Virus record (IMG/VR): IMGVR_UViG_3300030061_000987
Coordinates: 1-30,615 of that record
Direction: 5' to 3' (one strand)
From: a virus
DNA: 30,615 bases
A program made the position numbers and the translations under genes. Shown here in pieces: positions 1 through 30,615 of the stretch; the stretch's first letter is position 1, and each line of letters opens with the position of its first letter. The notes beneath the pieces were generated by a model. That model saw nothing but the letters and a program-made list of their open reading frames with translations. It ran no database searches and was not told the origin of the DNA.

Positions 1-972
1 GATTTGATTATCATTGATGATCCGCATTCGGAGCAGACTGCGATGTCGGCTAGTGGGTTTGACAATGATTGGGATTGGTACACGGGTGGCCCAAGACAGA
101 GATTGCAACCTGGTGGTTCTATTATTCTGGTTATGACGCGGTGGTCGGAGAAGGATTTAACGGGTCAGTTACAGCGTCAGATGATGAAGGATGAGAGGGC
201 GGATCAATGGGAGGTGGTTGAGTTACCTGCGGTCATGCCGAGTGGCAATTCGTGTTGGCCTGAGTTTTGGCCTATAGATGATTTGGAGAAGGTACAGGCA
301 TCGATACCCCCTAGTAAGTGGAATGCTCAGTATCAGCAAAACCCTACGGGGGATGATAATGCGATTATTCCACGAGAGTGGTGGAAGCGTTGGGAGGAGG
401 AGGATATACCAGAGTTAGAGTATGTCATTCAGAGTTATGATACGGCATTTTCGAAGAGCACGACCTCTGATTACAGTGCGATAACGACATGGGGTGTATT
501 TCGTCCTTCGGCTAACAGTCCACGGCCTGCGATTATTTTGTTAGATAGCAAGAAGGGTAGATGGGATTTTCCTGAGTTGAAGAAGGTTGCGTATGATGAG
601 TGGACGTATTGGGACCCTGATACGGTGGTGATAGAGGCGAAAGCTTCTGGAACGCCCTTGACTCACGAACTACGGAACATGGGCATACCTGTTGTGAATT
701 TTACGCCAAGTCGGGGTAATGACAAGGTGTCGAGGGTTCATTCGGTATCGCCATTATTTGAGGCTGGGATGGTTTGGTGTCCTGACAAGTTGTTTGCAGA
801 TGAGATGATTGAGGAGGTTGCAGCTTTTCCAAATGGAGAGTATGATGACTTAGTAGATAGTATGACCCAAGCTTTGATGCGGTATCGTCAGGGTAATTTT
901 GTGACGTTGCCAGACGATGATTGGGACCCAGACGAAGAGACGTACAGCAAGGTTCGCGTGTATTATGGCTGA
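1..972 (+). CDS. terL: Terminase large subunit, C-terminal part (5' truncated)
   Basis: The reading frame is open at the window start, so the N-terminal ATPase part with Walker A lies outside. The first codons give LIIIDDPHS, which fits the end of a Walker B strand (hydrophobic residues then DD). The rest fits the RNase H-like headful nuclease of TerL: YDTAFS with the first Asp at 439-441, VVIEAKASG with Glu at 634-636, and DDLVDSMTQAL at 844-876 carrying the last acidic ligands. The protein would power DNA translocation into the procapsid and cut the concatemer. It overlaps the following gene by 8 bases (ATGGCTGA). Local G+C is clearly higher than in most of the window (about 52% by hand over 361-420). 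Confidence 0.93.
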   Translation, partial: DLIIIDDPHSEQTAMSASGFDNDWDWYTGGPRQRLQPGGSIILVMTRWSEKDLTGQLQRQMMKDERADQWEVVELPAVMPSGNSCWPEFWPIDDLEKVQASIPPSKWNAQYQQNPTGDDNAIIPREWWKRWEEEDIPELEYVIQSYDTAFSKSTTSDYSAITTWGVFRPSANSPRPAIILLDSKKGRWDFPELKKVAYDEWTYWDPDTVVIEAKASGTPLTHELRNMGIPVVNFTPSRGNDKVSRVHSVSPLFEAGMVWCPDKLFADEMIEEVAAFPNGEYDDLVDSMTQALMRYRQGNFVTLPDDDWDPDEETYSKVRVYYG

Positions 973-3784
973 AAAAACAGTTAAGGGCATAGCTGGAGTT
1001 GAGAACATGGGCATCATGTCTCAACTTTTAAGTCCTTTTTTACCCTTTGAGTATGACGTTAAGAAAGAGCCTAGTGTTGCCACAGGGGAGGTAGATGGTT
1101 CTTTGTATTATCGTCAGCAGCCAGGGGAGTATGAATATAAGGGTTTGACTTCTCCTGCTATAGTATCAGGAGGTATTGATTTTTTTAGAAATTTAATTGC
1201 AGATCCTACGGGTACGGCTGGGGGTATTGCTTCGGCTGTAGCAGATGAGGTTAAGGCTTTTCCTGAACGTCAGTTACGCACAGGTATGTCTGGGGGAGAG
1301 GCTTTTAATCCAGAGACGGGCGAGATAGACAGATATGACCCCTTTGCAGTTCCGTTGTTACAGGGAGCTGGAACAGCTGCTTCGATAGCGAGAATTTCGG
1401 ATAAATCTGGCACTGTATTAGGAAACATGGGTGGTCTTCGCAGTAAGTCGGGTCAGGAGAAGTACGACAAAGCCATTGAGATGGTGTCGGAAAATCCAGA
1501 CATTACGCCTGAAGAATTATTTGAGGAGTTAGGGGTTTACTTTGACCCAAGACTTGCAAGTTCTTTTAATCGTCTTTCTCCTGAAGATATTCGTGAATTT
1601 TCACCAGAGATGTTTCGTTTTGAAATGCCAACATATAATACAGCATTGATTAACAAGAATAAGATCGTTGAAAACGAGAGTCTTGAGGAAAGTGATTTTA
1701 AAAAAGACCCAGAACTTTTATTGAATATGTACAAGAATATAAGCGATAACGACAAACTTGGACCCGATGTAGCCAATTCAATGATTGCTAAAATGGATTC
1801 AGAAAAAGGAACAAAAGGAAGTGTACAAGCTTTTCAAAATAGTGACAACGGGGAGTTCCTTCATGCGTCAAGCGAAGGGTTTGGGTTAAAACCAGACACT
1901 CCTTACATAATAGCCGACAATCCTATGGGAAATCCTTTTGTAGAAAGTTTGAATGTTGGAGGGGGAAAATTTATACGATCTAATCGAGTGAAGTTAGAAG
2001 ACATTTTGGATTTTCCAGAGCTATTTGAGGAGTATCCTAAATTAAGAAATGTACATATTGTTCGTCTAAAGCCTTTAGATGCTCGTAATAATTTTGTAGA
2101 TCATGTACAAGATCAAGCAGCTTTCGCGGAAAATGGTTTAGATGGAGAGTATACCATAGCGATGGGCAATACTCCAAATCCCATAATGTTTCAGTCTAAT
2201 CTTATGCATGAAGTACAACACGCTATTCAACATATAGAAAACTTTCCAGAAGGTAGTAGTCCAAAGCTAATACAGGGAAAATTTGATGAAATATTAGATA
2301 TGGTTCAGGAAGAATATCCAAAATCTAAAGGGTTTATGGATGAATTTCTTGCTTTTAAAATATACGAGCAAATGTTTGGAGAGGTTGAAGCAAGGCTTGT
2401 ATCAGAAAGATTTGATTTTATAACAGACCCTGATGCGTCTAGGGAATTTAGTGATCCTCAGTCCGCGAATAAGTTTTTAAGGGAAATTGACCCTGAGTAT
2501 TTCAGGCAGAGATTAATGGGAATAGACCCAGAAAGTATTCTTTTAGAAAATAATCTAGCTTCTGAGTTTATTGAACGTGGATTGCTTGACATTGACGGTG
2601 ACCCTAACTTGCCGTTGAATGAAAAAAACAATTTGCTCCAAAAAAGTGTGAAACTAGTTACCGAAGAAAAATTTTCAGATTTTTCATTACCTGAATTAAT
2701 TACAGCGTGGACGATTGATCAAACCAAAGTGCCTCGTCAAGAAGTGGCAAATAGGCTTAAAAATGATCCTAATGCTGTTGCTTTAAGCAATCAAGCTTTA
2801 GACAATTTAGGGTATGGCGATACTGTTCCAGTATATAGGTTTGTTATGTTAAAAGGTGGAGAGGACGTTTCTGAATTTTTACCAGAGGGGTTGGTTTCGG
2901 CAACTTTAGATCCTAAAAAATTAAAAACAAATATAGATTTTATGGACAAAACTAACCCTGTTTTTACAGATACTACACAAAGAATTGTTCGTTATGATGT
3001 TCCAAGAGACAAAGTTGCAGGATACCTTCCTGCTTTCAGTAATCAAATTGAAAAAAGCGTTAACAAGGCTGTAAAAGCAAAAGGTATTGGTCAAAATGAA
3101 ATATCAGGGCTGAAAAAAGTAACAAACCCTGCTCAACATTCAAAAAATCTTTTAAACTTACAAGATGAAATAATAGTAGATGTCAGTGAGTTAAAACCAA
3201 ATTTCTTTTCAGCAAATGAAAGCCCCCTTGATGTTAGAAGTCTTCGTGCATCAGAAATTCTTTCAACGGTATCAAAAGGTAAGATCGACCCTGATGAATT
3301 TTTTTCAGAAGGAAAAACAGTTTTAAATCCTTTTGATTTCAGAGATAACCCAGAAGCCTTTGAGGCTGCGGAGCGTAAAGCACGACAACAGTTTATAAAT
3401 GAATATTCAGAATTTTTTAATATTAAAAAGATGCAAGACGGTGGCGCGGTGTCCCCGAACTTCGTATCTCGGATCATGGACCCCAAGTCTCCAATGACGC
3501 AAGACAATGCAATGGTTCAGTTGATGAACTTTACGATAGATGGTCGGTTTTTTGTTGCACCCACTGTATTTCCTGTAGATAGTCCTGTTGGTCCTGTGCT
3601 CACGAAATTCTCACCAGACATGGCGATTAATAAGGCTTTTAACACGGGCGAGTTTCTGGAGTTTGATACAAAAGATCAGGCTAGAGAGTTTGCAATGAGA
3701 TTTACGGATGTAATTAACGTAGAAGATAGGCCAAAGCAGAATTTAAAGAAGGGCATAGCTGAATACATCCCCTATATGCAATAA
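965..3784 (+). CDS. Large multidomain virion-associated protein with zincin motif and possible ADP-ribosyltransferase module
   Basis: This 939-residue protein lies between terminase and portal. I chose ATG 965, overlapping the terminase stop, over the in-frame ATG at 917, which would overlap the terminase by 56 bases. Residues 415-419 are HEVQH inside LMHEVQHAIQHIENF, followed by GEVEAR at 472-477. This is the HExxH plus downstream Glu pattern of the zincin-like domain found in phage polyvalent proteins. The stretch before it (DILDFPELFEEYPKLRN) also resembles that domain. Residues 619-740 hold VPVYRF (R625), SAT (645-647) and QDE (733-735), an arrangement like the R / STS / (Q/E)xE signature of ADP-ribosyltransferases. 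A separate C-terminal part starts with MQDGGAV (823-829), a motif repeated in the 391-aa protein at 28348. Such proteins are typically packaged and injected. The zincin call is fairly strong. The ART call is tentative, and I see no signal peptide. Confidence 0.75.
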   Translation: MAEKTVKGIAGVENMGIMSQLLSPFLPFEYDVKKEPSVATGEVDGSLYYRQQPGEYEYKGLTSPAIVSGGIDFFRNLIADPTGTAGGIASAVADEVKAFPERQLRTGMSGGEAFNPETGEIDRYDPFAVPLLQGAGTAASIARISDKSGTVLGNMGGLRSKSGQEKYDKAIEMVSENPDITPEELFEELGVYFDPRLASSFNRLSPEDIREFSPEMFRFEMPTYNTALINKNKIVENESLEESDFKKDPELLLNMYKNISDNDKLGPDVANSMIAKMDSEKGTKGSVQAFQNSDNGEFLHASSEGFGLKPDTPYIIADNPMGNPFVESLNVGGGKFIRSNRVKLEDILDFPELFEEYPKLRNVHIVRLKPLDARNNFVDHVQDQAAFAENGLDGEYTIAMGNTPNPIMFQSNLMHEVQHAIQHIENFPEGSSPKLIQGKFDEILDMVQEEYPKSKGFMDEFLAFKIYEQMFGEVEARLVSERFDFITDPDASREFSDPQSANKFLREIDPEYFRQRLMGIDPESILLENNLASEFIERGLLDIDGDPNLPLNEKNNLLQKSVKLVTEEKFSDFSLPELITAWTIDQTKVPRQEVANRLKNDPNAVALSNQALDNLGYGDTVPVYRFVMLKGGEDVSEFLPEGLVSATLDPKKLKTNIDFMDKTNPVFTDTTQRIVRYDVPRDKVAGYLPAFSNQIEKSVNKAVKAKGIGQNEISGLKKVTNPAQHSKNLLNLQDEIIVDVSELKPNFFSANESPLDVRSLRASEILSTVSKGKIDPDEFFSEGKTVLNPFDFRDNPEAFEAAERKARQQFINEYSEFFNIKKMQDGGAVSPNFVSRIMDPKSPMTQDNAMVQLMNFTIDGRFFVAPTVFPVDSPVGPVLTKFSPDMAINKAFNTGEFLEFDTKDQAREFAMRFTDVINVEDRPKQNLKKGIAEYIPYMQ

Positions 3785-3795
3785 TGAATTTATTG

Positions 3796-3804
3796 TGTTA
3801 TACT
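3796..3804 (+). promoter_or_regulatory. Candidate extended -10 promoter upstream of portal
   Basis: The 45-base gap before the portal gene contains TGTTATACT, an extended -10 (TGn plus a 5/6 match to TATAAT), 25 bases before the ATG. No good -35 is present, only a weak TGCAAT about 16 bases upstream. If active it would start transcription in the A-rich stretch just before the GGGA ribosome site. It could be a chance match in AT-rich DNA. Confidence 0.35.
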
Positions 3805-3829
3805 AAAAAAAACAACTGGGAAAAACGTA

Positions 3830-6226
3830 ATGGCAAAACCACCTATAAGTCTAATTGAGAATGTAAACCCTCAAATAGATGAGCAAGAGATTGCAGCTGA
3901 GATTGAGATTAATTTACCCGGATCTTTAGATATGTCTGCGCGAGGCGATGACATAGGTATAGAGTTTGAGGATGATGGTGGTGCAATAGTTGATTTTGCA
4001 ATGTCATCTAGGGTTGAGCAAGAAACAGGATTTTATGATAATCTTGCAGAGGTTCTTGATGATAGAGTCCTTGGTTCGATAGCCAGTGACCTTTTATCAG
4101 AGTTTAATTCTAATAAGGCAAGTAGACAGGATTGGGAGGATGCATACGCTAATGGTTTGGAATTACTTGGTTTCAACTATTCCGAGAGAACCGAACCCTT
4201 CAGGGGGGCTTCTGGGGTCACTCACCCGTTACTTGCTGAGGCTGCGGTGCAATTTCAGGCGCAAGCATTTAATGAATTGTTGCCTGCTGGCGGTCCCGTG
4301 CGAACCTCTATTGTCGGAAGCCAGACAAAGGAGAAGGAAGACCAAGCTCAACGTGTAAAAGAGTTTATGAACTATTACATTACTAATGAGATGGAAGAGT
4401 ATACGCCAGAGATGGATCAGATGCTTTTCTATTTACCGTTAGCTGGAAGTACCTTTAAGAAAATTTATTTTGATGATTCTATTGGCAGAGCAGTAAGTAA
4501 GTTTATTCCTGCTGAGAATTTGGTTGTTCCTTACGAAACAACTGATTTGGAGACTTGTCCTAATATTAGCCATGTTGTGCGTATAAATCTAAACGAGTTG
4601 CGTAAGAAGCAACTCTCTGGGTTTTATTTAGATATTCCTGTTCTGCCTCAACAGGGTGAGGATGATGACCTTACAAGTGAGCTTGATAAAATCAGGGGCA
4701 TTGAGCCATCAAACATTGATTATGATGCTACTTTAATAGAGTGTCATGTAGATTTAGATTTAGAAGGTTATGAAGACACGGGCGAAGACGGAGAAAATAC
4801 GGGAATTAAGTTACCGTATGTGGTTACGATTAGTCAAGATAACGGTCAAATACTAGCCATACGTAGAAATTATAAAGAAGATGACCCTGATAAAAGAAAG
4901 GTACAATACTTTGTGCATTATAAGTTTTTACCTGGGTTTGGCTTTTACGGATTAGGTTTAATCCACACTATAGGTGGCTTGTCTCGTTCAGCCACCGCGG
5001 CACTGAGGCAGTTGATTGACGCAGGTACGTTGTCCAACCTCCCAGCGGGCTTTAAAGCTCGTGGACTTCGTATTAGAGATGATGACGATCCTCTTCAGCC
5101 AGGTGAATTCAGAGATGTAGACGCACCTGGTGGGGCTATTAGAGATAGCCTTATGCCTCTCCCATTCAAAGGACCTGATGGTACTTTATTTCAGTTACTT
5201 GGTTTTGTAGTAGATGCAGGGCGAAGGTTTGCCACAATCACAGATATGAAAGTTGGTGATGGAAATCAGCAAGCAGCTGTTGGCACAACCATAGCTCTTA
5301 TGGAACAAGGCTCACGAGTAATGAGTGCAGTACATAAGAGATTGCACTATGCAATGCGGATAGAGTTTAAAATCTTGGCTCGTGTAATGGGTGAGAGTCT
5401 ACCACCTATTTATCCATACGAGTTAGAGGGAGTTGATGCTGCAGTAAAAGCACAGGACTTTGACAATAGGGTAGATATTGTACCTGTTTCTAATCCTAAT
5501 GTATTTAGTCAGGCTCAACGTATTGCTTTGGCTCAAACCCAATTACAATTAGCAGCCCAAGCTCCACAGATGCACAATATGTATGAAGTGTATCGTGATA
5601 TGTATGAAGCATTAGGTGTAAAAAATGTCGATAAATATTTGAAATCACCGCCTCAAGAACAACCAATCCCAAAAGACCCTGCACAAGAGAATATAGATGT
5701 ATTGGATCAGAAAAACCTTTTTGCCTTCCCTATGCAAAACCACCAAGCTCATATACTTTCGCATCTTGTATTTGGTGGAAACCCTCTCGTTGGAGCTTCG
5801 CCAGTTTTGGCAGTGGCTTTACAAAAACACGTTATGCAACACGTTCAGCTTGAAGCGAGGGAAAAAGCTGTACAGGAAATGGGAATTCAAACACAGAATG
5901 TATCGCAACAACAACAAGTACAACTGGATGGTATTTCGGCACAATTTATGGCAGAAGGTATGCAAGCGGTTCAAGCTCTTTCAAGGCAATTAAGTGGTCA
6001 GGGCGAAAAAGATCCTGTTGTTGGTTTAAAACAGCAAGAGTTACAGCTTGAAGCATTGAAAGAACAGAACGATGTTGAGGCTGAACAGGCTGAACTATCT
6101 TTGAAACAGGCTCAACAGATGGATAAATCAAGACAATTTGATGAAAGGCTTGCTAGTCAGGAACAAATAGCTAGAGAAAAAATGGAAGCAGCTAGACAAC
6201 GAGCCATAATGCAAAGGAGAAATTAG
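3830..6226 (+). CDS. Portal protein
   Basis: This 798-residue protein sits directly after the terminase block, the usual portal position, and its length suits the P22/SU10-type portals of marine podovirus-like genomes. Recognisable conserved stretches are RTEPFRGASGVTHPLLAEA (about residues 120-140), LPAGGPVRTS, GLGLIHTIGGLSRSATAALR, and a long helical region with AAVGTTIALMEQGSRVMSAV in the centre. The last 120 residues are rich in Gln, Glu and Ala and probably form a coiled coil or barrel. The N-terminal 60 residues are acidic. The protein would form the dodecameric ring at the packaging vertex, binding terminase during packaging and the adaptor afterwards. A GC-rich patch around 4200-4330 contrasts with the AT-rich surroundings. 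Confidence 0.92.
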   Translation: MAKPPISLIENVNPQIDEQEIAAEIEINLPGSLDMSARGDDIGIEFEDDGGAIVDFAMSSRVEQETGFYDNLAEVLDDRVLGSIASDLLSEFNSNKASRQDWEDAYANGLELLGFNYSERTEPFRGASGVTHPLLAEAAVQFQAQAFNELLPAGGPVRTSIVGSQTKEKEDQAQRVKEFMNYYITNEMEEYTPEMDQMLFYLPLAGSTFKKIYFDDSIGRAVSKFIPAENLVVPYETTDLETCPNISHVVRINLNELRKKQLSGFYLDIPVLPQQGEDDDLTSELDKIRGIEPSNIDYDATLIECHVDLDLEGYEDTGEDGENTGIKLPYVVTISQDNGQILAIRRNYKEDDPDKRKVQYFVHYKFLPGFGFYGLGLIHTIGGLSRSATAALRQLIDAGTLSNLPAGFKARGLRIRDDDDPLQPGEFRDVDAPGGAIRDSLMPLPFKGPDGTLFQLLGFVVDAGRRFATITDMKVGDGNQQAAVGTTIALMEQGSRVMSAVHKRLHYAMRIEFKILARVMGESLPPIYPYELEGVDAAVKAQDFDNRVDIVPVSNPNVFSQAQRIALAQTQLQLAAQAPQMHNMYEVYRDMYEALGVKNVDKYLKSPPQEQPIPKDPAQENIDVLDQKNLFAFPMQNHQAHILSHLVFGGNPLVGASPVLAVALQKHVMQHVQLEAREKAVQEMGIQTQNVSQQQQVQLDGISAQFMAEGMQAVQALSRQLSGQGEKDPVVGLKQQELQLEALKEQNDVEAEQAELSLKQAQQMDKSRQFDERLASQEQIAREKMEAARQRAIMQRRN

Positions 6227-6227
6227 G

Positions 6228-6389
6228 ATGTCTATGGTAAAAATAGTTACAAATACCCCCAAAAAAGCCCCAAAACCCGAACAGTCAAAGGGTATACAGG
6301 ATGTAAAGGTTCCTGTCGGTGATTTAAAAGTAATGACCGCCAGAGGTATGGGTGCAGCGAAAAAGGGCGGTAAATTCCTAGGAGTTTAA
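6228..6389 (+). CDS. 53-aa basic miniprotein with RGMGAAKKGGKF tail
   Basis: ATG 6228 follows the portal stop by one base, and an AGGAG lies at 6214-6218 (about 9 bases upstream). The product is 53 residues with a Pro/Lys-rich N-terminus (TNTPKKAPKPEQ), a short middle (VKVPVGDLKV) and a C-terminal RGMGAAKKGGKFLGV. The C-terminal motif is close to the RGGGAAKKR units in the 56-aa protein at 14147. Function is unknown. Possible roles are nucleic-acid contact or virion packing, judged only from its charge. The ordered frame, ribosome site and conserved-looking tail make it a real gene rather than a gap. Confidence 0.7.
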   Translation: MSMVKIVTNTPKKAPKPEQSKGIQDVKVPVGDLKVMTARGMGAAKKGGKFLGV

Positions 6390-6412
6390 CCTTTTAATCT
6401 GGGGAAAGGTTC

Positions 6413-6892
6413 ATGGTCGATCCTATTTCTGCGATGGCGCTGGCAGGCTCCGCTTTTAATGCACTAAAAAAAGGTGTAAGTATAGGCCGCGAGCTGGAGT
6501 CGATGGGAAATTCTTTGTCACAGTGGATGTCTGCGGTGTCTGACATAGACCGCGCTCATCACGAGGCTAAAAATCCTCCCATATTCAAAAAAATCTTTAA
6601 TTCAAAATCTGTTGAACAAGAAGCAATAGAACTATTTACGCAAAAGAAGCAACTTCAGAACCAGCGGGATGAGTTACGCAAATTAATTAGCGGTATGCTT
6701 GGACCAAACGCATGGCAAGAGTTAATTAAAATGGAAAGTAGTATTCGTAAGCAAAGGCAAGAAACTCTTTACGCACAAAGAGAAGCCCGTAAACATTTCA
6801 TGGAAGTTGTAGCAATTATATTGTTCACGACAATTGGGGGTTTATTTCTAATTGGTTTAGCTTGGTTAATTTCTAATAGGGGGAGCTTTTGA
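6413..6892 (+). CDS. Conserved phage protein, helical with C-terminal membrane anchor
   Basis: This 159-residue protein is preceded by GGGGAAAGGTTC. It opens with an Ala/Gly-rich hydrophobic helix (DPISAMALAGSAFNALKKG), continues with QWMSAVSDIDRAHHEAKNPP and FKKIFNSKSVEQEAIELFTQKK, a charged coiled-coil-like region (about 70-130), and ends in one transmembrane segment (about 133-153). I recognise the overall pattern from marine podovirus genomes, where it is an unnamed conserved gene near structural or lysis genes. No catalytic motif is seen. It overlaps the next gene by 4 bases (TTGA), so the two are probably co-translated. A membrane-associated role at lysis or DNA entry is inference. Confidence 0.75.
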   Translation: MVDPISAMALAGSAFNALKKGVSIGRELESMGNSLSQWMSAVSDIDRAHHEAKNPPIFKKIFNSKSVEQEAIELFTQKKQLQNQRDELRKLISGMLGPNAWQELIKMESSIRKQRQETLYAQREARKHFMEVVAIILFTTIGGLFLIGLAWLISNRGSF

Positions 6893-7230
6893 TACAAAAA
6901 AAATTAGAAAAAGGCTCTGAGTATAATAAATATGATCTAGATGGGGATGGCATCGTGGATGACGATGAATTATTAGCAGCAGAAAAGTTACACGAAATAG
7001 AGGCGGCCGAGAAACAAGAAGCAGCCGAACTTCGTAAGATGACAGCGCAAAGGCGTATGGCTACAGCGGTTTTGTGCTTTATGGCATTATATACATTGTT
7101 AATGTTTATGCCTTTTGTTACAGATGAAAGGGTAAAACTTCTTACAGATCTCTCTAATTTGTTATATTTAACAGGTGGAGGCATTGTGGGAGCCTACATG
7201 GCTGTATCTGTATGGCCGAAAAAAACGTAA
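6889..7230 (+). CDS. EF-hand-containing small membrane protein
   Basis: The gene starts at TTG 6889, overlapping the previous stop, with AGGGGGAG just upstream as ribosome site. The 113-residue product has a perfect 12-residue EF-hand loop: D16, D18, D20, G21, D24 and E27 in DLDGDGIVDDDE. A charged helix follows (about 28-57, AAEKLHEIEAAEKQEAAELRK), then two hydrophobic segments (about 58-76 and 87-107). The loop ligands match calcium-binding positions 1, 3, 5, 9 and 12. Only one loop is present, whereas classic EF-hands pair, so dimerisation or an excalibur/dockerin-like use is possible. It lies with the preceding membrane protein and upstream of the holin, which suggests a role at the cell envelope. 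Confidence 0.75.
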   Translation: MIQKKLEKGSEYNKYDLDGDGIVDDDELLAAEKLHEIEAAEKQEAAELRKMTAQRRMATAVLCFMALYTLLMFMPFVTDERVKLLTDLSNLLYLTGGGIVGAYMAVSVWPKKT

Positions 7231-7394
7231 GAAGATATGGGAAGCGGAAGTTTAAAAGGCATGATATTCGATGGGCAAAGGAATACAAGATATATCAGTC
7301 CACAGAATGCAAGGCTTGTGGAAATAAAACGTCAGGCTTTTCTAAAGATGATGGGGAGACTTGGTATTGTTCAAGTTGCATAACGAATGTTTGA
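7212..7394 (+). CDS. Mini zinc-ribbon protein
   Basis: This 60-residue protein starts inside the end of the EF-hand gene (19-base overlap) and ends inside the next. The N-terminal half is strongly basic (RRYGKRKFKRHDIRWAKEY). The C-terminal half carries C33-KA-C36 and C53-SS-C56 separated by 16 residues containing GETWYC, a typical treble-clef or zinc-ribbon spacing. It probably binds one zinc ion and could contact nucleic acid. No ribosome site better than the coupled overlap is visible. The exact role is unknown. Confidence 0.65.
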   Translation: MAEKNVRRYGKRKFKRHDIRWAKEYKIYQSTECKACGNKTSGFSKDDGETWYCSSCITNV

Positions 7395-7581
7395 ACATTT
7401 GTTCTTATTGTTTGTATTTACGGGCATAGAGCCTAATAAGAAGTTAGAAAGTAATGATATGTATTTTAGAAACCTACATGAGTGTACATATTTTGCTAGA
7501 GAATTGCATAAACAGGGCGAGACAATCACTGCATATTGCCTGCCAAAGTATGTAAACATTGAAGCTGTAAAGGTATATTGA
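7387..7581 (+). CDS. 64-aa Cys-containing phage miniprotein
   Basis: The product opens with a hydrophobic stretch (FEHLFLLFVFTGI) that could be a signal or anchor segment. It continues with ECTYFARELHKQG and AYCLPKYV, giving two Cys residues that could pair outside the cytoplasm. Similar short C..YFA..C layouts occur in other marine phage genomes without assigned function. It overlaps the preceding gene by 8 bases and the holin begins 2 bases after its stop, so it is part of a tightly packed envelope/lysis cluster. No clear ribosome site precedes it, so coupling is likely. Confidence 0.6.
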   Translation: MFEHLFLLFVFTGIEPNKKLESNDMYFRNLHECTYFARELHKQGETITAYCLPKYVNIEAVKVY

Positions 7582-7582
7582 T

Positions 7583-7978
7583 ATGTTACAAGCATTAATA
7601 GGTCCAGTGACAGGATTACTAGATAAATTTATTGAAGACAAAGATCAGAAGAATGCCCTCGCCCACGAAATCGCCACCCTCGCCACGAAACAAGCGCACG
7701 AAGCGTCCCTCGCCCAAATCGAAGTTAATAAAGCAGAAGCTACCCACAGATCAATTTTTGTTGCTGGATGGCGGCCATTTACAGGATGGGTCACTTCTTT
7801 CGCGCTTGCGTACCACTTTATTATTGTTCCCTTTATTCTGTTCGCAACTGCGCTCTTTGGTGTCGAAGTTCCTGAACTACCTTCTTTTGATATGGAAACG
7901 TTGAGTACGATTTTGCTTGGAATGCTGGGTCTTGGTGGCTTGCGCAGCTTTGAAAAGTTCAAAGGCTTAACAAAATAG
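7583..7978 (+). CDS. Holin, 3TM GTA-type family
   Basis: This 131-residue protein matches the architecture of the 3TM holins linked to gene-transfer-agent release. It has an amphipathic N-terminal helix (LIGPVTGLLDKFIEDKDQK), a charged helical stretch with AEATHRSIFVAGWRPFTGW (a GWRP motif near 62-65), a strong membrane segment about 68-92 (FALAYHFIIVPFILFATALF), and a last hydrophobic segment about 105-123 (STILLGMLGLGGLRSFEK). It would form lesions in the inner membrane to time lysis. No endolysin gene is visible in this window, so the partner is encoded elsewhere. AAAGG upstream is the probable ribosome site. Confidence 0.82.
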   Translation: MLQALIGPVTGLLDKFIEDKDQKNALAHEIATLATKQAHEASLAQIEVNKAEATHRSIFVAGWRPFTGWVTSFALAYHFIIVPFILFATALFGVEVPELPSFDMETLSTILLGMLGLGGLRSFEKFKGLTK

Positions 7979-7981
7979 GGA

Positions 7982-8010
7982 TTGCATATATAAAGGTGTT
8001 ACAATATATT
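7982..8010 (+). promoter_or_regulatory. Candidate sigma70-like promoter, possibly leaderless for the next gene
   Basis: In the 39-base gap after the holin gene, TTGCAT (7982-7987) and TATATT (8005-8010) are separated by 17 bases, a good sigma70 layout. The expected start site (about 8016-8018) coincides with the ATG at 8018, and there is no ribosome site in front of that ATG. This suggests either a leaderless message or that the promoter mainly serves the GroES/scaffold/capsid genes downstream. AT-rich sequence makes chance matches possible. Confidence 0.4.
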
Positions 8011-8017
8011 CTAATAT

Positions 8018-8215
8018 ATGGACGGCATTTTAATTACTAATCATATCTTAAAACTCATAAATGATAAGAGAAATCAGATATCTGAATTACTTATCTCAAA
8101 CGGGGTTAAAGATATGCTACATTACAGGCATTTGATGGGTAACATCGAGGGTCTAGAATTTTTAGAACAGGAACTCAAGAGCCTGCTAAATAAACAGGAG
8201 TTAGAAGATGAATAA
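8018..8215 (+). CDS. 65-aa hypothetical protein, helical
   Basis: The product (MDGILITNHILKL... ending NKQELEDE) is predicted by eye to be two amphipathic helices: about 3-25 and 42-60, with GVKDMLHYRHLMG between. No family is recognised. The start is ATG 8018 without a visible ribosome site. The gene overlaps the GroES-like gene by 8 bases, and the AGGAG of that gene lies within its 3' end, so the two are translationally coupled. Short two-helix proteins of this type are common next to phage structural genes. No function is assigned. Confidence 0.6.
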   Translation: MDGILITNHILKLINDKRNQISELLISNGVKDMLHYRHLMGNIEGLEFLEQELKSLLNKQELEDE

Positions 8216-8642
8216 AGTTGCTACCGCAGAAAAGACGGAAGCTCCGTCTACGCCTTGGGTAGATCCCAAATCAAGGGTATTAGACCCAACACTCATTGAT
8301 AAATCTTTAAAAGAAAGAATACCTTCACCGACAGGTTGGAGAATCGTTGTTTTGCCTTATAAAGGAAAGTCAAAGACTTCTGGAGGAGTATATATTCCAG
8401 ATCAAGTGATTGAAACAAACGAAATATCTACGACAGTTGGTTATGTTTTAAAAGTCGGATCTCTTGCTTATCAAGATGAAAAAAAGTTTCCAACAGGTTC
8501 TTGGTGTAAAGAGGGTGATTGGATTATGTTTGCAAGATATGCAGGATCAAGATTTAAAATTGAAGGTGGAGAAGTGAGAATACTTAACGATGATGAGATT
8601 CTTGCTACTATATTAGACCCTGAAGATGTTATCAGCATATGA
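8208..8642 (+). CDS. Phage GroES-like co-chaperonin
   Basis: The ATG at 8208 has AGGAG 7 bases upstream. The 144-residue product has a 40-residue N-terminal extension, then a GroES-type beta-barrel: GWRIVVLPYKG, a mobile-loop-like segment KSKTSGGVYIPDQV (about 58-71), VGYVLKVGSLAY, a KEGDWIMFARYAGSRFKI segment matching the GroES 'GD.V.F..Y.G' pattern, and LNDDEILATI near the end. It would cap a GroEL ring, probably the host's, and help fold the capsid protein encoded 2 kb downstream, as T4 gp31 does. No phage GroEL is present here. It is longer than bacterial GroES (about 95 residues) because of the N-terminal arm. Confidence 0.85.
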   Translation: MNKVATAEKTEAPSTPWVDPKSRVLDPTLIDKSLKERIPSPTGWRIVVLPYKGKSKTSGGVYIPDQVIETNEISTTVGYVLKVGSLAYQDEKKFPTGSWCKEGDWIMFARYAGSRFKIEGGEVRILNDDEILATILDPEDVISI

Positions 8643-8649
8643 GGATTAA

Positions 8650-9534
8650 ATGAATAATTTACAAAAAGAAGAAGAAACACAAGAGGTTGAAGTAGAGGTT
8701 CAACAAGAAGATTTATTCAAAGAAGAACCTCGCGTGGAATCTACGGAGGTTTCGGTTGAAAGCCCAGAAACAGAGCAACGTCAACACGTAAGTGATTCAA
8801 AACAAAGAATTGATAGACTTACAAAAAAAATGCGTGAGGCAGAGCGTAGAGAACAAGATGCAATTGCTTTTGCTCAAGCAAAAATGGCAGAAAATGATGA
8901 TCTTAAAGTTAAATTAACTGGTTTAGACAAAGATTATGTCTCTGAATATGGTCAACGTGTTGATAGTGATATTGCCTCTGTGAAAGAAACTTTAAGAAAA
9001 GCAATGTCTATTGGCGATACGGATGCAGTTGTTGATGCTCAAGAAAAAATAGCTAGTTTGATGGTTGCAAAGGAAAGAGCGACACAGGCTAAAGTTAAAA
9101 TTGATAGAGAGGAAAGTTCTCAACCTCAAGAAACTGTGTCACAACCACAGTCACAGCCACAAACAGCTACTCCTAAACAAAAACCAGACCCTAAAGCAGA
9201 AGCATGGGCGCAGAAAAACGAATGGTTTGGGACAGATGAGGCTATGACATATGCTGCTTTTGGGATACACAAAAAATTAGTCGAGTCAGAAGGATTTGAC
9301 CCAAGGACAGATGAGTACTATAATGAATTAGACAAGCAACTTGTGGAAACTTTTCCAACAAAGCTTGGCACAAACAGTCAGAGGCAATCTAAACCCGTTC
9401 AGACGGTTGCTTCAGCATCAAGGACTGCAAACTCTGGACGCAAAACCACGGTCAGATTGACCACCTCTCAGGTAGCTATGGCTAAGAAATTAGGTGTGCC
9501 ACTTGAGGAATATGCTAAGTACGTTAAGGAGTAG
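8650..9534 (+). CDS. Putative capsid scaffolding protein
   Basis: This 294-residue, highly charged protein sits two genes after GroES and three before the major capsid protein, the standard scaffold position. The N-terminal 50 residues are very acidic (runs of Glu). Residues about 55-155 form a long coiled coil (RIDRLTKKMREAERREQDA...), followed by a Gln/Pro linker (QPQSQPQTATPKQKPDPK, about 160-178) and a C-terminal domain ending in RLTTSQVAMAKKLGVPLEEYAKY, which could be the capsid-binding hairpin. No protease motif is present. AGGA lies 3-6 bases before the ATG. It should guide procapsid assembly and then leave. Confidence 0.75.
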   Translation: MNNLQKEEETQEVEVEVQQEDLFKEEPRVESTEVSVESPETEQRQHVSDSKQRIDRLTKKMREAERREQDAIAFAQAKMAENDDLKVKLTGLDKDYVSEYGQRVDSDIASVKETLRKAMSIGDTDAVVDAQEKIASLMVAKERATQAKVKIDREESSQPQETVSQPQSQPQTATPKQKPDPKAEAWAQKNEWFGTDEAMTYAAFGIHKKLVESEGFDPRTDEYYNELDKQLVETFPTKLGTNSQRQSKPVQTVASASRTANSGRKTTVRLTTSQVAMAKKLGVPLEEYAKYVKE

Positions 9535-9540
9535 CGAAAA

Positions 9541-10038
9541 ATGGCTGAAATTGAAGTAACAAAGACCGAAGTATCAGATGTTAGTCGTGACTCTCGTGCT
9601 AGTAAGACAAGGGAGAAAGAGACAAGACGAAGACCTTGGACTCCCCCGTCTATGCTAGACGCACCACCTGCGCCACAAGGATTTAAACATCGTTGGATCA
9701 GAGCCGAAGTTCGTGGATTTGATGACAGAAAAAATATATCTGCTCGTCTACGCGAAGGATACGAACTTGTCAGATCAGATGAATATCCAGATTTTGAGGC
9801 CCCAGTAGTTGATTCAGGTAAATATGCTGGTGTGTTTGGAGTTGGCGGATTAGTTCTCGCCAGAATACCATTAGAGACTGTTGAAGAAAGAACTGAGTAT
9901 TTTAATCAAAGAACTCAAGACCAAATGAATGCAGTTGACCATGATATGATGCGAGAAAATTCTCACTCTACCATGACGATCAATAAACCTGATCGTCAAT
10001 CTCGTGTAACCTTTGGTGGTTCTAAACAGAACCAATGA
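9541..10038 (+). CDS. Conserved capsid-cluster protein, possible head accessory
   Basis: The gene is preceded by AAGGAG 7 bases upstream. The 165-residue product has a charged N-terminus (basic ETRRRPWTPPS), then KHRWIRAEVRGFDDRKNISARLREGYELVRSDEYP, which reads as a compact alpha/beta domain, GVFGVGGLVLARIPLETVEERTEYF and a polar C-terminus. I recognise the family as a conserved but uncharacterised neighbour of capsid genes in marine phages. A role as minor capsid, scaffold partner or head vertex protein is inferred from position only. No enzymatic motif is seen. Confidence 0.7.
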   Translation: MAEIEVTKTEVSDVSRDSRASKTREKETRRRPWTPPSMLDAPPAPQGFKHRWIRAEVRGFDDRKNISARLREGYELVRSDEYPDFEAPVVDSGKYAGVFGVGGLVLARIPLETVEERTEYFNQRTQDQMNAVDHDMMRENSHSTMTINKPDRQSRVTFGGSKQNQ

Positions 10039-10050
10039 TTGGAGTAAAAA

Positions 10051-10698
10051 ATGGCAAACCAAGATACTTCTTTTGGTTTACGCCCAATCGGACTTAACGG
10101 TGCAGGTGCAAATACTACTGGTGTGACTCAATATGAAATCGCAACTGATAATACAAATGCGATTTTTCAATACTCTCCTGTAATTCCTTTAGCTACAGGG
10201 TTTATTGATATTGTTGGAAACGCAAACGGTGGTACAGTACCTGCATTGGGTGTCTTTATGGGTGTAGAATATGTAGATAGCTCTTCAAAGAAGACTGTCT
10301 TCAAAAATTATTGGCCTGGTTCCAATAATGTCAGCGTGGATACTAATTTTCCTGTAAAGGCTTTAGTAGCTGATAACCCTAATCAGTTGTTTATGGTAGC
10401 AGCAGATGAAACTGTCACAGATCGCGCAACAGCACTTGCTGACATTTTTGCTAACGCATCCTTAGCAACAGCAACCTCTGGATCAACATCCACTGGTCGT
10501 TCAACCGCACAACTTGATATCTCAACAGCTGCTACTACAGCTACTTTGTTAATGAGAATACAAGGAATTACTACAGACGTAGCAAATCTTGAGTATGCTT
10601 CTGCTGGAGTAAACTTTATTGTTCGGTTTAATTTTCATCACAATGCGCCTGTTGCAGCTTCGGCTTCACAGACCACATCGTTGTCAACTGGTATATAA
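10051..10698 (+). CDS. Putative capsid-associated structural (decoration-type) protein
   Basis: TTGGAG 6-7 bases before the ATG supports the start. The 215-residue product begins ANQDTSFGLRPIGLNGAG, an opening I know from virion proteins of marine phages. It is beta-rich, with many Ala, Thr and Ser and no Cys (SPVIPLATGFIDIVGNANGG, ALGVFMGVEYVD, GVNFIVRFNFHHNAPV). It ends 12 bases before the major capsid gene, so a head-decoration or capsid-stabilising role is likely but not shown. It lacks catalytic motifs and membrane segments. Confidence 0.65.
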   Translation: MANQDTSFGLRPIGLNGAGANTTGVTQYEIATDNTNAIFQYSPVIPLATGFIDIVGNANGGTVPALGVFMGVEYVDSSSKKTVFKNYWPGSNNVSVDTNFPVKALVADNPNQLFMVAADETVTDRATALADIFANASLATATSGSTSTGRSTAQLDISTAATTATLLMRIQGITTDVANLEYASAGVNFIVRFNFHHNAPVAASASQTTSLSTGI

Positions 10699-10710
10699 GG
10701 AGTCTAGTAA

Positions 10711-11616
10711 ATGGCTATTTCTAGAGCACAACTAGCTAAAGAGCTAGAACCAGGTTTGAACGCACTGTTCGGTCTGGAATACGACAGGTACGAAAATGAG
10801 CATTCTGAAATTTTTTCAGAAGAAGCTTCTGATCGTGCTTTTGAAGAAGAAGTAATGCTTGGCGGGTTTTCAACAGCCCCTGTTAAATCAGAAGGTGGAG
10901 CAATTCAGTTTGATGACGCACAAGAGACATATACTGCTCGATACACGCATGAAACTATCGCTTTGGCTTTTTCAATAACAGAAGAAGCTATAGAAGATAA
11001 TTTGTACGACCGTTTAGCTTCTCGTTATACGAAAGCTCTTGCTCGTTCAATGGCACAAACAAAGCAAATAAAAGCAGCGTCTATTTTAAACAATGCTTTT
11101 AGCACAGGCTCACCAATAGGTGACGGTGCAGCTTTATGTTCAGCGGCACACCCTTCTCTTTCTGGTAATCAATCCAACGTTTTATCTGTAGCTTCGGATT
11201 TAAACGAAACATCTTTGGAGCAAATGTTGATTGATATTGCAGGCATTACTGACGAAAGAGGTTTGAAAGTGGCTATTCGTGGTATGAAACTGGTTATTCC
11301 AAAAGAATTGCAGTTTATTGCGGAAAGAGTGCTTAATTCAAATCTTCGTGTTGGTACATCCGACAATGACCCAAATGCAATCCGCAATATGGGTATGTTA
11401 CCTGAAGGAGCGGTTGTAAATCACTTTTTGACCGATACAGATGCATTTTTCATTATGACAGATGCGCCCAACGGTTTTAAAATGTTCAATCGTGCTGCCA
11501 TTAAAACAGCTATGGAAGGTGATTTTGACACTGGAAATATGCGTTTTAAGGCTCGTGAGCGTTATAGCTTTGGTGTCTCCGATTGGAGAAGCGTTTTTGC
11601 AACACCTGGAGCATAA
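10711..11616 (+). CDS. Major capsid protein, Mu gpT-like HK97 fold
   Basis: A strong AAGGAG at 10698-10703 precedes the ATG. The 301-residue product starts AISRAQLAKELEPGLNALF and contains YTHETIALAFSITEEAIEDN, ALARSMAQTKQIKAASILNN, CSAAHPSLSGNQSN, LKVAIRGMKLVIPKEL and FKARERYSFGVSDWRSVFATPGA. These match the Mu-like major head subunit (gpT) family, which adopts the HK97 fold. It would form hexamers and pentamers of the icosahedral shell. Its length is about that of Mu gpT (roughly 305). The gene ends just before the only clear terminator in the window, consistent with strong, discrete expression of the capsid unit. Confidence 0.93.
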   Translation: MAISRAQLAKELEPGLNALFGLEYDRYENEHSEIFSEEASDRAFEEEVMLGGFSTAPVKSEGGAIQFDDAQETYTARYTHETIALAFSITEEAIEDNLYDRLASRYTKALARSMAQTKQIKAASILNNAFSTGSPIGDGAALCSAAHPSLSGNQSNVLSVASDLNETSLEQMLIDIAGITDERGLKVAIRGMKLVIPKELQFIAERVLNSNLRVGTSDNDPNAIRNMGMLPEGAVVNHFLTDTDAFFIMTDAPNGFKMFNRAAIKTAMEGDFDTGNMRFKARERYSFGVSDWRSVFATPGA

Positions 11617-11636
11617 AGAAACTTTTCTCCGAAAGA

Positions 11637-11665
11637 AGAGGCCGACTTTGCAGTCGGCCTTTTTT
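11637..11665 (+). terminator. Rho-independent terminator after major capsid gene
   Basis: An 8-base-pair stem AGGCCGAC / GTCGGCCT (11639-11646 with 11653-11660) with a 6-base loop (TTTGCA) is followed by six Ts ending at 11665. The flanking A residues upstream can extend the pairing into the T tract. It lies 20 bases after the capsid stop codon. It would end or attenuate transcripts from the capsid cluster. Confidence 0.92.
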
Positions 11666-11729
11666 CATGTATAGTAATTCAAGCCTTGACTGCAATTAAG
11701 CAGACACTAGCCACGACAAGGAGATTTAC

Positions 11730-12212
11730 ATGGCTAATTCAACATTCAGCGGTCCCGTCCGTTCAGAAAACGGTTTTAAGACGATTATTAAGAACTCCAC
11801 AAGTGGTGCTCTTACTAATGAGATGACTTTGTCTACATATAGTACCTCTATTACAATTGCTGCCTCTGGCACTGATCATAAAGAATCTTCAATTGGCATT
11901 CCATCAAATTTTATTCCAATGGGGGTAGCTATTACTGTAACTAGTGCTGCAGCTAACGCTGTTAACATAAACGATATAGGAACTGATGCAGATACCGATG
12001 GGTTTGTTGATGGGATAAGCGCTGCAATTAACTCAACAGGTTTCAAAGGATTTTTCCCTTGTAATGGTGTTTTAGGTATGTCTGGTGGAACAACTACTGC
12101 AGCAACCGAAACAGCGGATGAGGTTGAGCTTGTGATTTCTGGTACAGCTGGTGCAGGCGGAGTTGTTGCCTTAAAATTCTTCGGTATATCCTCTGATTCA
12201 CCGACTGCATAG
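11730..12212 (+). CDS. Putative virion structural protein (decoration-like)
   Basis: CAAGGAG 8 bases before the ATG gives a strong start after the terminator. The 160-residue product is Ala/Thr/Ser/Gly-rich and beta-rich, with segments NSTFSGPVRSENGFKTI, SSIGIPSNFIPMGVAITVTS, DTDGFVDGISAAINSTGFKG and VVALKFFGISSDSP. One Cys is present near residue 111. This pattern is common in marine phage virion genes placed just after the capsid protein. A capsid decoration or head-fibre role is possible. No enzyme motif or membrane segment is visible. Confidence 0.62.
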   Translation: MANSTFSGPVRSENGFKTIIKNSTSGALTNEMTLSTYSTSITIAASGTDHKESSIGIPSNFIPMGVAITVTSAAANAVNINDIGTDADTDGFVDGISAAINSTGFKGFFPCNGVLGMSGGTTTAATETADEVELVISGTAGAGGVVALKFFGISSDSPTA

Positions 12213-12224
12213 TAGGAGAAAATA

Positions 12225-12506
12225 ATGGCAGGTCCAGTAAAAGCTTTTAATTTTACTCAAGGAAGTAGCGCGGCTATAGTAGGCCCTGATAGATCAAGAA
12301 TACGTCAGATTGTAATCTTTGCCTCTCACAGTGGTGCTTTTACTATAAAAGACGGAAGCGCAACGGGGGAAGTATTAATTACACAGACTTTTCCCACAGG
12401 ATTGCATCATCTAAACATTCCTGATGACGGAATCATAGCTACAAGTGGTGCGTTTATTGATGCTTTCACTGGTTCTAGTAATCAGTTGACAATATTTCTT
12501 TCTTAG
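12225..12506 (+). CDS. Small beta-rich putative structural protein
   Basis: TAGGAG precedes the ATG by 7 bases. The 93-residue product reads as a single beta-sandwich: FNFTQGSSAAIVGPDRSRIRQIVIFA, GAFTIKDGSATGEVLITQTFP, GLHHLNIPDDGIIATSGAFI and NQLTIFLS. The family appears in marine phage genomes as an unnamed small virion-type protein with a strand pattern like minor capsid or decoration proteins. Its position next to the 160-aa protein suggests the two work on the same virion surface. Function is not established. Confidence 0.6.
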   Translation: MAGPVKAFNFTQGSSAAIVGPDRSRIRQIVIFASHSGAFTIKDGSATGEVLITQTFPTGLHHLNIPDDGIIATSGAFIDAFTGSSNQLTIFLS

Positions 12507-12513
12507 GCTTGTT

Positions 12514-12801
12514 ATGGCAGAGCGTAAAAAAAATAATATGCCTGCTCGTAATAAAAAAAATTTCCGTCCCACTAAGTCAGGGGCGGGAATGACAAAAGCT
12601 GGCGTGGCTGCTTACCGTAGAGCAAATCCTGGGTCGAAATTAAAAACGGCTGTTACAGGAAAAGTAAAAGCAGGTAGTAAAGACGCTAAACGTAGGAAGT
12701 CATTTTGTGCTCGTTCCGCAGGACAAATGAAAAAATTTCCGAAAGCTGCTAAAGACCCGAATAGTCGTTTAAGACAAGCTAGGAAGAGATGGAAGTGTTA
12801 G
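12514..12801 (+). CDS. Lys/Arg-rich DUF6321-like miniprotein
   Basis: This 95-residue, extremely basic product contains GMTKAGVAAYRRANPGSKLKTAV, KDAKRRKSFCARSAGQMKK and DPNSRLRQARKRWKC. The order of these segments matches what I know as the DUF6321 family of phage proteins (G-x-AYRR-NPGSKLKTAV ... RRKSFCAR ... W-C). The two Cys, one in SFCAR and one at the very end, are typical of the family. Function is unknown. Charge and conservation suggest binding to DNA or packing inside the head. A second in-frame ATG at 12538 (MPARNKK) could be the true start, as the ribosome site before 12514 is weak. Confidence 0.75.
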   Translation: MAERKKNNMPARNKKNFRPTKSGAGMTKAGVAAYRRANPGSKLKTAVTGKVKAGSKDAKRRKSFCARSAGQMKKFPKAAKDPNSRLRQARKRWKC

Positions 12802-12802
12802 C

Positions 12803-12961
12803 ATGAAAGCAGAAGACGTTTTAAAACAACTGGAAAGACATGAAGGAGAGTGTAACAGAAGATATGCGGATATTCAGGAAAAATTAAAAAATCTTGATAA
12901 CCGTATGTGGGCTGTTATGGTATTGATAGTGCTTGCGGCTGGTTTAGAACAACTTCTATGA
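12803..12961 (+). CDS. 52-aa coiled-coil plus membrane-anchor miniprotein (XhlA-like layout)
   Basis: ATG 12803 follows the previous stop by one base, with GGAAG upstream. The 52-residue product has an amphipathic helix (EDVLKQLERHEGECNRRYADI, then QEKLKNLDNR) followed by a hydrophobic C-terminal segment WAVMVLIVLAAGLEQLL. This is the layout of the phage XhlA-type hemolysin/holin accessory proteins and of an unnamed marine phage family with an ER.E.EC..RY motif. It ends in an ATGA overlap with a possible upstream start of the next frame. A role in membrane anchoring or lysis is inference. Confidence 0.65.
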   Translation: MKAEDVLKQLERHEGECNRRYADIQEKLKNLDNRMWAVMVLIVLAAGLEQLL

Positions 12962-12978
12962 CAATTACGAGGGCAAAT

Positions 12979-13215
12979 ATGGGACATTCAATTTCAAGAG
13001 TAAGAACGGGACCAAAACCTGCAAAATTAGAAGTAACTTATATGCGTAAGGGGGGCAAGGCTAGTGCAAAGAGTAAGGGATCAAAAATATGCCCAAAGGG
13101 TAAGGCATGGGCTAAACGCACCTTTGACACATACCCGTCAGCGTATGCAAACATGGCAGCCTCAAAATACTGTAAAGACCCTAACTATGCAAAGGGTGCA
13201 AAAGGTAAAAAATAA
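12979..13215 (+). CDS. Lys-rich conserved miniprotein with ICPKGKAWAKRTF motif
   Basis: I chose ATG 12979, which has GAGGG 5 bases upstream. In-frame ATGs at 12958 (overlapping the previous stop) and 12907 are possible but less likely. The 78-residue product is strongly basic, with MRKGGKASAKSKGSK, then ICPKGKAWAKRTFDTYPSA and ANMAASKYCKDPNYAKG. The second half is highly conserved-looking and recognised from many phage genomes without known function. Two Cys flank the motif and could bind a metal or pair. It overlaps the next gene by one base (TAATG). Confidence 0.7.
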   Translation: MGHSISRVRTGPKPAKLEVTYMRKGGKASAKSKGSKICPKGKAWAKRTFDTYPSAYANMAASKYCKDPNYAKGAKGKK

Positions 13216-13583
13216 TGGGCGAACTTAAAAAGTGGCTTAAACAAGATTGGGTAAGGATAGGAACAGATGGGTCGATCAAAGGGAAGTGTGGGACATCCAA
13301 AGACAAAAAAAATCCAGACAGATGTCTCCCAAGGGCAAAAGCCAACAGCCTCAGTAAATCAGAGAGGGCTTCTACCGCTCGTAAGAAAAAGCGTGAGGGT
13401 TCTAAAGGAAAAACTGTTGTCTCTAATACCAAAGAGTCAAAAGTAACAAATTTAGCTAATGGGGGTCGTGTGAAAAGACCTTTTAAAGGTAAAAAAGTGT
13501 CGGGTACTGCCGTTGCAAGAGGCTGTGGACAAGTGATGTCAAACAGGCGAAAAAGAACAAAAGGTTCGGTAGTACAGTTTTGA
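13215..13583 (+). CDS. DUF5872-like basic protein with RGCG tail motif
   Basis: This 122-residue protein is coupled to the previous gene by TAATG. The N-terminal ~65 residues (LKKWLKQDWVRIGTDGSIKG, KCGTSKDKKNPDRCLPRAK, SERASTARKKKRE) match what I know as DUF5872. A linker follows, then NGGRVKRPFKGKKV and ARGCGQVMSNRRKRTKG, a motif usually seen as the C-terminal tail of separate small phage proteins. The gene therefore looks like a fusion of two basic modules. There are two Cys in the first module and one in the second. Role unknown; nucleic-acid or head-interior association is an inference from charge. Confidence 0.7.
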   Translation: MGELKKWLKQDWVRIGTDGSIKGKCGTSKDKKNPDRCLPRAKANSLSKSERASTARKKKREGSKGKTVVSNTKESKVTNLANGGRVKRPFKGKKVSGTAVARGCGQVMSNRRKRTKGSVVQF

Positions 13584-13590
13584 GGTAATT

Positions 13591-14166
13591 ATGTTACCAA
13601 GTTTTGAACTAGAACAATCAATAATTTCTGAAACGCAAGCATGGTCAAAAACAGCTTTAGAGGTTGCTAATGAACATTTTAATGGTTTACCTCCATGTCC
13701 TTTTGCTAAAAAAGCATGGTTAGATGATAAGGTAGGGTTTTGTTTTAAATATGAAAACCATTGGCAAGATTTGTTTTCTTTAATTTCACAATGGGACGAT
13801 TCAAAAGATGTTGTGATTCTTATTGATTTTTGTTTTCTTCCTTTAAACGAAATGGATCGGTATTTAAATTTATTAAATAAAGCTATTTCGGACGGTATTT
13901 TTATCAATAAAGATATGTTTTTGATGGGTTTTCATCCTGATGATGACGATAATGAACTATTAGAGGAGGCTGACTTTGATTCGACCATAGACGTTCCGTA
14001 TGCTATGATTTTCTTACAACGACTAAGTAAGTTGCAAGAAGCATCAAATACACTTAGAATAAAAGGGTATTATAATTATGCAGAAAATTATTATAATGGC
14101 TCAAAACTTTACGAAAACAGAAAAACCCTTTTTAGGAGATTAAAAAATGGTAATGAAAAAAACTAA
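13591..14166 (+). CDS. Uncharacterised protein with CPFA motif
   Basis: The 191-residue product starts after GAGGTAATT. Residues 32-39 read GLPPCPFA (C36), resembling the CPFA segment of small DUF1415-type proteins and of an unnamed phage family. The following region is a mixed alpha/beta domain: VGFCFKYENHWQDLFSLISQ, DVVILIDFCFLPLNEMDRYL and MFLMGFHPDDDDNELLEEADF. The acidic run near 117-130 could bind a metal or a basic partner. The last ~55 residues are Tyr/Asn-rich and helical. It is cytoplasmic by appearance. I cannot assign a function. It is embedded between basic miniproteins and overlaps the next by 20 bases. Confidence 0.62.
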   Translation: MLPSFELEQSIISETQAWSKTALEVANEHFNGLPPCPFAKKAWLDDKVGFCFKYENHWQDLFSLISQWDDSKDVVILIDFCFLPLNEMDRYLNLLNKAISDGIFINKDMFLMGFHPDDDDNELLEEADFDSTIDVPYAMIFLQRLSKLQEASNTLRIKGYYNYAENYYNGSKLYENRKTLFRRLKNGNEKN

Positions 14167-14317
14167 AAAAATGATGGGTGGGGGTGCAGCAAAAAAACGA
14201 ATGAAAAAAGCTCCCACAATGATGCGCGGAGGTGGAATGGCAGGAATGAAGAAAAACCCAATGATGATGCGCGGTGGCGGTGCTGCTAAGAAGCGCATGG
14301 CTAAAAAGAAGAAATAA
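14147..14317 (+). CDS. 56-aa Met/Lys/Gly miniprotein with internal repeats
   Basis: ATG 14147 has AGGAG at 14134-14138 (8-base spacing) and overlaps the previous gene by 20 bases. The product contains only a few residue types: Met, Lys, Gly, Ala and Arg dominate. GGGAAKKRM occurs at residues 11-19 and again at 43-51, and MMRGGG occurs at 25-30 and 40-45. The C-terminus is AKKKK. It ends exactly one base before the next ATG. No known function. The charge suggests contact with DNA or acidic protein partners. The good ribosome site and exact junction argue for a real gene. Confidence 0.7.
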   Translation: MVMKKTKKMMGGGAAKKRMKKAPTMMRGGGMAGMKKNPMMMRGGGAAKKRMAKKKK

Positions 14318-14986
14318 ATGACTACCTCTGGTTCCACTGATTTTGAACTTGCTGTAGATGATTACATCGAAGAAGCCTTTGAGCGTTGTGGTTTAGAGGT
14401 AAGAACAGGATATGATTTAAAAACAGCTAAAAGATCCCTTAATCTTTTATTTGCTGATTGGGCAAACAGGGGTTTGAATCAGTGGACTATCGCACAAAGA
14501 ACATTATCTTTAACACAAGGAACAAATGCTTATAACCTAGGTACTGATGTTATTGATGTTCTCTCAGTCGTTGTAAGAAGAAGTAACACTGATTTTAGTC
14601 TAGATAGAATTAGCAGAGATGAATTAATTGGGATACCTACTAAATCAACACAAGGAAGGCCAAGTCAATTTTTTCTTGACAGACAAATAACCCCATCTCT
14701 TCAAATGTACCCTACACCAGAAAACAGTACCGATACAATTGTATACAATGCTCTTACTCGTATTGAAGATGCCGATACGATGAAAAATACAGTAGAAGTT
14801 CCTTTCAGGTTTTATCCTTGTCTTGCTGCTGGTTTAGCCTATTATTTATCTATGAAGAAAGCTCCTGATAGAGTTCAACTTTTGAAAGCAGTTTATGAAG
14901 AAGAGTTTGAACGAGCACGAACAGAAGATAGAGATAGGTCTTCTTTCAATATTACTCCACAATATCAATATCTTAGAGTAAACTAA
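14318..14986 (+). CDS. Head-tail adaptor/connector protein (P22 gp4 / SU10-like)
   Basis: The 222-residue product has the alpha-helical opening typical of portal-binding adaptors: DDYIEEAFERCGLEVRTGYD, KTAKRSLNLLFADWANRGLN, then QWTIAQRTLSLTQGTNAYNL, RPSQFFLDRQITPSLQMYPTP and a C-terminal helical part with FYPCLAAGLAYYLSMKKAPDR. This order fits the adaptor families of short-tailed phages and related SU10-like viruses, where a ring of adaptors extends the portal. It starts right after the previous stop and ends in a TAATG overlap with the next gene. Placement with other neck genes supports the call. Confidence 0.8.
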   Translation: MTTSGSTDFELAVDDYIEEAFERCGLEVRTGYDLKTAKRSLNLLFADWANRGLNQWTIAQRTLSLTQGTNAYNLGTDVIDVLSVVVRRSNTDFSLDRISRDELIGIPTKSTQGRPSQFFLDRQITPSLQMYPTPENSTDTIVYNALTRIEDADTMKNTVEVPFRFYPCLAAGLAYYLSMKKAPDRVQLLKAVYEEEFERARTEDRDRSSFNITPQYQYLRVN

Positions 14987-15384
14987 TGTCTAGGTATGCC
15001 ACTGGAAAACGTGCATACTTCATATCTGATAGATCAGGCTTTAGATATAATTACAGAGATATGAAAAAAGAATGGAACGGAGCTATAGTTGGACCCGATG
15101 AGTTTGAGTCTAAGCATCCGCAGCTTGGTCCTTTTAGAAAAGTAAACGACCCCCAAGCTTTAAGAGACGCAAGGCCAGATAATGATGTAGAACTTACTGC
15201 TTTTATAATATACACTAATGTAGGCGAAGGTATTATTGGTAGTCTAATTGATAAAACCACAGCCCTATCAACGAGTGTTGGGACAGTGACAATAACCTCA
15301 ACAGCCCCGTCAACGTCAGCATCGACTTTCGATTCTACAAGTGTTACACTTGATTCAGCTACAAAAACTTTTGACGAGGGTTAA
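14986..15384 (+). CDS. Conserved structural protein, Cys-less relative of a zinc-ribbon-like phage family
   Basis: This 132-residue protein is coupled by TAATG to the adaptor gene. Residues 11-58 (FISDRSGFRYNYRDMKKEW, VGPDEFESKHPQLGPFRK, then NDPQALRDARPD) match a family in which many members have C-x2-C ... C-x2-C at these places. Here the positions are Ser14, Ser17, Gly36 and Glu39, and the whole protein has no Cys, so no zinc site remains. The middle has a short hydrophobic segment, and the C-terminal 45 residues are Thr/Ser-rich beta repeats (STSVGTVTITSTAPSTSAS). A neck or virion surface role is inferred from position. Confidence 0.7.
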   Translation: MSRYATGKRAYFISDRSGFRYNYRDMKKEWNGAIVGPDEFESKHPQLGPFRKVNDPQALRDARPDNDVELTAFIIYTNVGEGIIGSLIDKTTALSTSVGTVTITSTAPSTSASTFDSTSVTLDSATKTFDEG

Positions 15385-16038
15385 ATGGCAAAGCAAACTG
15401 TAGGAATTGGCTCAAGTGCAAATGATGGTAGTGGCGATACACTTCGTGCTGGTGCAGATAAAATAAATGATAATTTTACAGAAATATATAATGCATTAGG
15501 AAACAGTTCTAGCGTTTTGACTGATATTATAGACGCTAATGGTCTTTTAGATGTAAGTTCTGGTGCTAATAAAATTGTTTTTTATTACGCTGCTTTAACT
15601 GATTTACCAAGTGCTTCGACATATCATGGAGCAGTAGCTCACGTTCATGCAACAGGTGGGTTGTACTTTGCTCATGGTGGTGCTTGGTTGCGTTTAAATG
15701 ATGAAACTAGTGGGCCTGTTACTAAATATACAACGACAGCCGCAACTGGTTCTGCTTATCAATTTTCAGGCCCTGGAGCAACGTCAGGAGACAATCCTAA
15801 TTTTACTTTTTATAAAGGTCACACTTATCTTATAGATAATACTTCTTATGTAAGTAGCCATCCTTTGCAAATAAGAACATCAAACGGAGGTTCTGCTTTT
15901 ACCACAGGTGTAACAGACAATTTTAATTCTACAACTGGACTAACACAATTTATTGTGCCACATGAGCCTTCTGATACTTCTTTAGTATATCAATGCACGG
16001 TTCATAGTAGCATGGTTGGAAACATAACGATAGTATAG
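15385..16038 (+). CDS. Fibre-type protein with C-terminal cupredoxin-like domain
   Basis: The 217-residue product opens with QTVGIGSSANDGSGDTLRAG and a DKINDNFTEIY helix, a known N-terminal module of phage fibre and baseplate proteins. The centre (DLPSASTYHGAVAHVHATGG, then LYFAHGGAWLRL) is also fibre-like. The C-terminal ~100 residues read as a cupredoxin barrel: FTFYKGHTYLIDNT, SSHPLQI with His159, QFIVPHEP, and VYQCTVHSSM with Cys204, His207 and Met210. The C-x2-H-x2-M spacing equals that of amicyanin-type blue copper sites. Copper binding is a prediction from residues only. It may instead be a structural barrel. It starts directly after the previous stop. Confidence 0.75.
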   Translation: MAKQTVGIGSSANDGSGDTLRAGADKINDNFTEIYNALGNSSSVLTDIIDANGLLDVSSGANKIVFYYAALTDLPSASTYHGAVAHVHATGGLYFAHGGAWLRLNDETSGPVTKYTTTAATGSAYQFSGPGATSGDNPNFTFYKGHTYLIDNTSYVSSHPLQIRTSNGGSAFTTGVTDNFNSTTGLTQFIVPHEPSDTSLVYQCTVHSSMVGNITIV

Positions 16039-16042
16039 CAAA

Positions 16043-16687
16043 ATGAGTTTTACGTACACCACACTTAAACAAGCCATACAGGATTGGACAGAGAATGATG
16101 AAACAACTTTTGTTAATAATCTTGATGTCTTTATAAAAAACACTGAAGAAAGAATACTAAAACTCGTTGAGTTAGAATATTTTCGTAAAAATGTCACGGG
16201 GACATTAACAAATGGAAATAAATTTCTAGCTGTACCCACCGATTATTTAGGTTCTATAGCTTTATCTGTTATAAATTCTAGCAACAATGAATTTTTATTG
16301 TTTAAAGATGTTAACTATGTTCAACAATACAATCCAAATCCAGCCACTACGGGTGTTCCTAAATACTATGCTTACTTCGATGTCGATAATTTTATTGTTA
16401 GTCCTACTCCTAATAGTAATTATTCTGTTGAGTTACATTATTACTATAGGCCCCAATCAATAACAGCCACAGCAGATGGCACATCTTGGCTAGGTACAAA
16501 CGCTCCTGATGCTTTATTATTTGGTAGTTTGTTTGAATCTTATATTTTTATGAAAGGTGAGGCAGAGTTTTTAAATATTTATAATGATAGGTTTATAGAA
16601 GCTTTATCTCGTTTGAAGAATTATGGGGAAGCTACAGAGAATACGGATGCCTATAGAACAGGTTTGAGGATAATGCGAAAAACGTGA
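16043..16687 (+). CDS. Phage adaptor protein, SU10-like
   Basis: The 214-residue product begins FTYTTLKQAIQDWTENDETT and NNLDVFIKNTEERILKLVEL, the helical signature of the SU10-type phage adaptor family. It continues with YFRKNVTGTLTNGNKFLAVP, QYNPNPATTGVPKYYAYFD, VELHYYYRPQSIT, a helical end with NAPDALLFGSLFESYIFMKG, and a basic tail. It would sit between portal and nozzle. With the 222-aa adaptor-like gene at 14318 this gives two connector rings. It overlaps the next gene by 4 bases (GTGA). Confidence 0.82.
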   Translation: MSFTYTTLKQAIQDWTENDETTFVNNLDVFIKNTEERILKLVELEYFRKNVTGTLTNGNKFLAVPTDYLGSIALSVINSSNNEFLLFKDVNYVQQYNPNPATTGVPKYYAYFDVDNFIVSPTPNSNYSVELHYYYRPQSITATADGTSWLGTNAPDALLFGSLFESYIFMKGEAEFLNIYNDRFIEALSRLKNYGEATENTDAYRTGLRIMRKT

Positions 16688-17427
16688 AAGCTTTAAAAAA
16701 TAAAGAAATAGCTATTGTAGCATTAGGTGGATCTTTTGCCGAGTTTGTTTTAACTAGAATAAATTCTGTTAAATATGATGAAGTATGGGGGATTAATTGC
16801 ATAGGTGCAATTTTTCATGTTGATAGAAGTTTTATGATGGATCCTGCTAGTAGATTTTTAGATGATACAAAAGCAGGAAAACAAACAAATATTGCTAGAG
16901 AATTTTTACTAGAAGTACAAGATAAAGGTACCATTTACTCATGCTGTACAGATGAAAGAGTACCTGAGATTATAGAATACCCATTAGAGGATGTAATAAA
17001 CTCAGTTAAAGTTGCTTACTTTAACAATACGGTTGCTTATGCGATTGCTTTTGCTATTCATGCAAAAGTAAAAAAGATAAACCTTTTTGGTGTAGATTTT
17101 TCTTATAAACAAAACTTACATTTTGCAGAAGCAGGACGAGCCTGTGTAGAGTTTTGGTGCGCTATGGCAATACAAAAAGGTGTACTTATTGAAGTAGCTT
17201 CTACTTCTCCTTTACTAGACTGTAATGTTCCTGATAATGAAAAGTTATATGGATATCACAGATTAGATAATCCTTTAATACAGTCTGTTGTTGATGGTAA
17301 AATACATATATCTAAAAATAAACCTATGTCACCACCCGAACCAACAGACATAGACCCTGTTTTAATAGGTAGGCATGACATACCAAATGTAACTTATATA
17401 GAAGAGGCTAAAGGTGATAAGCGTTAA
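16684..17427 (+). CDS. Rossmann-like MptE/DUF115-type protein within the neck gene cluster
   Basis: The start is GTG 16684, overlapping the previous stop. The 247-residue product has NKEIAIVALGGSFAEFVLT (a nucleotide-binding-like loop, about 6-24), YDEVWGINCIGAIFHVDRSF, MMDPASRFLDD, then AYFNNTVAYAIAFAIHAKV, KKINLFGVDFSYKQNLHFAE and GRACVEFWCAMAIQKGV. This pattern resembles the DUF115 / 6-hydroxymethylpterin pyrophosphokinase MptE-like fold, which is also found in motility-associated glycosyltransferases. It is very conserved in marine phages. The substrate is unknown: a sugar, a pterin or another nucleotide-type ligand are options. Its place inside virion genes suggests virion or surface modification, but that is inference. 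Confidence 0.7.
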   Translation: MKALKNKEIAIVALGGSFAEFVLTRINSVKYDEVWGINCIGAIFHVDRSFMMDPASRFLDDTKAGKQTNIAREFLLEVQDKGTIYSCCTDERVPEIIEYPLEDVINSVKVAYFNNTVAYAIAFAIHAKVKKINLFGVDFSYKQNLHFAEAGRACVEFWCAMAIQKGVLIEVASTSPLLDCNVPDNEKLYGYHRLDNPLIQSVVDGKIHISKNKPMSPPEPTDIDPVLIGRHDIPNVTYIEEAKGDKR

Positions 17428-17704
17428 TTCTGATACTCTCATAGGGTCCGTGAATGTAATGACCTCTAATGAAGGTGGGTTGAGTAGTGAACAACTAACC
17501 GAATTAGCTATGGATAAGTTAATACGAGTATCTGATACAGCACCCCCTGTAATTAAAGAGCAAGCTCAAGTATTCAGAGATACTTTGCAGAAAGTTATCT
17601 ATCATCACATAGAATTGGCAAGACGAGAAGAACGTGCTACAATTGCACATAGGATGTCGAAAGTCGGACAAAAAGAAATGGCTGATCTTGTAAGGAGAAT
17701 ATAA
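17414..17704 (+). CDS. Small helical conserved phage protein
   Basis: I take GTG 17414 (AGAGG 6 bases upstream) as start. GTG 17450 and ATG 17459 are in-frame alternatives. From GTG 17414 the product is 96 residues. It contains EGGLSSEQLTELAMDKLIRV, SDTAPPVIKEQAQVFRDTLQ and KVIYHHIELARREERATIAH, three helices. I recognise the family from marine phages with similar fibre genes, where it is unnamed. No Cys and no membrane segment. It overlaps the MptE-like gene by 14 bases and abuts the next gene, so it belongs to the same coupled set. Confidence 0.65.
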   Translation: MISVNSDTLIGSVNVMTSNEGGLSSEQLTELAMDKLIRVSDTAPPVIKEQAQVFRDTLQKVIYHHIELARREERATIAHRMSKVGQKEMADLVRRI

Positions 17705-18172
17705 ATGGCTATAGCGGCGGCAATGTGTAACTCTTTTAAAAAAGAGTTATTAGAAGGAGTACACAATTTTAAAAATTCAGGTGGGAATGCTTTTAAGCTA
17801 GCCTTATATGCAGAAAGTAGTGGTGGTAAATCAAGCACCACAGCTACGTTAGGTTTTAACACAACTGCTTTTACCACGACAGGTGAGGTTGCTTCAAGCG
17901 GTACTTATGCCACTGGTGGTGGAGCGTTGACTAGGGTAGACCCTTCTGTTGCTAGTTCTAGTAGCACTGCAACAGCGTTTACTGATTTTGTTGATCTTAG
18001 TTTTACCACAGCTACAATTACTGCAATGGGTGCTTTAATATATAATAGCACAAATAGTAACAAAGCTGTTGCAGTGCTTGATTTTACAAGTAATAAAACA
18101 TCTACTGCTGGTACTTTTACCATTCAGTTTCCAACAGCAGATGCAAGTAACGCAATTATTCGTATTGCATAG
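17705..18172 (+). CDS. Putative virion structural protein, Thr/Ser/Ala-rich
   Basis: The start directly follows the previous stop, with AAGGAG at 17692-17697. The 155-residue product has a short N-terminal helix with MCNSFKKELLEGVHNF, then FKLALYAESSGGKSSTT, FTTTGEVASSGTYATGGGAL, FTTATITAMGALIYNSTNSN, KAVAVLDFTSNKTSTAGTFT and a final strand DASNAIIRIA. This order is frequent in marine phage tail/neck clusters and reads as a beta-sandwich virion protein. The exact site, tail or head, is not shown. There is only one Cys and no enzyme motif. Confidence 0.65.
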   Translation: MAIAAAMCNSFKKELLEGVHNFKNSGGNAFKLALYAESSGGKSSTTATLGFNTTAFTTTGEVASSGTYATGGGALTRVDPSVASSSSTATAFTDFVDLSFTTATITAMGALIYNSTNSNKAVAVLDFTSNKTSTAGTFTIQFPTADASNAIIRIA

Positions 18173-18207
18173 GTAACGATGTGGTTCTCGTACTCACAGG
18201 ATAAATT

Positions 18208-18393
18208 ATGGATTTTGAAAACTTTTTTTTCGATCATGTTGATTATCCCAGAGTAGTTATTTTATGCAATCCCAAAAATAATGACGAAAACCACACCGAA
18301 ATTGTTGTTTATGAGGATTGTTCTAATATCCCAATTTGGCAGATTTTAGAAACTGCTCATCAAAAATATCTTGAATGGGATGAGGGTTCCTAA
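18208..18393 (+). CDS. 61-aa acidic hypothetical protein
   Basis: CAGGA lies 8 bases before the ATG at 18208. The product (MDFENFFFDHVDYPRVVILC, then HTEIVVYEDCSNIPIWQILE) reads as a small alpha/beta unit with two Cys and an acidic end EWDEGS. It is coupled to the next gene by TAATG. No family is recognised. Small acidic proteins next to fibre genes can be chaperones, but nothing in the sequence proves this. Confidence 0.55.
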   Translation: MDFENFFFDHVDYPRVVILCNPKNNDENHTEIVVYEDCSNIPIWQILETAHQKYLEWDEGS

Positions 18394-20522
18394 TGACAGT
18401 TTATTGGTGTGACCCCTTCTTACACGCAAGTTCGCAAGGTGCTGGTACTACAGACACTTCTACTCAAAACGGTACTTATGCCGCTCCTTTTTCATTGTTA
18501 AATTTTCATTCTTTGTCTAGCTCAACGTATTCAACGGTAAATGGAGTTTCGTTGAGCAATGGAGATGAGATTAGACTGAAGGGTTTGAGTTTTAGCACAT
18601 TATTCAATGATTTGGGTGATTCTTATTTTTACGGCGAAGCTAATTATAGTTACGCAAAACCAATTTCTGGCAATACAACTTGGGCATCTAACTATGATTC
18701 AAATGTAGACATTTTTGCTATGTCTGGTGCAGATTGTGCTGACTTTAAACCTGACCCAGACTCAACAAGTCAGCCTTTAGTTTTTAGAACTTTTCACGCT
18801 AATGACTCGCATAGCTCATCTCAGTTCAGGGCATATTATAACAATGGTATGTACCCTATTTTTGCGGGACTTGAGGCAAAATATGGCTCAAGCCAATCAG
18901 GCACACCAAAACATATTTATCAATTAAAATCAGCGTATTACTGGTCAGGGGATAGCACAACGAATGCGACTGACTATCACTATTACTTTTTCTTGAGTAC
19001 CTCTTTGGAAATTTTGCTCACATCAGGGTGGGATTCTGAGACAACACAAAATGGAATTTCTTTGTGGGTGTGGGATGGAAGTAAGTCAAGTAGCAGTGCA
19101 AACCAGACCTATTGGTTTAGTGGTAGCAGTGCGCCTGCTGGCAAAATAATTCAAGATTGGCGAAAATGTCATATCGCCACAGGATTAAGTTATTTAGGAC
19201 GTATTGGTTTTATGGGTGATAACTCAACAAATGGAACCCCTCATTCTTCAAACGACAATGGAATCGGTACTTGGTTTGCAAGCGGACTTTATTTTTCTTA
19301 TATCAGCATAGGCAGTAATACTTATTACAGTAGTTCAGATAATGATAGAACTTATAAAATAGGTGCATTAGTCGAGGGTCCACTTTACAATTATAAATAT
19401 TTCCGCAACAGAGGAAATCTATATATAAACCTTCATTCCGTTCAGGCCGCTATTACTGCTTTTCAAGGAGCATTTACATACTCGACAACTCGTGATTACT
19501 TCAATTTTTTCATTGGTTCTATTTTCTGCGGTAGATACCAAAAAGCATCGTCATATGGCTATCATATAGCTAATTTTAGTAGTGCAACAATAGCAACTCC
19601 AACATTAATAGATAATGCAGTACTTTTTATAAGAAGTAATAATGATAATTTTCCTGGATTAACTTTTGGTGACCACGGTATTGAAAGTACATCAAAAGTA
19701 ACTATAGCAAGTGGAGCCACTGTTTCAATCCCCGGACTAGGTGTTTTAACTGGTGATAACTCTTTTTATAATCATAGCACTTATTCACATTTTGAGCCGA
19801 ATGTAACTGGGGTAAATGGTTTATTAGCAAATCTATCTCCAGCAAGTCTTTCCACAACCCTTCTTTCAGCTTTAGTTTTAGCACCAACTAATTTTGGAGA
19901 ATCTGTATCTTCACCAGAACTAAACTGTGGTGGTTCTAATTATAAATCCACGGCAAGTAATTTATTGGTGCAAGCATCACAAACCTATACAAATGCAAAT
20001 CCACTTGTAGCAACCGTAAATTTTGAACACAATGACTACGATGGAAAGCCTATTATGTTGCTTGCGTCCGACACGGGTTTGAAAGGAGGGGTTTTATGCT
20101 ACAACGACACTATCTCTTCTGTTGACTGTTTGGTGGTACAACACAGTGGCACAGTTGGTTCACATCAATTTGGTTTGCTACCACTGGAACTGCAAACACC
20201 GACCTATACAGCTGGTTCTAATAATTTACGAGTAACAATGTCAGCCGCGAAAAGTGCTAATTATGGAACAGCATCTGGAACTATTTACTATATACACAGA
20301 GATAGCAGTGAATCGGATGGAACAGATCATGGAAATGGTGCATTCACAATTACATCTACAGATACAGGATCACCAACGACAGTTACAACAAACATAACAA
20401 CTGTTCCAGCTAGTGGAGATGAACTTAATTCTATATTTGTTATTCTTAAAGTTGACTTTGCAAATGATACAGACATCGAGCAGTTATATATAACAAATAT
20501 TGCTGTTGAAACTTATACGTAG
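18393..20522 (+). CDS. Large tail-fibre/appendage protein
   Basis: This 709-residue, Ser/Thr/Tyr/Asn-rich and beta-rich protein is coupled by TAATG to the previous gene. It opens TVYWCDPFLHASSQGAGTTD, then NGVSLSNGDEIRLKGLSF, as seen in phage appendage proteins that begin with a parallel-beta-helix-like layer. The middle shows no recognisable domain. The C-terminal third has VATVNFEHNDYDGKPIMLLA and repeated short strands (TTVTTNITTVPASGDELNS). No signal peptide and no catalytic motif are visible. It is the first of five fibre-type or fibre-associated genes and is probably exposed on the virion for receptor contact. Confidence 0.68.
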   Translation: MTVYWCDPFLHASSQGAGTTDTSTQNGTYAAPFSLLNFHSLSSSTYSTVNGVSLSNGDEIRLKGLSFSTLFNDLGDSYFYGEANYSYAKPISGNTTWASNYDSNVDIFAMSGADCADFKPDPDSTSQPLVFRTFHANDSHSSSQFRAYYNNGMYPIFAGLEAKYGSSQSGTPKHIYQLKSAYYWSGDSTTNATDYHYYFFLSTSLEILLTSGWDSETTQNGISLWVWDGSKSSSSANQTYWFSGSSAPAGKIIQDWRKCHIATGLSYLGRIGFMGDNSTNGTPHSSNDNGIGTWFASGLYFSYISIGSNTYYSSSDNDRTYKIGALVEGPLYNYKYFRNRGNLYINLHSVQAAITAFQGAFTYSTTRDYFNFFIGSIFCGRYQKASSYGYHIANFSSATIATPTLIDNAVLFIRSNNDNFPGLTFGDHGIESTSKVTIASGATVSIPGLGVLTGDNSFYNHSTYSHFEPNVTGVNGLLANLSPASLSTTLLSALVLAPTNFGESVSSPELNCGGSNYKSTASNLLVQASQTYTNANPLVATVNFEHNDYDGKPIMLLASDTGLKGGVLCYNDTISSVDCLVVQHSGTVGSHQFGLLPLELQTPTYTAGSNNLRVTMSAAKSANYGTASGTIYYIHRDSSESDGTDHGNGAFTITSTDTGSPTTVTTNITTVPASGDELNSIFVILKVDFANDTDIEQLYITNIAVETYT

Positions 20523-20535
20523 TAAGGAATTTTAA

Positions 20536-23097
20536 TTGAGCAGTTTATTTAACATAGTGGCTGGTAGTTCTACAGAGTTTTATAATTTTGATGTGACTAA
20601 CTCTTTGCGTTTTGATGATGGTTCTAACACCTATTTAAATAGAACACCTTCAAGCGCAGGAAACAGGCAAATATGGACATGGAGCGCATGGGTTAAGAGA
20701 ACTACTTTAGGAACACAACAAGTTTTGTTTATGGCAGGAACAGCCTCTACTAGCAGAACTATGATTTATTTTGAAACAGATGACACTCTTAGAGTCTATA
20801 TTAGAGAAAGTGGTGTTAATCTTGGTAGGGGTAGTGGTACTTCCATAGGCCAAGTATCAAGTTCGGTTTTTAGAGATCCATCGGCTTGGTATCATATAGT
20901 GGTTGCGTTTGATACAACACAAGCAGACGCATCCTCACCATTAAGGGCAGATGCAAACAGATTAAAATTTTATGTTAATAGTGTTCAACAAACAAATGAC
21001 ACAAGCCATACATTTGCAAATTCTGCTATAAGTCAAAACGCTAATACTCTTGTTAATCATACAGTTGAACACGCTATAGGTCATATAGGATATGATGACT
21101 CTTCAGATTTTGATGGTTATCTTGCAGAGGTTAATCTGATTGATGGTACACAATTAGCACCCACCAGTTTTGGACAAACTAAATCAGGTGTGTGGATAGC
21201 TAAAAATACAAGTGGGTTAACATTTGGAACAAATGGATTTAGGCTTCAGTTTAAGCAAACTGGCACAGGTACAGCTTCTTCATCTACTATTGGTGCGGAT
21301 ACAAGTGGTAATACACATCATTATACTTCAAATAATTTATCAGCGCATGATGTAGTTCCCGATAGCCCGACTAATAATTTTGCAACCTTTAATCCTCTAA
21401 TTTTAGATGATTTTACTTTAAGTGAGGGTAGCCTTTATGCAACATCAGCAGTTGCACAATTAGGCGTTTTAGCTGGTACAATGTCTACAAAGGGGCAAAA
21501 GTTCTATTGTGAAGTACGAGTAGTAGTAGTAAGTAATGGCACTGCTATAGGGATAGCAAAAAGCTCTTATGCTGGAAGTAGGGCATATGGGACTGCTCAA
21601 GATTTTGCTTTGTATTATAGCTTTGGTGGAACAGTATTTAAGTTTGAAGTAAACCAAGGGGTTTCATGGGCTACATATACTTCTGGTGATGTTATAGGAA
21701 TGGCTATTGATGGGGTTGCAGGAACAATACAATTTTTTAAAAATGGGGTAAGTCAAGGCACAATATCTGAAGCAACTTTAGCTACGGAGGATTATTTAAT
21801 TTATTGTATTAATGGAACTACGTCAGGTGGTAATTATGCTGTTTACACATTAAATTCTGGTCAAGACAGCACTTTTGCAGGAACCGAAACAGTTGCTACG
21901 AATACAGATGAAAATGGAATAGGGGCTTTTCATCATTCTGTACCCTCTGGGTTTTTAGCGATGTGTACAGCCAACCTTTCAGAACCATCCATCACACCGC
22001 TACATGATGATATTCCAGAAGATTACTTTAATACGGTGCTTTATGAAGGTAATGGAACTGCAATTGGCTCTGGGGGTCAAGCAGTTACTGGTGTAGGGTT
22101 TCAATCAGATTGGATTTGGATTAAAAATCGTGATGCAGCAGACAACCACGCTATATATGACGTTGTTAGGGGTGTTACAAAACAAATTGAAATTGACGAT
22201 ACTTCCGCTGAAACAACTGAATCTGAAGGACTAACTGCGTTTGGAGCAAACGGGTTTACTGTAGGCTCGTTAGAACAAGTTAATACTAGCAGTGAGTCTT
22301 TTGTTTCTTGGAACTGGTTTGCAGGAGGCACACCAAGCGCAACAAATAGTGCAGGAGCAGGAAACCCACCTACATCTGGTTCTGTTATGATTAATGGTAG
22401 TGCCTCTACAGCTAGTTTAGCAGGAACAATACCAGCTACAAAAATATCGGCTAATACAGAGGCTGGATTTAGTATTATAAGCTATACTGGGACAGGCTCT
22501 GCCTCTACAATAGCGCACGGTTTAACTAGCGCACCAGACATTGTAATAGTAAAAAATTTAGATGATGGTAGCAAGGAATGGCCCACTCAAGTTGCGTTAC
22601 TTGGAAATCCATTTCTTGAGATAAGCACAACCATAGGAGGAACTACAAACAGTGCGTATTTTAATAATACAATACCCACTTCGACTGTTTTTAGTGTTGG
22701 CACTGTAGGTGCAACAAATGCTTCATCAGATAATTTTATTGCTTATGTATTTCATTCAGTTGAGGGTTACAGTAAAATTGGGTCATACATTGGCAATGGT
22801 TCTGCTGATGGATCGTTTGTTTACACCGGATTTAGACCAGCTTTTTTAATTGCAAAAAAAACACATTCATCAGGTGGGAATTGGTTTATACATGATTCTA
22901 CGAGAAGTGTAGTAAACCCTTCAAATAATCAACTTCAATCCGATAATAATTTAACAGAATATACTTCTGGTGTTGAGATAGATTTACTATCTAATGGTTT
23001 TAAATTACGTAATGCTTCAGGTATGAATACAACAACTTATAACTACATCTACTTGGCATTCGCTGAAATGCCGTTTAAATATGCCAATGCAAGATAG
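20536..23097 (+). CDS. Tail-fibre protein with LamG, SPRY-like and DUF7483-like modules
   Basis: TTG 20536 has AAGGA 7 bases upstream; the next Met is about 65 residues in, so TTG is the likely start. The 853-residue protein is modular. Residues about 20-210 form a LamG/concanavalin-like domain (NRQIWTWSAWVKRTTLG, AWYHIVVAFDT, DFDGYLAEVNLIDGT). Residues about 285-440 are SPRY-like (GQKFYCEVRV, YTSGDVIGMAIDG, TIQFFKNGVSQGTI). From 521 GFQSDWIWIKNR and NHAIYDVVRGV fit DUF7483. The C-terminal 210 residues have GFSIISYTGTGSASTIAHGL, SAPDIVIVKN, YSKIGSYIGNGSADGS and TGFRPAFLIAKK, a further glycan-binding-like module. It is likely a receptor or surface glycan-binding fibre. Confidence 0.82.
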   Translation: MSSLFNIVAGSSTEFYNFDVTNSLRFDDGSNTYLNRTPSSAGNRQIWTWSAWVKRTTLGTQQVLFMAGTASTSRTMIYFETDDTLRVYIRESGVNLGRGSGTSIGQVSSSVFRDPSAWYHIVVAFDTTQADASSPLRADANRLKFYVNSVQQTNDTSHTFANSAISQNANTLVNHTVEHAIGHIGYDDSSDFDGYLAEVNLIDGTQLAPTSFGQTKSGVWIAKNTSGLTFGTNGFRLQFKQTGTGTASSSTIGADTSGNTHHYTSNNLSAHDVVPDSPTNNFATFNPLILDDFTLSEGSLYATSAVAQLGVLAGTMSTKGQKFYCEVRVVVVSNGTAIGIAKSSYAGSRAYGTAQDFALYYSFGGTVFKFEVNQGVSWATYTSGDVIGMAIDGVAGTIQFFKNGVSQGTISEATLATEDYLIYCINGTTSGGNYAVYTLNSGQDSTFAGTETVATNTDENGIGAFHHSVPSGFLAMCTANLSEPSITPLHDDIPEDYFNTVLYEGNGTAIGSGGQAVTGVGFQSDWIWIKNRDAADNHAIYDVVRGVTKQIEIDDTSAETTESEGLTAFGANGFTVGSLEQVNTSSESFVSWNWFAGGTPSATNSAGAGNPPTSGSVMINGSASTASLAGTIPATKISANTEAGFSIISYTGTGSASTIAHGLTSAPDIVIVKNLDDGSKEWPTQVALLGNPFLEISTTIGGTTNSAYFNNTIPTSTVFSVGTVGATNASSDNFIAYVFHSVEGYSKIGSYIGNGSADGSFVYTGFRPAFLIAKKTHSSGGNWFIHDSTRSVVNPSNNQLQSDNNLTEYTSGVEIDLLSNGFKLRNASGMNTTTYNYIYLAFAEMPFKYANAR

Positions 23098-23107
23098 GAG
23101 ATAAACA

Positions 23108-23587
23108 ATGCCGTGGAAGCTAGGTACAAAAACAATTAATCCGGGAAGAAGCTGGACGGATGCTAATGGTAATCAATATCCTACAAATTGGTTGGCACTC
23201 ACTACAGATGCAGAGAAAAAAGCTGTAGGTCTTACATGGGAAGCTGATCCTACACCTTATGATGAAAGGTTTTATTCTTCTGCTAGTAACCCAAAAAACG
23301 TAGTAGATCTAAAAACAACTTGGATAGCTAATACAAAAAATATGGCGAAATCATTGCTATTACCTACAGATTGGTATGTAGTGCGTAAAGCAGAAACAGA
23401 TACAGCAGTACCATCTAATGTAACAACCTACCGTACTGCTGTAAGAACATCTTGTGCTAACATTGAAACTTCTATTACGAATGCGGCAGATCATACTGCA
23501 TTTGTAGCACTATGGAATGTTCCTGTAGACAGCAATGGTAATCCTACAGGTAATGCCCCTATAAGTAACTGGCCTGATCCTTTATAA
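23108..23587 (+). CDS. Putative fibre-associated protein (chaperone/DUF4376-like)
   Basis: TAGGAG precedes the ATG by about 10 bases. The 159-residue product begins PWKLGTKTINPGRSWTDANG, continues with NQYPTNWLALTTDAEKKAVG and contains LLLPTDWYVVRKAETDTAVP, TYRTAVRTSCANIETSI and ALWNVPVDSNGN. The DWYVVRKAE and yR-AVR segments are like those in DUF4376-type tail-fibre assembly or tip proteins. Placement between two fibre genes supports a fibre chaperone or a small fibre component. Confidence 0.65.
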   Translation: MPWKLGTKTINPGRSWTDANGNQYPTNWLALTTDAEKKAVGLTWEADPTPYDERFYSSASNPKNVVDLKTTWIANTKNMAKSLLLPTDWYVVRKAETDTAVPSNVTTYRTAVRTSCANIETSITNAADHTAFVALWNVPVDSNGNPTGNAPISNWPDPL

Positions 23588-23608
23588 AAATTAATAAAGA
23601 AATAAACA

Positions 23609-25201
23609 ATGCCATCACCTTTAGTTTCAGCTAACGGATTTTACAAAACTACTACAGTATCAAGTAATAGTTTTTATCCAATTATACCAGCCTCAGGAGG
23701 CTCTGTCAGTGTAAATGTCTCGGTAACAGGGGTACTTGGAACATCTACTCTTGGTGACGAAACGGTTGTAGCAACAGAAAATGTGACTGTAGCAGTCACA
23801 GGAGTTAGTGGAACCACTGCTCTTGGTGACGAGACAGTATCAACTACCGAAAATATAACAGTCGCAGTCACGGGGTTAAGTGGAACATCTACTCTTGGCA
23901 ACGAGACGGTTGTAGCAACACAAAATATAACAGTCGCAGTCACGGGGTTAAGTGGAACTACTACTCTTGGGGACGAAACAGTTGTAGCAACGGAAAATGT
24001 ATCAGTCGCAGTCACAGGTGTTAGTGCTACATCTACCCTTGGCGATGAAACAGTATCTACCACAGAAAACGTATCTTTTAGCGTTACAGGAGTAAGCGGC
24101 ACAACTGCTCTTGGCGATGAGACGGTTGTAGCAACAGAAAACGTATCTTTCAGTGTTACAGGAGTTAGTGCTACAACTGCTCTTGGCGATGAAACAGTTG
24201 TAACAACACAAAACCCGATTGTAGCAGTTACAGGGGTTTTTGGTACTGCTACTCTTGGTGTCATATCAATAGCCACTCAAGGAAACATCTCAGTTGGTGT
24301 TTCAGGTTTCCAATCTACAACAGCTATTGGAAGTGTAACTCCAACGGGAGCAAGTCTTGTTTCTTTAAATGGAGTTTTTGGCACTGGTGAATTGGGTAAT
24401 GTCTCAATTGGGTTAGTAACACCTGTTGATGTAACATCATCTCAATTAAGTGGTAGTATTGGTGATGTAGTTGTTGCGGCAATACAAAATGTAACTGTAG
24501 CTGTAACAGGGGTGAGTGCTACAACTTCAGTAGGTACTTTAACTTTATCTGGCGCATCTAATGTAACAGCATCTGGGGTAACTGGGACTACAGCATTAGG
24601 TACTCCAACGGTTGTAGCCGAAAAAAATGCCATAGTATCTGTTTCAGGAGTAAGTGCTACCTCTAGCCTTGGTGATGAGACAGTTATAACATCTGTCGAG
24701 TTTGCAGTTACTGGTGTTAGTGCTACCTCTAGCCTTGGTTCAGTTAGTATATTAAACTCTATCGTTGTTCCAGTTACAGGCAATACAGTTACTACTGGTT
24801 TAGGTAACACAGAAGAAACTGGCACAAGTTTAGTTGCTGTGACAGGTGTGGCAGGAACAACGGCTCTTGGTAATGCTTCCGTAGAATTAATTACTCCTGT
24901 TGCTGTTACAGGTCAGCAAATCACAGGTCAAATAGGTACTGTAGCCTCTACAGGATCTTGTGTTGTAAGTCTTACAGGATTGTCAATAGAAGCTAAAGTT
25001 GGTATTGTACTTATATATCAAGATATAGATGTAAGTCAGACACCAAATTATTCAGGAGTTACTGTAAGTCAGACACCAAATTATTCAAACGTAGCAACAG
25101 GAGTTACTGCCGGTTACAGTGACGTTTCACCGAGTCAAACACCAAACTACTCAGGATCTACACCAAACCAAACACCTGATTGGAAAAAGGAAGCAGCATA
25201 A
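23609..25201 (+). CDS. Repeat-built fibre protein (24-residue tandem repeats)
   Basis: This 530-residue protein consists mostly of tandem beta-type units of about 24 residues with consensus VTGVSGTTALGDETVVATEN. Seven to eight are near-identical (about residues 35-225); looser copies extend to about residue 465. The C-terminal 55 residues hold a second repeat, SQTPNYS, at 11-residue spacing, ending in a basic EKKW-like tail (WKKEAA). There is one Cys near 450 and no enzyme motif. It likely forms a shaft of repeated strands on the fibre. It overlaps the next gene by one base (TAATG). Confidence 0.72.
   Translation: MPSPLVSANGFYKTTTVSSNSFYPIIPASGGSVSVNVSVTGVLGTSTLGDETVVATENVTVAVTGVSGTTALGDETVSTTENITVAVTGLSGTSTLGNETVVATQNITVAVTGLSGTTTLGDETVVATENVSVAVTGVSATSTLGDETVSTTENVSFSVTGVSGTTALGDETVVATENVSFSVTGVSATTALGDETVVTTQNPIVAVTGVFGTATLGVISIATQGNISVGVSGFQSTTAIGSVTPTGASLVSLNGVFGTGELGNVSIGLVTPVDVTSSQLSGSIGDVVVAAIQNVTVAVTGVSATTSVGTLTLSGASNVTASGVTGTTALGTPTVVAEKNAIVSVSGVSATSSLGDETVITSVEFAVTGVSATSSLGSVSILNSIVVPVTGNTVTTGLGNTEETGTSLVAVTGVAGTTALGNASVELITPVAVTGQQITGQIGTVASTGSCVVSLTGLSIEAKVGIVLIYQDIDVSQTPNYSGVTVSQTPNYSNVATGVTAGYSDVSPSQTPNYSGSTPNQTPDWKKEAA
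23720..24250 (+). repeat. 72-bp tandem repeats in fibre gene
   Basis: About seven tandem copies of a 72-base unit, each encoding one 24-residue repeat. Shared blocks such as CTTGG(T/C)GA(C/T)GA and GTCACAGG recur every 72 bases, and adjacent copies differ at scattered positions. More divergent copies continue to about 25000. The period is a multiple of three, so gain or loss of copies keeps the frame. Confidence 0.85.
25031..25154 (+). repeat. Short in-frame repeats encoding SQTPNYS
   Basis: Two identical 24-base copies lie at 25031-25054 and 25064-25087, 33 bases apart. A diverged third copy is at about 25130-25153 and a shorter fourth (NQTPDW) follows. They encode the VSQTPNYS motif at the C-terminus of the fibre protein. 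Confidence 0.88.
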
Positions 25202-26226
25202 TGGCAAGTTCATATACATCAAATACGGGAATAGAAAAACCCGCAACAGGTGAACAAGCTGGTACATGGGGTACAACAACAAACACCAATTTTGATATAA
25301 TTGACCGTGCTTTAAATGGTGTTGGTGCAATAACTTTATCAGGTACAACACATACTTTAACTACTAGTGATGGTTCTTTGTCCGATGGTATGTTTAAGGT
25401 TTTAGTATTAGGTGGTTCTCCAAGTGGCACAAATACCATAACAATATCTCCAAATACATCAGATAAATTATATTTTGTTTATAACAGTTCTGGTCAAACA
25501 GCCACATTTAGCCAAGGATCAGGGGCCAATGTAAGTGTTACTACAGGTTCTGCGAAAATTATCTATGCAGATGGAGCGGGGTCAGGTGCGGCAGTAAGTG
25601 ATTTTACAAACCTGTTAAGCATTGGTTTAGGCGGTACAGCAATAACATCTACTGCGGCGGAGTTAAACATATTAGATGGTGTAACTTCTACAAATACAGA
25701 GCTTAATTTATTAGACGGTGTAACTGCTACAACAGCCGAGCTTAATTATGTTGATACTACCGCAGGAACGGTAGCCGCCTCTAAAGCGATTATTGTAGAC
25801 GCAAACAAAGATACTAGCGGTATACGTAATTTAACAATTACAGGAACTCTTAACAGTCAAACTCCTGCTTTGTTAGCAACAGCCCAAGAGTTTACTAAAA
25901 CGCAGAATTTCAATGAAACCACTTTAACAGACGCAAGCACGATTGCTTGGGATGCAAGCTCTAATCAAGTTGCGAAGGTAACAATAGCGGATAACAGAAC
26001 CCTAGGTGCGGCTACCAATCAAGTTGCAGGGGGTGTTTATGTTTTGACAATAATACAAGATGGCACTGGTAGTCGTACTGTTAGTTTTAACAGCATATAT
26101 AAATTTGCATCCGCTGTTCCAACTTTAACAACTACAGCGAGTGCTAGAGATATCTTAGTATTTTTAAGTGATGGGACTAATATGTATGAAATAGGTCGTT
26201 CACTAAACCCTAGTGCTACGAGTTAA
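25201..26226 (+). CDS. Tail-fibre protein with ELNxLDG repeats
   Basis: I take ATG 25201 (TAATG overlap, AAGGA about 10 bases upstream) rather than an in-frame ATG 21 bases earlier that lies in the preceding gene. The 341-residue product opens ASSYTSNTGIEKPATGEQAG, then TWGTTTNTNFDIIDRALNG, a standard fibre N-terminus. Near residues 155-185 it has AAELNILDGVTSTNTELNLL and then TAELNYVDTTAG, the ELNxLDG repeats of many phage fibres. The C-terminal half has NQVAKVTIADNRTLGAATNQ, IIQDGTGSRTVSFNSIYKF and ends in NPSATS. No enzyme motif. It is likely part of a trimeric fibre. Confidence 0.82.
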   Translation: MASSYTSNTGIEKPATGEQAGTWGTTTNTNFDIIDRALNGVGAITLSGTTHTLTTSDGSLSDGMFKVLVLGGSPSGTNTITISPNTSDKLYFVYNSSGQTATFSQGSGANVSVTTGSAKIIYADGAGSGAAVSDFTNLLSIGLGGTAITSTAAELNILDGVTSTNTELNLLDGVTATTAELNYVDTTAGTVAASKAIIVDANKDTSGIRNLTITGTLNSQTPALLATAQEFTKTQNFNETTLTDASTIAWDASSNQVAKVTIADNRTLGAATNQVAGGVYVLTIIQDGTGSRTVSFNSIYKFASAVPTLTTTASARDILVFLSDGTNMYEIGRSLNPSATS

Positions 26227-26228
26227 AT

Positions 26229-28118
26229 ATGCCTTTAACTAAACTACAGTTTAGACCCGGAATAAATAGAGAAACCACTTCATATTCTAATGAGGGTGGG
26301 TGGTTTGATTGTGATAAAATACGCTTTAATTTTGGGTTACCTCAAAAGTTAGGTGGTTGGATAAAGTATAGTTCTAGTACTTATCTTGGAACTGCAAGAC
26401 GTTTACACAACTGGGTAGCTTTAGACGGCTCAAATTATTTAGGTGTTGGAACGCATTTAAAATATTATATAGAAGAAGGTGGGCAATATAATGACATTAC
26501 CCCAATTCGTTCAACAACATCTGCTGGAGATGTAACTTTTGCTGCAACTAACGGATCAACAACTATAACAGTTACAGATGCATCTCATGGCGCACAAGAA
26601 AAGGACTTTGTAACTTTTTCGGGGGCTGCTTCTCTTGGGGGTGTTATCACAGCAGCAGTACTAAACATAGAGTATCAAGTAGTTTCTGTTCCTTCTGCGA
26701 ATACCTATACGATAACATCTGCTGTTGCTGCAAATAGTTCTGACTCAGGCAACGGTGGAGGTTCTGTCGTAGGAACCTATCAGATAAATGTTGGATTAGA
26801 CACTCAAGTAGGTGGCACTGGTTGGGGCGCAGGAGGTTGGGGCGCAGATGGTTGGGGTTCAGCTTCGAGTGTGACTACTTCTTCAGAGCTTAGAATATGG
26901 TCACATGATAATTTTGGAGAGGACTTAATTATAAATCCCGTAGATGGTCCAATATATTATTGGGATAGAACAAATAACGTAAATACACGGGCTGTTTTAT
27001 TAAATACTTTATCAGGCACAAAAACAAGTATTCCAACAATTGCTAAACAAGTGATGGTATCAGACATTGATCGTCATGTAATTGCCTTTGGATGTGATGG
27101 CATAAATACCAGTAGTTCTGCCGATGATGGTGACGGTACACAAGACCCACTTTTAATACGTTTTTCTGATCAAGAGAATCCTCTCGTATGGTATCCAACA
27201 GCAACAAATACTGCTGGGGATCTAAGAATGGGTTCTGGTTCTAAATTTGTTCAAGCGGTAGAAACAAAAAGAGAAATACTTGTCTATACAGACACATCTT
27301 TACACTCGTTGAGATTTATAGGTCCTCCGTTTACTTTTGGTATTCAGCAATTAGCGTCTAATACTACAATCGCTTCTTCACAGTCAGCGGTTGCAGTGGA
27401 AGACGTTGTATTCTGGATGGGCAACGATAACTTTTATTTATATGCAGGTCAAACCCAAGCAATTCCTTGCACTGTTAGAGACAAGGTTTTTTTAGATTTT
27501 GATTATGAGCAACAACAAAAAGTAATAGCTGGAGTAAATTCTCAGTGGGGGGAGGTTTTCTGGTTCTATCCTTCTTTATCCAACTCTATTGGTAACGGAG
27601 GTACAGGGGAAAATGATAAGTACGTTGTATATAATTATCTTGAAAAAGTGTGGTACTTTGGTTCGCTTAGTAGAACAGCGTGGATTGACCGTGGACTACG
27701 AACTTATCCTTTAGCGGCAAGTTCAAATTACTTGTTTAACCATGAGTTTGGCGAAGACGATGATGGTTCTGGAATGACTTCTTTTATTGAATCAAGTCAA
27801 ATCGATATTGCAGATGGGGAACAATTTAGTTTAATAAGACGAGTTATTCCTGACTTTACTTTTGAGGGATCAAGTTCAAACGCTCCTACTGTGAGCCTAA
27901 CTCTAAAAGCAAGAAATGCCCCTGGTGGTAATTATTTACAAACTCAGTCAAAAGATACTACAAGAACAGCAACTACTCCTGTAGAACAATTTACAAATAT
28001 ATTAAATATGCGCTTGAGAGGAAGGTCTTTTGCAGTTCGGGTTGATTCTACGGCTGTTGGTGTTCGTTGGAAGATTGGTTCACCCAGAATTGATTTAAGA
28101 CAAGATGGGAAAAGATAA
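26229..28118 (+). CDS. Tail nozzle / stabilisation protein (P22 gp10-like)
   Basis: The 629-residue product opens PLTKLQFRPGINRETTSYSN, then GGWFDCDKIRFNFGLPQKLG, the start of a beta-propeller protein known from marine podovirus-like genomes. An Ig-like insertion (about residues 95-185, GDVTFAATNGSTTITVTD) and a Gly/Trp-rich loop (GWGAGGWGADGWGS) follow. Then come SDQENPLVWYPTATNTAGDL, VVFWMGNDNFYLYAGQTQ, GEVFWFYPSL (about 438-448) and VVYNYLEKVWYFGSLSRTAW, a repeated propeller pattern. This fits the tail hub/nozzle of short-tailed phages such as P22 gp10 and T7 gp12. It supports a podovirus-like particle. Confidence 0.8.
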   Translation: MPLTKLQFRPGINRETTSYSNEGGWFDCDKIRFNFGLPQKLGGWIKYSSSTYLGTARRLHNWVALDGSNYLGVGTHLKYYIEEGGQYNDITPIRSTTSAGDVTFAATNGSTTITVTDASHGAQEKDFVTFSGAASLGGVITAAVLNIEYQVVSVPSANTYTITSAVAANSSDSGNGGGSVVGTYQINVGLDTQVGGTGWGAGGWGADGWGSASSVTTSSELRIWSHDNFGEDLIINPVDGPIYYWDRTNNVNTRAVLLNTLSGTKTSIPTIAKQVMVSDIDRHVIAFGCDGINTSSSADDGDGTQDPLLIRFSDQENPLVWYPTATNTAGDLRMGSGSKFVQAVETKREILVYTDTSLHSLRFIGPPFTFGIQQLASNTTIASSQSAVAVEDVVFWMGNDNFYLYAGQTQAIPCTVRDKVFLDFDYEQQQKVIAGVNSQWGEVFWFYPSLSNSIGNGGTGENDKYVVYNYLEKVWYFGSLSRTAWIDRGLRTYPLAASSNYLFNHEFGEDDDGSGMTSFIESSQIDIADGEQFSLIRRVIPDFTFEGSSSNAPTVSLTLKARNAPGGNYLQTQSKDTTRTATTPVEQFTNILNMRLRGRSFAVRVDSTAVGVRWKIGSPRIDLRQDGKR

Positions 28119-28348
28119 TGGCAAACGTAGGTGATGTTCCACCAAGACTACCAACTGCACCTGATGAATACAATGAACCTTTCATGACAGACCTAATCAG
28201 GGCGTTAGAGGTTTTTATATCACAAGAAAGAAATCCAGGTGAGATGCGTGGAACAAAAATTACGTTGACCGATTTACCAACATCTACTTCTGGTTTAGAA
28301 ACAGGAGCATTGTATAATGATAGCGGAACTGTTAAGATAGTAACATAA
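28118..28348 (+). CDS. Small conserved virion-type protein
   Basis: The 76-residue product is coupled by TAATG on both sides. It has a Pro-rich N-terminus (VGDVPPRLPTAPDEYNEPF), a short amphipathic helix (MTDLIRALEVFISQE) and a C-terminal LPTSTSGLETGALYNDSGTV ending in KIVT. This C-terminal pattern (GLxxGxLYND-G-xKIV) is common to small proteins next to fibre or nozzle genes. It could be a trimeric fibre or nozzle tip component. Function is not proven. Confidence 0.68.
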   Translation: MANVGDVPPRLPTAPDEYNEPFMTDLIRALEVFISQERNPGEMRGTKITLTDLPTSTSGLETGALYNDSGTVKIVT

Positions 28349-29523
28349 TGGCAAGTATTTTCGACAGAATTGGTGATACCCTTGAAGATGTGAAGGACGC
28401 TTTCGTAGAACAGGCTCCTACCATACTTCCAATTGCATTAAATATATTAGCCCCCGGTATGGGAACAATTGCAGCAACCGCACTGGGTGCAGGCATTGGA
28501 TCATTGCTCAGAGGAGATGATTTAGACGATGCCGTTAGAAATGCTGCGATTGGTGGCGCAACAGGAGCCGCGTTCCGTGGACTTGGTGGGGGCATGGAAG
28601 GTATAAAACAAGACTTATCGCAAGGAGGTCAATTCTTTGGAGATCCCTTCAGTGCAAAACAATATGCGCCTATAGTCGGGGGAGATTTTGACCCTAGTTT
28701 TCAAGAATTGTCTAAAGAATCAGTAGAAAGTACACAAACGTCTCCTGACGCTGTTGCAGAATTAACAGAACCTTCTATTTTTAAACCACTTCAAGGATCT
28801 CCAGATGCTTCAGCAATTACAAATAGTCAAGAGTACGCGGATTTAAGCGCAAAATTGGGACCAGAAAAAGCTTTTGAAGTTCTATCCGAAAAATACACTC
28901 CCTCTATTTTACAAAGATCTGCTCTTCCGTTAGCAGGGATCACTGCACTTTTGATGAATCCTGAAGAGGAAGAATTTGAAGAATACGGTGATTTTCTGAC
29001 AGGGGAAGAACTACTTGCTGAAAACCCTGAAAGATTTATGATTGATGTTTCAAGACCTGAAAGGGAGGATACAGATTTTGTACTGCCTTTCGAAGATTAC
29101 TACAATCAAGATTTGCTAAGAAGACCAATGTTTGCAGCCAAAGGTGGTGTTGCAGAAACTAAAAATACTCCCATGTTTGCATCTGGATTAGATATTTTAA
29201 TGAATAATATGCTACCAATGGAAGACGGTGGGGCTGTTCCTAATAAATATAAGGGATTTTCCAAACTTCCTGAAGCTGTTCAACAGAAAATAAGTCCAAA
29301 ATTAGCTGAAAGATTTGCTAAAGGAGGGGTTTCTTTCCCTAGAAGAACAGGCGGTATTGGACCAGGGGAAGGTTCAGGCACAAAAGATGATGTTCCTGCA
29401 ATGCTCATGGACGGAGAGTTTGTGATGACAAGGGATGCTGTTAAAGGCGTAGGAAATGGTAATCTTAACAAAGGTATCAGTACAATGTATAGTATGATGG
29501 ATAAGTTTGAGAGGATGGCATAA
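28348..29523 (+). CDS. Putative internal/ejection protein with DGEFVM motif
   Basis: The 391-residue product is coupled by TAATG on both sides. The N-terminus has a Gly/Ala-rich hydrophobic part (about 24-85: APTILPIALNILAPGMGTIA, ATALGAGIGSLL, AAIGGATGAAF), like glycine-zipper membrane-inserting helices. A polar middle follows. The C-terminal part has AAKGGVAET, MEDGGAV (291-297), FAKGGVSFP and a conserved GIGPGEGSGTKDDVPAMLMD / DGEFVMT (355-361) / AVKGVGNGN segment. The latter is widespread in marine phages. A role in DNA ejection or in the virion interior fits, but the DGEFVM segment has no known function. Confidence 0.7.
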   Translation: MASIFDRIGDTLEDVKDAFVEQAPTILPIALNILAPGMGTIAATALGAGIGSLLRGDDLDDAVRNAAIGGATGAAFRGLGGGMEGIKQDLSQGGQFFGDPFSAKQYAPIVGGDFDPSFQELSKESVESTQTSPDAVAELTEPSIFKPLQGSPDASAITNSQEYADLSAKLGPEKAFEVLSEKYTPSILQRSALPLAGITALLMNPEEEEFEEYGDFLTGEELLAENPERFMIDVSRPEREDTDFVLPFEDYYNQDLLRRPMFAAKGGVAETKNTPMFASGLDILMNNMLPMEDGGAVPNKYKGFSKLPEAVQQKISPKLAERFAKGGVSFPRRTGGIGPGEGSGTKDDVPAMLMDGEFVMTRDAVKGVGNGNLNKGISTMYSMMDKFERMA

Positions 29524-30371
29524 TGGCTGTTACAACCCAAATAGTTTCAGAATCTCCTGAAGTAGAGGCTCGTAAACTTGGGTTAATGGATTCTGCAAAG
29601 GAATTAGTGCAAGATCCTTTAACCCCTCCAGATTATCAATATGCAGGTTTGACTCAATTACAAAAGGGTGCCTTTGACGATTTGCTAGAAGGTGGACTGG
29701 GAGATTTTTTACCGTTTTTACAAGAAGCAGCCAGAGAATATAGAGCCTCTGGAGATGCAATCACTGCGTCAGATATTTCACAATATATGAATCCGTACAC
29801 AGATGAAGTCATCGGTCGTGTTAGCGATGATTTAACCCGTCAAAGACAAATGTTAGACCCTACTTTAGCAGCGGACGCAATATCAGCAGGTGCGTTTTCT
29901 GGAAACAGAAGAGATATACGAGCTGGATTAGCTGACGAAGCAACTCTGAAACAATTAGGAGAGATAAGCTCAACGTTAAGATCTCAAGGATTTCAAAGTG
30001 CGTTAGGTGCTGCAGAAAACGAAAAAGCAAGACAAGCTGTATTAGCCTCTGGTTTAGGCTCTATAGCTCAAACATTACCTTCTCTTACTCAACAAGAACT
30101 TGGATTTATGGTTGATGTCGGAACTGCGGAGCAAGCACAAAAGCAAGCAGAGCTTGATACGCAGAGACAGAACATTTTACAAGCAGATTTTGAACCCTAT
30201 CAAAGATTAAGTTTTCTTTCTGATATATATCAAGGCGCACCATCAAGCAGTATGACAAACGTTTTTGGGGCAAGCCCAACACAACCATCTCCCTTTCAGC
30301 AATTATTTGGATATGGTCTTGCAGGATTATCCGCTGCGGGTGGGGCTAAACAACTAGGACTATTCGGATAA
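29523..30371 (+). CDS. Putative internal virion / tail protein, helical
   Basis: The 282-residue product is coupled by TAATG on both sides. It has YAGLTQLQKGAFDDLLEGGL, DISQYMNPYTDEVIGRVSDD (about 84-104), then LTRQRQMLDPTLAADAISAG, AFSGNRRDI, and a long helical body rich in Gln, Ala and Leu (QTLPSLTQQELGFMVDVGTA). The C-terminus has a small Gly/Ala hydrophobic part (FGYGLAGLSAAGGAKQLGLF). The YMNPYT module is known from marine phage proteins next to the nozzle. Internal or ejection protein is the best guess from position and composition. Confidence 0.65.
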   Translation: MAVTTQIVSESPEVEARKLGLMDSAKELVQDPLTPPDYQYAGLTQLQKGAFDDLLEGGLGDFLPFLQEAAREYRASGDAITASDISQYMNPYTDEVIGRVSDDLTRQRQMLDPTLAADAISAGAFSGNRRDIRAGLADEATLKQLGEISSTLRSQGFQSALGAAENEKARQAVLASGLGSIAQTLPSLTQQELGFMVDVGTAEQAQKQAELDTQRQNILQADFEPYQRLSFLSDIYQGAPSSSMTNVFGASPTQPSPFQQLFGYGLAGLSAAGGAKQLGLFG

Positions 30372-30615
30372 TGGCAATAGATTTTGGAAGCATGACAGGT
30401 TCAGAGTTTTCTCGATTGATGAGAGCGAATCGTAATGCTGTTCCTAAACAATCGTCTGGGAATCGTAGTACTCTTCCTCAACAATCGTCTAGGAATCCTT
30501 CATTACTTGAATTGTATAACGACCCAAAATATGGGGATTTACTGGAACAAATTTATCCTGACACCTCTGAGCAGTCTAGAAAGCAAGCTCTTGGTTCGTT
30601 ATTATTGGGCGGTAT
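30371..30615 (+). CDS. Unknown protein, 3' truncated by window end
   Basis: The gene starts with a TAATG overlap at 30371 and remains open to the window end, giving at least 81 residues: AIDFGSMTGSEFSRLMRAN, then two similar segments VPKQSSGNR and LPQQSSRNP, then LLELYNDPKYGDLLEQIYP and a helical stretch ending GSLLLGG. No family is recognisable from this part. Its position continues the ejection/internal-protein run, so a large virion protein is possible. Confidence 0.6.
   Translation, partial: MAIDFGSMTGSEFSRLMRANRNAVPKQSSGNRSTLPQQSSRNPSLLELYNDPKYGDLLEQIYPDTSEQSRKQALGSLLLGG
30441..30497 (+). repeat. Short direct repeat in the last gene
   Basis: A 24-base unit (starting TTCCTAAACAATCG) at 30441-30464 recurs at 30474-30497 with two mismatches, 33 bases apart (11 codons). 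It encodes the paired VPKQSSGN / LPQQSSRN segments. Confidence 0.85.

What the first reader, a model, noticed from the sequence alone, without database searches (positions are those of the whole stretch)
965..3784. Zincin-like motif and possible ADP-ribosyltransferase module in one protein next to terminase
Seen: HEVQH (H415/E416/H419) followed by GEVEAR at 472-477; then R625, SAT 645-647 and QDE 733-735 in the order R / S-T / QxE. Known: zincin-like and ADP-ribosyltransferase domains occur in phage polyvalent proteins that are packaged and injected. Inference: this is an injected effector with two host-directed activities, located between terL and portal rather than near internal virion genes.
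Basis: partly seen in the sequence, partly recalled or inferred. Interest (0 to 1): 0.7.

Follow-up and report, generated by a model that had tools for sequence, protein, structure and literature searches.

The report
Swappable phage effector between terL and portal
The gene between the DNA-packaging motor and the portal of this marine-type phage encodes a multi-domain protein with a zinc-protease-like domain and a previously undescribed ADP-ribosyltransferase-like domain, and in close relatives this spot is a cassette whose enzyme part is exchanged between near-identical phages.

Summary
In detail: every motif lies at the stated residue of the 939-aa ORF at 965-3784. Motif matching alone is weak (R/S-x-S/QxE occurs in 93% of shuffles, HExxH in 0.4%), but homologues settle it. 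HExxH is kept in 57/57 non-redundant relatives, and 39/57 keep GExEAR downstream across inserts of 31-250 aa. Relatives match Pfam metallopeptidase families, and the model is zincin-like. The C-terminal module is a separate family with invariant R625, S645-x-[ST] and Q733-x-E735. Its AlphaFold model (pLDDT 80) retrieves almost only ADP-ribosyltransferases, with weak scores; R, S and QxE sit on the canonical strands. No Pfam ART model hits it, and it differs from the H-Y-D ART known from polyvalent proteins. The terL-portal position is the rule: relatives fill it with head + zincin + GNAT, + ART-PolyVal, + this ART, or nothing recognised, often with a conserved GGxV tail. Pairs with portals 96-100% identical carry unrelated middles, with breakpoints at the tail. 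Best reading: a polyvalent virion effector in a polymorphic slot. Packaging, injection and catalysis are untested; the zincin may self-process rather than attack the host.

The parts
965..3784 (+). 939-aa polyvalent-type protein: head domain, zincin-like domain, ART-like domain, tail
   Evidence: start ATG at 965 overlaps the terL stop at 972
1013..1669 (+). head domain (residues ~17-235), shared by slot proteins with different C-terminal enzymes; ends in an FRFEMP motif
   Evidence: no relative found in phages or genome contigs
1982..2419 (+). zincin-like metallopeptidase domain (residues ~340-485)
2207..2221 (+). HEVQH (415-419), predicted zinc ligands H415/H419 and general base E416
   Evidence: 57/57 non-redundant relatives; in helix 122-140 of the model
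2378..2395 (+). GEVEAR (472-477), predicted third ligand E473 or E475
   Evidence: 39/57 relatives with variable inserts; in the following helix 168-198 of the model
2687..3184 (+). ART-like core (residues ~575-740) with R-S-QxE signature
2837..2839 (+). R625, predicted NAD+-binding arginine on strand 1
   Evidence: 17/17; model residue 73 in strand 68-77
2897..2905 (+). S645-A-T647, S-x-[ST] motif on strand 2
   Evidence: 17/17; model residue 93 in strand 91-95
3161..3169 (+). Q733-D-E735, QxE motif at the start of the last core strand
   Evidence: 19/19; model residues 181-183, strand 183-187
3185..3430 (+). helical extension of the ART family (residues ~741-822)
   Evidence: conserved length and helices in relatives
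3440..3781 (+). C-terminal tail: GGAV (826-829), ~100-aa insert shared with L038, terminal GIAEYIPYMQ (930-939)
1..972 (+). terminase large subunit (5' part outside the window)
   Evidence: phrog_38 E 3e-64
3830..6226 (+). portal protein
   Evidence: phrog_1216 E 1e-53; 50-59% identical to HTVC023P, HTVC027P, 023Pt_psg01 and DSL-LC04

Best explanation
The protein is a phage polyvalent effector made late with the packaging genes. Shown by sequence and model: a lineage-specific head, a zincin-like metallopeptidase domain, an ADP-ribosyltransferase-like domain of the R-S-QxE type, and a C-terminal tail. The terL-portal interval of this phage group is a cassette slot whose middle is exchanged between near-identical phages while head and tail stay. 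Inferred: head and/or tail bring the protein into the procapsid near the portal and it is ejected with the DNA; the zincin releases or matures the enzyme part; the ART part uses NAD+ to modify a host macromolecule early in infection. Because GNAT and a different ART family replace it in the same slot, the common task is probably covalent modification of host components (takeover or counter-defence). A QxE rather than ExE motif suggests a target other than arginine (own knowledge of C3-like and pierisin-like ARTs; not tested).
For: Zincin: 398+ tblastn relatives in IMG/VR and relatives in F116-like proteins annotated PLxRFG or structural; HExxH 57/57 and GExEAR 39/57; relatives hit DUF6782 putative metallopeptidase (11/24, best 2.7e-10), LPD23, MPTase-PolyVal, Peptidase_M78 and SprT-like; profile-to-PDB hits to a neutral metalloprotease (E 0.06) and IrrE (0.34); model neighbours include HExxH ChlB, SprT, lethal factor, BlaR1, ACE2 and vibriolysin. 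ART: conserved R/S/QxE, pLDDT 79.8 with those residues on strands 1, 2 and 5, 25 of the first 26 structure rows are ARTs and one is IcmQ: Vis Z 4.8, MbcT 4.8, PltA, pertussis S1, ExoS, TreX, Certhrax, ParT. Slot; 68/68 tail-bearing ORFs with enough downstream DNA abut portal; unrelated middles between DNA-identical flanks; ART-PolyVal and GNAT in sister proteins. Literature frame: PMC5512222, PMC9503650.
Against: No ART Pfam model hits this family even at E 10. Foldseek E-values are 0.46 or worse and VIA Z is below 5; zincin Foldseek itself found nothing convincing and its VIA list mixes in helical artefacts. Many ART homologues in the slot lack a detectable zincin (L009-L015, L103-L117), so the zincin is not needed to deploy the ART. 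No virion proteomics; the nearest cultured phages (HTVC023P, HTVC027P, DSL-LC04) carry unrelated slot proteins.
Confidence: 0.66

Rival explanations
1. The zincin is the only host-directed activity (or is purely structural), and the ART-like domain is a degenerate or binding domain with no catalysis.
For: No Pfam ART match; weak structural scores.
Against: R, S, QxE and neighbouring residues are invariant in a family down to 25-30% identity, which a dead domain would not keep. The domain stands alone or without zincin in many slots and is exchanged with recognised ART-PolyVal.
Confidence: 0.12
2. The protein is not packaged: it is a late cytoplasmic protein (assembly protease, superinfection exclusion or host shut-off) that merely sits in the packaging operon.
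For: Slot content is dispensable and variable, unlike essential virion parts. No virion data.
Against: Polyvalent proteins with these domains lie among virion genes and several are packaged (N4 vRNAP, P1 DdrB; PMC5512222). In L007 the zincin/ART protein continues into a GEFVLPADV segment like the GEFVMTRDAV segment of the window protein at 28348-29523, whose matched stretch hits tape-measure families.
Confidence: 0.27
3. The conserved GGxV tail is only a recombination flank hitch-hiking with the portal gene, not a functional signal.
For: Breakpoints fall at the tail and the tail always abuts portal. Third codon positions are fairly conserved too (68%).
Against: Codon pattern 79/88/68% identity at positions 1/2/3 and synonymous codon changes at 33% of identical residues indicate protein-level constraint. 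Dissimilar tails in other lineages keep GGxV and a terminal G[IV][GA] segment.
Confidence: 0.4

Closest known systems
Phage polyvalent proteins with MPTase-PolyVal / DUF6782 zincin (N4 vRNAP, P1 DdrB, F116-like PLxRFG proteins; Iyer et al. 2017, PMC5512222)
   Same: Zincin as hub domain joined to unrelated effector domains, encoded among late virion genes; LPD23-like segment before the zincin; detectable sequence similarity of the zincin to F116 proteins
   Different: Small (939 aa) and in a fixed terL-portal slot; the ART is of R-S-QxE type, whereas ARTs of polyvalent proteins were described as H-Y-D (Tox-ART-HYD2)
ART-PolyVal (PF18760)
   Same: ADP-ribosyltransferase-like domain in the same slot, sometimes after the same head, zincin and tail (L030, L034, L161)
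   Different: No detectable sequence relation; different active-site residues
T4 Alt / VIP2 and Mod R-S-E ART families
   Same: R-S-E type active site; Alt is packaged and injected (PMC5512222, PMC9503650)
   Different: QxE motif, no sequence match, fusion to a zincin polyvalent scaffold; [quoted passage not shown]
MuF polymorphic toxins of temperate phages (PMC5576092)
   Same: Constant part plus variable C-terminal effector, including ARTs, next to the portal in the packaging module
   Different: No MuF domain; gene upstream of portal rather than downstream; podoviruses related to pelagiphages, no prophage relatives found by our scans; conserved tail after the variable part

Membership tests
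Phage polyvalent protein | Two or more unrelated enzymatic domains in one polypeptide | tested here: met
   zincin-like and ART-like domains
Phage polyvalent protein | Encoded among late/virion genes of a portal-terminase phage | tested here: met
   between terL and portal
Phage polyvalent protein | Packaged and delivered into the host | not testable with these tools
   needs virion proteomics / infection assays
Zincin-like metallopeptidase (MPTase-PolyVal / DUF6782 type) | HExxH plus downstream Glu in the next helix | tested here: met
Zincin-like metallopeptidase (MPTase-PolyVal / DUF6782 type) | Match to a curated family model | tested here: inconclusive
   the window protein itself has no Pfam hit; 11/24 homologues hit DUF6782 and 4/24 MPTase-PolyVal
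Zincin-like metallopeptidase (MPTase-PolyVal / DUF6782 type) | Zincin fold | tested here: inconclusive
   pLDDT 75.6; best rows are mostly HExxH enzymes but Z 5.0 or less
Zincin-like metallopeptidase (MPTase-PolyVal / DUF6782 type) | Zinc binding and proteolysis | not testable with these tools
   -
ADP-ribosyltransferase, R-S-E clade | R on strand 1, S-x-S/T on strand 2, [QE]xE at strand 5 | tested here: met
ADP-ribosyltransferase, R-S-E clade | ART fold | tested here: inconclusive
   25 of the first 26 rows are ARTs, but Z 4.8 or less and Foldseek E at least 0.46
ADP-ribosyltransferase, R-S-E clade | NAD+-dependent transferase activity | not testable with these tools
   -
ART-PolyVal (Tox-ART-HYD2) | Match to PF18760 | tested here: not met
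   no match by any of 19 homologues at E 10
ART-PolyVal (Tox-ART-HYD2) | H-Y-D active site | tested here: not met
   R / S / QxE conserved instead
MuF polymorphic toxin | MuF domain | tested here: not met
   no Pfam family at E 10
MuF polymorphic toxin | Gene immediately downstream of portal | tested here: not met
   gene is upstream of portal

The most novel reading that the evidence does not exclude
A phage effector-delivery cassette: a constant head and a constant GGxV tail load interchangeable enzymes (this new R-S-QxE ART, ART-PolyVal, GNAT, others) into the virion at the portal, and recombination at head and tail swaps the enzyme between near-identical marine phages, in the manner of polymorphic toxins.
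Probability: 0.42. Interest if true: 0.78.

Novelty: new variant of a known kind. Interest (0 to 1): 0.6.

Why it matters
If the slot is a delivery cassette, its constant head and tail point to short signals that send a protein into the phage head and out with the DNA, which are poorly understood. The variable middle becomes a ready list of enzymes that marine phages use against host cells. The R-S-QxE ART family would add a second ART type to polyvalent proteins and can be tested directly by enzymology.

Tried and rejected
Pfam on the window protein: nothing. PHROGs gives only phrog_13543 of unknown function. phmmer against PDB: a 33-residue hit to 8pjs outside both domains, ignored. The ART domain finds nothing in 50,697 phage records and nothing in 84,980 prokaryote genomes; the head domain finds nothing in either. 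The motif trio as evidence was rejected, since 93% of shuffles match it. HMM search of slot proteins from HTVC023P, HTVC027P, 023Pt_psg01 and DSL-LC04 with head, zincin, ART and C models: no hit. Foldseek on the zincin model: no useful hit. Spatial clustering of catalytic residues could not be computed (no coordinates supplied). MuF and ART-PolyVal membership were considered and not met. DUF4230, RsgA and similar sub-threshold Pfam hits in single ART rows were taken as chance.

Full report
Observation. The ORF at 965-3784 (+) translates to 939 aa and holds all stated motifs at the stated residues. It starts inside the end of terL (stop at 972) and stops 45 nt before portal at 3830. The contig is an IMG/VR virus record. 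Its nearest cultured relatives by terL and portal are the pelagiphages HTVC023P and HTVC027P, 023Pt_psg01 and DSL-LC04.

Chance. HExxH is rare in shuffles (0.4%) and HExxH...GExEAR was never seen in 20,000, but the loose R / S-x-S/T / [QE]xE pattern occurs in 93% of shuffles. The weight comes from homologues.

Zincin-like domain (about residues 340-485). IMG/VR holds at least 398 relatives by tblastn. HExxH is present in 57 of 57 non-redundant relatives. GExEAR, which was not part of the seed patterns, follows in 39 of 57, although the insert between them ranges from 31 to 250 aa. HExxH itself was part of one of two seed patterns, so its conservation is partly by selection; the rows of A4 were chosen for having GExEAR. 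Among ORFs of the same loci HExxH is confined to slot proteins (29/38 against 0/142). Homologues match DUF6782 'putative metallopeptidase', LPD23, MPTase-PolyVal, Peptidase_M78 and SprT-like, and a profile of them reaches a neutral metalloprotease and IrrE weakly in PDB. The model (pLDDT 75.6) puts HExxH and GExEAR on two successive helices, as described for these domains (PMC5512222). Its structural neighbours are largely HExxH enzymes (ChlB HExxH domain, SprT, lethal factor, BlaR1, ACE2, vibriolysin), at Z 5.0 or less and mixed with helical artefacts. Pseudomonas F116-like phages carry the same domain in proteins annotated structural or PLxRFG.

ART-like domain (about residues 553-830). Relatives at 25-52% identity were found only in viral contigs; none in phage records or prokaryote genomes. 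R625 and S645-x-[ST] are invariant in 17/17 rows that cover them and Q733-x-E735 in 19/19 (QDE was partly a seed). The model has pLDDT 79.8; R lies in the first core strand, S in the second, and QxE at the start of the last, the canonical layout. Foldseek ranks ParT first with a poor E-value (0.46). Re-alignment lists 54 chains at Z 2 or more; 25 of the first 26 rows are ADP-ribosyltransferases (Vis Z 4.8, rmsd 4.0, 129 aligned; MbcT 4.8; PltA, pertussis S1, ExoS, TreX, Certhrax, ParT, CARDS and others) and the remaining one is IcmQ. Each match is weak, but the list is homogeneous. No ART Pfam model hits any of 19 members. The active-site type differs from the H-Y-D ARTs described in polyvalent proteins, and R-S-E (Alt-clade) ARTs were reported as absent from genuine polyvalent proteins (PMC5512222); the frequent viral R-S-E families are Alt/VIP2 and Mod (PMC9503650). 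I therefore call it a new, divergent R-S-QxE ART-like family, inferred and not assayed.

The slot. In relatives the same position, terL - X - portal, is occupied by proteins that combine the same head (residues 17-235 here) with a zincin and variable parts. They can be head-zincin-GNAT (L004, L005, L043), head-zincin-ART-PolyVal (L030 above the Pfam cut-off; L034, L161), GNAT-ART-PolyVal (L133, L143), ART alone (L009-L015, L103-L108), GNAT-ART (L114), ART with DUF6884 (L122), or no recognised enzyme. In Planktothrix phage Pag-Yong1 terL and portal adjoin and in Caulobacter phage GB2A only a tRNA separates them. In cultured pelagiphages and DSL-LC04 the slot holds other proteins, one with a PcfJ domain.

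Tail. Most slot proteins end in a short segment that begins GGx[VI] (30/35 against 17/205 other ORFs, Fisher 4e-21). One tail type of about 40 aa follows GNAT, ART-PolyVal, the R-S-QxE ART, or a bare zincin. A search with this tail returned 72 ORFs, and all 68 with enough downstream DNA abut portal. Codon-position identities of 79/88/68% indicate protein-level constraint, although a recombination-flank effect cannot be excluded. The window's protein has GGAV at 826, an insert shared with L038, and the ending GIAEYIPYMQ, a variant of GIAQFIKHMQ / GVAGFIPYMLQ in its nearest portal relatives.

Swapping. Pairs of contigs with 96-99% identical DNA in tail and portal, and in four of the pairs also 5' of the slot, have unrelated slot middles: L151 (GNAT) against L152 (ART-PolyVal); L114 (GNAT plus this ART family) against L153 (zincin plus ART-PolyVal); L163 against L195; L043 against L162 and L025. 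The similarity resumes at or within 54 nt of the tail start. This is shown by sequence and does not depend on function. It is analogous to MuF polymorphic toxins of temperate phages (PMC5576092), but without a MuF domain and upstream of portal.

Mechanism. Most likely the protein is made late, enters the procapsid near the portal with the help of head and/or tail, and is ejected with the DNA; the zincin processes the polypeptide or a host protein, and the ART modifies a host macromolecule with ADP-ribose. Shown: the domains as families, conserved residues, the slot, and swapping. Inferred: packaging, injection, catalysis and target. Support for virion association beyond position is that in L007 the zincin/ART protein continues into a GEFVLPADV segment resembling the segment of the window protein 28348-29523 that matches tape-measure families. 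Against a tight zincin-ART partnership, many ART proteins in the slot have no detectable zincin.

Verdict. The protein is a new variant of polyvalent proteins. Of more general interest than the two motifs is the exchangeable slot with constant head and tail.

Noticed in passing
window 28348-29523: Protein ends in DGGAVP...GEFVMTRDAVKGVGNGNLNKGI; the matched C-terminal stretch hits several tape-measure and unknown PHROG families and also begins with GGxV. It sits next to a DNA-ejection-like protein at 29523-30371.
   Followed up: partly
window 8208-8642 and 7583-7978: A GroES-like co-chaperonin (phrog_3188) and a holin (phrog_3427) lie between portal and the head genes; GroES downstream of portal is also seen in HTVC023P, DSL-LC04 and Pag-Yong1.
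   Followed up: partly
window ~25000-25200: C-terminus of the 530-aa ORF 23609-25201 contains repeated SQTPNYS-like units (SQTPNYSNVATGVTAGYSDVSPSQTPNYSGSTPNQTPDWK).
   Followed up: no
L127:3319-5571 (023Pt_psg01) and L126:2906-5581 (HTVC027P gp42): Slot proteins of cultured-type pelagiphages: one with an HEAAH motif (possible independent zincin, by eye), one with a weak HTH hit and an HNH-like stretch (by eye); neither matches the head, zincin or ART models.
   Followed up: partly
L122:596-4618: Slot protein combining the R-S-QxE ART with DUF6884 (E 4e-10, above cut-off).
   Followed up: no
L150:31-411 and L199:3271-3519: Very short ORFs (127 and 83 aa) that consist mainly of the conserved tail directly before portal, possible cassette remnants or minimal slot proteins.
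   Followed up: no
L010:2550-3206, L014:2-481, L108:2220-3161: Additional ORFs in the same terL-portal interval that also end in GGx[VI]-containing tails, suggesting the tail is not limited to the main slot gene.
   Followed up: partly
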